From contig JARWMV010000235.1 of the NCBI GenBank assembly GCA_030998015.1, forward strand, positions 1,178,001 through 1,242,000: DNA of 64,000 nucleotides, given 5' to 3'. Source of the stretch: Ceratorhiza oryzae-sativae. Lineage: Eukaryota > Basidiomycota > Agaricomycetes > Cantharellales > Ceratobasidiaceae. The position numbers and the translations under genes are program-made. A model generated the notes under the pieces. It was not told the DNA's origin, searched no databases, and saw only the letters and a list, made by a program, of their open reading frames with translations. How positions within the stretch are numbered: the stretch's first letter is position 1; each line of letters opens with the position of its first letter. Below are positions 1-64,000 of the stretch, piece by piece.

Positions 1-408
1 TTTCGAGTGACCATGTGCACTCTTGCCAGCTACAACGTTAACAATAGGCGTCAGCACGAAGGAATACGGCCAGGGGGGCAGCGACGATCAAAGATATAAA
101 ACGGCAGTGCAGAGACGATCAAAAACCGTGGAGCCGCGACGATCGACATCAAGCATGTGGCAGATGAGCAGAACGCAAGGGCAATCAGAGCGTGGCGGTT
201 TTGGTTGTTTGTGGCGGAAATAAAGGAGGTTGATGATCAATAGAGCGGGAAAGAAGTGGTGGCAAGTGATGAAATGAACAAATGACGCGGAATCAAAGGA
301 AAGACGTACCAGCGGTGCCCACGTCCAACAGGGGAGGTCTTGGCCTCGCCGCCTTTCCCTGCTCCCCCTCTCCCTGCACATTAATCTCCTTTTCCAAATC
401 ACTCAACG

Positions 409-672
409 TCACACCGCCAAACCCAGCCCGGAACTACTCCGACTCGACCGTTGACTGGAGCGCTGACTCCGTCGACTGATCGACCTCGTCGCCGCCGCCG
501 CCCGTCGCGCTAATATTTGCCCCATCTTAAGCGCCAATGGATCCTCCTTGTTGGTTTCGTTGGCCGAGGATTCCATTTCGATAAAGTTTTCTGATGGTTT
601 AGGTAAATCGATGTGTTGGGGATGGTTATTGGAGTGTGGGAATGTGGGCCATATTGGGTGTAGTCGTGTCAA
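409..672 (-). CDS. possible exon(s) of an unrecognised minus-strand gene
   Basis: A minus-strand open stretch encodes an acidic, coding-like segment (ESSANETNKEDPLALK) followed by an Arg/Ser-rich tail and a stop at 409. Just downstream, around 300-400, another frame encodes a second coding-like piece (LSDLEKEINVQGEGEQG) that ends at a GTACGT donor. The two pieces cannot be joined cleanly by a normal-sized intron, because a TAG lies between them, so the gene model is unresolved and may run off the left edge. I do not recognise a family. Coding is suggested only by composition and the donor site. Confidence 0.25.
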   Translation of the reverse strand: MTRLHPIWPTFPHSNNHPQHIDLPKPSENFIEMESSANETNKEDPLALKMGQILARRAAAATRSISRRSQRSSQRSSRSSSGLGLAV

Positions 673-725
673 TGGGGGGATAGGAATAGATAGGGGACAA
701 CGTGTAGGGTCGGTTCAGCCAATGA

Positions 726-1580
726 TTATCGCGCCACGCACATCAACCGCATTCGACACCGAGCAAAGAAGAAGAAGAAAAAAAGTAACAAAGCAACAAA
801 CGTAAGAACGAACGAACAGCGAACGAAAGCGTGTATGTTGAACGCACCAAGCGTCGTCCGGCCCATGATCGACGGAAATGGGAACACTCGAGCGGTACTC
901 CCCGAGGCGCTCGCATGGGTCGAATGAACGCTGCTGCTCGGCGCAGGAGATGCAGGAGAGGGATCCGAGGCTGCGACCGTCATCGACCTGGACTTTTCTT
1001 CGTTGGAACGGACAAAGCGCGCGATCAAGCTCTGTGCGTCGCCCGGGTCGCTCACACTCCGTGTCGGCTTGGGTTTTGTCTTTGCGACCTGTTGTTTCAT
1101 CAAGGTCAGGGAGAGGAAAGGAGAAAGGACGAGGCACAGACATTCTCGAGCTGGCGAATGCGAATGGGTCCCTGGGCGGGTTTGGGCTTGGGATGTTGGA
1201 GGGCCGAGTCCCAGACGTAGGGGCGGCCAGGCGAGTCGGGTCGGTCGTCTTGGAAGAATGAGTTGACGAGACCGTCGGCAGCAGCGGCGAGCTAAGGAGG
1301 GAGCGTTACCAAGTCAGAGAGCATCGAACACGGTCGAACACGACTCACCCGGATGTCCGTGTCGAGCTGGAGAAAGCGCCGGGCGAGGTGGTGGGCGTCG
1401 GGCGCAGGCCGCCGTCGCTGCATGGCAAGGAGGAAATTACGGGAATGTGCAGCTGAAAAAGTGGTAAACTGAGACGGGGCGGGAACGAAGCGAGTCCTAA
1501 AAGTGTCGACCTGCTGCCTCGAGGGGACCAGCGCGAGCGGTCTGGACAAGCAGATGAAAAGCGCAATGACGGCGAGGCAT
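726..1580 (-). CDS. exons of an unrecognised minus-strand gene, model incomplete
   Basis: Two exons join convincingly. One starts in a hydrophobic stretch (AVIALFICLSRPLALV) near 1570 and ends LQLDTDIR at a GTGAGT donor near 1347. The next begins LAAAADGLVNSFFQDD after a TTAG acceptor near 1291. A further intron (GTCTGT to ACAACAG, about 52 nt) would lead to a Ser-rich segment that reads to 726. The hydrophobic stretch suggests a membrane anchor at the N-terminus. The first exon and start codon, which should lie between about 1600 and 1783, were not fixed: a 51-nt candidate intron (GTATGT to GTCAG) lies there, but the frames do not join cleanly. Family unknown. Confidence 0.4.
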
Positions 1581-1783
1581 CTTTAAGTGCCAGCCCAGAA
1601 ACACGAGGCCGCAAATAGCGCCAAATACGGCCGCTTTTCCCACAAAACAAATCTCTTTTTGCCTGTTCCTGACATCACGTCGAGAAGGATTAATCGCATC
1701 ACATACGCTACAGACATACGGCATACAACGACGTCATACAGAGCATAAACCATATTAATAAACATGCTAGAATAGAATAACAA

Positions 1784-2835
1784 TCAGGTGTGTCGCTTGA
1801 GCCAGCGTCCGAGAGCCCTGCCAATCGACACCTTGGCCGCGCGCTGGCCTCCGAGCGCATGCACCGCCTCTTGCTGCACCGTGCGCGTCTTGATGCCGTC
1901 CTCGAGGCCGGGCAGATCAGCGTTTCGTCCGAACATAGCGCCGTCGTCGTCCGACTCGTGCACCACACGCCGTGTCTCATCCCGAAACGCAACGCACTCG
2001 ACCGACACCTGCACCCGCACGGGCCGATGCACCCCCAGCGCCGGAAACGTGCACCGCTTCCTCACCTTGCGTGGCGACGTCGGTGGCGAGGCGCAGTACC
2101 TCCCCCCCTCCACCGTCGGCGGGAAATACGTGCCCCCGAGTGCGCTCTTCAGCCCGCCGTCCTGCTCGCCGTCGGAAAACTCGTACTCGTCAAACACCGC
2201 ATCCAGCCCGTCGAGATCGAGATCCTCCTCGGACTCCAGGTCGCCGCCGCACCCCCAAAACGAAGACGACACCGCGCTCGGCGGGACACTCGCACTTCGA
2301 CGGGGCAGCTCGGGAGACGTTACGTCACATTCCGGCGCAATAAAGGGCGAAAAGGATTGTTCGGCGAGTGTGAGTGGCGCACCGAGCGCTGAAACAAACA
2401 CCGGAGGCGGACGGCGGCGCGGACGAGGTGGTGGTGGGAGTCCCTTGGCTAGGTTCCTGGCTTTTGGCCCCGAGGGCGACAGAGGTGGGAGTTGGCTCGT
2501 CCTTGCGGGCTTGTACGGCGCCTCGGACGCAATCCGACGCAAGACCGGTCCAGGGTTCGGGTTCGGTGCGGGGTAGTTGGCTGGGATCGTCAACTCGGGG
2601 CTGGAGCACACGGCCAAGCGTAGGTTGTGCCGGAATTGTTCCTGTTGGGGCCAATCGGAATTAACATCTGGGGGTAAGTGATGCAGGCGAGGAGGCGGAA
2701 ACTTACAGCTGTGTTGGGTGATAGAGCGAGTGCCTCGCGTCCACGGCCCACTACTGCGATCCGGGGTTGCGATTGGGAACAGGACGAAGAAGAGGAAGAG
2801 GCGATGGAAGTCTCAGAGTGAGAGCGTGCGTGCAT
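1784..2835 (-). CDS. unrecognised Ser/Pro-rich protein, 328 aa, two exons
   Basis: Exon 1 runs 2835-2707 and exon 2 runs 2641-1784. They join in phase 0 across an intron with GTAAGT donor and CAACAG acceptor, giving 328 residues. The N-terminal part is Ser/Gln-rich and then Pro/Arg-rich. An acidic patch (SEEDLDLDGLDAVFDEYEF) lies mid-protein. The C-terminal 130 residues look folded, contain Cys and Trp and end in a basic stretch (RALGRWLKR). No signal peptide, membrane span or family motif is seen, and I do not recognise it. The mix of disorder, an acidic patch and a basic tail would suit a nuclear or signalling protein, but that is a guess. Confidence 0.7.
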
Positions 2836-4203
2836 CGCGATAGTATATATGCTTTAGTCCGATGAGTGGAGAATAGAATAGAGTGTCGAGTAGTATAATA
2901 ACCAGTCGATATGCCAGGCAAGCAACAAAATTAAAGATACAAAGGAAATAGGCTCCAATCCCAAACTTTAACGAGGCAAGAAAATGTACACTGGGTGGGA
3001 GGGAGGTAAGAGAGGGAGGGGAGGTGAGGGGCACAGAAGCGATAAGACTGTGCAAGATATAAGCCAGCGGCGTGGCCGCATCGAGGCCCTATGAACCCAC
3101 AGCTCGCGTGCGTGTCTTCTTTCCGGTTCAGGACCAAGGATGATTTCGCCTGGGGCTGCTCCGAGCGCGGCTTTCTTTGTCCCTATGTTTGATGTCCGAT
3201 GTTCGATTCTATTTGGCACTGTCGGCTCCTGTCAGGATGCTCCAAGCCCCCCCAACCGTTGAATACCAGACGTTACTTGACAGTGCATATATGCTTGAAA
3301 TCAAGCCTGGAAGGACTTGTCGATGTACGTTGCGCCAATTACGCGAACTGATCCGAGACGTGTGCGCCGCGAGGTTTCGAGACAGTTTGTACAGTACAAA
3401 AATTACACAGCGACGTGAGTGAGCTCATGTAGCAATCTAGTTCATTCCTGATCCCTGTTCATCGATAGGTTGGGCTGAAGCGGGTTCACCTGTCAACACG
3501 GACGTCGAATCGAAGCTCGCTTTCCAGGGGGAAGTGATCCTATAATAAACCGAACCCTTTGTTTCTGTGTATGTGCTTTAGGAGAGCTACTATTGTACGT
3601 ACTCTCTAACTCCGAGAGGTCTCGTAAGAATCACGGAATCACCGATGATCATCGCATGAGACGTACACTCGGTCGGTGGGGCGTAAATAACGCGCAGTGT
3701 CTGAAGATGACATGTGACTTTGCTAGTTCACGTGATGGAGTGAATGGTCTGCTTTTTTCTACACCAAGAAGGTGGCAAATGTATTCTGATAGATTGAACC
3801 TTTGATTCCAAGTTCGACTCGGGCAGGCGGTATCCCCTAGTCTCTCACACCATCCACACATACAGCACAGCATCCATTCCCTCGAGCGTTTCAAGCCCCG
3901 CACAAGATTGGCTCTAGTCGCTCCGTAGCTCCTATTGGCGCTCGCATAAATAGTCGGGGCGTTTCACCAACCATAAGCGCGTTTCAGCCGACTGCATGCT
4001 GGCAGATCGGCAAATGGCTTGGGGGTGGCGCGAATAGTTCCACGTGACTTGCTCAACACCCCTCACATCACGTGTATCTGTGACCATTTCTCAAGCGCGT
4101 CGACTGGTGTATATTTCTTGTATTATTTTTTCCCCTTATCAAGAGCACTAGAGGATAGCGGATAAGATCTTGCCCTGGGTTTGAGCTTGACACGATTGGT
4201 TGG
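2836..4203. promoter_or_regulatory. divergent intergenic region with three CACGTG sites
   Basis: No convincing gene lies here; the short ORFs on both strands are unsupported. Three CACGTG palindromes occur at 3729-3734, 4041-4046 and 4069-4074. The last two are within 165 bp of the start of the plus-strand gene at 4204. CACGTG is the core E-box bound by Cbf1/Pho4-type bHLH factors in fungi; binding here is inference. The region separates two divergent genes (2835 minus, 4204 plus). Confidence 0.35.
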
Positions 4204-5903
4204 ATGATGGATGTCGAGATGGAGTCAGCTGCGAGCGGAAGCGAATGGGAGACGCAAGACAGCGTCTGGGATGAAGAGCGTGAGCACAGCATCTGGCACC
4301 CATCCCGTTCTGGAGCTCATGGTTTGATAGCCGAAGACCAAGCGTCGTCTTCAACGTCGGCCGGGTCCCACGATGTCCAGCACCGTCTGTTGTATCGTGG
4401 CGCGCTCAGCATACCCGACTCGGCCATGCTGCTCGAGGGTACGCGTCTCTCTATCACGGCAACTAGGCACTCACACACCGCACAGGCATCCAGTTTATCG
4501 CCCACTTGCCGGGCGCCACACCCCCGCTCCTCGCCGCCCCACTCCCCATCGCCCTTGAATTAATGCGCGGCCGACCCAGTCTCCGGCTACTCGGCACCAT
4601 GAAGCTCAACCCCAATGATGTCAGACTCGACAATGAGATCGACGTCCGACTGTGCGTCTGTCCCCCCCCCTTCCCTGCCTCGTTTGATCCCAGCTCACAC
4701 TCCTGATCGACAAGGTACATCCATCCCCAGAGCTATGTCACGCACCAGTACTTTCAAAACACACTCGCGCTAGCGTCTCACACGACGTTTATACCCGAAC
4801 GAACGCTCCTTCGATCCCCTCATCCCCACCCGCACATCAATCCATACATCACGCCCGTCGCTGTCCGGATCGGGCTGGGCGACGATGTGATTGTCGTGTA
4901 CGGTCGACTGCAAGCTGCAGAGCATGCCAAGGCTCTCAAAGGCGAGACGGCCCGTATGGAGTTGGCTGTCGCCCGAGCCATGGACCCTGGTGCCGTTTCA
5001 GAATCCGAGGACGGAGAGGACGAAGAGCCAGAAGGGTTGGCGCCTGTCCCATCGACGTCGGGACCGAGACCACCCAGACCGGACGACCCGCTCCCGCGCG
5101 AACCGCCCGTGCGCGCGATCCTCAAACGCACAGGCTCCTCTATGCTCGTACCCAATCCCAACGGCCTCCAGCGCACGGCTTCGTCTTCGTCGGCGTTCAA
5201 ACGCACCACGTCTGTTCTAGGCACGACCAAACGGTCGCTTGCGTTTGGTCGTGTTCGGAGCGAGGTCGTCGTTCGAGGGTTGGGTGAACCGGGTATTGAG
5301 CTTGACACGCCCAAGCCTGTCAAGTCGACCAAGCCCAAGGATCAGACGAGCTCGGCGAAAGGAAAGGGCGGGAGGAGTAAAGGAAAGGCCAAGGTCGAGG
5401 GGACGGATGATCCGTTTACCGAGGAGGGACTCGATGCGGGTACGATGTTGCCCAAGATGATGGCAAGAGTCAAGAGCGGGGCGATTGGGGCGGGCTCGGG
5501 TGGCGGAGAGGAGGCGGCCAACAAGGCAGTGAGTGGTCTGAAACTCGGGTTGTTGTCTGTTGGCTGACTGCCTGAAACAGCTGATCAAGCGGCTCGCGCA
5601 GTCTGCATTGGACACGTACGGATTGGATAAAGACGATGAAGGGTTCAAAGAGGTCTATGGCTATGTGACTAGAGGCGTTGGCTTTGCATTTGTGAGTTGT
5701 ACTCTTGACTGGAATTCGTGCATACTTGAACACCCGTGCAGAGAAACAAGATAAAGGCCGAGAAGATAGGCAAGGACGAAGTTAGAAAAATGGTTGTTAG
5801 GTATGTTTCGCCCAAATGTCAACCGACTTTCTCTAACCATGCTTTTGGTAGACATGTCGAGATGTATGTTAGTGGGAATGGCGAGTTTAGTGCTCCTGCT
5901 TGA
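4204..5903 (+). CDS. putative Sld7-like replication-initiation protein, 478 aa
   Basis: Six exons (4204-4438, 4486-4651, 4715-5528, 5581-5691, 5742-5800, 5852-5903) sum to 479 codons with canonical boundaries. The N-terminal part looks globular. A Ser/Pro/Lys-rich linker follows (about residues 170-390). The last 70 residues form a conserved-looking helical domain (LIKRLAQSALDTYGLDKDD, FKEVYGYVTRGVGFAF, then a basic helix and RHVEMYV). This pattern resembles the Sld7 C-terminal domain, known from the yeast Sld3 partner that loads Cdc45 at origins; animal MTBP is the counterpart. The assignment rests on my recognition of that C-terminal pattern only. Two in-frame ATGs (4204 and 4207) could start it. 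CACGTG elements lie just upstream. Confidence 0.6.
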
Positions 5904-5996
5904 TGCTTTCGAGGTATATGCGTCGCATTACTGTATTCATATCATACGCTTTGATTTAATTTATTCATAGTACATTGGCTATTAGCCGCCCTATTT

Positions 5997-8573
5997 CTAT
6001 AGGAGTGACATCAACACGAGTCCAATGGCAGGCCACCATGGGGCAAGGCTGTTGGCGCCATTCGCACTAGTCCCAGTTCCACCCTGATTTCCTCCACCAA
6101 GCGAGAGCGCCGCAAACGACCACAGCTGTATCGCCGACGTTTCAGTCCCTTCGCTCGCAAGTTGCCCCAAGGGTGTAGCGTTAAACCTTCCGTTGTTCCC
6201 ATACGTCCAGCTCCAGACTTCTGAATACACCTGTGGCCCACTCCCGGCAATCGCTTTTCCTAAATTTGTTTGTGTATGGAGAAGCGAGCCAACCAATTCA
6301 GGATCCCCGCACCATTCCGGCTTCAGCAACCCAGCAGCCAAGAGCCCAGACGAGCTTTGACCCTGACACGACTCCACAACGCGTCGGACACCTAACGCCG
6401 TCAACGAAGTTTGCCATGACCAGCTCACGGTGCCGTGGTACGCTGCTCGGGAAAATTCAGTGGTGGCGCTGACGTTGGGGCTGTATGCTGGATTGGCTAC
6501 GAGTTGGCCGATATTTGTGAGTAGCCCGCGCGGGAATGGCTGGAGGGCGTCGATAACGGCTGATATGAGGTCTCGGGTAATATTACGATTGTACAAGAGG
6601 TTGAATCCGAGGTCGCTGTTCATAATTGGGACAGGCGCCCCGTTTTCAAGAAGGGAAAGACCGTAGATTGTGACGTTTTTCCGAGTAGTGGTCGTATTGG
6701 ATGAGGCCGAGAACGTATCGTTGAGGCTGCCGTTTCCATAAAGCAGTGCAGTCGAGATGTTTACCCGCTGAACATAATCCACCAGCCTATTCTCCGCCTC
6801 TTCTGCCCAACGACCGTCCTGAAAAACTTGGGCGCCTCTCTCTCCCACACATCCCCCCACTCACGCGCAACCGCCTCCAGCCCGGATCCAACGCACCAAG
6901 ACCAGCCAGATCCGCGATCGCATGCAACGCAGCCGGCTGAAGCGCCGTGCTCACGTCAAGCGGATACACGCCCCAGCCGATCCCGGCATTACTGTCTCGC
7001 CAATTCCCGACCGGCACGTCCGGCTGTATGCGGGCGAGGTTCCGGTAGTCGGTCGGGTCTTGGGCAAACGCGCGCGAAGTATTCATCACGTACTCCACAT
7101 TTCTGTCCAACAGCTGCCGGTAGGTGTACTCTGGCTGGAGCCCCGCGCGTGTATCGAGGAACCGGCCGATTGTGGTGTTGTCCGCTGCGCCGTTGTACAG
7201 AGCCCAGGCGAGGAACTGGGGCAGAATGAGGTAATGCGTATCCTTCATTTTGTAATCCAGAAACACCGAGTTTCCGCGCTCGGGGTGGCCTGCGTTGAGG
7301 TTGACAAATGTTGCATAGTCGCCGATGGTTTCTTCGTGGGCGACGTGGCCGTCGGTGTAGTTTATTCGTTCGATCGAAGCACCAATCACGGCTTCGATGG
7401 CGTTTGAGCTAACGACTCGAGACGAGCTGAGCAGGCGCGTGGTAAAAAGCGTATCTCGGCCACTAAATGAATTTGACCGCCCCCCCCCCCCGCGTAATTC
7501 GTCAAATAGGCAAAGTGATCGCCAAGCGTAAACAGAGACAACTCACAAGTACGTCAAGAAGCGCCACGAGCCGGCTGTCCATTTGGGCTGATGCCTAGAA
7601 TAAGCAAGGAAAGCTGGAGTGAGATGGTTTCGGAGGCTGCATGGCGTGGGGAGGTACGTACGTGAGAAAAGCAAACTGCTCGCGGACGTCGGTGAGACTC
7701 GCGTTGTTTGTCGCGTCCGCACCCGAGGCAAAGACTTGGTTTACCCCAAGGGAAGGAATATTCGTTTCGTTGACTTGGGCAGACCAGGAGACTCGACCTG
7801 GACCTGAGCGGTCGGGTGGTACGATTACGCGAACGGCGGGCGGACTAGACGATCCGTTTGGAGCGGGCGTCACCTCGAACCGAGTTCCGTTCTCAGCTTG
7901 AAACCTGAGCTCGTAGCCGTACCGCTCGGAGATTGTCGTCCCGTTGTCAAGTGTGACGGTGCTCGCGTTGAGCCAAAGGCGAGAGAACCAGACGATGTTT
8001 TGATCGAGTTGGGTAACCGTAAGGTTGAATAGCGATTGGCTAATGCCTCCGCCCTCGACATAGTCTCGCACCTGACGGACCGAGCCGATCTGCGTCGTCC
8101 CGAGCTCGGCGTTGGACGAAAAGAGGAGTGTGCCTTGGAGTCCATGGAGCCCATTTGGTCCGATGGCAGAATGAAGCGAACCCGGTTCGAGTGTCACAGT
8201 CAGATGGTCGCCGTTTGTCCCGTTGGAGGGCAGCCAGTATGTCAAAGATCCCGAGTTTCCGGCCGGATGGGCGACGATCATCCGGTTGGGCGTTTGGGCA
8301 GACACCGAGTTGGGGTTTGTCAAGAGCAGGGTAGCGGCTGTTTTGTTGCTTCGGTAAAAGTAATTGTCATATCTGCAGAGATGGGTGTGAGTTTCAGTCC
8401 AACAGGTGGGCTGAGGGAATGGATAGATACCCTCCTGCTGTCACGTTCAGATTGGAGGTGATTAGCTCCTCAGCCGGTGGAGGCTGGATAACAAGAGGAT
8501 TTGCATTTTGTGCGGCAACTCGGAGGATAAATGCAAGGCCGAACACCAGCAAAGCGTGTGAGCCCATGACCAT
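5997..8573 (-). CDS. secreted, probably GPI-anchored six-hairpin glycosidase
   Basis: The start at 8573 begins a signal peptide (HALLVFGLAFILRVAAQ). Exon 2 is reached through a GGTATC donor and a CTGCAG acceptor and reads NVTAGGYDNYFYRSNKTA. Later exons carry YFGRDTLFTTRLL, the GRDT motif of six-hairpin glycosidases related to glycogen-debranching domains. They also carry HVAHEETIGDY, KMKDTHYLILPQ, NWRDSNAGIGWGVYPLDVS and, near the end, YHGTVSWSWQ. There are many N-glycosylation sequons. The last 25 residues (SLAPWWPAIGLVLMSLL after a small-residue stretch) look like a GPI-attachment signal, suggesting a plasma-membrane or wall location. The exact substrate of this fungal subgroup is not evident. 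Near 6838-6883 the frame can be kept only by a 46-nt GTGAGT..CAG intron; see findings. It is divergent from the beta-mannosidase gene. Confidence 0.85.
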
Positions 8574-9418
8574 GGCGGGGGACGTCCCCTGCCGAAAAAC
8601 CTTTTATCTCCCCCGGTGCGCTCCACATCGAGGCTGACCACATGAGCGGCTCCGCATTCATTCCTGCCCTTTGATCAGAAGCACGAGTCGCACCTAACCA
8701 AGAATAGCATCAGAGCATCAAGAAAGACAGACAATGTTCAATAGCAGCAGGTGGTTGGCGTGTGCAGAGCAAAACATGCTGACCAAACGCGACTTTCCTC
8801 CAAATCCGTCTTGAAAGGCACCAGCTCCAGTAGACCGTCCTGAAATATGGCCACAACTACATCAAAAATGACGCTCACATGCATGAAATCAATCGGTCAA
8901 CTGACAAGGTGCAGAATTTCTCTGACGAAGCCTGCCTCGCGGGTAGCAGACTTCTATCATCCATAAACGTCATGGCAGGTTTTATGCGCTCCAATAAGCG
9001 GGATCTCCAGAAGATTATTATGCTAGGCTAGCATCATTGGGCAATGCATACATGCAAATTTGGGGAGGTTGCGATGTTGGGTAAATATTGATGGAGGGTA
9101 ACCGAGAGTACGCTTTGTTCCGGGCCACATACTTCAAGCATACATGATCACGTTGGACTTAACCCGTGTTTGCTCCAAGTGAACGGTGTACCACAATTTC
9201 TGGTGTCCTTGTGGCTTGTGCGAGAGCACAGATACTGTCAAGCACCATACCTCATCAAATTATCCAATGAGCACGTGAAGCAACTCGTGAACTCATCCAC
9301 GACCGGTAGTCGCTCCTATTGGCTCGAACCAACACTTCGAGATGCTTAAATACATCCGCGTTTGCAAAGGCGAACCAAGTGACTTTATAAATCCATCTCT
9401 TGATCGATCATCTCCGTC
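8574..9418. promoter_or_regulatory. shared divergent promoter of two glycosidase genes
   Basis: This 845-bp gap separates the minus-strand six-hairpin glycosidase and the plus-strand beta-mannosidase. No coding potential or RNA gene is evident. A TATAAA-like sequence (tttataaatcc) lies about 35 bp upstream of the ATG at 9419, and a CACGTG lies near 9273. The arrangement would allow co-regulation; that is inference. Confidence 0.4.
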
Positions 9419-12400
9419 ATGTCTCGCAACACACTCACGCTTTCTGGAGCCTGGCAATGGAAGCAGCGCGACCCGGCCATCGCTAACGTGCTGGATGAAC
9501 TGGTGCAGCATACACTCCTACTCAATCAAGACTCGAAAGATACGAAATCTACATGGCGAAAGGCCGTGGAGTTTCCATCAGAGATTCACGTTGAACTCTT
9601 GAAGGCGGGTCTTATCCCAGATCCCTATCTTGGGTTTAACGAGCACAAAGTCCAATGTGAGTGATGGTCTGATATCACTACAACAGGCGTCTGACCATTT
9701 TGGTACAGGGGTTGGAAGAAAGGAGTGGCTTTATTCGTGTTCCTTTGAGTTGTCAGTCGAGCAACTCGCCAACCATGTGGAGATCGAATTTGAGGGCCTT
9801 GATACTTTCTGCACAGCGTATCTGGTAATGCTGCGACGGGTGTATCACAAGAGTCATACTCTCATGCCTAGTTCTACAGAACGGCGTAGAAATCCTAAAA
9901 TCCGAAAATATGTTCACGCCAGCTACGGTTTCCCTAGCTCCTCTGGCCTCCGATTCAGATCCGTCGCCAAAAGGAGTCATTGGCGCATCGGCACAAACAG
10001 TAGTATCGGCTCTTTCCCCACTGTCTTTATCTTCTCCAACTCCAAAGCCTTTAAACGCCCTTAAGCCGGGCAAAAACACACTATTACTTTACTTCAAGTC
10101 GGCTCTGCTCGAAGCTAAAGCCCTTGAAGCCAAGTACGGACGGGTTCGCGCTGGAAGTTGCAATTTAGGTGATCCGAGCCGCGTGTATGTTCGCAAGGCA
10201 CAGTATGGGTGGAGATGGGATTGGGGTAGGTGGATGGTTAATACGACCAGTGGGTGGGTAACCGACGTTTTTCAACAGGTCCAGAGCTAATGACCGTGGG
10301 GCCCTACCGTCCCATCCATATACACACGTTCAAGACTCGTATCGTGGACTTGTATGCGAAAGCATCCGTTTCGCCATCTCCTTCGCTTTCGTCCTCCCTT
10401 GAGATAGACCTCACCCTTGCCGGCAGCAGCTCTGATGCGGTCAAGATGGATATTACGCTTCAAGCGGCAGATGGGAATCCCATTCGCACCGGAAAGTTTG
10501 ACCATACATCCAAGGTCGAATGGCAATTTCAGCAGGGAGAGGTTTCACTGTGGTGGCCAGTTGGGTATGGTCAGCAATCCTTGTATACCGTAGAGGTTGC
10601 TGTATTCGACAAGGTATGCACTTTAAAGCAACTGTAGACAGGAACTAAGCGTCACGCGTGGTGAAAGGATGGAAACACGCTCGATAAGACATCTAAACGA
10701 ATCGGATTCCGTCGAGTCGAACTTATTCAGGAGCCATTGGCTGACGCACCTGGAACAACGTTCTTGTTCGAAATTAATGGAGTACGTATATTTATTGGAG
10801 GTATGTCTGGCATCAAGGTTGTACTACGACTGGGGCGCTGATTTCTCATACTTAGGTTCCAATTGGATACCAGCAGATAATTTCCTCACAACCATTACAC
10901 CCGAACGGTACAGATCTTGGCTCCAACTTCTAAAGGACGGTAACCAAAACATGGTCCGTATTTGGGGCGGCGGCGTGTACGAGCCAGACTGTTTCTATGA
11001 TACATGCGATGGCAAGTGCCCTTCGCTTCAACAGATTCTTGAGCTCACCTACAAACACACAGAACTTGGGATACTCGTTTGGCAAGACTTCCAGTTTGCG
11101 TGTGGGCAATATCCGGCGCACAAGGAGTTCCTCGCAAATGTCGAAGCTGAAGCGGAGGCTAACGTGCGTAGGCTGCGAAGCCATCCCAGTATGGCTCTTT
11201 GGTGTGGGAACAATGAAGGTGGGTTTCTATTAATCATTTTAGATTTTGCAGAAGTCCAATTAACATGTGCACAGATTACCAGCAAGTTTTCCAGTGGGGA
11301 ATATCTAATCTTCCTGCGGTAGTCATCTACGAGAAGATCCTACCCGATGTGGTCCAAAAATTATCGGGAGATAGTGTCCCGTACCATCGCGGAAGTCCGT
11401 ATGGAAGGTACGAACTCCCATAATGAAAATCTGATTATCTTGACGGTACCTGTATAGCGTCAAAGAGTGGGACACGGCAGATCCTACCATTGGTGACATC
11501 CACCAGTGGGATGTATGGGGCGGAAAGGAACGTTTCTATCAGGACTGGGATATCATGGGCGGGCGATTCGTTAGGTGGTTCCACGATGACTTGGGCAACA
11601 GCTAGCCGGCTGACGAACGAGTTTGTTCAGTGAATTCGGGCTACCGTGTCTTCCAGATATTCGAACCATCGATTATTGGCTGCGAGACACCGATCCTACT
11701 CAGCGTCGGGTGCAGAGTAAGGCGATGCAGCAGCACAACAAAGCCGGCGCGCATGAGCGCCGTTTAGCCATCGTGATGAACGAAAATTTCCATATCACGA
11801 ATAACTTGGAAACGCAAGTATCATAACCCTCAGTCATGAGGGCTAACGCTGAAAATATAAACAGGTATACCTATCTCACGCAGCTTATGCAGTCGGAGGC
11901 CGTGTCAGGGGCATATCGCAACTGGAGGCGTGAATGGAAAGGGGATGGAAAGCAATATGTGAGATACCCGTTGTGCCAGATCGAGTACTAAACAAAACGC
12001 ATCTTGTAGTGCGCGGGGGTTATCGCTTGGCAGCTCAACGATTGTTGGCCAGTGAGCTCGTGGGCGATTGCCGACTACTTCGTAAGCCACCCATGAGGCA
12101 ATCCGAGTAATGTTAACAGTCCCCGATGTAGCTCCGCCCCAAGCCGTCTTATTACACCATAGCCCGGGAAATGCGCCCATATACAGTCGGAATTAAGAGA
12201 ACCGTAGGTCTAAGTCTTTGCAAACGGCGCATATACCTAACTATTACATACAGGTTGAGAAAAATCGAGAGACCGATCGCCCTCGGCAGTTCTACGAATT
12301 TGGTGCATTCCAGAGTACAGGTGCTTCAATTGAAATATGGGCGACGAACTCGACTTTATCGGACAAGAACGTGACCCTTCGAATATCGTATCTAGACTTG

Positions 12401-12862
12401 AACTCGCCTTGGATGCAAACAGAGGAGCACCACTTGACACTTTTGCCTAATCAGACAACAGAAGTCTTTGCGAAATCGTGTCCATGCCCTCTTCCTGAAT
12501 CTGTTCCCAGGCCTGATGACGACGCGGATCCCCCACCGACGACCTCCCACTCCGTCATCGTCTCAGCTGTTCTGTTGGATGCGGCATCAGGCGCGGTGTT
12601 ATCACGATATGTCGACTGGCCCCAACCGTACAGAAGCTATGATCTCCCCGAACCTTTGCTTAGTATAACGGTTGAAGGCGAACAAGTCTCAGTGAGCGTG
12701 AAACGTCCCGCAAAAGGGGTCGTACTCAGTGCAGTGGGTGATGGAGAGGCAGTAAGGTGGAGTGATAACGCACTTGACCTCATCCAAGGAGAGCCACAAA
12801 CAGTAACCGCCGTTGGTCTGGGAAGGAGAACGGTGGCCGCACGTTGGCTAGGATCTAGCTAG
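9419..12862 (+). CDS. beta-mannosidase, glycoside hydrolase family 2 (cytosolic type)
   Basis: A many-exon gene encodes a complete GH2 beta-mannosidase. The start MSRNTLTLSGAWQWKQRD lacks a signal peptide, as in the intracellular clade-B fungal enzymes. The order matches the family: sugar-binding jelly roll (GLDTFCTAYL, KAQYGWRWDWG), Ig-like domain (LWWPVGYGQQSLY), and TIM barrel with NMVRIWGGGVYE, WQDFQFACGQYP and MALWCGNNE. WCGNNE holds the acid/base Glu. The nucleophile Glu is in SEFGLPCLP, followed by VIAWQLNDCWPVSSWAIADYF. It removes terminal beta-mannose from manno-oligosaccharides or N-glycan cores. One intron (11814-11864) starts with GC (GCAAGT) and is needed to keep frame into YTYLTQLMQSE. 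No break was found. Its divergent neighbour is also a glycosidase. Confidence 0.92.
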
Positions 12863-13029
12863 ATTTCTAACAGATGGGCACAGCGCACCATTCATTGATT
12901 GAATATAAATTGGATTTTCACAAGGGTTCCCCTTCGATGAACAGCAATAGAATCACAGGCCACGGACGCAAGCAGAAGCCGTCCCAAAAGCACCTCTTCA
13001 TAAGCTACTAGGGCTGCCTAACTAGTACA

Positions 13030-15455
13030 TTAACGACGAGTGAAGATGAGTGGCATGTTTTCTGGGAATATTGTGATTGAGTAGCAGGGTTTTAGAAGTC
13101 GTTCTCGTCGTTCCTATAATAGACCGCGTAAATTCATTTAATGAATCCGGCGGGGTAGCTTTTTCACTCACGCGAATCGTTTCTCCAGGGATATCGGGGA
13201 ACTTGGAGGAATCAATCGAGATCTTATAATTAGCAAGGATTGTGGCAATAACGGCGGTTCCCTCAGTCTCTGCGAATCTGTAGATATGTGAGTATCGTCA
13301 TGCGAGCCGAAAGAAATACACAAGAGGGTAACTCGCCTTTTCCCAAGGCAAACCCTGCGACCAGTGCTGAATGCCAAAAATGCATCCTTGTCGTAATCTC
13401 CACAAAAGCGGGCAGGCCTAAACTCTTCGGGATCCGACCAGTAGCGAGCTTCAGTACCACAGTGTAGGACCAGTCAATGGCGAGCATTAGCAAATTCATT
13501 CCCGACATACGATTATAGTGCACCCCCAGCATCGACAGCATGATGGTGGATCCGGTCGGAATAGCAATATCGTCGCGATCACTCTCAGTGGCTTCTGGGC
13601 CGTTCCTTGCGACGCTCACAACGATATCTTGCTCCGCCTTTTTGGGAAGTTGGAGGACCTTGACAACCAAAGAAAGTTAGAGTCGGGGATTGCAGCTTAG
13701 TCAAGATGAAGCTTTAGCTAACCACTGGATACATTCGAAGGGATTCCATGAAGGTTCCGGTAACAAGTCCGAGGTGAGCCATATCGTTATATTCCTTACA
13801 AGAAACACCAGCTCTCATACAGCATGCCACAATGAAATAGATACATACCAAGAACTCACGCGTTCCTAGCACAGATCTTACTTGTGCATGTACCTCGTTT
13901 TGCACTTCCGGATATACTGCCAGAAGTCCCATAGAAAAGGCGAGCGCATGTGCGGTAGTCTAAGGCAAGGTAAACTGCAGTACCTATCGGCGTTAATCGA
14001 AACACTTGCCTCATGACCGGCAAACATCATTATCAAAGCGTTCCCTAAGGATTCTTCATTCGCACTCTATTATAGTTAGGCCATAGAGGACCCACCCATT
14101 ATCTCTTCATCTGTCAATCCCTTTCCCGCGGTCGCCATTTCTTCCTCGCTGGCTGACATTAGGACACTGAACAAGTTTTCAGTTTGGTTTAGCGCGACTT
14201 CCTTAGTGCCTATCATGTCCTGGTCGAGTTTGCCTCTGAGTCTGTAAGACGCTATCATCCTCCGGAGGTAGTTCTTTAAGAAATATAGCATCTGTTTGAG
14301 TGAAGCTCTTGAGAAACTTACTCCAAAATCCCTGAATCCAATGGACATATTTCGAGTTACCGCGGTCCAGTTGTCCGCCACAGGAGGCGTGAAAGCTCTG
14401 CAGAGTCGATCCACTAAGTTCAATTGTATAAGGTGGACTTGAGAGCATAGTGATAGTCTCACCGAAGGATAAGTGAGCTTGAAACCGTCTTTGCGGCTTG
14501 TTGAAATGACACATTGAATCCGGGAGGTAAAACTTTGTTCAGATCCTCTTTCCAAGACATCCTTTGGCCAAACGCTGCCGACGAGATGACCATAAGCGCA
14601 AGCTGTAATCGGTCGAGACTGATCTTAGTATCAACATGCAAATTTGGTGCCTACAGTTTCAGTAATGCTCGGCAGCTTGGATATGCGTACAACCGGTCCA
14701 CGTTCTTTATCCCATTGCTTAAACAGCTCGTTTGTTATGAGCACCGATTCTGACCAGACGAGCTGAACATTTTTCTTAACACAAAAGGTAATGCCATTGC
14801 TCAGTTTTTTGGCATTTTGGTTGAGGGCGTGTCACATACCTCTGTGAATGCTCGTTGAAGAATTCTACGGTGGCGTTTCCATGGGTCTCCATCGAATGTC
14901 GAAATGTTTGGTCCGAACATAGCAAGGAAGGCTTTGGCGCCCCCAACATCTTGCCCAACGCCCGAGCGAGCGCGAGTGACTTCCTGTATTGAGTGTTGGC
15001 TATATAGTCGATTAAATTTCCATATATCATACCTTAATTGCTCGGGGTCAGCAAGGAAAACAGTTGGTGAGGCTGGGTCTGTAAGGGACATTTGCACATA
15101 GCCATCTTTCCCCGCTCGAATAAACTCTTTGGACGATTTAGTCGGCGTGAGTGGGAGCGTTGGTTGAAGGTATGCCAAGGCAGCGTACCCGAATGTTTGG
15201 TTCGATACGGGCGACCGATCCCATATATAACCCCAGGGATTGATAGCCAACTTGGAAAGACAGGACGCCACACGGCTCTTCAATCCTCAAATTCAATCAG
15301 GTCGCGCTCACACAGAAATATTCTTTGAAAACTCACGTGTCAGGTACTATCCAATAGATATGTGCCTTCAGTTTACCCCCAATCCGAAACATCTGCACAA
15401 TGCGGAGCAAAACCAACGATCCGACGCATAGTTCTCCTGCCAGGAGAAGCGACAT
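13030..15455 (-). CDS. cytochrome P450 monooxygenase
   Basis: The start at 15455 gives MSLLLAGELCVGSLVLLRIVQ, an N-terminal ER anchor, followed by WLSIPGVIYG and FLADPEQLR. Further exons give DPWKRHRRILQRAF (C-helix WxxxR), the I-helix AGHETTAH across an intron, a K-helix exon (FMESLRMYP, ExxR), YWSDPEEFRPARF and the heme-binding loop FSTGRRVCLGKRF with its Cys ligand. The C-terminus is PLIFTRR with a stop at 13030. The protein should be a membrane-bound, CPR-dependent monooxygenase; its substrate cannot be read from sequence. Two introns use GC donors: 14009-13960 (inside AGHE/TTAH) and 13336-13278 (inside GKR/FAE). Both are required for the conserved motifs. A decayed copy of the first exons lies just upstream, indicating a past tandem array. 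Confidence 0.9.
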
Positions 15456-15779
15456 GGTAATCACAATGCTGGGTAGGGTAAGGAAAGCGGGGGTCAGTAA
15501 CCGAGCATCTAATATGGCATGTTATGTTCATATCAACTGCACGTGACCGCATGAATCGGATCTGACCAAGTGGATACCACGATTTCTTTCTCCCTAAGGT
15601 GGTCCCAGAAGGGACCGAAACCACAATTTTTTGTTATTTTACGTGTATTGTCCGTTTAGATGTATTGCGTTGAATTCAAACAGGTTGCACCCTAATTCGA
15701 ACAACCTAAACCAATTATACATATCTCGGCCAAAAGCAAATTTGCCAGTCGGGGCTAGTTAGGATTGGCGCTCTGACTA

Positions 15780-16235
15780 GCCTTTAGTGGCAAACTGGAT
15801 TTTGGCAGAGCGGTCTGATGGAGCTACGGGTATGGCTCCTTGCCTTGATAGCCCGGGGGTCCGCAAGGAAAATAGTAGGTGCGGTCCGATTCGTGAGACA
15901 TCTATACGTGAGCATCTTTTCCTGCGCTGATGAAATCTTGGGGAGACAAAATTCACGGGAGAAAGAGAAAACGCAGGAGAGGAGTGGCACAAGATACCGA
16001 GTGTTTGACTCGATATGAGCGATTGTTTCCATAAATTACTCCGGAATCGATACCCAGCTTGGAATTAAAACACAGCAGACTATGGTTTATTAAATAAGTC
16101 AAACTCGACTTGGTTCAGGCAAGTCTAGAGGGCACAAAAAACTCACGAATAAGGGAATACCCAGCACGAGTGAGCCTATAGCTTGCGTCCCATGCGAATC
16201 ATTTGGATTGCACGCAATAAAGCCAGTGAGCTAGT
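15780..16235 (-). pseudogene. decayed tandem copy of the P450 N-terminal exons
   Basis: The minus strand carries pieces that align with the first three exons of the neighbouring P450. LLRAIQMIRMGRKL is followed by a stop, where the intact gene has LLRIVQMFRIGGKL. A GTGAGT donor and a CCAAG acceptor are conserved. WVSIPE then runs into a frameshift. FISAGKDAHV is followed by a TAG and MSHE, where the intact gene has FIRAGKDGYVQMS. It ends with PTIFLADPRAIK. No later P450 exons are present. It is a truncated duplicate with at least two stops and one indel. Confidence 0.75.
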
Positions 16236-17244
16236 ACATATCAGCCCTGTGAGGAGCCACATTCTGAGTATAGTGCTTGGTGGTGTGAGCACCGAGAATC
16301 AGATCGGAGACGCTGTGGCTGGATGATATACCTCTATCACCGAGCGCCCCGACATTTGTGAGCCACAACGTCACGTCGTGACTGGACGAACATATCGTGG
16401 ACATCCTGAGTCGTCCCATCAGGTCATTGTTTGTGATATTATCATCAACACGCCCTCGAAGGTCGAATGATATCTTCTTGGCTGTTCACGTAACAAGAGT
16501 CCCACAACCATAATATCGGATACTGTAACACTGTTTCTTAAGATATAAAAATACAAATTAACACAGCCTCAACCGACCCCTGAGAGTCCTCCCAGTACCT
16601 TGCTGTAATCATATGTGATTGTATGCGTGTCCAAGAGGTGCGCATCTTTGGGGAGATCCAAAGTTTACTACTTGACTCGCGTCTACGGGTCCGGAAGAGA
16701 CCTAAATCACGTAGAAGATCGTTGGATGGAAGATCGGAGCGTTTTGCCCGTTGAATGATTAGCCCGTGGGTTCGGGGCGGGTAGGATCGTTTACTAGGTG
16801 TCCACCATATGCATCCGTATTCACTCGATGGAATGACTACTTTATGGAATTGGCTCACGTGACATCGCCAATTAGCTAGACACGATAACACGGCCCGGCC
16901 CAAGTCGGGTTTATCCCAACGGGTATGTGGGGTGTAGATAGGCTATGTTTTACTAATACAAAACAAATTTATAGAGTTTACACGCTGAACCAGCGCCTTG
17001 CGAAACAGATGAATGGGCGACTAGATAACAATACCTCCAAAAAAGTGCATAAGAAGACGGATACGTAGGATGAAATAATCGAAAACGATTGCCTAGCTCA
17101 CGTAAACGAACAAAGCCAGCACTAACGCAGAAACAAACCAAGAAACATTCCCCTCCCCTGAACACAGAAATCAACAAAGTGTTTAAGCTTGTAAAAGTTA
17201 CAGCCGATGTTTTTATATACGGCCAACATCCTCCATCCATGTGT
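16236..17244. other. intergenic, no supported gene
   Basis: About 1 kb between the P450 relic and the stop of the membrane-protein gene. Only short, composition-poor ORFs occur, none with splice context or a family motif. The part nearest 17244 probably contains the 3' UTR of the minus-strand gene. Confidence 0.4.
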
Positions 17245-19006
17245 TCATATTTTCCTCTGAACTTCTCTCCGTACTTGTAACTGGTCACTCGCGCTAGGCT
17301 GCTGAGGCAACCGGCGTGGTAGCTGGTTGTAATTAGGCGGCAGCTCGATCACTTCTCGTGTTCGCGGTTGAATCGGCACGGATCCGCCATCCGCGTGCTG
17401 AATGACCACAGGCTCGCTATAATCGGTCTCAGAGCGGTTGCGGCCTCCTGTAAACGTCCCGGGAGTGCCCGAGGAAGACTCTGAGGTTGTAAACGTATCG
17501 TCGGACACACGGCGGGTTGCCCCGTTGCGTGTACGTGATGCAAACGGCTCTTTTCGATTGGAAGACGAAGGGGTTTCTGGCGAAAAAGCCAAGCAAGTAA
17601 GTAACAGAGTCATCTAACGATTGCTTATGAGAAACCAGAAAGCCTGTATCTGAACGGGTACACGAGGGAATGTGTTGAGTAGAGGACGAATGAAACACTG
17701 TGACGGTGTGATCACGGAAAGGCAGTCGAGACTTGACCAAATGGGGTATGAGATCACCAAACGAAGAAGGGACACACCTTGTGTAGAAGACGTGCCAGGC
17801 AGAACGAACGGCAGTATAACTGCGCCTTCAGGGAGATTGCGATCACGCGTTATATTACGGCCATAAGAAATGTCGAGACCTCCATTGTTCGAATCGAGAT
17901 CTATCTCCTTTCCCGAGATTGGTGATTCGGTCCCTACACGCGCAAAACGTCGTTTCCGCCTGAACCAACAAAAAGCTACTACGAGCGCCGCTGACAGGAA
18001 GGCCACTGCTCCCAATGTCGCCCCTATGATAGCACCTAGGTTTGTTCTGGGTCGTGGGACGATAAGGTTTCAGCCTAGCATTGATGGAATCATACTTACG
18101 CGCTTCTTGTGCTTCCTGTGGCTCCACTCGAAGGCGAGGAAGTAGAACCAGGGATAGCCGAGTCGGTAAGGAAGCCTGTGACCTGTGCGACGCCTGTCTG
18201 GGTGGCCGTGGCCGAGGGATAAGCTCCTGAGCTCAAGCACGTATCGCTTCCGCCGTTTGCCAGACAATTAAGGAGACCGGATGTGAGGCCTGGTCCAGAT
18301 GATGGGTTATACATTAGCACAAACGCGGTCCCCCTGGGAATATTCAGATTCCAGGTTGTAGATTTGGTATGGACCACGGGGGGCTACGATGGCAAGAGCG
18401 GTATGAGATAAGAGCGGTGCCAATAATGCAATATATTGATGGACCTACATCGAGTTGGAATGCAACGCCATTTGGCACAAGCCCAGTTATCAAAGTTGAG
18501 GACGTAGCGGGCTGGGTCCAGTTCATCGAAACAACTGAGCATTGGGCGAAAGTGCCAAAAACATCGAAAACATGTTCAGGCTGGGTGATCGCAGTGGTGA
18601 GGCAGCTCGAGTTGGAGGACGATTTGACAGTTTGAATCCCTGTAACACCACCAGTACCAAATCCACTGTTCAAAGTTGATCAGATAGAAAGTGACGGGGT
18701 ATTTTGGGACTCACAATCCATCGTCCATGGTGGCTACAAACTTTGTGCCCGCCGGCCATGGCATATTGAATGTGTAGGAGCCCGCCTGGGCTGTATCGCT
18801 CCAGGCCGTTGTCGGAACGTTGAGAATCAATGGTGCAAGCCCAAATCCCGCTAATCTGACGACGAACGGCGGTCCCAGCTGTTCTCCTCCGATCCCACTC
18901 CACGAAACGGTCATATTCTGACATTGTGTCGCTTCGTCAAAAGTAGCCCGCCATGCCCGGCATAGCGCCCCAAAGCGAGCAGAATGAGCGAGTGCCTATG
19001 TCTCAT
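17245..19006 (-). CDS. single-pass membrane protein with Ser/Thr-rich ectodomain
   Basis: The ectodomain has the basidiomycete arrangement ATQCQNMTVSWSG, with Cys-rich beta-sandwich-like segments (TWNLNIPRGTAFVLMYN). A Ser/Thr/Gly-rich stalk, one membrane span (GAIIGATLGAVAFLSAALVVAFCWF), a basic stop-transfer RRKRRF and a disordered cytoplasmic tail ending at 17245 follow. Such proteins are common and uncharacterised in Agaricomycetes; a surface sensor or adhesin role is only a suggestion. A signal peptide (MRHRHSLILLALG) begins at 19006, but its frame does not run into the ectodomain: one extra base in a GGGG run near 18968-18971 would be needed. The gene is therefore either frameshifted, misassembled at that run, or starts differently. 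Confidence 0.65.
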
Positions 19007-19513
19007 CTTACGAGCGAGTTCCAAAGCCGCCTAAGAATGAGGTGGGAAGAGAGATGGGGGCACAAAGATTGCACATCTGAAATTTAGTCAGTGTTCGTCT
19101 AGTGCGACTTTAAGAACTTGGCGACGATCTTGGTGATTCCTGATGGAGAACACAGGGACAGGTCACGTTGTGGGTAAAATAACTGGTGTTACCGTACAAT
19201 TATCCGAGCTGCCCGGTGGCTAGAAGCCTTTTTATTCCATCTCTATTCCGCTCTGACCAACGCAGACGACGGCAAGGGCTACATTCGACTCGATGGCTGA
19301 TGTCCAGAGTGCGCCACATTGCTTGGCGCTGGGGCGGTCAAATCCAGAGCGGCAACCACCCGATCTTACCCAAGCAGGCTGGGACCGCACATCTTTGATC
19401 AGGATGAGATAGGGAGACTGAACGTACCCGACGATAAAGCTAATTGATTCAAGACGCCGTAAGTTTCCGAGCACCCGCTTGGCATCCGACCGTTTCCACC
19501 GATCCTACTCGCC
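19007..19513. other. divergent intergenic region
   Basis: Gap between the starts of the membrane-protein gene (minus) and the reductase gene (plus). No ORF with support, RNA gene or clear motif was seen. Confidence 0.35.
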
Positions 19514-20812
19514 ATGTCTCGGCACGTTCTACTGACTGGAGGCAACGGTTTCATCGCCGTGCACGTCATCGTCCTTCTCCTTGAGCGCGGATATACCGTC
19601 ACTACGACTCTCCGGTCCGAAAGCAAGACCACGTATTTGCGAAAAAAGTTTGCGAATGCTGTGAGCGGGGGCCAGTTGCGATTCGCGATCGTGCAGGATA
19701 TCACCGTTCCGGGAGCGTTTGACAATGTAATCAAAAGTAACGAGTTTGATGCGGTGTTACATATGAGTAGTCCTGTAGTTTTCAACGTGTGAGTATCGAT
19801 TGTCTGGGTATATGCCTTTATCGTGTTCTCACGAGCCTATAGGTCCGACGTCACGAGGGATCTGCTGATGCCTGCGATCAACGGGACAACCGAGATACTC
19901 AAGTCGGTCAAGGCATATGGACCGAGCGTTAGACGAATGGTTGTAACATCTTCATTCGCTGCTGTCATCGATCCATCAAAAGGTGATCGGCCAGGTTATG
20001 CTTACTCTGAGAAGGATTGGAACCCGGTTAGCATACATGCACACTGATACTATATGTGCTGAGTGATCAATAGATTACAGAGGAAGGAGTCAAACAGAAC
20101 CCAAGTCAGGGTTACCGTGGCTCTAAGAAGCTGGCCGAACAAGCTGCTTGGAGTTTTATCGAACACGAGAAACCTGGCTTTGACCTTGTGACCATTTGTC
20201 CTCCTATGGTTGGTCAACTCACACACACGTATCGAGGTTATTAAAGAAGTGATTCCACCGTTTGTAGGTTTATGGTCCTGCGCTGCAGGAAGTCACAGAT
20301 CTCGCGCAGCTCAACCACTCTAGCAACGCATTCTATCAGGTATTTTCCGGCAAGGACAAAGATCTACAAAAGGCCGCTATATGGATGTGGGTGGACGTTC
20401 GAGATGTTGCCAAGGCTCACATTAATGCCATAGTATGTTGCATGCGCCCTGGCATTTTATATGGGTACTGAATTGGTAACAGGAGGTACCTGAAGCGCGA
20501 AACAACCGCTTCCTAGTCGCGGAGGGTAATTTCAACATGGGCCAATTGTCCGACTTTATTTGGGCAAACTATCCGGAGCGTGCCGAGGCTAAAGGCGTCC
20601 CCAAAAGTAAGGCGGCATCTTGCTATGTCGAACTCTACTGACCTCGTCTGTTAGGCGAGCCTAAGGACCGTGCTCCACCCGAAGGAACCTATTATCCCGA
20701 TAATTCCAAGTCCAAGGACGTGCTTGGGATTGAATACAACTCCTTCGATAGTACACTAAAGGACATGCTCGATCAATTCATAGCTCTAGAGAAGGAATTG
20801 GGCGTTGAGTAG
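19514..20812 (+). CDS. NAD(P)-dependent epimerase/ketoreductase (GRE2/DFR-like)
   Basis: Exons with canonical introns give a complete extended SDR of about 340 residues. The N-terminal Rossmann motif is LLTGGNGFIAVHV (TGxxGxxA). A VVTSSFAAV strand and the active-site YRGSK (YxxxK) follow. VTICPPMVYGPALQEV and WVDVRDVAKAHINA are typical of the dihydroflavonol-reductase/GRE2 group that reduces aldehydes and ketones with NADPH. The protein ends KELGVE at 20812. It is expected in the cytosol. The substrate cannot be told; yeast Gre2-type enzymes reduce methylglyoxal and isovaleraldehyde. No break was found. Confidence 0.88.
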
Positions 20813-22048
20813 GCGGAGTGTTCAATGAGAGAATGTTGTCGTACTCGCCAGAGATTTTGTTAATACTAATAGTCTGTCCTCCCAAACCTTAGTCCTCAGT
20901 CGTCGCATGCAAAGGGAATTATTCATCGAACGGTTTCTTGATCGGGGGCTCGGCATAAATAGTACGCGGGTGCATATTCAAGCCGTAGGCATCGTACGTT
21001 ATGCCACAGAGGCCTGCGTCACTTCATCAGGCTTGCTAAAACTGAGTCAATTCTCCTTCGTGGCGGCAAGATCGCATCTAATCGTCCACCTTAGAAGCTT
21101 CGGTTGCTTTCGTGGGATGATCATACAGGATTCCTTGGCATGATTCAACTCTAGAGTCTTACCCGTGTTTTCCATACACGAAGCGATTGGACCCCTCCAG
21201 GGGGTTATGGATTCATAAGAAAAACAATAAACAAGCAAAACGATCGACAAACAATCAGGAGGGGGTATACACGCAGTCGGGTAAAGAATTAAGGGTGAGA
21301 AACAAAATATTTAAGTTTCAGTCAGGAAACGATGGTACCAACTCACGAGACAAGACAGCAATCAAGGAATGGCAAGACACGGAAACTGAAAAAGAAGACA
21401 GATAATTGAGAGCTGGGTGGAGGATGCAAAGAACAAAGCAAAATAGCAAAAAATAACAAAAACGAGACCGAGACCAAGACCAAAAACGAAGCCGAGAAAA
21501 AGGAGACCGAACCGGGGATAATGATAAGGAAAAGAGGAAAGGATTTATTTTGGTCCGAAAAGCACCTCGATTCATTTTTTTTACAGCCATGGCTGGGCGT
21601 CCCCATTGTCCATGGCTAGAAATTTCTTCTTCGGGGAGGGTATGGGGAATCCGGACGGATCGGTCGATAGCGAACGGCTGGGGCGAAGAGGGCGACTGAG
21701 ATGGAGACGGCGGATACGGGACGGATTAGGAGGAGGGATGGGTTTGACCGAGCAGATGGGGGATCCAGTCACCAGCCCTTCTGATCCCAAGTGCCGCCTT
21801 CCTACGGTGGCATCGACCGCCCCCCACGCAGACTGGGGCCAGCAGAAAGCGTGGGTGGCCCTGGACGATCGGCACCACCTAGGTGCGCACACCAGTTCAC
21901 GTCTGGAGCTGGGAAACCTCGGCGTCATGCTCGGGTCAGGTCGGATAAGAGGAGGGGGGGAGGGTAATGTAAGGGTAGAGTCGCCTAGTCGATGTCGTTT
22001 GTTCATTCGCCCTTGCCATGCCAAGCCTCGCCACTTTCTTCATTTTGC
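20813..22048. other. intergenic between convergent genes
   Basis: Contains the 3' ends of the flanking genes and purine-rich, low-complexity DNA around 21180-21540. A long open stretch on the plus strand at 21606-22136 has an unusual Arg/Gly composition and overlaps the 3' end of the minus-strand gene, so I do not call it. Nothing else is supported. Confidence 0.35.
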
Positions 22049-24116
22049 CTACGCCTTCTTCCTTCCCTTCGACTTGCCCCTCCCGATCTTCAACCCCTGT
22101 ACCTCCTGCAACTTTGACTTCGCTGGCGCCCCATGAACGGGAACGAATGGGCGCCAGGGCTTTCGCTTTACGGCCGTTTCCCATTCATCTCCGTCGCTAT
22201 CGATGGGCATGGACTCCAAAGACCCCGAAGGAGGAGAGCAAGGGACATTGGCCACCAAAGCCGAGTCCTCATTGTCTTCTAGTAGAGGGATTGCGAGGGG
22301 GCCGATAGCCGTGACGGATCAGGGTGTGTTGCTCAAAATGGTGGGGGACGTAGGAAAAGGCGGTTGCGCGACTGGTTTGAGTTGTGGGGTAATATCGAAT
22401 ACGCTTGGTCGACAGTCGAAGGGGGGTTGTATAAGCCGTCTGAATGATTGGAACTCGATACAGTCCTGTCGCCCTCTGATCCTATGTCACCCGTATCTTC
22501 ATCCCTTACCCCATCGTCATCGGGCAGGGAAATATCGGCTAGATGGACCACAACTCTCTCGGGTCCGCCAGCCGACTTTGTTCTCCTCTTCCGCTTCTTA
22601 TTTTTCTTCTTGTTGGATTTCGGCTCAGCTCCAATGATCGGAATTGCTGCATCGAGAGGTGTAGAGGGAATGTCACCGCGGTCGGGGCTGGGACCAGTAT
22701 GGAGAGCCGGACATTCGGACATGGGGGGGGGATGATTTCGAAGGTGGGTTCCCGGACTCCGGTACATCGTCCTGCAAGCCGCGCAGTGAGTGTGCCAAAA
22801 CCCACCCTGGAACTTTTTAAGTATGACCAACACTGCGAAAAGCTAATCGACATACCGCATATATGCAGTGAAATGCGTAAGAGCGCTATGAGTATATGGC
22901 TAACAAAGCCGTAAATCCATATAACAATCCCTGCATACCCAATGGCCGCATAAGTTTCGAAATGTGATAGATGCGGCTCAATAACTCACCGTACAGCAGA
23001 CGAACTATCCACCGAGTTATCCAATAGACCAGAATGCAGATTGACGCTATGGTAAAAACCGCTGCAGCTACGCTCAGCACACACCCGGAGCGAACGAGAT
23101 TAGGACAACGACATACCAGTGGAGATGTGACTATATAGGAGTATGATAATACGGTCCATACCGATACTATCTGTCGCTGCCTTTGATGGCTTGACATATG
23201 AGACCAGCGCACAGTTGTCGTTGGCGCATGGGGGAGCCTTGTATATGATGAAGGATTTTGGCGGCTCCTTGGGTTCCTCTAGTTCGTCCAGTATGATATC
23301 ATCCAGTATGCTCGAGTAATGGATGAATTCCATCGTGGGTTCGTCCTCCAAGTCGGTCGCTAGGACAATATCGCCTGGAGAGGGAAGCACATGGTATGGT
23401 GTACATTGCCTGAGGCCAATGTCCGTCGACGTTGGCGACCGCGAACCAACCGAGGGCCATTTTGGATGTCCGAGAGGTGCCTGTGATAGGGGTCTTTCGA
23501 CAATGGACGGGGGATTAGCGGGAGGGAACGGGTTGAGGAAGGGTACCAGAGGATGGAGCATGAGGGAACGGGTCGTCGGAATGGGCCGGGGGTGGATATC
23601 GGATGACTGGTTATAGTACGATTCAAAGTAGAGCTCTTGCAGGCTCATCAGACTCAGCGCAGGCTGCGTATGAACCAACAGCCCGGCATAGTGATCATGG
23701 AACCATATTAGTTTATCAATGGTACGTTGGGGGGACGCCGAATCGACGGTGATGAACCTCATCACAGTCTTGACGACGGCGTCGACCGCGCGGGCGCCCG
23801 GATCCCACACGGTGGCAGCAACCGGCGTAGCGTGCAGCGCCAGGTCCGTATTGGTCATCGGACTCGGCGCCGGCAAGAACGAGCCGACTGGCAGCTGCGG
23901 ACCAAAGCGGCCCAGACCGGCGTACCTAAAAAGGAAACGGTGAGCGCGGGACGTCGGGCAGCGGGCGGGTACTCACGTGGCCAGATGCGCGCCGCGAATG
24001 ACGAGGTCAACCGAGGCAACAGTAAGAGAGGCAGGGACATTGTCGCTTGATATTGCGACGAACAGGAGAGACTTTAGGCAGCCAGAAGCGAGCACAAGAG
24101 GACGGGGGAGGTACAT
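22049..24116 (-). CDS. unrecognised multi-exon membrane protein
   Basis: The start at 24116 (MYLPRPLVLASGCLKSLLF) reads SVDLVIRGAHLAT, then through a GTGAGT/TTTTAG intron into YAGLGRFGPQLPVGSFLPAP. A large extracellular or lumenal region follows (IDKLIWFHDHYAGLLV, LQELYFESYYNQ). Two short exons encode hydrophobic spans, AAAVFTIASICILVYWITRW and GIVIWIYGFVSHILIALL. A Lys/Arg-rich stretch (KSNKKKNKKRKRR) and a C-terminal block DGDEWETAVKRKPWRPFVP end the protein at 22049. The junction between about 22470 and 22290 is not resolved. The fold and function are unknown to me. Two closely spaced membrane spans with a basic cytoplasmic tail are what the sequence shows. Confidence 0.6.
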
Positions 24117-25341
24117 CTTGAGCTCGCTGCGAGGGATTCGTGTCTCCCCCCCCCGGTAGTCTTATAGTCGAGCCAAGGGGCCCCCCGCTCACTGCTACTC
24201 CGGGCGTAGCTACTGGCCGTCGCTTGGCATTATCTAAAATTATCGGTCAGTTGGACCGTCGCTCCAAGTGTGGGGGGAATGGCGAAAGATTTGGCTCCGT
24301 CGCCAGTCAGATGACATCTAGTTGGGCTGAACAAAGCCGTCACACGGCGATCTCAAAACTATTCACCCCAGTGCAAAGCTAAATGCATGCTCTGGTATAC
24401 CACAGGCTATGGATTGGCTGCGACTAAACGTGGGGGAAGAGCGATAGAACGTCATGTGACGCCGGGATTGGATCTGTTTGGTCAATTGCGTGAGGACATT
24501 CTGCTCCTGTTCTGGTTGCGCCCAGCGACGCCCCCCCAAAGATCAGCAAAATGGACCGGGCTTGGCGCAAGCTGAGCACACGCGTGATAATTTTGGACTG
24601 ATAAGGGTGGTCCAATGACCTCCATACTGGGACCCCTTCGCTGGCCTGCTGCGACAGTCTCTCACCCGACTATATGCACTCAGAACATAATGGACAAAAG
24701 ACATCGAAGGGAGCTATTATCAACTAATGAGCCTCTGGTATGAATAATATTTGAATGTGTTTCCCATCGTACTAATATCCCTTTCTCCCTCCACTAACCG
24801 TCGAGCTTATGGTATCGTATTCGTCGGTCGTCCGTGTTTCAGACTTTTATGAGACGACTATTATTACCGAACAAATAGACGTAACACATCTTTCGCACAG
24901 CGTTGCTAGTCTATTTGCGTGTCTTCACCTTCACATAGGGACTTCGATGTTGAGTCAACCTGCCATGAATCAATATCGGTGTAATACCTTGCAGCCTCCG
25001 TCCTGTTTGACGCTTATTGCAAAAACCCAGTATTTTAGAGGACCTCGAGGATTGGTGGGCCGGCGATCCATAGCGTCCGTCTATTGTGCTTCCATACTTG
25101 CACCATTCTATGGCATCTATTGAACATGCGTTCTATTCTTAGGAGCATTCTTGTAGCATTTTGTACACGCATTCATGTCGGGCCAGTTTAACTGGACAAT
25201 GGAAATAGTCGTTTTGCATTCAACCATAAACATAATCTCGAGCGTTAAGCTCCACAGACAGTTCCAAGGGTTCCTCCAAGTGAGCTTCATGGCAGGTTTT
25301 ATCATACACGAATTAGCCTACTCAAACAAACCTCACGTTGA
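24117..25341. other. intergenic, no supported gene
   Basis: Gap of 1.2 kb upstream of the membrane-protein gene and downstream of the NAD kinase. Short ORFs only; no repeats or RNA genes seen. Confidence 0.35.
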
Positions 25342-27062
25342 CTACCGAATTTCCTTTCCAAACATAATCGCACTGCTCCTAAATGATGCGTTGAATAGCA
25401 GGAGATTGTTGATGTCCCGTACCCAATTGTCTTGACTCGCCCCGCTTCTGAATCCGTCGTCCTCGTCCGCATCGGGAGCACATGAAGGAGACGATCGATT
25501 AATGCATGGCATGGGATATGCCGAAGCCGCAATCTGCACCGACTGGCCGATGCTTAGGTTTCGAACCGGTTGGCCGTCCATTGATACCTCGGCTGGTGCT
25601 CGGGATTTAGGACTTATCTAAAAAGGCAACATAAATCAATTGACGACGCGACGAGTTGGAAGGCATTTACTGCTAAGCGAATGCCAGACGAGGATGGAAG
25701 AATCAAAGACCGAAACGAGAGTGATCTCGGGCAGACCGGTGTCATTACGATTGCTCGTGCTGAGGGATGTACTATTGGTCCTCCACATGATAGAGAATAG
25801 GCGGTGGATCCAGTAGGTGTCGAAACAATCAATCCGTCTCCCTGTAAGCTGTAAGAATATTTTGGACTTCAATTCCAATAGGAAGGACTTACAACACCTT
25901 CGGTCAAATGGGCATCACCTACGTATGAGTTGATGACTGTCAAGTGTGGACTTCGTCCACGATGTAATGCAATCTGTTTGTCTTGTTAATAAATGGTGTT
26001 TGTACCAGTTGATGATGGCTGACCTCATTCATGACTTGCAAAGGCGAGGTGCCACTCGGCCCTTCCATCAGTTTTCCCTTCTCGTCATGGAATGTACATG
26101 CTAACCGCATCCTCGGTAGGACGGTTGCTGTCCCAGAGAAGACATCGTCCAGGGCCATTGGCAATGAATTTATGTCTGGAGAGTCTTAGCCTTGCTAATC
26201 AAATTTAGCATCGCGATACTCACGAAACGGCAACAAGAATCCCAGCGTTCCCATTGAGAAGCTCAGGACGGGAGGAACAGGCCCAGTGTTGAACATCGAT
26301 GAAGCATGAAGAATTGTGCCGTCCCCGCCCAACGTTATGATCAAGTCGATCTCAGCTTTGTCACCTGCATGTGAAGTGTGGATTGATTAGCCAAAAGCGA
26401 CAAAACCAGGGGTAACGATGCACGTTTATACGGATCATACGGCTGTACTCCATTTGGGCGCATCGAGCTGGATGCTTCGATAAACATGGTAACGCGAGGA
26501 AACTTCTTCTTGATATAACTATGTATGCTTTGTTAGTTCTAGTAATCTCCTGGAATCGCGGGACGATCGCTCAACCAGGAGTCCATCCGAGCACGTGGAT
26601 CATCTACGTTCTCGCCCATCTTTGGATTATGGATATTGGGAATGAACTTACTCGATAGCCATCCCAAAGGCTTTTGCAACAAGCTCATCCCCCGGCTTTT
26701 TGCAGAACAAGATATTTCGTATACCATCATTTGAAACGAAATCCGAGAGTAGAGTCCTTGACCTAGCTGAAGACTTGTAAGGCGTTTCTATAGGATAAAC
26801 ACGTACTCATTCACCGAGTCTCTAGAGGGTATTCATGTGTGGTTGTTGGAAGTGGAAGTGGCTCCAGCTCTTTTTGTGGGATTTCGTGCGTTGGTTGCTC
26901 TGGGTTTGGTATGATTCGTTTCGATAGAGTTGGTGGAGAGCTATGCAGAGATCTTGTACTTCTGCGGAAAGGAGCCAAGGAATTCGGTTGGATAAGCTTT
27001 GTCCATCTTCCCCATCTGGCCGCAAGCGGTATACAGGGTACGTATGTCTGTCTCAAGACCAT
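25342..27062 (-). CDS. ATP-NAD(H) kinase, mitochondrial POS5-like
   Basis: A multi-exon gene with a full NAD-kinase core. [16 protein letters not shown] carries the GGDGT phosphate-binding motif, [11 protein letters not shown] follows, and [20 protein letters not shown] is the second nucleotide motif. It ends [11 protein letters not shown]. The N-terminal stretch is Arg/Ser/Pro-rich with RSTRSLHSS, a plausible mitochondrial presequence and cleavage site, so a matrix enzyme making NADPH is likely. Exon 1 joins to [19 protein letters not shown] through a 52-nt intron that keeps frame (CG|G). I chose the ATG at 27062 ([10 protein letters not shown]); an in-frame codon further up at 27155 is less likely. 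It is divergent from the methyltransferase gene, with only about 320 bp between starts. Confidence 0.88.
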
Positions 27063-27385
27063 TGGATCTGATGGCAGTGGTAGTTGACCCGTCGGAGCCA
27101 AGAATGATTGCGCCCCAAATATTGTCCAAATGAGGCCAAATTGATCAACGCACAAAGTACATTATTCACATTTTGATTTGAGTCTTGAAAGAGAGCTATC
27201 ACACCGAAGACTATAGTACAATTTTCTCTTCGCATACCAGTATGCCTTTCGCAAATATTTCCTTGCGTTGGCAAGTCCGAGGAAAATCGAGGAGGGCTGT
27301 GCAAATGTTGGTGCTTGTTGCGGCAAGGTTAGACAGTTGCGTCATCATATTCTCGACCTTGATTTTGACCATCCTCCGTTGCAGC

Positions 27386-28686
27386 ATGTATCCTCCAGCG
27401 TCAAAACATGTGGAACCCGACAACGCGATCCGAGAAACCGACACCGATGCCGCTCAGTCCCGACTCTCTGCCGTTCGGCTCGGTTACCTGACAGACCCTT
27501 ACATCACGCCTCTTGTGCCTAGAGCTCGCTTCGTGCCATCTCGCGCTCCTCTTATGAATGTTGGCACCTATGTTCGATCAACAGCGATCGATATGCTAGT
27601 TGAAGGATGGCTTGACGCCCTTGGATCCGAAGTAGAGAAGAAGCAGATTGTTAGCCTCGGAGCAGGAAGTGACACAAGGTTCTGGAGGTTGATGGTGGGT
27701 AAGAAAATCTAGTTGTTCTGTTTCGAGGAGCACGCTTCAACTGCGGTCATCAAACATAGGATAAAGGATACTCTAAGGATATCGCCTCTTATGTCGAGTT
27801 GGATTTTGCAGAAAATACCTCACGCAAGGCCAAGGCAATAACTCAGACTCAAGCCCTGCGGACCCCGCTAGGGTCTGACCTTAGGATTGGTAGGCCAAAG
27901 TTTCTCATTCTACCCTATTTCATTGATTGACACTGTTGCGCAGAACGAGGGGGAGCCGCGCTCCGATCAGAAGTGTATCATCTCCTGCCCATTGACCTTC
28001 GTGGCGGACCTTCAGTACTCTCGGTGCTCACCGCCAATTCCACGGACCCGTCCTCCCCTCCTCTTAACCCAAACCTCCCAACCCTCTTCATTGCAGAATG
28101 TGTCTTTGTCTACATGGCACCTAGCGCTTCGGCGGCAATTGTGCGATGGTTCGCAGAGACGTTCAATCGCTCAGCCGGGATAGTATACGAGATGTTCGGG
28201 TTGGAAGACTCGTTTGGGAGGGTATTAAAAGATAACCTCAAGGTGTGTAACCCAGTAAATGCCGCAGATTCTAGCCATACAAGCGGGATAGCAGGCACGA
28301 CACATCGAGCTGCCGGGCGTGGACTCTTTCCCAACACTTGGTTCCCAAACCGCACGTTTCTCCGACAATGGAATGGCCCAGGCAAAGGCGAGAACACTCA
28401 AAGATATTCGACGGGAAAATATACCTGATTCAGAGCTACAACGGCAAGCTACCAACCAACACACGCCACATTGTCAGCTGACACCTGCACTTTGGCGTAC
28501 AGGATATCACGCCTTGAGCATCTCGACGAAATCGAGGAGCTCGAGCTTGTGCTGGCGCATTACGCTATCACTTGGGGATACTCGGACTGTAGCCCCACAT
28601 TAACACAAGGGCATGAATCTACCTCGGGGTTGGAAACGTGGGCGCTTCCAGTGCGCGAGATCCAGGAAGATGATAATACATTGTAA
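27386..28686 (+). CDS. PPM1: leucine carboxyl methyltransferase 1 (PP2A methyltransferase)
   Basis: Exon 1 carries DADAAQSRLSAVRLGYL-type sequence (here TDAAQSRLSAVRLGYLTDPY), LVPRARFVPSRAPLMNVGTY and the SAM-binding KKQIVSLGAGSDTRFWR. Later exons give YVELDFAENTSRKA, TLFIAECVFVYMAP, VYEMFGLEDSFGRVL and the C-terminal ISRLEHLDEIEELELVLAHY. This is the complete LCMT1/Ppm1 family order; the enzyme methylates the C-terminal Leu of PP2A catalytic subunits in the cytosol. The ATG at 27386 (MYPPASKHVEPDN) begins the conserved part. The intron 28444-28502 starts with GC (GCAAGC) and is needed to enter ISRLEH in frame. No disabling change was seen. Confidence 0.9.
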
Positions 28687-28971
28687 ATTTATAGCTGATA
28701 CAATGAAACAGCCATGCTTCAACGGTGGTACTCGTTCAATTCATAGCGAGACATACAGCCACCAATACTGCTCTCAAAAACGATCGTTCACACCACTTGT
28801 TGGACGCCCCGGGCAGCAGAGCGCCTAGAACCTAAACACGATGTGGCTCGCCATCCATGCAGATTCCAAGCACGCGACTGCAAGGATGTAAACCAATAAA
28901 ATCCTTGTGGCCTTGCGACTATGGACATCTAAGCGTTCTCTCCACTATTCGCCCCATTATTGTTAGTTGAT
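28687..28971. other. intergenic
   Basis: Short gap holding the 3' end of the methyltransferase gene; nothing else supported. Confidence 0.3.
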
Positions 28972-29214
28972 TCAAAGCCTGTTGCATGTGCGTACATTTC
29001 TGCGGGCTAAAGCTCCTGAAATACTAGCTCCTTGTGAGCAAATTTGTCGACCTGCTCTCACCCATCGAATAAAAAGGCAAGTCAAACCAAGATGCGGTGG
29101 AATAAGAGCAATAGGCGCGAGTACTCCCATGGCGACCTGGGAGGTCGACATGCTATTACATGGTTCGTGGGGAATGAGCAACTAATTGGGTAAAAAAAAA
29201 AAAAAAAAAAACAT

Positions 29215-29527
29215 CAAACTTACGCGAATACGATAAGATACTGTGTTGTGGTTGAAGATGAGGCTTAGCGTCAGGCAGAGCAGCGTTCAAAAAATAACAC
29301 TCTACCAGCACCGTAGCTCTCATCAGCTGTTGCTTCTCGACGTCTGAAAGTGAGCGTAAATTATACCCATAAAGGACGCCCAGAACATAGTTGATTAAGC
29401 AGGACCCCAAGACAGCCACGAAGCCTAAAGGGCAGGGTGGCGGTCCGTGGGCTCTTGGCTGAGGGTTGCCAACGTTGGCTACAATGGGAGCGCGAGCGCC
29501 ACGGCGAATATTGCGGTGGTTGTTCAT
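29215..29527 (-). CDS. small hypothetical membrane protein, first exon
   Basis: The ATG at 29527 opens a frame with a hydrophobic segment (LGFVAVLGSCLINYVLGVLY) and a helix SLSDVEKQQLMRATVLVECY. It runs to a GTAAGT donor inside SYSR near 29222. A perfect TATTTATAAATA lies about 55-65 bp upstream of the ATG on the same strand, a good core promoter. A poly-T run follows the donor, as in a 3' intron tract. After a TTAG acceptor the frame ends within a few codons, so the product would be about 110 residues. Family unknown. A second hydrophobic ORF at 28972-29181 could be an alternative last exon, but it is out of phase. Confidence 0.4.
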
Positions 29528-29580
29528 TATGCTTATGCTGGGCTGGTGAGTAATGGGGGCGAAGCATCGGACCGCACCCT

Positions 29581-29592
29581 CTATTTATAAAT
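29581..29592 (-). promoter_or_regulatory. TATA box for the small gene ending near 29.2 kb
   Basis: The sequence TATTTATAAATA, palindromic in part, lies at a normal distance upstream of the ATG at 29527. It is one of the few clear TATA boxes in the gene-rich part of the window. Confidence 0.4.
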
Positions 29593-30926
29593 ACCGCTGG
29601 GGGCTCGGGAGATCTCGAACATCAGTTGTGTCGGGACAGTTGAGAAGCTTATACTCAGACTGCGGCACGCACCGTTGAACCAACGTACATTCACAGCCTG
29701 TCTAGCCGCGTATAGCTTGCGCCACGGCGTTCCCGACCGTTAGAGGTTAAGCCCCTCGGTAGTTCTCGTACCGCATCAGAAGGAACGCCAGGCTCCTACG
29801 ATGAATTGAGGTGAACAGGGTAGCGTCTGATGAGGAAATGCCAATTCTTGAATATCCCATGGTGGAGTTGTGGGAATCCTATCTATAAGCTGGACGAACA
29901 CCCTGGCTTAGTTTCCCATGGCTAATCAATTGGACAGATTGGGATCATACACCTACCCTTTATCCGCTGTAAATAGAGGACCTTTTGGGGTTGACATCTT
30001 TGGCGGCAGTGCGGTATATTGGTGGCATTACATCGTGAGTTTCAAAGCCCTTGTGTGTCAATGCGAGGTGAACGGCTTTGCATCTCAAGTTTGAGACGTG
30101 CTTTCCATAGAGAACATCAACGGAGATCCTTTCATAACAGGTCCCACGGAGCTCGGATCCAGTGCATGGTGGGTAGTTGAGAAAGCCTTGTGGAAAATAT
30201 CGAAGACAAATAGGTAGTCCAAACAGGGACCATTTCGTACAATGGTAGCAGTCCAGTTGAATGCTGGAGGTGAGTGATCCAACTATAGGACGCAATGACG
30301 GTTCTGAGAGCCAGCCAGTATCATGTCCGCTGATTGAAATGCAAACCTTGCGTTAAGTATACATCCATGGAAAGCACCTCGAACGGGGGAGCAGCACAGC
30401 ATGGATGGGCTGGATCGCCCAAGTGATCCTTTGCGGACCCAAATCGTCATTCTAGAAAGCACAGAACGAGGTTGCAACTCGTTGAGGTAGGGTCGCGCAA
30501 GCGAACACCATCCGTGTAGAGTTGCAGCGAAGTTCGTCCGAGTGATGATGTTGGGTATTCATCTCTCTTGCCTTGCTCGCCGAAGCGTGTTTAAGCGCGA
30601 ATAGTCCTGAGACGGTGGCGGTTGAATTATCACATGTCGCTGCGGGAATTGATGATTCGATATGCCACCAAGCCTAACCAAACAGACCCTCGGTGGAATG
30701 AAATCCTTGAGACAATGCAACGGAATATGCTATCATAGGACAACACTTTCGAAACAGGTGAACAACATTCACGCGCTTAGTGGACAGACAGAAAGACCAC
30801 TACAAAGCTGCTTGAATAAGACGAAAAAAGCAACTAAAACATTATAGCGAACATATACCCAAACCAAACCAAAATCACAGCAATTACAAATAAATACATC
30901 CACAAAAAAGATCCTAACTCTACTAC
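29593..30926. other. intergenic, no supported gene
   Basis: About 1.3 kb upstream of the small minus-strand gene and downstream of the potassium transporter. Short ORFs on both strands lack splice context and family signal. Confidence 0.35.
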
Positions 30927-33900
30927 TCATTTTGCTTCACCGAGGGCAGCAAACGTTTGTCTAGGCGTACCCGTCACGCTCGTGACAGGTGTCAAAATCT
31001 CATGAACGGGGGATAAGAGAGTATTTGTTCGGTGCTTCAGGTCAACACCGTGCGGGGCTCGACTTGTCGAATGTGCTCCCTCGAACGTGTCCGGATTCAT
31101 ATTTTGGTTGAAGGGATGCCCAGGTAGGTCTGGGTTGCTTCCGTGAGACTGATCAGCCATGAGCTCCCGCGGTAGGACAACTATTATTGGAAACACATGC
31201 GTCAGCAGCGTCATCCAACATCCAAGTGGATGTCACTCACCAGCACGATCAATTGCGTGAGGGAGACCACGATGACGTCCCTTAACATGACAGCAATTAT
31301 TACAAGCTTGGAGAGGGGCTTGAGGGCGCCAGAGAACGAATAATTTGCCTGATACCGTCGCATAGCCGTTAGCACTACCTCGTAGTCTTTTCAACGGTGC
31401 TCACGTTGGGAAGACCCAGACTCAGCCCAACAGTTCCGTATGCCGAAGTGAGCTCGAAGATAATGGCAAAGATATCAAACCAGCTCGCGTCCACATTCAT
31501 GATTTGCGCACGCTACAAACACGAACACCTATCAGCAACCCCCAACTAACCAATATTGGGCGAAAATCTCACCTCGATAATACAAACCAGCCAGAGAGCG
31601 AACGCCAACCACCACATATCTAAGCGTCAACGTCTAATGAATAATCAGGACTACTCATGCATCCAAACGCACATACCAAATGACAATTGACGGCGTGCAT
31701 GCCACGCAAGATAGCTCCCCCATGCGTGAATCGGTCGACCAGTCGGATTGGGCTCTTCTTCATGTTTTTCATCATCGAGGTAGATCCCAAGTGACTGTTC
31801 CTCATACACGTTTGTCGAACGAACAGAGAGTGCGACTGGAGGGGACGCATTGAGTATCACTCAGCCAATACAGCAAAAAGAAAACACTCACTGGGATACA
31901 CAGCAACATACATCATGGTCACATAAAGCACCTTGACGGCAGGCGCAAGGGCGCTCAGCGACACAGTGGCGAACCCCGCAGCTCGCACTGCCGAAGCTTG
32001 CAGCAGCCCGATAGCGAACCTGGTCCCAAGAGGGACAGCTTCGATCACATCATTCCCAATATCCAAAACCATGAAAGACACCCAATCAGTGAGAATCATG
32101 GTCAGCAAGACAATTAAGAGGAACCAAGTTTGATGACTAGGGAATAGATAGATAAAGCAACGCCGAGGATGATCTAAGAGGAACGAGAGTGTTTCATGCA
32201 TTCGACGACCAACGAATTTGCTCATGAGCCAGCTACACCGTTGTGGCGTTAGGTCCGACAGCAGAACAGAACGAGCAAAACTCACATAACAAATCGAAGA
32301 CAAATGGGCTACGAGCATTTGTTAATACATTTGATACCATACAGAAACCAGACCAAAACTCACGAAAGCCGTGTTACCTGCCAAAATTAGGAAAAACAAG
32401 ACAACTATCATTGGATACGCATTCTGGAAGGGGACCATCGACTGATCGATCAATGACATTCCTGCGTTGGTGTACGCGGAAACGACTTGGAATGCAGCGA
32501 ACCTATACCCAGCATGAGTTTCTGAAATAGCCAAAAGGAGAGTAGGCTTACCATGTAGGAGGGATGAATCGATGCTGTTGCGGTTCCCTAAATACGTCTG
32601 CCCATTTGCGCATGCTCGAATACGGAGCAATGATCACAAAAGCCAACAGTTGGCTGCCAATGTGATACTATCCCACCATATCAACAACTATTTTTCCTCT
32701 ACAAAATGCCAAAGACTCACCCCGGCGACAATCCATAAAAGCGCAGTCAAAGCTCGATATTCAACCCCACCCAACTCCTCCTGTTCCTCCTGAGTCATAT
32801 CCTGAAACTGAGAATTTCGCCCAACGACTGCGTTAAAGGTGATGTACGGGACAGGCCGGGTCTCGACTCCACTTCCTCCGTCAAGGTCCTCGGAAGGGTA
32901 AGGGTTTGGGGTAAATACTTTTTGATCGCGCGTCCAGCCAACTCGTGCGGCATTGGGAATCCCCCATAGCCAGACTGATTAGATGGTAGTTGGGTCGACG
33001 TGCCGACTCGCGTGGTGCCGTACGACCGACCAGTCGCGGTTCGGGGGAAATAAGGAGTCGAGACCGAGCCCATGCGCTGTCGACCAGTACTACTCGCTCG
33101 TCCTCTGACGTGCCCTCCACCAGTACTCGTATGTCCCTGACTACTCGCCCCAGCCCCACCAATGCTCGTGTCGCCCGCATCTGAGCCCGGCGACCCAACA
33201 GCATTCGCCCCACCAAGACTAAAGTTCTTGAACCTCGTCCTCTCCCGCTCGTGCTGAGAATTAACCCCCGCAGACTGTCGCCTCGCGCCCGAGCGGCCAC
33301 GAGGCTGGGGCGCAAACTCGATCGTCTGCGTTCTCGGAAACTCGCCCGTGCCGGAGGGGTGGAATGTAGTGGTTGCGTCGCTCGGTTGACGGGCATGACT
33401 TAACCCGGGGCTCAACTCGCCCGCAGCCCGACCGGGAGCAAGCCGGTCGTCCCCCGTACCAGGGTTGACCCGGATCGGCGGGGGCCTGAACCGTACGGGG
33501 CTGTGGGACACGCCTGCGCCTGTGTAGGAGTTGAGGAGCGAGGCAAAGTCAAAATTCAAGCGACACAGGAAAGGAAGTGTGATCGACGCCCACGCGGCGA
33601 TAGTCATGAGGTACATCCAGGGGAAAATCATAGGGGTGACCAGTTTGAGGGAGTAATCATAGGGTTGGACGAGTTTGGAAGAGTAAATCGAGGGTGAAGA
33701 TGCCAAGTATTAATTGGTTAGAAATTGGTTTGGTTGCCGGTCAGACGTGGAGGACGTACGGTGTGAGCCCAGACCATCCGCCTCGCTGAATGACCGATCT
33801 CGCGAACCCGAGCGTAAGATGGGGTGTCCGTTGGCACTGTGACTGAATAATCGTCAATAGTATATTGATTTGAATGACGAGTGACGCACCCAGTAGCGTG

Positions 33901-35007
33901 TCCCTCTATGTCATCCTCGACAGCAGATTCCATGTCCATATGCATTTCTGCGCTTCCAGCATCAGGCAGCTGCAGCGGACTCTCCGCTTGGATAGGGGGA
34001 CTAGCTAAAGTAGGATTCATAGCCTCGGAGCGGGACGACAGCATATGGGGACCGAGCTGAGGAGGTGTCATGATTGTCCCGTTTCGAAAGCGATGCGACT
34101 CTTCATTCCCGTCGTTCTCGGGCAGAGGCGGGGATTCGTTGCCTTCATACCGAGTCCGGGATGAACCCGTCGCGACCTGATGAACCTCCTCCCCGCTCCC
34201 GTATCTCGCCTCGTGCTCGTCGGTCTGGCCCTCGTGGCGTTTGCCGTTGACAACAACAAGACCCATCGGATCGACACGCTGTGGTTCAGCCTCGGTACGG
34301 CGGATCATGTCGGTACGCAGACGCTGGGCGAGTCCGTTTTTGCGTTTGGATGTACCGTCGGTCGTAGATGGTGTGGTGGCGCCCGAGATGGTGCTAGAAG
34401 GTGATTTTCCGGGTGACGCAGCTGGGCGGAAATGAGATGCCAGACGGCGAAACAAGTTTGGGCGAGCACCGGATTTCTCGAGTGACGTAGCTGGCTCGTC
34501 TTGAAGGCCGTTGACGTTGACGTTGGCGTTGTCGCGGGAGAAAGATCGGGTAATGGATATGTGCGTTCCCTCACGGCGGCCATGATTCCACCCTGTCGTT
34601 CGCGCTTGAGCTCCTCCGCGATGATATGGGAAAGCTGTCTCCGGAAGAACCGGCGCCGGATGTAGACAATGACCCAAGAGACAGCCACCGGGCTTCCGAC
34701 ACACATTTGAGCAAAGAGTAGCGATTGCTGGAATCCAGTCAACTGGGAGAGGTCGACAGTGGCCAAGCCGGTGACAGTTATCGCGCTGACGCAGTTGAAG
34801 AGTGCGTCCATGAACGAGACGGGGTATTTTCCATTGGCCGCATAGAATATAGAGGCACAGACCAGGGGCGTGAAGGTGAAGAAGAGGACATGGATTCTAC
34901 CCAGGCGAAATGGTTAACACCTCTCCAGACGACGAGAAGGAGACTCACCGAAAAAAGTTGAGTGAGTGGTAGAAGCTGGACCAGGTGCGGGAAATGGCGT
35001 TGGCCAT
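30927..35007 (-). CDS. TRK-family high-affinity potassium transporter
   Basis: The ATG at 35007 (MANAISRTWSSFYHSLNFFR) joins an exon with four-MPM-repeat architecture. All four pore loops are present: ITVTGLATVDLSQLT, AYTNAGMSLIDQSM, VRAAGFATVSLSALAP and SAYGTVGLSLGLPN. Between the first and second repeats lies a long cytoplasmic Ser/Arg/Pro-rich loop (roughly 34600-32800), normal for fungal Trk1 proteins. RRCFIYLFPSHQTWFLLIVL and later segments are membrane spans. The cytosolic C-terminus ends FAALGEAK at 30927. The protein should import K+ (or Na+) at the plasma membrane, driven by membrane potential. About ten introns; no break found. The long loop is typically where kinases act. Confidence 0.9.
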
Positions 35008-36600
35008 GGGGCGAGGGGGAGGGGCGAACCGAGTCGAGGTGAGGAGACCCAGGCCTATGAACTTATAGTCCACGTGCGTGTGTCAGGCCGGGACAATGTG
35101 GGGCCGTATGGGGGACGGATAGCCAATATTGGTAATGCGACCGCAGGGGTTATAATGTCGCCAAGTGTTCGTCGAGCGCAAGCAGAGCACGTCTCATGGG
35201 CTGGGCAGCGGGCGCTGGTGGTGGTGGTGGGGAGGAGCAAGCAACGTACTGAGTGTCGTAACCCCGCCCTGGGTCCCCCAGTGAAAAACGCGATTGGCTA
35301 CCGGGACATTCCGTGCCCGCATCGCACTTCCCGCCTGTGTATTGTCAGAGACACCACCGATGGACGGTGTAGTCAGAACGCAGTCCGGAGCTTCATTCCG
35401 TCCAGATGGATCATGCTGATGCGATCGCGCCTCGATGTGATGATGCCACAAATAAACCCCAACTGAGGCCGATGACATTCACCGCCGGCAACACCCATGT
35501 CTCCCCGCCCCCCGTCCCAGATGCGTCCCTCGCCGGGAGAGGCGGGCTACCCGGAGCACGGCGACCGGGTGCTTTCCAAACACGTAAAGATAAACCGCCA
35601 AAATGCGGGGTAATAACGGCTGAAACAGCGCAACCCGAGCTTCAAACTTCTAACCGCCCATGTTCGCATCTCCAGGATTTTCAGCCAACCTCCGTACAAA
35701 TGCATCTGTCGAGCGAAGACACCAGGCACGATGGACACTGCCCTCGACACTAGGTGGCTGAATGTCACGCCCAGACCCAGACCGCCCGCTCCGTTGTATG
35801 AGGAGGATTTTCTTTTCGGGATCGAGCTATTCCATCCGTCCATCCCGACTCCCTACCCCTCGCCCCTGTGCATCACATCCCGAACCGCTCGCCCAGCCTT
35901 CGGAATCAAGCGGCATAATTCACGCATTCACTCACGCTCAGGGGGACCCCTATCTCATGCGGGCTTTGCGCTGTGGCTCAATTTTTGAACTACTCCCTGC
36001 ATATAGATAGCACCTTGCCAAGCAATTTGTGGCCACTTGGCAGTGGTGCAATATCGTCGATCGTCCTCGTGGTGAGGAGTATACGCCTAGGTGTTTCCCA
36101 ACAAGCGGGAATTCATTCCCGCTCGTGGATGGCGGAAATAGCGCGCACCTTCGATCCAAGCGAATATGGATTCGATCCGAGGGTTGTTATATAAGTTGGA
36201 CAAAACTAATCACTCTGGGGTGTCTCAAGGCTGAGCGGGCAGAGGGCAAGACACATTTGAGCCCGTTTGACCGTTGGCTGGGTGAATACCTACGAGCGTC
36301 TGCGGCACGTGAGCGCCACTTTAAATTCAATCGTACCGCCCCTTGCGCCCACAGGCACTGTGGCGCTGACGTGAATGGCTTGACGGTTTTGAACATCTAA
36401 CCTGGTAGAGAATTGAGACACGCTGTGTCAATAGCACAAGTTCCACAGCTACGAGCAAAGAATAATTACAAAATAATCATATCAACGAAACAAAGAGTAG
36501 GGTTCAACGTGTGTTGAAGCGCATACAGAGCCCGCACAGACCACAAGATACCCAGTTTACATAGATCAATTTCAGCTTTGGACCAGTTCCAAGGATGTCA
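35008..36600. other. gene-poor intergenic region, part 1
   Basis: Only short, weakly biased ORFs. The part nearest 35007 is the presumed promoter of the potassium transporter. No RNA gene or transposon ends seen. Confidence 0.35.
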
Positions 36601-36611
36601 CGTATGCGCTG

Positions 36612-36765
36612 TCCGTACCTCCCAATTCGTAGCCTGACGTCCCGCTTGCTCTCGCCTGCGCCTTTTGTCTTTTCGTTCCAGGCGCTGCCTTTATATACGC
36701 GCTTTGACTTTGCTCATGTAACGTGTTTCTATTTTCCTTAGAATAGAACAAATGCACCCCCAAAA
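36612..36765 (+). repeat. copy 1 of a dispersed repeat (MITE-like), about 150 bp
   Basis: This stretch closely matches 39781-39915 in the same orientation. Shared blocks include acgtcccgcyt, aggcgcygcctt, acgygctttga and ttgctcatgtaacgtgtttc. It lacks coding capacity. The second copy is followed by an inverted half, which suggests a foldback miniature element; copy 1 looks like half of it. Confidence 0.6.
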
Positions 36766-39700
36766 AACACACACACATACACACCCAACGTCACGTCACG
36801 TGTCGGCCCCCCTACCATATCACGTGCCTCTTTCAGCGTCGTCCCGTCTTTCTTCTCACTTTTGACTTCTGTCGTCTCTTCGGGCAGCTTGACCCTGCGT
36901 TCACATGTCCCGTTAAATTCATAACCATAAAAAATAGTATTTCGTGCTTGAGAACCCCATTTTGTAGATGCTGCTCAAGCAACAGTCATTGGTTGCCAGG
37001 CGATGGACCGAGCCATGGACCAAATGTTCGAACGCGAGTTGCCGGGATGTCATTAAGTGTCAATAATTTTAGCTGTCATCCTCTCAAATGGGGTGGGTCT
37101 GATACCCGGTTGTGTGTCCACCTTTGAGATGCAACCTCAGTTTCAGTCAACCGTTGTTTCAACTCCAGCGACGATGCGACAAGCCCCGATCCCACGGCCC
37201 GGTAGGCATGGTGCATTCTCCGTTGATCAGTCGGAAATCCTGACATTGTGTCGAACTTAACTCAGGATGCAGCTCCTAGAATAGACACCTTATCAGAATG
37301 TACACACAAATATCTCGGTGAAGTCTCTGCGTCACTAGGAAATCAACTACCGAACAGATCAGACATCAGGGAGAGGTTGAACCCGGGTAACCGAAGATGC
37401 ATGAACGGCAAGCATAGGAAAACAAACCGTGAGAACGTCCTAGCACATCAGGTAAACATTAAGAACCAAAGGTAAGATAATTACCATGGTATATATAGAT
37501 GTCTAAGCCGGCTGGCTCTATGGCTCACGCGCCAGAATTATGTGGTGTTACCTATCCCTTATATTTGCTTGCGGGGTGGAAAGCCTAAACGAATGACTGG
37601 GTTTGGTATTTGACTTCCCGTATCTCGGTATTTAGTTTTCCTCTTACATCGCTTTGGTGGTAGCCCCGAGTTGTTACCTACTCTGGGGTCAATGGGCGTC
37701 AATGTCGTCCCTCGAGTCTAATGGCGCGCTCAGCAAGGTGCATTCCACTTGGCGCCTCAGCAGACGCTCAGTGGCTTTCATTTGCTCCCCTATTTTACAG
37801 TACCAATGATGGTGACATGGTCCCTAAATGGCGTGTCTTGGATCCGACCGGATTCTACAATAATTACAACCAATATCTGCATGCTTTTGTCCTCATCATA
37901 CATACCGTGTATCGACTTGTTGTGTTAGCTAGTTTCGAATCCGGATTTGAATATCTGAGCGTTGAGGTTTTACCGCGTGTCGTTTCTTTGCAACTCTGCA
38001 ACATAGATATATTCGTTGTAGACTCCCAACTTTTGCTTGAAGGCATGGCTAGTGTACTATTGCGTATTGGCGCCAAGACCAGTGACACTGAAAGCTGTTC
38101 ACCGCCACTCCATCATAGCAAAAGTGTAATATAGCACAGAAGTAGGAGCGATGACCTTGCCCACGTGCGAAGATTCGGAGTGAATATATATCCCAGATTG
38201 AATCAGCCCAGGAGCATCAAACGTGTATTTAAGCTAGGTATATGCGCGACCGGTCTACGTTTGTGTGAACTTATCAACATAGAGCCGCCTAAAAGATCGC
38301 ATATAGCGATCATATACGAGTACTTGTGGGTTTCTGGCACTCTAGCATAAGCACTCTAGCGTGGCAATATAAGTGGGCGTCGTGGATGGAGACCGGGCGT
38401 CAACGGATGAGCTCAACTTAATTGGCCGTTAGAGTACGGTTAACGATATGCTTTTTTGTTGTTGTTCCTTTTTCCATTTTTATTCATGTTGGGGCCGAGC
38501 CCTATGCACTGTGCCTACGAAAGGCACTCAAACCCCCGAAGAAACTGCCTTGCTATTTTGGTTGGAAGCTTACTGAAGAATCGCATGCGTCATCCCAGAT
38601 TCGACAGCGTCCCTGAGTGGCCAATCAGAATCGTATTAAAAACGGCATATGTAATCATCCGGGTCGACAAAATTCCAGACGCTTATATAGACTGTTTTGA
38701 GTACGTTTTGTCAACAAGGTTGTTTCTTGCGAAATTCAAGCATGTTTACATCTTAAAAAGACGTTACAATACAAAGCCTCACTATCATGCGACAGGCCGA
38801 GAGATAAGAGTGTTGGCAATATGATTGAGTTCTTCACACCTAGTAAGGTACGGCGGAAGGATTTGGGATACAGCTAGGCGCTTTTTTGTGAGCTTGTGCG
38901 ACTTGTGTTCCGAGCGCGTTCGCTTCAGCCCACTTCCAATTCTCTGCGATACCACCTCAGATTCTGTGGCTACGTCATTGGATTATCGAACTCCGCTTAC
39001 CCATACCGGTGGTACTCTGCTCGTTGGCGCATCCAGGTTCCACGTTGCACCTCCAAGAACGCGCAAGCTTGGATGAACTTTTCCGCCTGCAAACCACGAA
39101 CATCAACCGAAAATTCACACGTTTACAAATGCAATGTCTTCGTGGGTCTCGAATACTAGGGACTGCGGAAGTCATGCGAAGAGTGGCTTGACCTGCTGTG
39201 CAGCTGGATTATATCGCACGTAAAATGGCCAATAATCTTGTACACAGATTATAAGGTATAACCAGTTGTGCTCTTGTGACTTCTGTCGGGCCTGTTCGGT
39301 TTAGGGGAAGCAACTTTCAGCTATCTAACCAGAACGGCCACCTTCCCCAAGGCTAAAGCGCAACGCATCGGCTGATTTCTATTATCGCTTACAGAGGAAG
39401 GTACAGTTGCACCCGAATCTAAATTTAGGAAGTCAAGCCCTTTGCAGGCTGCTAGCAGGCGTCTTCAGTATTTCTCGCTGCCTTATTTTGGAAAATTAAG
39501 CCTACCTGTCACCATCACGTGTAAAACAGGCGTTGAGAAGGAGAGAAACATTTACCGATTCTCCACTGAACATGCCAAATCTGCGCTTTTATCGACGCCG
39601 CAAGCGGTGGTGACCAGTTAGCTGTCACAGATAAGACTGATGGGATTTTCTCGAGGTTTAGCCATTTTATTTTATTTATTAACCCGGTTTGGAATAACAT

Positions 39701-39780
39701 TAGGGTTCTCCATCCTTGCAAATGGATAGCCCTCATGAAGGAAGGCTTGATTCATGGGAGTCACGTGATCGCTGTCGGAA
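36766..39780. other. gene-poor region between two repeat copies
   Basis: No convincing gene. The longest plus ORF (37721-38134, 137 codons) has a hydrophobic segment, but no splice context, family match or codon bias that I can defend. CACGTG sites occur near 36797 and 36822. Confidence 0.35.
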
Positions 39781-39971
39781 CCCCCCGACTCGTGGCCTCA
39801 CGTCCCGCCTGATCCCACCTATACCTCTCTGTTCGTTCAGGCGCCGCCTTTCTATACGTGCTTTGAATTTGCTCATGTAACGTGTTTCCATTTTGCATAC
39901 AATAGAACGGATGTAACCAAGCAAAGTCAAAGCACGTATGGAAAGGCAGCGCCTAGAACAAACAGAGAGGT
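39781..39971. repeat. foldback (inverted-repeat) element, copy 2 of the dispersed repeat
   Basis: Arms 39823-39873 and 39920-39971 are inverted copies of each other with a few mismatches (for example agcacgtat...aaaggc against gcct...atacgtgct). They enclose a 46-bp loop containing ttgctcatgtaacgtgtttc-like sequence. The left arm plus loop also matches 36612-36765 in direct orientation. The structure fits a short non-autonomous foldback or MITE element. Confidence 0.65.
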
Positions 39972-41755
39972 GCAGGTTAAAGTTTTCTCACGTGGCTTTT
40001 TAACTAGGAAAACATGCTAAAATGTAGCCACAGTGACTTTAACCCAGGTGGGCCTTTGTACTCTGTCGTTTTTTTTCCTGTGTGAAAAAAAATCACGTTT
40101 CCAAAAAGGGTTCTAGAGCTTACCCCCTGAGCGATCCAAATAAATAGGTGTCGGGCTGTTCGACCTGCGGCCGCCTGTACTGAGGATTATTAGTTCTATG
40201 ATTAACACGAATGCATAATAATTCGAGACAAGCGGTATGTTGTTCCTTGGCGGTCTGTCGATACGATAGTGAGATCCTCTCGTAACAATGGGACTACCTA
40301 TGATCACACTACCCACTGTTGCTTAGAGTGTCCGAGAACTCATCCGATCGGTGCTCCATTCGTTGACCATCGACCGCCCGCCCCTTACGTAGGTTGGCTG
40401 GGGTTTCGCTGTTTAAAATCCCGGACACCGGCTCGGATGTGGGCGGTCATTCTCGCGTGCAAGATAAACGCCCAGGTCCCGTGAGCAAAGTTACAATTGA
40501 CCAATATCTGTGGATCCTGCGATTGGTTGTGCCTTGTTGGGTGCTACAGAGAGCATGGTGTATTGTGCGGAAACTAGCCAAGAGCCTGCTAAACGGGATA
40601 CGAGTTTAAGCTACTCAATCTCTTAACAAAATGGGTTTCATTCATGAGCTTTTTCAGCACGCAAGGTTGTCTGATGCATTGGAGTGGCAAATAAGGAGCG
40701 GACAGTATTCTAGGTCAATGGAAAATTCCCCTACTCTAGCAGCGGGAACAGAGGGGTGAGCAACATGACGGCACGGTGAGGAAACGGAGGGAACTCTGAG
40801 CAGGATGGAGGGCTCTGAACCTAATGTGAGGGTATTGCACGTTTGGTGAAAGCACTGTCGCATTTGATGAGTGTGAGTGGTTGGTCAATGCCCTCAGAGG
40901 TATCAAAAGCGGCGTGCAGCGCCATAGTTTGACCCTTAGCTAGAACAGAGATACGGATGTGGTTGGTGTATTTTGGACAATCCGGTAGTGGGTGCTATCT
41001 GGTTTCGAGTAGTTTAGCACAGAAGTATGAAAAGTTTTTGAGTGAGACAAACCGCCCTTGATACTCCCCTATCAACGCGTGTCCAGCAGAGGAATAGTGG
41101 TTGAGGTGTGAGGCTAGGGCCTTGGCTTTGCTGAGAGTGAGCTCAGGGCATCCGTCAGCAAACTTCCACGCCTCCTATCGTTTATGCCAGTCACGATCGT
41201 TACTGGTGATGATGATGTGATGATGATGATGATGATGATGATGAAATTATAATTTGTATACCGCTAACAGTCTCACGAAGAGCCAAGGTGCGGCCCCGGC
41301 AGAATCACGAGAGAGAAAACCGGACAACACCCTGCACCGGCTTTGTGTTTGTGTAGGTCTCTAAATATGTATGCAAAAAAAAAAACCAGGCACCGGGGTA
41401 CAGGCAGAGAGATTGTAACGCGAAGAAGGAAGTGGATCCGAGCGAGACGACTGGGGCGAGTCACGTACGATCGTGACTGAGAATGGCGATTTTGTGGCTT
41501 GTCACAGCCGTGTCACAGTGTTGCTGCACCGGGGTGCGTTTTCCCTGCTCATCGGTTCTCGCTCATCTTTATATTCGTCCTTTCATCCTCCGCATGGATA
41601 TTGAGAAACCCCAGCACACCTATGCATGAGAATTTATCAATAGAATCCAACCCGTTGCATTACGCTTGTTTTGTACGACTGATCGGCGCGTTCTTAGGGT
41701 TCCGCTTCTTGGCTGCTACAATCCGTTATGCCACATCACTACTGTTCCTACGACC
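39972..41755. other. intergenic with a (TGA)n microsatellite
   Basis: A TGATGA trinucleotide run occupies about 41206-41244. Otherwise only short ORFs. The last 300 bp are the presumed promoter and 5' leader of the gene starting at 41756; a short A-run lies near 41375. Confidence 0.4.
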
Positions 41756-43896
41756 ATGGCCGCCGTGAGCGGAGGCGAACTCACGAATCCGAGCACAAAC
41801 AACAATATCCCGTTCAATCCCCAGAATTACGATCCTCGGCTGTGGGAAGGTTTGCCTAGCCAGACAAACCGCTATGACGATACTATTGCGTGCGTATCTC
41901 CACTGACCGAAAGACTTCGGAATGCTCATGTAGCAGTTGCAGTGGGCCTCGCAAAAAACGAGCAATCCCGCCGGGATCCGTTGCCGCAATACAAGAGGAG
42001 GACGGAGCGCCGGTCGGGACGACGAACCTAGCGCACAGAAGCGAGGCCGAGCGCGCTACGTATTCGGACATTCGCATATTGGCAGTGACACGGGGGTGGA
42101 AAGAGTATCATCATCCAGTCGAAGGGTGAGTTGAGTTGAAAATGTTGCCGTCTAGCTTGAGATATTAGTGGCCCAAAACCTCAACCTGATCTGGTACTGC
42201 ACAGGCGCGCCTACTTTTATAACAAGGAACTACGCATCGTGACGGAAATGTACATCCGTCACGAGCACGTTTTAGAACAAGTCATGAATTGGTACGGCAT
42301 TTTTGTGACGCTGCGTGATCATGTATTGCCCGAGGCAGCGATATTTGACGTGTTCCTTGATTGTTCGAGCGAAGGAACATGTCGGTACTATCTCATTGAT
42401 CACGGTAACAAGACAATCTGCTGGCTTCGCCAGCGGACCACGTCTGATTTGGGTATATCTGATGTGAGGAATATATTGCACCTTCGTAGGCCTTATCGTA
42501 ATTTGCCGCTTTATTTAGCACTAATGGTTATTTTAGGTGCTCTCTTAAACGAAGAATATTGGACACATGCCGAGTACATGCCCAAGGACGAGAACCACCT
42601 TGATAGCGCTCGTGCTGAGCTGCAAGCAGCTTTGGCCAGTAGCATGCTTGGTCCGCACACTTAAAACCCACCTTATAGTTTAGACCCAGCTCACTCTAAA
42701 AAATACTAGATCACATGACCTCAGAAGGTTCGACCAGTCCTTTTACAACCGAAGAGTGCAATGCGTACTTGCTGGCACTCGACAAGGCGGCGGCCTCCGG
42801 ATTCACAATATATCTAAATTGGTCGATTGGTAAGCTCAGCATTAAAAGGCAAGATTTGCGTCGGCTATTCTAAATGGCTTGAATGAGAAGCCCGTATCAT
42901 GGGACTTTTGGGTAGGAGTTTCTGGCAGCTCTAGGCTATTGACAATCGAGTTAAATGCAGTCATGCTTAGTTCATAGCCGAAACGTCAACTTGTACGGGC
43001 AGTATGGCGCGAGACTCGATCGAACGGCAACAGTGGAGGGAAGGCGCCCCCCGTACCGGTCGTCGCTGTACCTTTATCGCTCGAGGATTCTCGGCGGCGG
43101 CCCCGAGATTCATCTGAATCGACTTGAGAACCTATGGGTCGATAGGATCATCTACACTCATCATTGGCGTGCGCTGCTTAAGGATCTATTTGAAGAATGG
43201 ACGAGCGCTGCCGCTGCGGTAAGCAGCTCCTCCAGTCATAATGTACACCCGAAGACCAAAGGGATTATCTCACTCTGTTTTCTTTACAACCTGAGATAGG
43301 CCGGAGTGATGTGGGCGTATGTTACGATTTCTTCCTACTGTAGTATGATACTTACGCAGCCTGTAAAGATCCAACATGGTATTCGTCGCTTCTAGTGGAG
43401 TGAGCTTCGTACCAAAGGTCATTTGTGGAGCATCTGGCATGTTAGCTGGCGGTAGTGGAGTCTTTGGACTTTATCTCATCCGCGAGCATCGTGCTCTGGG
43501 CAAGTATGCTGCGCACGCGGTAAGGAACATCTATTGGTGGTTTGATACACTGATCAACATGCTTTGCGCTAGGCAAATTACTTTCAACTCCACGAGAAAC
43601 ATAATACTGGCCTTCAAGACTTGTCGATCAAGTACAGTTTGCCATGGGCCGGTGTTATGTGGTCGTTCGCCATCACTTCTTTTGCCATTCTTTTTTTTCT
43701 TTTTTCTTCCCTTCTTGCGCTCGCGGGCTCCCACAGCCACATTGCCTTTACTTTATTTCTTGTTGTCGGAGTTTACGTTCATGCGCGCGGTATCGAACAC
43801 ACCCTCGGAGACTTGCGCCGGATCCTCGCGCGCTACGGGCTTCTTCCTTCAAGTCCGCATACTCCTGTTGCTCGTCGTACGTCAAACCAAGCATAA
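41756..43896 (+). CDS. WW-like domain protein with C-terminal membrane spans
   Basis: The ATG at 41756 sits in ACCATGGCC. Exon 1 (NPQNYDPRLWEGLPSQ, to DDTIA) joins through a 46-nt GTGCGT/TGTAG intron to SCSGPRKKRAIPPGS. The next block, VTRGWKEYHHPVEGRAYFYN, has the WW-domain pattern (W, then a YFYN core and a TE ending) but lacks a clear second Trp. FLDCSSEGTCRYYLIDHGN and NEEYWTHAEYMPKDENH follow, then LWVDRIIYTHHWRALL. At the end come membrane spans (SLPWAGVMWSFAITSFAILF and a second, ending at 43896). The domain order matches an expanded family I associate with Rhizoctonia-type fungi; function unknown, a protein-protein recognition and membrane role is likely. Some 3' exon joins are approximate. 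It borders the transposon island. Confidence 0.6.
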
Positions 43897-44590
43897 TTTT
43901 TGCGGAATCGCGATTGATCATTCCGACGTTAACACAGAATAAAGTTATGGTAGCTGTTCGTTCGCGTTTTTTATCGATTAGCGAGTCAGGGAGGCAATTT
44001 GGTGGTGGGATTTTGCTAGATCACCGACCCGTCACCAATCTGCTGTCCCCTGGTTCAGGTTTCGATGGCTTCTCGAACAGGCCCGCTGGTCGGCTTCCGG
44101 TTTCTCTCATGACTTGTATGTTAACCTTTGATTGCCTGATGATATATCAGATGACTATGTTTCCATCCATTCCACCAAGCAGTTGCTTGTCATCCACCTG
44201 CCTTACATTGCAAGCAGCTTGATGGCCTCCCTTGCTGCCTATGCCAGAGAGCCACACCCATGATCTTGGTTAGCACTTCTATGCAGTTGAATCATTATAT
44301 GAGGCTAGGCACTATTCTTTCTTCATGCATTTTATCCCTTGTGCCTAAACACAATCTGGTCTCTGCCCTCCCTCCCCCCTCCACTTTAATATATGCCTCC
44401 CATCCATTTGTACTGAGTGATCAATGAGGCTGCAATATTCTGTTGGACTTTTATGTGTCTTCATTAATACTTTACTAGCAAAGGCACACAGATTGCAAGT
44501 GCCTGTGGCAGGCCTGCACTTTGTGCTGACATGCAAAGTGCATGTATTTTGAGTCTTGCAATGATATATCAGCATATATTCAATGGAATG
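43897..44590. other. boundary between gene space and the transposon island
   Basis: No supported gene. Composition shifts from about even to AT-richer with direct runs of transposon-like sequence after about 44580. Confidence 0.35.
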
Positions 44591-44780
44591 TGTTTGTCAT
44601 GACCTACTCAGCAGTCATAACAGAACAAGGGAGGTGTTATGTGTTATGACCTGTCAAATGGACATAACAGAGTAACCAAATATTTTACAGATTTGTGGCA
44701 TTTTTCCTAAGCAGAATAGGGCTTGGTAAGAAACAGTTTGCAAGTAACTTACCTTGTCTTGCTTATGGTTTGAAAACAGC
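44591..44780 (+). repeat. LTR fragment(s), plus orientation
   Basis: The stretch from 44642 (tgttatgacctgtcaaatgg) through ttgtggcatttttcctaag is an inverted copy, with few differences, of 49445-49521, the outer end of the gypsy LTR described below. Just before it, tgtcatgacctactcagcag..cataaca (44597 on) looks like a second, diverged LTR start. Neither is followed by a full LTR, so these are truncated relics. Confidence 0.6.
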
Positions 44781-44835
44781 AAACCGGTTAGCAAACAACA
44801 TGCATTCTTGGTAATGTGATTACATAATGACAACA

Positions 44836-45540
44836 CTAGTAAACAAGCTTCAATACATCAACGGGTGATGCATTTGGGATTGCATGGCAGAGTAGTGATT
44901 GAAGAAAGAGGGTGGGAAGCCTGAGTGCACTAGGAGCAATCTCAGTGAGCATATCTGTGAGTAGCTTAGATGCAAGATATATCCCATCCAAACTCTCAGC
45001 CTTGAAAACATCTTGGCGCCCAGGCTGTACATAATCAATGGACTTGGCTTTGAGCTTGAGCTCATCAACACCTTGATACAAGACACTACAAGAGGTATTA
45101 TCACCTGGGACATCAGCACTGGGATCCAAAGGCTGTTCTAGTGCAGTAATCATGGGCATGTCAAGGTGTTTTGAGAGGTTGGCAAAGCAGACTGTTGGGC
45201 AAAGTGACGCTTATTCTACAGAATAGGATATTAGCGCAATGGCAAATTTAGAACATTAAAGAAAACATACTAGCATAGAGGTCTCTTCACGCTTGTAGTA
45301 CTGGCGTATCAAGGTCATGTCAAAGAGAGTTGAAACTTTCTGTGATGCTCAATCAGGTGAGTTCATCTTTGTGATCACTGACATTGTTTGTTCCTTGGCC
45401 ATTGAATTTGGAACAATGCTATTGATCAAGACACCCAAGTAGGCAATGAGATCAGCACTGGCCACCATCAACATTTCCTCCCAATATTGCTTGTTGTGAC
45501 CCTCTGGAGGCTTCCTTGTGAAGCACTTAAGTAGTGGCTG
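44836..45540 (-). pseudogene. degenerate hAT-type transposase C-terminal fragment
   Basis: Minus-strand frames contain INSIVPNSMAKEQTMSVITK, followed by a TGA and then VSTLFDMTLIRQYYKREE. I recognise this as the C-terminal dimerisation region of a second hAT-like transposase lineage of basidiomycetes. A downstream frame (44836-45159) gives a 107-residue open segment without a match. It directly abuts the presumed outer end of the gypsy LTR at 45541. It is a relic, with no element ends identified. Confidence 0.45.
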
Positions 45541-45810
45541 TGTTGACAGTTTGGTGCTATACAGTATGTATTGAGTGTTCTAGTTACAGTGTTTGCTATG
45601 GTCTATGGTGGTTGACAAGATAAAGCAAGCTGAGGTGTCCAGTCTTGCTTTATCCTTCTTATATATGCCTGTGGCTGCAGTGGCTGCAGACGTATTATCT
45701 AAGCACACTCTGCAGTAGGTGTAGGTTATGTACAGTACTATGGGTTAGGTAATTGTTTGTCTTAAGTTTGTGCAGCTCCAAATCTTATAGAGCTGCGCAA
45801 GGTCCAAGGG

Positions 45811-46036
45811 GTAGGCGCTGAGGTCACATGTTCCTGCTGTAAGCGCCAAGATCACGTGACAACTTGCTCCTCGCTCCAAGTAACAAGGGAGAGAAATGCT
45901 GGAGCAAGTTCAGGGTAACCACTGTAGGTGCTGAGGTCATGTGATCCTTCTGTAAGTGCTGAGATCACATGACAACTCACTCCTTGCTCCAAGTAACAAT
46001 GGAGAGAAATGCTGGAGCAAGTTCAGGGTAACCACC
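45811..46036. repeat. 113-bp tandem repeat in LTR U3
   Basis: Two direct units start at 45811 (gtaggcgctgaggtcac) and 45924 (gtaggtgctgaggtcat). Each contains paired TCACATG/TCACGTG-like motifs and ends gagcaagttcagggtaacc. A third partial unit continues beyond the hAT at 49410. Such U3 repeats usually act as transcriptional enhancers; that role is inference. Confidence 0.65.
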
Positions 46037-46048
46037 ATAAGCGCCAGC

Positions 46049-49000
46049 TAGGGATTAAAATGGATAGTGAGAAGTTGGATGAGCCCGGGTAATTACCTGC
46101 AGGAAATTACCTGGAGAGCCTTGGCCGGTTCCGGAAACTGAATGGAATATATGACATGGGTACACTAGGCATGGGAGCAAACCCAGGTGAGCCCACAGGT
46201 GCCAAGCACTGGGATTATGGAGCAGCACTTGCTGTTTGTACATTTTACAGTAAAATGTATATTTTCAACTGGGCAGCAATGACGTCCTATATGCGTGTCA
46301 TATGCTTGCTAGAAAAATAGCGCATAATTTTCTTGACTCACCAGTGTATTTTGTGTTTATAAAAGCACAAGCAGGGAGCATTCAAAGTCATCAACATCTT
46401 TTCGACATGTCTACAACTGAACCCTCCGAACTGCCCTCTGCTACCCATCCTGCTCCAGATGAGCCTGTTCGTCATTGTCTAAAGTGTTGTAAAGGTCTCA
46501 GCGCAATGAGCAATGCTGAAGTCTGGGATGAAACTGACTCAAACATCTTAGGTACATCTCTCATGCATTGATGCTTGACAGCCTTAGTGCTGAACCATTT
46601 ATTTTTAGATGCTGAGTGCCAGGGTTGGCGCTCTAATGCGTATGATCACTACAACGTTGCACTCGAGCAGCACTTCAATGGTCTTGGCAAGCCCAACAAG
46701 CTTGTACTTCACTTTGACTGTCGGTTCAACTCTCCCCACCATGTGTCTCAGTTTCGTGAGCGCCTTTGTACTGGCAATGGAACCCAGAATCTCTTAAGCA
46801 CAGCGTGTGCTTGCAATTGTCAGAGGGGAATTCTGATTCCCACTGACGCCTCACTCTATCCTCAGCTATCTTACTCAGCTGCAAGGCACCAAGCCATCCT
46901 TGCTCTTTGCTGTGCTTGGGACCGCAGGCCGTTTGAGTCCATTGTTGACAATCTGGCTCAACAGGAGGTTGAGATGCTTTGTCCAGGCACTCGCCTTCCT
47001 ACTGGGGCAACACTCTCCAGAGACGCCCTCCATATCTACCAATCAGGGTTGCTTGAGGCAGCGAATCACCTGTGTGTAAGTCTAGTCACCTTTTTGTGCT
47101 GAATTGCAAAAATATTTACTTGATTTTGGCATGCGCAGTCAATAAATGGTGCGCTCCATTTGGCTGTTGATGGTTGGACAAGTCCTTCGTCTCAGTTGTT
47201 CTTGGGTGTGATTGTGTTTTTTGGTATGAACAAGCATGTATGTACAAGGCCATCCTTGAGTTTGTTCAGTAAGTTGCGCCCTCATATTATATGCACTACA
47301 GATGTACAACTAATGATTGTTGATACAGTCTCACAGATGCGCATACAGGCAGTTATATGGCAGAACGCATTCATGACTGCCTGAAACAGTATGGAATTGT
47401 GCACAAGGTTAGAATATACTTATTCTGTATCATATTAACCTATCGCTCACTGCTGCATGACCAGCTCATGGGCATTTGTCTAGACAATGCTTCAAATAAC
47501 AATACTCTTGTAACTGAACTCCAGCAGCTTATTGGCAACTTTCGTGGCCCTTGTGATTGGGTCAGGTGCTTTGCTCATATCATCAATTTAATGGCAAAGG
47601 TATGGTGTTTGTAATAATCATACAGCGCATATATAATGTCAATTCACTGCTACGCAGGCATTCATGACCCTATTTACGGCTCCCCCACGTCAAATAAAAG
47701 CAGCAGCTACCTCAAACAAAGCAGTCCAGCTGCCCAGCACCAAATCTAACAATCCAAGCCTGGATCCCGAGGATGCAGCTGACAATGTCAACCCCGACAA
47801 GCTTGAACACAACATAGGAGTCACACAGGGAGTGACTACACAGGCAATTGCCATCATGGCTGCCTCAGGCATGCATTTAAGCCCTGAGGAAGTGGCCAGT
47901 GCTCGGCAAATTATTCCAAAAGTTAGTTTTATCTTATTTACCTTGATAGAAGTAGCTTACAGCTGTAATGAGATATCTGGGCTGGCGTGGCATGTGAAAG
48001 ACTTGCCGGTTTTCACTACTGCCTTTGAAGAGCTTGTTGACAAAGATCCAGAGCTTGAAGGCGATGCGAAAGCACTCCCGATGCGCTGTGCTACACGCTG
48101 GAACACTGACAGGATATGCATTGCAGGCCACCTGCACTTTAAGACCCCAGTGCAGTGGCTCACCAGCAACCCACGCTTCAAACTCAAGAAATATGCCTTG
48201 ACCAACCAGCAGTGGGCATTAGCTTCCGAGCTAAGCAAGGTGCTTGAGGTATGTGCATTTTTTCCACTTCTAATTCCTGCTTATAGTATATTTTACTGGT
48301 CTTCCAAGAACCCACTGACCACTTTTCGCAGTCAGAAGTCCCACTTGTTCACAAAAAACTACCCAAGATCCTGACGCTTCGCTCTCGACTGTGCGACATC
48401 TGTGACAATGTCCTCAACTGTGGACTCCATTGCATCACCCAGGTTGCAGCTGAAGCTGCGCTCCAGGTGTTCGAAAAATACATGGGTTCAATGATGGAGT
48501 CAGATATATACACTCTAGCTGTTGGTAGGTTATTTTACGCCTTTCGGATATATTTTTTTCACACTATTCTGACTCAAATTCAACTAGTAATGTGCCCCAA
48601 CCGCAAACTGAAGTGGTTTGCAGATCATGGGTTTCCTACCGAGCTAATCTGCAATCGCCTTGTCAGGTGCTTCAACTCTCTGTACCCTCAAACCACCCAG
48701 AGTAGCCACCCCCAGCAAATGCTAAGGGTAAGATTTATCTCAAGTTTGCCAGTAACTACACTCAACTTGATGCATATAGGCTAGTGGCAGTATTTGGACC
48801 CAGCGCCACACTTCAACCTTGTCGCCGCCAATCCATCTTGAGTGCAACTCAATCCAGGAGTATCTCAAGACTCCAGTTGTATCCTCTTATGTCATCTCAC
48901 AATACGGCAGGGTGCTTTCTTACTGGGACTCCGAGCTGGAGCACTGCCCTTGTGTTGCCCACCTGGCTCTGGATCTATTGACTGTACCTGGTAAGTTCAT

Positions 49001-49401
49001 CTGCACTCTCTGCTTAAGTATCCTAGAAATGACATGCACCTCAGCTTTGTCAGTTGACGCTGAGCATGCATTCTCAGGGGGTCAGTTGATGATGAACCAC
49101 CTCCAGCACCGTATGTCATCGTGCACATTCCAAGCTCAGATGGCCATTGGATCGTGGTATGGCACCCCCCTTGCTCCCAGAACTTGACAACGTTGCCCAA
49201 ATTATTGAGTCTCACATGTAAATAATAATATATTTTCTGTCTAAATACAAGTATGGTCTCCCCAGATGACACCTGTGTTTATCACCCACGCAGAGAGTCT
49301 TGCAGGTAATTGGTGGCTATGCAAACCGGGCTCCACCTGACCTGTCTTCGCACCTGCAGGATTACCCATGCAGCAACCTGGGCCACCCATTTTGATCCCT
49401 A
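46049..49401 (+). mobile_element. hAT transposon, 3353 bp, with TIRs and 8-bp target duplication
   Basis: The left end TAGGGATTAAAATGG (46049) is mirrored at the right end (ccattttgatcccta, ending at 49401). The flanking octamers are GCGCCAGC (46041-46048) and GCACCAGC (49402-49409), an 8-bp duplication with one mismatch. CTGCAGG-containing subterminal sequences are shared too. The size, TAGGG-type termini and 8-bp duplication are hallmarks of the hAT superfamily. The internal gene is a hAT transposase. The insertion is younger than the LTR it interrupts. Confidence 0.88.
46407..49187 (+). CDS. hAT-family transposase, multi-exon
   Basis: The ATG at 46407 (MSTTEPSELPSATHP) leads into a Cys-containing N-terminal region (HCLKCCKGLS), possibly a BED-type DNA-binding motif. 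Further exons carry LHLAVDGWTSPSSQLFLGV (first catalytic Asp), MGICLDNASNNNTLVTEL (second Asp), CDWVRCFAHIINLMAK and the insertion domain (MRCATRWNTDRI). The C-terminal dimerisation segment SVDAEHAFSGGQLMMNHLQH contains the likely catalytic Glu. This D-D-E order with a C-terminal hATC region is diagnostic. Introns have normal boundaries and I saw no certain disabling change, so the element may be or recently have been active. It lies wholly inside the element ends. Confidence 0.8.
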
Positions 49402-49587
49402 GCACCAGCTAAGCGCTGAGGTCACATGACCTTGTTTATGGCTTGTTCTTCTTAGGAAAAATGCCATAAACCTGTAAAAATATTTGGTTGTTTTGTTATG
49501 TCTGTTTGACAGGTCATAACATTATCCCCCCCCTTTGGACATGTCTTGGGGGACCTTGAGACATGGTTTAGTTCCTTAAGCAAAAGG

Positions 49588-49714
49588 AATCTCATGCACC
49601 AAGGAGGTTAAGGGTGCTGGACTTGAACCAATGACCTTTCGGCTGATTCAGTATTGTTTGATGAGGTCAGGCTGAGTCAGGCTAGACCCCTTAACCTCTC
49701 TGTTACATGAGATT
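49588..49714. repeat. long imperfect hairpin next to the polypurine tract
   Basis: Outer arms AATCTCATG (49588-49596) and CATGAGATT (49706-49714) and inner arms GAGGTTAAGGG (49604-49614) and CCCTTAACCTC (49688-49698) are perfectly inverted. On the minus strand the loop side holds GGTTCAAGTCC, close to a tRNA T-arm/B-box. It sits between the Rep-like frame and the 3' LTR. It could be a tRNA-like or SINE-like insertion, a structured RNA or a replication-origin-type stem-loop. Confidence 0.6.
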
Positions 49715-49826
49715 GTTTTTCTTTTCTTTGTTGTGGAGGTTATTTAGGGGTGAGGATTTGTCTGCTTCTTCTCAGAATGCCCCAACTGTTTGAATGGGCA
49801 TAGCAGAAGTTGTACAGTACAGTAAA

Positions 49827-51188
49827 TTATTCTAAGGGAAATACAAAGAATGGTTTTCCTCCTGCATACACCCATTCCACATTTCTTGATACCCATAAGT
49901 CCCCTTCTTCCCCCTCCATGTCTGACCAACATTTCATGATTGCCAACCGGCTATTTCCCAGAATAACTGTTGGCTGTACCTTCATTGATTTCACATGCAC
50001 ATACCTGCCTGTGAAGTCTGCCTCATACTGGCTCAGGGCCTTGAGCAAGTACTTCCCATTTGACTGGACCATGTTGTCCAGGATCCAAATGTCGGCATCT
50101 TCCAACAAGTTGCCCATATTCCACACATTGCACATCTGGCTGTGGCAGCCCTTGGATCGTGCATATGCTGTTTTCCCTGTTCCAGTTTCTCCTTCTATCA
50201 CCAGGATGCAATGGCACACCCCTCTTCCCCTCTTCTTGACCTCCTCAGCAAACCATCTGTCTGCTCAGTCAATGTGCTCCTGGTCTTCTGGGACCTCTAA
50301 CTCCACAGGGATCGCAAGCATGCAACCCCAGTCTTCCTTGTATGTGTACTCAGCATATGCTCATACCGAGTTCCACATTGTCACCATCTGGAGGGGGTGG
50401 AGGTGCTTGAACGCCTGGTAGTACTCCTGTTTCATTTCTGAGGCAACAATCTCTGTCCCATCCTCCAAGTCTGCCTCCATCCTTGACTGTTTTCCACCCT
50501 TTCCCTTCACCAAGATCTCCTCCAACCTTTCCAAGGTCAGGTCCCCTGCCATCAAATCCTCTATCTCCTGGCCATTAGCTCCAACGTCCTTCCAGAGATA
50601 GTTGAAGGCATCCCTTGCTGGGTTGCCTCCTGGTCTGTCCTTGAGGTCTTTGGGCTGTATGTTGGGGTGTTGCCCCTTGAAGTCCCAGAACCCTGCATTC
50701 TGGGTGTTCCACCTGCCCTTCTGTTCCTGACTGATGGAGAGGGCATGGACATGCAGGGGCTGGGTTGGGTTGTAGTTCAGCTCCTCCAGGTTGTGCTGTT
50801 TGACCACAGCTAAGGTTGCCCAGTGATTGGGCTGGTGGTGGCAGAACACCTTGTATCAGGCGGCGAGCCCACTTGAGGGCTGATTGTGTAGCTTTGACCA
50901 GGTCAGCAGCACTGCCCTGGTCTGGACATGGAATTGGGGGACCCATGCAGTTTTGGTCAGCTCTTCGGACCTGTGATCCGTCAGCATAAGCCGCATAGAA
51001 GTGGGTGAGGGGGCTTGGCTTGATTCTGAGGGCACCAGCAATGGTGATGGCAACCTCCGCCCTGCACTTGATTCATTTGGCTGGGGTGTTCCCACGTTCA
51101 AGCCATCTTCACTTAGCATTGTTGGTATTTTTAGAAGTAGATGCATCTTGTGGGGAGGGCATGAGATGATAGCCCCTTTTACCCCCAA
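49827..51188 (-). pseudogene. CRESS-type (geminivirus-like) Rep relic, three in-frame stops
   Basis: A single minus-strand frame of about 450 codons is interrupted only by TGA at 50856-50858, 50361-50363 and 50265-50267. The N-terminal part shows rolling-circle endonuclease signatures: a strand ending VLLTWSK (motif I-like), HVHAL (the metal-binding HUH motif) followed by a HPNIQ segment, and YLWKD (the YxxK catalytic Tyr). The C-terminal part has a superfamily-3 helicase: Walker A GETGTGKT, Walker B IWILDNM and a motif C-like ILGNS. This order is that of Rep proteins of circular single-stranded DNA viruses, closest in pattern to geminivirus-like Reps, which are known as endogenous copies in fungal genomes. 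The stops leave it unable to give one protein. It lies between ORF3 and the 3' LTR of a gypsy element. Confidence 0.75.
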
Positions 51189-51398
51189 AGGTGTCCCCTA
51201 GATATACTCTCTCTGGTTGTTGTGGTCATGTGGTTTCCTGATGTAGGCTTGTGCTGGTTATGACACATCTCCAAGGGGTGCCCTTCCTGTGTTCCCCCAT
51301 GTCAGCCTTTCTCCTCACTATGCTCATGGCCTCTGCTCCTCCACTTCGGTTGGTGCCCCCTCTCCAACCCCTCTGGTAGTTAGGGGATAGCGTATATT

Positions 51399-51520
51399 CA
51401 TGTGACTAGGCTAGGTCATGTGATTCCTGTGCTTTGTTGTTTGTTTTCTGGCAGGTGGTCATGTGACTAGGCTAGGTCATGTGATTCCCATGCTTTGTTG
51501 TTTGTTTTCTGGCAGATGGT
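51399..51520. repeat. 61-bp tandem repeat (iteron-like) between divergent ORFs
   Basis: Two units start at 51399 and 51460 with catgtgactaggctaggtca and end ttgttttctggcag, followed by a partial third (catgtg at 51521). They lie between the start of the Rep-like frame (51188) and the start of the plus-strand Cys-rich ORF (51644). That is where CRESS DNA genomes carry origin iterons and divergent promoters. No nonanucleotide stem-loop was found. Confidence 0.6.
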
Positions 51521-51643
51521 CATGTGTCTGTTGGTGTCACCTGACCAGACCTTGTTTTGATGTTTGTGCAAGTTATTGTGTTGCACTGTGATTTTTTAAT
51601 GTTTGTGGTTTTTGTTGTTTTCCTTCCTCATCCTGTCTTTACT

Positions 51644-52175
51644 ATGCATGTTATTTCCCTTAACTACAATCCCCTTGACTGCACCTGCTGGTCTCTCCCT
51701 GAGGGGGAGTACTGCACCTACTGTGATGTTGTGTGCAACGCCTCCCTTGAAGACTTCTATGGAGGTGTTGGGGATTGGTTCTTCTGTGGGGTGCCAGGTA
51801 CGTGTGCTCATTCTTCATTGTTCTCACATAGCTAACTTGTTCTGTAGAAGAGCACATCCTCCTTGATGGTCAGGCCCATGAGGCCACCCTTGAGCGTGTC
51901 TGGGTGCTTGTTGATCAGGACTACAAGTCCTTTGAGGAGGGTCTCACCAGGCTGCTCTTGCCGAATTCTTTGAGGAGGGCTCTGCTCCCTTGTTTGATGA
52001 GGCTTCGCCCTTTGCAGCATCTGGTTCTGGGTGTTTCCAGAACTACATGGCTGACTTCCCAGGGGGGGAGGCTCCTTGGCTGCAGCCCACTACCCAGTCA
52101 GTTGTTCAGACCAATAAGAAGGATAAAAAAGGCAAGAAGCCCTATACCTGGCCCCTCAAGGGCAAATGTAAATAG
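51644..52175 (+). pseudogene. Cys-rich ORF of unknown function, one intron, one frameshift
   Basis: Exon 1 (51644-51797) encodes DCTCWSLPEGEYCTYCDVVC, with five Cys in one short block, then GGVGDWFFCGVP. A 50-nt GTACGT/CTGTAG intron leads in phase to EHILLDGQAHEATLERVWVL. Around 51945-51965 the best frame shifts by one base into EFFEEGSAPLFDEASPF and runs to 52175, ending in a Lys-rich tail. A 16-A run follows at about 52211. The Cys spacing suggests metal binding. No family is recognised. It is divergent from the Rep-like frame and convergent with ORF3, so it lies antisense to the gypsy element. Confidence 0.45.
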
Positions 52176-52267
52176 AGAGTAAAAAAGGAAATGTATTAAG
52201 TTTGATGTGTAAAAAAAAAAAAAAAACTCTTATACATTTGGGAGAAAATCCGTGGGAGGCAAAGTGG

Positions 52268-53197
52268 TCATATGGGGGCTGGTTCCAACAGTGGCACCTC
52301 CTCCAGAGCTTCAACAAGCTTGTTTTCCCACTGGTCCCAGTCCTGTTTGGCTTCCTCCACAGCTGGGTCCAGGGTGGGTTCCTTTATTTCTGGCTTGGCT
52401 TCTTCCTCAGCCACAACCAGTGATTCTAGGCTTGATGTAAGGCTCATCATATCAGTGTTGTAATTGGTGTTTTTGTTTGGGTGCACCTTCACCCAATTTT
52501 GGAAGTTGCTCATGTTTGCCTGCTTTGTCCTGATAGCAGTAAACATCTCATCAGTGGTAGTTGCTTTGAGCAGTCCCACATACGGCACAGCTGGTGTCAA
52601 CTTCCATTCTTCCAACAATGCCTTGGCCCAGTGCTCCACCTCCCAGTCCCCCCCATCTGCCATTTGGCCTGTGGCCCTCCTCTGTTGTCTTGCTGCCTTG
52701 GTCACCACATCGACTGTTGGTCCCACAATATTGTCAACAACATACATTGGTGTTCTTAGCAAGGTGTTTCTTGTTGTTGGCTTCCAGCTTCCATGCCATG
52801 TCAGGACCCCTAACCTGGGATCCAGGTACTTGTCATTGTCAATCCAGTTCCTTTCATCCCTTAACTTCTTTGGGATGTACACTAGGTTAGCCCCTGGCAA
52901 CAGTTGTTCAGTGTACCTCTGGGTGTCTTCCACACTGGAGCAGTACATCCCTGGTTTAGGACAATTTTCCCTGCCAGGGTAGGGTGCTGGCCACCTAGTG
53001 GTGGGTGGCTGCCAAAGTGGGGCCACCTAATTTTCAGCAAGTGGTGTGTAACAGTTGGGATGTGCAACTGGGTGAGTGACGAAAGGCATGTTTTGGGGTT
53101 TTGCAGGTGTATTGTGGTGCAAGTGAGGCGGTAGAGCAGGCTCTGGCCTTTCTTGGGTATCCTGGATGGCTCTTTTTAAAGCTTTCCAGATCCTCAT
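52268..53197 (-). pseudogene. gypsy ORF3, overlaps pol stop (ATGA), one in-frame TAG
   Basis: The ATG at 53197-53195 overlaps the TGA that ends the integrase/chromodomain frame (ATGA). From there 309 codons are open except a single TAG at 53029-53027. The product starts MRIWKALKRAIQDTQE and is Pro/His-rich. The middle is better structured (NYDKYLDPRLGVLTWHGSWK-like, here DKYLDPRLGVLTWHGSWK). An acidic tail (EEEAKPEIKEPTLDPAVEEA) ends at 52268. No signal peptide or membrane span is seen, so it is not an obvious envelope protein. A position immediately downstream of pol with start-stop coupling argues that it belongs to the retroelement. Family unknown. Confidence 0.55.
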
Positions 53198-53727
53198 TTG
53201 GTTCTCTTTGGCCTGCCTTTTGAGTCACCTGAGTGTTGACTTGTCTTGACTGGCATTGGTGCATCTGGTAAGCACCTTTGCAAGTCATTTAGAACCTCTT
53301 TCATGTCAGCAAACTTGCTGGCACGTTCCATTGTGTCTTCTATTGGGTCATAGCCCTTCCATCTGATTTGGTAAAACAGCTTGCCATTCTGCCATTCATA
53401 ATTTGCAATGTGGTCCACCTTGTATTCCTCCTCTCCTTCTTCCGTTATGATTGGTGGTGGTTTGGCCTGCCTTCTTTGGAAGTCTTTATCTTCTGTGAAT
53501 GGCGAGAGGAGATTTACATGGAATACATTGTGTACACATATGGTTTTAGGTAGGTCCAGGTGATATGCATGGGATGAGATCTTTTCTGTGATTTCAAAAG
53601 GCCCCCCTTTTCGGTTGTCCAGTTTCTTGGAGGGTCTCTTGGACAAGAGGTTTGTTAGGAGCAGCCAAACCTTGTCTCCCACCTTGAATTCCCTCCCTTT
53701 CTTTTCCATTTGTTGGTGTAATTCCAT
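53194..53727 (-). pseudogene. gypsy integrase C-terminus with chromodomain
   Basis: REFKVGDKVWLLLTNL is the GPY/F-type integrase C-terminal fold. GPFEITEKISSHAYHLDLP and HNVFHVNLLSPF follow. The chromodomain reads YKVDHIANYEWQNGKLFYQI then RWKGYDPIEDTMERAS, with the aromatic-cage W/Y residues. Chromodomains target chromovirus integration to H3K9-methylated chromatin. The upstream integrase core is missing and the frame is cut by an insertion at 53755. Confidence 0.85.
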
Positions 53728-53754
53728 TGAGGCTCTTGCCTTGTCCCTAGAGGT

Positions 53755-55181
53755 GCTGTGCCAGGCTCCTGCAGCCAGAACTTGCCAGAATTCTGGCTAA
53801 AATTCCAGCAAATTCCGGTGTGCCAGTTGCCAGTGCAGGTGCCAGAATAGCCTCAAGGGTGCTGGAGTCCTAGGCGGAGTCCTGCAGTACTGGCATACCT
53901 GCATACCTGCATACCTGAATACTGGCACATTGTCACCTGTACATGACCACCACGGATTGCATATATTAAGCACTCATAAAATGCGCAAAATTCAGCGGAT
54001 CAAATTGTACTTTACTTGATTACAAACGGTTAAGAAATGAGCAGTATCGGCGCAGAATCGTCTAAGAAAAATATTCAGGGGGATGCGCAGATGTTCAAGC
54101 TCGCTATCCTGAGCTCTAATTGGGGCGATATACATACCAATCGACTCGTCTCACTGAGAGGAATCGAATGCACATATTTTCATAATAAACGAACGCTTTT
54201 ATCGAAAGTTATCAGCGATATAAAGGGGGAAACCCCTGAACAGCGCCACAAGCGCTAGTGAAACCAGCTGTGCAAACCTTGCTCCCTTGCGCGGAGTCGA
54301 TGCGCATTATCATAAGGACTCTATATACCAAAAACCAGCCTGATTGAAGGTGTTTTAGCTGGTGAAACTGGGGGAACAGCACCCCTGATGCTGAAAACCC
54401 CCTGAAATGCGCCATGGACACCCACACAGTGCTATTCTGGCTTTCTTAGTATCACAGACAGATTCAGGGATGCTTATTGCCCTATCTCAGGTACCTGAAA
54501 CATCTGGAACAAGCTTATAACATAAATTTCCAACCATGTGCAGTGATTCTGCTGGGTTGACAGTGAGGTTGCCTGCACACACCCCGGTTCATAGTTATCC
54601 AGTCAATGTATTTACTAGATATAATGTCAGTAGGGGTTTTTCAAGCTCAGGAGAAAGGCTAGCTGGTCGGATAAGCTTCAAACAGCTTTCTTTGTGGTGA
54701 AATAGCATGTGCGCATTTCCCAGAATATTTCCTGAGCATCAATTTGGAGCGAACTATGCGTTATCGAATTTTTTGCGCGGAGCAAATGACATATCTGTGA
54801 TCTCCTGATTTTTGCGCATTTAATGAGCTACTTTGCGAGAGATTGTGGTGAGGTTTATGGCCCTGGAAATGTTGGCCACAAAGACCCGAACAAAAGAACT
54901 GCGTAAAATTTGCCAGAATGAATTTTGTATGAAACGTGCTCTATATCATTGGAATGCTCTCTCTTCTGCGCATCTAATGAGCTATTACACAACTTGATGT
55001 GGTGAGTTCTGACCATAGCCAGTTGCAGGAGTCCTGGGATTCTGGCATGCTCCTGCACCTGCCAGAATTCTGGCACGGACTCCGGCAACTGGCAAGCCAG
55101 TGCCAGTGCCAGTGCCAGAATGGCCAAAAAGCGCAGGAGTCCTGCTGCAGGTGCCGGAGTCCTGCAAAATTCTGGCACAGC
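53755..55181. mobile_element. 1.43 kb non-autonomous insertion with GCTGTGCCAG termini
   Basis: The ends are inverted: gctgtgccag at 53755-53764 and ctggcacagc at 55172-55181. Both subterminal regions (about 150 bp) are packed with CCAGAATTCTGGC-, CTGGCA- and AGGAGTCCTG-type repeats in both orientations. The insertion splits the gypsy integrase frame. No transposase is encoded; the only ORF (54037-54258, plus) is short and unrecognised. I could not identify a target duplication, so the superfamily is open; hAT-like non-autonomous is one option. Confidence 0.6.
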
Positions 55182-55240
55182 TTCTCTACTTGTCCCATAC
55201 CTTTTCCATTTGATTACGCATGTTGTCTGCAGCAGGTGCC

Positions 55241-56122
55241 TCAGACAGTTCTTCTCCCTACCCTGATGTTGTTGAACCCCCATCGAACATCCATTTTTGA
55301 ATAGATGGTTGCATCCTTCAGTCTCTCAATCAATTCTATTTGGATTGGAAGTGGAAACCTGTCTGGCTTGGTGATGTCATTCATCTTACGGTAGTCAACT
55401 ACCAACCTAAGCCCTCCATCTGCTTTGTTCACATAGAAACAGGGTGCAGCTACAACTGAGTGGCTGGGCCTTATTTTCCCATTTCTTAGTTCCTCCTCTA
55501 GGTACTCCCTGAGCACCTTTGTTTCTGCTGGCGACATACTGTACCTCTTTGCAGGCTTTGGCAGCTCCGCTCCCTCGATCAGGTCCATTTTGAAGTCTAG
55601 GTTACCTCAGTGGGGTGGAAGTTCTTGGAAACCTTCTTCCCCAAATAGGTCTTCAAAATCCCTAAATTCTTCTGGGATTTGTAGGCTTTCACTTGCTGCC
55701 CTTGCCTTGATTTCATCTGGGTATGAGATGGTAAGGTCTTTCCAATCTATGATAGGTTCTGCTTCTTCAAGCCATTCTTTCCCTAGGACTATGTCTGTGT
55801 CACCTAGGGTCATTACATAAAGGGAGCATTTCAGTGTCTTCCCTTCCACTTCAATGTTTAGTTCTGCCCTTTCTTCTATGGCATCCTTGATTTCATTTCC
55901 ATCAATGGCCACAATTGATTTCTTGTGTTTGAGGGGAGTGGTTGGAATCCCCTTTTCCCTTGAATAGGCCTTATCAATGAAGTTGGTTGAAGATCCTGAG
56001 TCAATCAGCGTCTTTGCTGGTTCCATGATTCCCTCTACCGTAGTGTATATTATTGATTGATTACTAGACTTCTTGAGGTAACATACATCTGCGGTAGGGG
56101 TTATATTGGGGTCCTCCAACAT
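55241..56122 (-). pseudogene. gypsy protease and truncated reverse transcriptase
   Basis: The frame opens MLEDPNITPTADVCYL and holds the aspartic-protease site TLIDSGSSTNFID, then VLGKEWL. After an in-frame TGA at 55609-55607 it continues into RT with PAETKVLREYLEEEL, FYVNKADGGLRLVVDYRKMN and YSKMDVRWGFNNIR. There the RT ends: the YxDD-containing half, RNase H and the integrase core are absent, and the next codons (APAADNMRNQMEKVW) belong to the distal integrase. This is an internal deletion of roughly 2 kb or more. Confidence 0.8.
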
Positions 56123-56139
56123 GGAAGTGGTAGGACCAA

Positions 56140-57003
56140 TTAGTTTTCCAACTCAGAGCTGCTTTCTTCTTCAACTTCTCTGCTGGCCTTCCCTTGTATC
56201 TTAGCCTTGTTGTAGGTCCACTGGCCTTGGCACTCCTTCAGGACATGCCCTGATTTACTGCATTTGATACAGAGTCCTTCTTTCCTTCGCCTGTCCTTTT
56301 CACTGTTTGGTATCCTTACCATGTTGTTGGTTTGGGTATTCCCCTGTTTGCCACTGGTCCCTAAAGGCTTGTTCCCCCCTTGTTTGTATTTTGCTGGTGC
56401 CCAGGTTGAATTTGATGAGTTGCTGGTCCTTGTTCATTTTCTGGTTTGCAAACTGCATGTGTCCATTTTGCAGGCAAAGTCAATTAATTGATCTAAGGTA
56501 TATGATGGACCTTCAGCCTCATTTGCCAGTACTTCAATCCTTAAGATCTCTTGTCGTACTTCGGGTTTTAACCCTTCCCTGAATTGGTCCTTGAGGGCTT
56601 CCTGGTTCCAGTCTACCTCTTGGATCAGGATCCGGAATTGGGTAGCATAATCCAATGCACTCTTGGTTTGTGTTAATTTCCTTAGTTTCTGGATGGTCTT
56701 TTCCTTTATGACTGGGTTGTTAAAAGCATCCAGGAATCCCTTCCTGAAATCCTTCCAGGATGCAAGAATACCTGTGTGTTCGCCTGCTAGTAGTTTCCGG
56801 CAGTAAGGTTGTGCCCAGTTTGCTGCTTCCCCCTCCTCCATGTTCATTAACACAGCAGATATCTTTTTTTGGTCATCAAAGGCTGATTCGTCATAGTCAG
56901 CAAAGAAAAGTTCCATGCTGATTATGAAGTTCTCTGCTTCCTTCCCCTTTTTCCCATTAAATTTGCTGGGTCTCCCTAGTTGTGCCTCCTTAGGAGTTGT
57001 CAC
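56140..57003 (-). pseudogene. gypsy gag with CCHC zinc knuckle
   Basis: The retrotransposon gag domain reads FIISMELFFADYDESAFDDQ, NWAQPYCRKLL, SWKDFRKGFLDAFNN and KLTQTKSALDYATQFRIL. A TGA at 56436-56434 interrupts the frame, which then continues to a CCHC knuckle CIKCSKSGHVLKEC and ends at 56140. The protease frame begins 18 nt downstream in another phase. No ATG opens the gag at 57003; the sequence beyond is unrelated, so the N-terminus and 5' LTR have been lost. Confidence 0.82.
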
Positions 57004-57857
57004 AAACTGACACGCATATATCCACTCTATAATATTTTCTCAATTTACTACATTTTATGAGACCAGCTTCAAACATACTTGCCTTTTATGGTATATCTGT
57101 GTCATGTGATTCAGGGGGTGGTCCGGACTGACAACCAAGATGTATTTCAACTCTGATGTGAAATTCCGCAGTTCCACAGTCACTTCTACTGCTTCTATCT
57201 CTTATCAGTCATGACTCACTGTACGGACTTGTTTGTTATGATGTGGCTCGTACTATGTATATAAACCAGGTCAAGTTCGCAGAGGGCTCCTCAAGAACTT
57301 GACCTCTCGTCGAATACAAGTTCTTTTCTTTTCTTACTCTTTTCCTCGTTGCCTGACTTGTCGTTGTCTGTTATGGATCACTAACATTTTCTATTATTTT
57401 AGTCTGCTCTGCCAACAAGCGATGCCTCTGTAATTAAATTGTGAAATACTTGAATTTGTATGCACTTTGAATTGTACTATTTTCTGTTTCATTAAATAGT
57501 ACAAAATTCCCGCTCTCCAACGCATATTTTATTAAGTTTTTACAATAAGATCTAAGAGAGATACAGAGGTTGCAATATTTCCTCTTATCAGGAGATATTG
57601 ATTACAACATCGCACCGCTCATATCTCGGCAACCGCTTACGCTATCAAAGCGATCTTGTGCTCTATCGATAGCCAATCTTCGGCGGTATCTGCTGCCCGA
57701 AGATCGTCGCGATCCACCGGATCCTCGCGCCGGAATGGCCCGAAGATCATTAGAATCTTACTGGACCATCAATCAAGATCTAATGACTCCAGTGAGTCAG
57801 GAGAGCTTCCCAAATTGATCCAGAAGCTTCTCTGACTCACTTTATGACTCACTGAGA
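57004..57857. other. transposon-derived junction region
   Basis: No gene. A TATATAAACC core near 57259 within promoter-like sequence, and repeated gactcact motifs (57205, 57780-57850), suggest remains of another LTR. Its ends could not be placed. Confidence 0.35.
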
Positions 57858-58673
57858 TGTAGCCTCTGTTCATTACATGTATATACTATGATAATATGAT
57901 CTACAAGCCAATAGCAGGTCTCAGATGCATCAATGCCTTTGATCCACACCCTGTCTTTACTCTTTTATCCTATACTGGGCTAGGGTGTACCCCAAGTATA
58001 GCAGTACCCTCTTTTGATGATTGCACTGGCATGCATGTATCTATTTGGCTCTGGAATGCCCTCCTCAGGGTATAAAAGGACCTCCTCTGAGGCCCTTCCA
58101 GACCACCTTCCCTTCACTACTCAACCCAGACTGGTTATTGGTTTCTTTTCTCTTTCTATTTCTCTTGTCTGTGTGTGATTTCTTATATAACTAGTACTGA
58201 GGAATAAAGTACCATATTAGTTATATACTGTCTGAGTCATTGTATCTTATATACAGAGATATATAAGGATACAATATTGCCTGATTGAGCATGACATTAA
58301 GTACCAGCTATTAGAGGAAATCTAAGTACCTGTAGCTGAGGAAGTACATGCATTAGGCAGCCCACCATCTATCCTATAAGCTATCGCTTAAGCCTAGTAT
58401 TAAGATTAGTATCAGTTAGTCCAAGCAACTAGGGCTGAACTACATTTAAGATATCTAAGGGAACCTGACCATAGTAGTCTTGCTCTTTATACCTATAAAT
58501 TAGTCAGTTTACACTGTGAAAGATTAAGACTACCTTGAGTGTTACTTGATTGCATTGCAACTACTTTGAGCCTTCTTACTCTAGTCTAAGAAGTATTGAG
58601 TACGATTAGTGTATACTAACATATCTACATTTGCTTAAGCTCTAGATATTCAAGTGTACCCTGACCCGTAACA
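57858..58673 (+). repeat. 5' LTR of the plus-strand gypsy element
   Basis: It begins TGTAGCCTCTG at 57858 and is placed to end CCGTAACA at 58673 (TG..CA), about 816 bp. It contains a TATAAAAGG box at 58071 and an AATAAA signal at 58203, spaced as in an LTR promoter-R region. It is followed at once by TTGGTGAAGCGACCC, a plausible primer-binding site. The left end is inferred from terminal dinucleotides; no 3' LTR lies in the window. Confidence 0.6.
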
Positions 58674-58720
58674 TTGGTGAAGCGACCCAGGTCCTTACAT
58701 CAAGTAACTATCAACTAACA

Positions 58721-61191
58721 TTGCCATTTTTGGTCAATCTATTGCCCAAAACGGAATTTCTCAATTTTGACCACTCTGTGTATAGAAATACTTTTCTTAC
58801 CACAGAATACAACAACATATCTTGGGCTCTTGAGATAGATCCTGTCTGGATTCAAGCCCCAAACCCTACAATTACTGTTTTAGGTTATAGTAGTATTGGT
58901 GGTCCACCCCACATATTACTCTGACATTTACCTTTAGGAATTATAGGCCATATATTCCAATAAATTCAGTATCAAGTGCTCTAAGTGCTGGACTTGAATT
59001 TGAAGTCTATATTCAACATCTTCCTGATCAACCACAACCAATAAAAGTTCAACACACATTTATTAGGTCTTTCTGGTCACCCCATACCAGCTACTGGGAT
59101 ACAGTTTATCAAGCCATTTATCAATTTGTAACTGAAACTATTTTGAAAATTATTCCTAAGTACAAATTCATCTTGAATTGGAGAAGAACTGTTATGGCCA
59201 GTACTTCAAATATGTCTGTGCATGTCCCTGGAAGTTTTTGGGACAGTACACACCACCCATTACCACCTGAAGAGCCTTATGCATCAGATTCCATGGTAGG
59301 AAGTGATGCAGGAGGTAGGCATGTACAATCAGACTATAGTTATCATCACCAAGATACTGTAGATTATGAACAATATTGCCCATCCCTCCTAATGATCTAG
59401 TTCATATATTGCTCTTACTCCTAGAGAGCAAAGGCATCTGACTTACCAACCTGCTGCTACTAGGATGACAAACCTAACAAGGATGCATCCAGAGATAGCA
59501 GATAGGAGAAGGTTAGTTAGAGCAGTAGGTAGGAAGATATATGAACGTCCTCATCCCCATGTAATGCACATTAAATATCCATCATTGGGTGTAGAGAATT
59601 CTTCAAGGATCTCTTACAAGAATTGGATTATTTATGTACATTTAGGCCAGAATGGTCTTGGTCTGCATCTGGAGAACCTGTCATGTTCATTGACTTGAAC
59701 AGGCATAGGAGTTTTAGGACTAAGCTCTCTGCTTTCAAGTCCCAACTACTCCCTGTTAGGAGCAGGCATCCTATACCTCACCCAGATGTTCCTGCATTCC
59801 CTGAAACTAGGAAGCATTTTGCTTTCAGTAAGAAACAGCATGAAGTTGCTTGTGTATTATTCAGGGATGAAGTTGAGCGCTTTTTGGCTTACCTCTTTAT
59901 TGAACACCAAGCTATGCAAGACCTTGGTAAAGGGAAGCAAAGGGAGCTCAATGAAATAATGTGGGAAAATTCTGAAAGCAGATCCAAGACTCCAGAATAT
60001 GCTCCAGCCCCTCATCCTAAGCACTATTGACTCAATTAGATCTCCTACTGGTCGTCTAGAATTCAAACCTCTAGAAGTTCAGGAGGATCCAGATGAGCCA
60101 GTGAGTGGTGGAGAGGAGCTAGTTCAAATAGAAGAGCAGGAAGTGGAAGATATCACAAGGATAGCAGATGATTCTGCTGAGGATACTACCATGACTGCAA
60201 TTCAACCTTCTGGATTTGCATCTACTTCAGCTATGGCTCAGGGAAGAGCTTCATTGGCCCTGTAACTAGTTCTCCAGCTAGACCAGAAGCTTTAGGTGCA
60301 ATTACTCCTATAAGGACTCCAAGTGAGAAGAGACTACAAGCTCTATTTACTCCAGAATCAGTTTCTCAAATAGAAGCTACTCGCATTCTGGGAGTTAGAG
60401 GTCCTTCTACTTACTTGGAAAGTTATCTAGGAACTTCATTTACTCCTGTAGAGAAAGACTATCCTAGACGCATAGGAGTAGGTCCTAGGCAATCAGGAAG
60501 AGTGCTAGAACCTCTATTACCTCCTGCTCAAGTGACTGAAGCTGGTCCTTCAGCTTTACCCACTATTGGAGAAGTAAATGAGGATGATACTGATCAGGAC
60601 CAGGACTCTCCCTTGGTAAATAAACCTGCTAGACCTCGTCAATCTTTTGACAATGCTATTAGGAAGGAACCTTTTAGGGGTCGACTTAGCAAAGGTCATG
60701 CAGTCACTATTGAGGAAGAGTTTCCACCTCATGAACAGTATACTGGAAGACCAGCATCTCCTTACCCACCTAGGGAGCCAATAACCCCTTCTAGGCCAGT
60801 AAGGGATGACTCTGGGACTGTCCCTCAAGGAGCTGTTCCCCTTATTGTTACTACTAGTGAAGAAGACTCTTCTGAGGAAGAAGCTAGGAGACCTAGGCAT
60901 AGGAGTTCTAATAGAACTTCAGATGCTGAAGCAGGTAGGCCTACAGAAGATCATAGGGCTGAAGGTTTTAGAGAACCTACTGGACCTTCTGTAACTATGA
61001 CTGGAGATCCTTCAAAGATGCCAGTTTATAGTCCTGAAGGGAATACCTTATTAGGTTTCCAGCCATTAGTACCTCAGTCACAATTACCTGCTGATGCTAG
61101 CATACATATGCCACAAGTCTCTAGACCTACTGAAGCTGAAACATTTAGAACTCAGAGGTTTGATCCTTATCAACCCTTTGTGATAATCTAG
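58721..61191 (+). pseudogene. N-terminal and middle gag of the plus-strand gypsy, broken
   Basis: The opening frame MPFLVNLLPKTEFLNFDHS reads to 58924. Coding-like sequence then continues in other frames: FRNYRPYIPINSVSSALSAG, then from 59623 (FRPEWSWSASGEP, QHEVACVLFRDEVERFL), 59999-60265 (acidic, Glu/Asp-rich), and 60415-61191 (Pro/Arg/Ser-rich, disordered). At least four frame changes and several stops separate them. The amino-acid character (an ordered N-terminus, then long disordered acidic and Pro-rich linkers) suggests an unusually long gag. I assign it to gag only from position. Confidence 0.5.
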
Positions 61192-62677
61192 GACCAGGAT
61201 TCTCTGGTCTGGCTTCTACTCCACCTAGGAGGCCACCAGGACCTCCTCCCACTGGACCTCCTGCCTCTAGTGGTAGGAATTTCTCAGGAGGAAGTGCAGG
61301 TCCACCTAATCCTCCAGGAGGAGGACAGGGGCCACCTAACCCTCCAGTAGGTCAAAGTTACCCTCAGCAAGGAGGAGGACATATTCCTCATATTCCTCCC
61401 ATTCCACCTATTCCACCCAACACTCCTAGGCCACAAGGACTACCAGGACCACCAGGACCACCTGGACCTCCAGGGCCCCCTGGAAATCCTCCTAATGGTC
61501 CTTATCCTTGGATTCAAGGCCCTCCAGGACGTCCAGGAGACCAAGGTCCCCCTGGAAGGGATGGCAGGGATGGAAGAGATGGTCCACAAGGTCCACCAGG
61601 TCCACCAGGCCCAGAAGGCCCTAGAGGAGCTGGAGGAAATGGTAACAATAACAACCAAAATAATCGACCTCATCTAGACATGAAATTGAAGCCTGAAGTG
61701 ATACCAGAGTATGATGGTGATCCAGATGAACTATATGAATGGATAGACCAAATCAGTCGTTATATAGCCATGGGTTTAAATGAGAACAACAGACTCACCC
61801 TGACTATCCCATTCAGGTTTACTGGAGATGCTAAACAATGGTGGTATCAGTTCAATGAGGAACAAAGGCTTAGAATGTCTACAGATTGGAATCAGATGAG
61901 AGTTTGCTTAATTAGTTTCTTTTGGACTCCTACTTGGATTACCAAGGCTAGGAACAAAGCTTTGGCAGCCAGGTTCAAGGATTCAGGCAACAATAAAGAA
62001 ACACACCAGTTCAGTATGCACTTTGCAAAAAGAAACTGCTTGACATGGTTGAAGATTGGGATGACCTCACTATCATTGCTGAAGTGGCTAGGTCAGCTCC
62101 TACACAATGGAGAACTATAGTCAACCATGAGGATATTGCAGACTGGTCCACTTATGTGACTAGAATTAAGGAACAAGAAGATTTATTGCAAGATTGGCCT
62201 TGCCACATGAACAACCAAGCTACCTATGACACAGTCAAGGAAGTGATCAAAGCTTTAAAGGCTGAAAAGCATCAGAAAAAGCATGGTCATAAAGCTAGTG
62301 CTCATGCAGTAAATTCTTCTAACTCTAAATTCAAGTCAAAGCAGCCTGATAAATTCAAAGGCTATAAGAGGCCCTTCCCTCCAGACAATTCTAATGTTTC
62401 CAAACATAAGAAAGGGACTCCTAAAGCTAGAGGAATGAGAGGCTGTATTCATTGTGGAAGTCTTATGCATTATGACAAGGAGTGCAAGCATAATAAATCT
62501 AATGCTAACAATGTCCAAGTTTATTTTGCTGAAACTATTGAAGCTGAACAAACTGCTTATGCTGAATATGAAGCTGCCTGCAATGATTCTGATCCTGAAT
62601 CATCTGAAACTGAGCCATCTGAAGACCAAGAGGAAGAATCTGACTCTTCTAGCTCTTCTTCTGACTCGGATTTTTAA
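61192..62677 (+). pseudogene. gag C-terminal part: collagen-like tract, capsid-like, CCHC
   Basis: From about 61180 one frame runs through Pro/Gly-rich sequence into perfect Gly-X-Y triplets: [19 protein letters not shown], then [16 protein letters not shown] and [17 protein letters not shown]. It passes directly into MKLKPEVIPEYDGDPDELYE, RFTGDAKQWWYQF and FKDSGNNKETHQF, the gag/capsid-like domain of gypsy elements. A one-base shift in an A-run near 62030 continues it as LLDMVEDWDDLTIIAEVARS, and a CCHC knuckle (CIHCGSLMHYDKEC) follows. A Ser/Asp/Glu tail ends at 62677. Confidence 0.7.
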
Positions 62678-62715
62678 TTAATTCCCAGCCTTCTGAATCT
62701 AATGAGACAGAGGAC

Positions 62716-63624
62716 TTGGGAGTAAATGCAGATGACCAGGATATACAGGCAGTACACAATTATAATGCATTAGCAAATCAAACAATGGCTACCAAATCAT
62801 TTTCTATTCAATTATCTACTAGGAATGAGCCTCTTGACCTTAAATCAATCCCTGAGGATAAAACTATTACTCTTAAAAAGGTGATGGAACGTCCTTCAGG
62901 AACTCATTTCTTGGGAACTAGACCTACAGTAGCTATGGCTAGGGTAGGGAATGAAGAAGGCTTAACAGAAATTACTGTTGACTCAGGCTCTGATATTACC
63001 CTGATTAGCTATAATTTTCTGACTAGCTTGAAACAACCTCCTAAAGAGAAATCTGGCCAAAAGATAAATCTTATTCAAGTGACTGGTAAAACTAGTATTA
63101 CAGGATATGTAGTATTAGACTTAACCTTCCCTACTAAGGATGGACCTGTAAAGATGCAGGTAGAAGCCTATGTAGTGAAAGGAATGAAAGTACCTTTCAT
63201 TCTGGGTAATGACTTTTCTAACCAATATAGAATCTCTTTAGATCGTCTTTCCTCTCCTAGCAGAATACTCTTTGGCAACTCTGGTAGGTCTGCTGAAGTA
63301 ATTGAATTAGAAACTGAACCAAGATTGGATGAAGCTGGAAATGTATTTCAAGTTTACACTAGACCAGACTTCAAGACAAACCTAGAGAGAAGAGCCTTTC
63401 ACAGGAAAAAATCTTCTAAGAAGAAAGCCTTAAAGAAAGGGCCTGAAGGTGCTACCCCAGTTAAATTAGCTAGGGATGTATTTTTAAAGGCTGAATTCAT
63501 TACACAAGTGCCTATTCTAGTTGAATTCCAGGAAGGACAGCAAGAAGGTTTTATTGAAGGTAGTCTAGAAAGTAATAATGGAACTTGGATGTCATGGAAC
63601 TACAGACAGCATCATCACTCCTGA
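62716..63624 (+). CDS. retroviral-type aspartic protease region of the plus-strand gypsy
   Basis: One open frame carries the active-site motif ITVDSGSDITLISYNF, then YVVLDLTFPTKDGPVKMQVE and FILGNDFSNQYRISLDR, the flap and the second conserved ILG motif. The C-terminal part is Lys-rich. It would process gag-pol as a dimer. The frame stops at 63624, before the RT-linking region, which resumes in another frame, so the polyprotein is broken here. Confidence 0.75.
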   Translation: MGVNADDQDIQAVHNYNALANQTMATKSFSIQLSTRNEPLDLKSIPEDKTITLKKVMERPSGTHFLGTRPTVAMARVGNEEGLTEITVDSGSDITLISYNFLTSLKQPPKEKSGQKINLIQVTGKTSITGYVVLDLTFPTKDGPVKMQVEAYVVKGMKVPFILGNDFSNQYRISLDRLSSPSRILFGNSGRSAEVIELETEPRLDEAGNVFQVYTRPDFKTNLERRAFHRKKSSKKKALKKGPEGATPVKLARDVFLKAEFITQVPILVEFQEGQQEGFIEGSLESNNGTWMSWNYRQHHHS

Positions 63625-63734
63625 TACTAAGACTATTCAGATACCAACTTTTCTCAGAGGCCAGTGCATTTACCCAAAGGACATGTCATAGGATATATGC
63701 ATGACCCCAAGATTGCATTGGATAAAGAAAAAGA

Positions 63735-64000
63735 TTGCCTGAAGAACTTAGGAAAGCAGGAGAAGCCAAGGCACATCTAATAAATACTCTTATGAAGGAA
63801 GTCAAAGTACCTTCTCCTACTGCTGAAGAGATTGAACTCTCAAAGCAGCCAGAAGGAGGCCCTAAAACTGCTGAACTGCCTGACCCAGAGCCAGTCCCTA
63901 GGGAAAGACTCTTGGCAGAAGTACATTGGGGAGACAATTTGACTCCAGATCAGAAGAAAAGCTTGCAAAAGTGGTGAAAAAAATCTTTGAAGCTTTTGGA
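63735..64000 (+). pseudogene. start of pol linker towards reverse transcriptase
   Basis: The frame reads PEELRKAGEAKAHLINTLMK, EIELSKQPEGGPKTAE and WGDNLTPDQKKSLQKW, a segment that usually precedes RT in gypsy polyproteins. A stop follows at 63975; the next bases continue in another frame. Truncated by the window end. Confidence 0.5.

Follow-up and report, generated by a model that had tools for sequence, protein, structure and literature searches.

In the window, the 64,000-nucleotide stretch of the Ceratorhiza oryzae-sativae contig JARWMV010000235.1 that was analysed, the minus strand carries in order an integrase C-terminus, ORF3, a Rep-like gene, a polypurine tract (PPT) and an LTR, and a Cys-rich ORF on the plus strand is placed between ORF3 and Rep. 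The end of pol (53194..53747, minus strand) was identified by Pfam and copy alignment as the C-terminal part of the integrase, carrying Tf2-1 SH3 and a chromodomain (53194-53727). It is overlapped by ORF3 (52271..53224, minus strand), a frame of 318 codons for an unknown protein. The antisense gene consists of exon 1 (51644..51797, plus strand), whose Cys pattern also occurs in a sister family, a 50-bp GT-AG intron seen in the copy alignment (51798..51847) and exon 2 (51848..52175), which is frameshifted in the window copy. Between this gene and the divergent Rep gene lies an intergenic region (51120..51643), delimited by sequence and copy comparison. It includes a non-coding block conserved between copies (about 51270-51430), and a repeat and pattern scan revealed a 61-bp unit present twice with four TCAYRTGA palindromes (51398-51526). 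The Rep-like gene (49836..51119, minus strand, 428 codons), found by motif search, has HUH motifs I-III and Walker A/B/C, and its frame in the window is interrupted by three in-frame TGA codons. The polypurine tract (GGGGGGGGATAA on the minus strand, 49522..49533) abuts the LTR, and this junction pattern recurs genome-wide. Sequence and other LTR copies delimit an inner part of the 3' LTR (49402..49521), which starts with TGTTATGACC on the minus strand, and an outer part (45492..46048, minus strand) with a 113-bp tandem unit present twice. The two parts are split by a hAT element (46049..49401, plus strand; Dimer_Tnp_hAT E 2e-7, inverted ends, 8-bp duplication GCGCCAGC/GCACCAGC), which is foreign to the unit and absent from this position in other copies. 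A 1.44-kb element, also foreign and with a 98.9% identical copy in L016, is inserted in pol (53748..55188), and alignment to the copy L027 identified a pol and gag remnant (55193..56997, minus strand) that lacks, at 55259, about 1.9 kb present in L027. With stops in Rep, a split LTR and both loss and insertion in pol, the window copy is decayed. The sequence-only reading had described a gypsy element with a Rep-like gene before its 3' LTR; the order stands, with the correction that this copy is itself a decayed one.

The element is a member of a chromodomain Ty3/gypsy LTR retrotransposon lineage. Its LTR is about 783 bp long and of the TG...CA type, with the ends TGTTATGACC...GGGTCAYRACA. Both ends were read in five of the nine elements tried, as the pieces from C20 (L011), C19 (L019), C16 and C18 did not span the element from end to end. 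Four of the five, with different flanks, had 5-bp target duplications (TGTTG, TGTTA, GGTGT and ACATT), and the fifth had a 15-bp repeat. The sequence TTATAAAGCAAGCTCTTAACTTAACT directly after the LTR, a candidate primer-binding site, was identical in the four copies read. In the copy L013, the Pfam search gave gag domains (Retrotrans_gag, 3e-11; Ty3_capsid, 7e-10) and, in one frame, RVT_1 (5e-29), RT_RNaseH and Integrase_H2C2, in the order gag, RT-RNaseH, integrase. The Pfam model Chromo scored 25.9 bits in the window integrase and 26.6 bits in a second search, both over the cut-off of 25.1, which places a chromodomain at the integrase C-terminus.

The LTR-PPT junction pattern had 165 matches in the genome with at most two mismatches, and the reversed-pattern control had none. 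Among 100 listed junctions of these 165, a Rep match adjoined 91, only the Rep-end pattern five and only neighbouring cargo three; one, on C32, had no Rep or cargo nearby. A gapped pattern search used in this tally had 44 sites. The Rep matches listed were the best 98 of 253 candidates and are hence biased to intact copies; within this set, all 66 on contigs C1-C208 adjoin an LTR end of this family. A listed junction lies within 5 kb of 63 of them (62 at 232-305 bp, one at 1613), and in the remaining three the PPT/LTR sequence is present with changed letters. Three further Reps were inspected: one was normal, a second was cut by a deletion that extends as far as the outer LTR end, and the third (C20:24794), with no LTR within about 700 bp, is read as a broken copy. 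By fetching 20 copies with their flanks, window positions 49401-53747 (in one case to 53675) were recovered in 12 as a single block with 91-95% identity and the LTR attached; the other eight were interrupted by other repeats, broken, or belonged to a subfamily whose Rep-LTR part has diverged. The element on C48 (L061) has an LTR within pol and runs out at the contig end. Such a collection of copies had been proposed beforehand as the check on whether ORF3, Rep, polypurine tract and LTR form one unit, and it supports the unit: in many copies, set in different flanks, the four parts remain together, and their order is found again in the diverged sister family. ORF3 directly before the polypurine tract, named in advance as contrary evidence, was not seen at any junction examined, and a Rep away from the LTR, named likewise, occurred in 0 of the 66 matches on C1-C208. 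The reading as one unit is strongly supported.

The sister family, represented by three loci, has a pol that is 72% identical and the same order and strands of pol, ORF3, antisense Cys-rich gene and Rep, with the PPT followed by TGTTATGACC in two of the three loci. Across residues 86-428 its Rep is 69-72% identical to that of the main family, and in the part preceding them 40-49% (two loci, the third being broken). ORF3 is 39-49% identical in the three loci, and the antisense exon 37-40%. The intergenic block of L011 is 75-83% identical to the sister family, similar to Rep and pol, and that of L027 only 67-80%. The search for a cargo-free relative took in the pol copies of 71-72% identity other than C26:117291, and not the 75% copies; each of these three holds the cargo downstream. 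The sister Rep contains a 61-bp GT-AG intron that is missing at the same place in the main family, and the intron of the antisense gene is kept in 12 of 12 displayed rows, as expected if the sense RNA is the form that is copied. The cargo block is copied with the element and predates the split of the two families.

In Rep, the HUH motifs LLTW, HVHA and YLWK occur in order at positions 71, 123 and 174, followed by the SF3-type motifs GETGxGKT, ILDD and ILGN (Walker A, B and C) at 310, 344 and 386, as we take these HUH and Walker motifs to be defined. The ordered six-motif pattern was found in 0 of 200,000 shuffles, and the strict pattern was passed by 12 of 29 proteins of at least 380 aa (query included); among those that did not pass, some are gene models lacking the protein start. 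Moreover, the match of Gemini_AL1_M in P0011 spans positions 11-106 out of 107 and sits immediately in front of Walker A (E 0.001). Of 77 homologs, 17 matched this model with E no higher than 1, and in the six given one by one the match precedes Walker A. No curated Rep profile exceeded its cut-off (Gemini_AL1_M at best 19.5 bits against 24; Gemini_AL1 in one of 77 homologs, E 0.23), and the genome profile search gave two weak matches of Gemini_AL1_M, neither at a listed Rep, and none of Gemini_AL1. AlphaFold gave models of low confidence (mean pLDDT 38.5 and 49.4), and Foldseek with these models gave no match at E <= 0.001. Searches of PDB sequences, PHROGs and NCBIfam gave weak unrelated matches only, and tblastn against plasmids two chance matches. 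In IMG/VR, a collection that seems poor in small ssDNA viruses, the Rep alignment and two geminivirus-type patterns found nothing, and a circovirus-type pattern found seven contigs. Homologs in Ceratobasidium have 427-429 aa and 66-74% identity. By its motifs, Rep is geminivirus-like, a predicted HUH endonuclease with an SF3-type helicase (a "viral-type Rep"); this identification is well supported but not proven, and we infer a Rep function.

It is unlikely that the protein is instead another P-loop ATPase with HUH-like motifs by chance. The lack of a Pfam match above cut-off, of a solved relative by sequence and of a confident model would agree with such an ATPase, but the six motifs in Rep order, the pass of the strict pattern and the position of the Gemini_AL1_M matches all speak against it. 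The sequence-only reading had offered as its alternative the integration of a Rep-bearing circular element into an old gypsy copy. From the window by itself, a recent nested insertion of this kind could not be excluded, and Rep and the Cys-rich gene do share a single intergenic region from which they diverge, like the genes of an ambisense ssDNA genome. However, the arrangement is identical at nearly every junction examined and is present in a family with a pol only 72% identical, so a recent insertion is refuted and retains almost no probability; because of the ambisense-like divergence, one ancestral capture is likely. The cargo might also be a functionless passenger, a fossil multiplied by the gypsy machinery. 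Many copies are indeed decaying: stops, mostly TGA, interrupt 63 of the 92 full-length matches among the best 98 of 253, and between the two LTRs of one element 31 of 37 differences are transitions, 24 of them in CpG context. On the other hand, 29 of these 92 Reps are stop-free (counted by eye), the eight Rep pairs with the greatest divergence have a dN/dS of 0.11-0.17 (dN 0.075-0.116 against dS 0.67-0.72), and Ceratobasidium has the homologs of 427-429 aa, all of which makes a passenger very improbable. The Rep differences by codon position number 6376, 6550 and 12420, and purifying selection acts on Rep. In the antisense gene, exon 2 had no clear frame preference (pN/pS 0.54 against 0.82 and 0.58 for the others). 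Most probably, then, this is a chromodomain Ty3/gypsy lineage whose genome holds a cargo of about 3.7 kb, copied with the element and older than the family split, with a selected geminivirus-like Rep.

The divergence of Rep and the second gene from a conserved intergenic region is the arrangement of an ambisense replicon. As to a capsid gene, the antisense second gene has no domain that the Pfam search could recognise. The nonanucleotide origin [TCA]A[AGT]TATTAC is absent from the cargo of the eight copies examined, and the folding energy of the window intergenic region is ordinary compared with shuffles (z -0.71). A hairpin origin was considered there, but any two TCACGTGA palindromes, which could be host bHLH sites, pair trivially as an inverted repeat, and shuffled sequences fold as well, so no origin is claimed. 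We hypothesize that of the cargo between pol and the polypurine tract, which comprises ORF3, the opposite-strand Cys-rich gene with its own intron, the conserved intergenic region and Rep, the last three were captured as an ambisense ssDNA replicon. After reverse transcription, Rep would recognise the intergenic region on extrachromosomal circular DNA of the element, and perhaps also the LTR, which shares palindromes with it. Rep would then nick and amplify the circular DNA, raising the DNA supply before integration. We regard this action of Rep as possible and propose it tentatively. Equally tentative is the reading that Rep is kept for a non-replicative service with no rolling-circle step, such as pushing the host to a DNA-synthesis state, countering silencing, or regulating as a DNA-binding protein at LTR and intergenic sites. 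Geminivirus Rep has cell-cycle and silencing roles, and the selection on Rep is silent on which activity is selected. In the window and five copies scanned, the TCAYRTGA palindromes lie within the LTR or the intergenic region or else outside the element, and this location and the missing canonical origin also fit this service. Against it, the nuclease and ATPase motifs are both conserved, which would be superfluous for a pure regulator, and the conserved non-coding block adjoins Rep. If the rolling-circle action of Rep were real, the element may be a hybrid that replicates in two ways, inserting by reverse transcription and integration and amplifying by Rep-driven rolling-circle copying of its circular DNA from the conserved intergenic region; this is a doubtful extension, which may link retrotransposition with ssDNA replication.

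No description of a Rep gene in an LTR retrotransposon was found in the titles and abstract openings searched, with subscription journals and preprints outside the scope. Helitrons and other HUH transposons are eukaryotic mobile DNA with an HUH Rep and are similar in this respect; unlike them, the element has an LTR, reverse transcriptase, integrase and 5-bp duplications, and no RepHel architecture was seen. The closest precedent is a TIR transposon of Tuber melanosporum, likewise mobile, present in many copies in a fungus and equipped with a geminivirus-like Rep. It has 37-bp TIRs and a transposase gene, whereas the present element has LTRs and encodes a pol of its own (Liu et al., 2011; PMC3198968). 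The same paper reports endogenous geminivirus/SsHADV-1-like Rep sequences in fungal chromosomes, with Laccaria (5) among the basidiomycetes; these share a geminivirus-like Rep in a fungal chromosome but are integrated virus-like sequences, whereas here the genes are internal to a retroelement (PMC3198968). Chromoviruses of the Ty3/gypsy type have the same LTR, gag, RT-RNaseH-INT with SH3 and chromodomain, PPT and 5-bp duplications, and the element differs from them by the extra genes between pol and PPT, including the Rep-like gene and the antisense spliced gene.

Retroelements and ssDNA replicons are usually regarded as separate worlds. A selected Rep kept in a retrotransposon lineage through deep divergence is a stable merger of a retroelement and an ssDNA-replicon gene, and it offers a high-copy natural system for asking whether rolling-circle replication serves a retroelement. 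It also means a further route for ssDNA-virus-type genes to persist in fungal genomes. If true, the hybrid element would naturally link retroelements to ssDNA replicons.

Read along its minus strand, the window carries an integrase SH3 domain and chromodomain, then ORF3, which overlaps the pol end, a Rep-like frame, a polypurine tract (PPT) and the LTR, and a Cys-rich ORF lies on the plus strand between ORF3 and the Rep-like frame; this agrees with the order given in the sequence-only reading. This copy is one among many in the 48.8-Mb genome, and it is decayed, with three TGA in Rep and ~1.9 kb of pol missing. Its LTR is split by a hAT element (46049-49401) that has inverted ends TAGGGATTAAAATGG/CCATTTTGATCCCTA and is flanked by an 8-bp duplication. 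Its pol is interrupted by a 1.44-kb element (53748-55188) whose terminal inverted repeats have diverged; a 98.9% copy of this second element in fetched locus L016 also adjoins pol sequence. Two repeats next to the gag remnant, one of ~372 bp (56998-57368) and one of ~1.3 kb (57369-58673), recur inside other copies of the element.

Collecting other genomic copies had been proposed as a check, and many of them keep these parts together. In 12 of 20 flanked copies, window positions 49401-53747 (to 53675 in one) are matched at 91-95% identity by a single block that runs into the LTR. Of the remaining eight, some are interrupted by repeats that also occur elsewhere, some are broken and some come from a subfamily whose Rep-LTR part has diverged. 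Allowing at most two mismatches, the LTR-PPT junction pattern occurred 84 + 81 times genome-wide, and its reversed control 0 times. Pairing used 100 listed junctions, all exact, on contigs up to C208, and the 99 matches listed by the first Rep search (best 98 of 253 candidates scored), the count omitting two rows on contig C238; the other 31 of these matches lie on contigs past C208, beyond the junction listing. A listed junction was found within 5 kb on the 3' side of 63 of the 66 Reps up to C208, at 232-305 bp in 62 and 1613 bp in one, and at the other three the PPT/LTR sequence is present with letters changed. Conversely, 64 of the 100 junctions were paired with a Rep from the first search, 14 more with one from a later search or in a fetched locus, and five with only a short Rep-end pattern; of the 14 junctions fetched for this check, 13 had a portion of Rep no more than 700 bp away (in one case a fragment beside a deletion), three junctions (C5, C10, C190) had neighbouring cargo only, and that on C32 had no Rep within 700 bp. 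Of three additional Reps inspected, all from the later search, the first is followed by an ordinary PPT and LTR, in the second a deletion runs to the outer LTR end, and the third, at C20:24794, lacks an LTR in the nearest 700 bp or so and is read as a broken copy. All 66 Reps up to C208 adjoin this LTR; Rep modules in unrelated DNA, named beforehand as contrary to a unit, were not seen among them. With 165 junctions, Rep beside nearly every listed one, different flanks and a sister family arranged alike, the reading as one unit is strongly supported.

Both ends were read in five of nine elements tried. Four have 5-bp duplications with differing flanks, three in which Rep itself was matched (C243 TGTTG, C234 TGTTA, C38 GGTGT) and one in which cargo other than Rep was matched (C10 ACATT). 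The fifth, on C19 (L027/L029, about C19:83049-92889), has no 5-bp duplication and is flanked by a 15-bp direct repeat, TTCTTGGTTACATTG. LTRs at or near one pol site in L020 (about 2278-2972) and L061 (about 412-1089) may reflect shared ancestry or a preferred site.

Pol identity among the matches listed (best 100 of 1179 candidates scored) extends down to 71%. The region after pol was fetched for three of the four loci at 71-72%, and these represent the sister family (L059, L060, L062). Identity in them is 55-72% at the chromodomain end, 39-49% in ORF3 and 37-40% in the antisense exon, which is on the other strand. In L059 and L060, residues 86-428 of Rep show 69-72% identity and the N-terminal piece 40-49%; in L062 Rep is broken up (pieces of 48-74%). 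The PPT is followed by TGTTATGACC in two of the three loci. All organism-named Rep homologs are from Ceratobasidium, which points to a probable Ceratobasidium/Rhizoctonia-like host. Ceratobasidium AG-Ba has Reps at 46-78%, an ORF3 homolog at 46%, and a protein with a tail like antisense exon 2 (31%, E 8e-6 in a two-sequence comparison).

For the 20 of 21 sequences with enough Rep coverage (190 pairs), median Rep dN/dS was 0.34 (range 0.11-0.73), and 0.11-0.17 in the eight pairs of highest dS (0.67-0.72); differences at codon positions 1, 2 and 3 numbered 6376, 6550 and 12420. Median dN/dS was 0.34 for ORF3 (19 copies) and 0.24 for the pol part (15 copies). In antisense exon 1, pN/pS was 0.35 vs 0.57 and 2.01 in other frames, and in exon 2 a not decisive 0.54 vs 0.82 and 0.58; the antisense gene is better supported by sister-family conservation. 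Stop-free Reps made up 29 of 92 listed matches spanning the whole query (counted by eye, among the best 98 of 253 candidates); where stops occur, most are TGA. In the C19 LTR pair, transitions account for 31 of 37 differences (24 in CpG context); together with the TGA stops, these indicate decay by C-to-T changes of the kind that methylation or a RIP-like process would cause. Rep copies reach a dS of 0.72 and the pol part at most about 0.10, and ORF3 copies with ~60% identity have neighbouring pol at 97% and Rep at 90% (e.g., C90); cargo genes have therefore been swapped between elements. At least two ORF3 lineages (about 60% vs over 90% identity) occur beside nearly identical pol, as at C90:30124-31011, and such elements are mosaic. 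The exchange would fit template switching between co-packaged RNAs.

The Rep-like protein P0001 carries motifs I, II and III at 71, 123 and 174 and Walker A, B and C at 310, 344 and 386, as HUH and Walker motifs are usually defined; none of 200,000 shuffles satisfied the ordered pattern, and all 22 aligned homologs keep the Walker A GKT and the leading Asp of Walker B. No Pfam Rep profile reached its cut-off (the best was Gemini_AL1_M with 19.5 bits, E 0.001), and genome searches with two of these profiles failed to single out the Rep copies. Both structure predictions were poor, and fold searches from them carry no weight. A 61-bp GT-AG intron interrupts the sister Rep at all three loci and is missing from that position in L027; extra residues there in five JGI homologs (P0024, P0047, P0059, P0070, P0076) fit a read-through intron. 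Each of the 12 displayed alignment rows has the antisense intron. Loss of the sense intron and retention of the antisense one is predicted if the sense RNA is the copied form.

Between the divergent Rep and Cys-rich genes sits a non-coding block, 75-83% identical to the sister family in L011 and 67-80% in most windows of L027; Rep and pol windows are comparable (mostly 58-84%), and most ORF3 and antisense windows are lower (about 42-70%). A 61-bp unit, present twice in this region of the window copy, carries TCAYRTGA palindromes, as does a 113-bp tandem unit in the LTR (45811-46035). Five copies scanned have 3-6 palindromes in the intergenic region and 4-7 in the LTR, the few others being beyond the LTR, and all eight at window positions 45401-53800 are inside one or the other. 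The classical nonanucleotide was not found in the cargo of the eight copies examined. We tentatively hypothesize that Rep would act on the circular DNA of the element at the intergenic region. Rep could also be a regulator or host-modulating protein, a reading we hold just as tentatively. The palindromes may be bound by Rep, by host bHLH proteins or by both.

The retroelement chassis is of a known kind. A Rep in a fungal transposon is described from Tuber, where the carrier is a TIR element (PMC3198968); here it is an LTR retrotransposon. A search of the open-licence literature turned up no description of a Rep in an LTR retrotransposon, which is not proof of absence. In this fungus, the cargo is co-transmitted with the element and is old, and its Rep is under selection.
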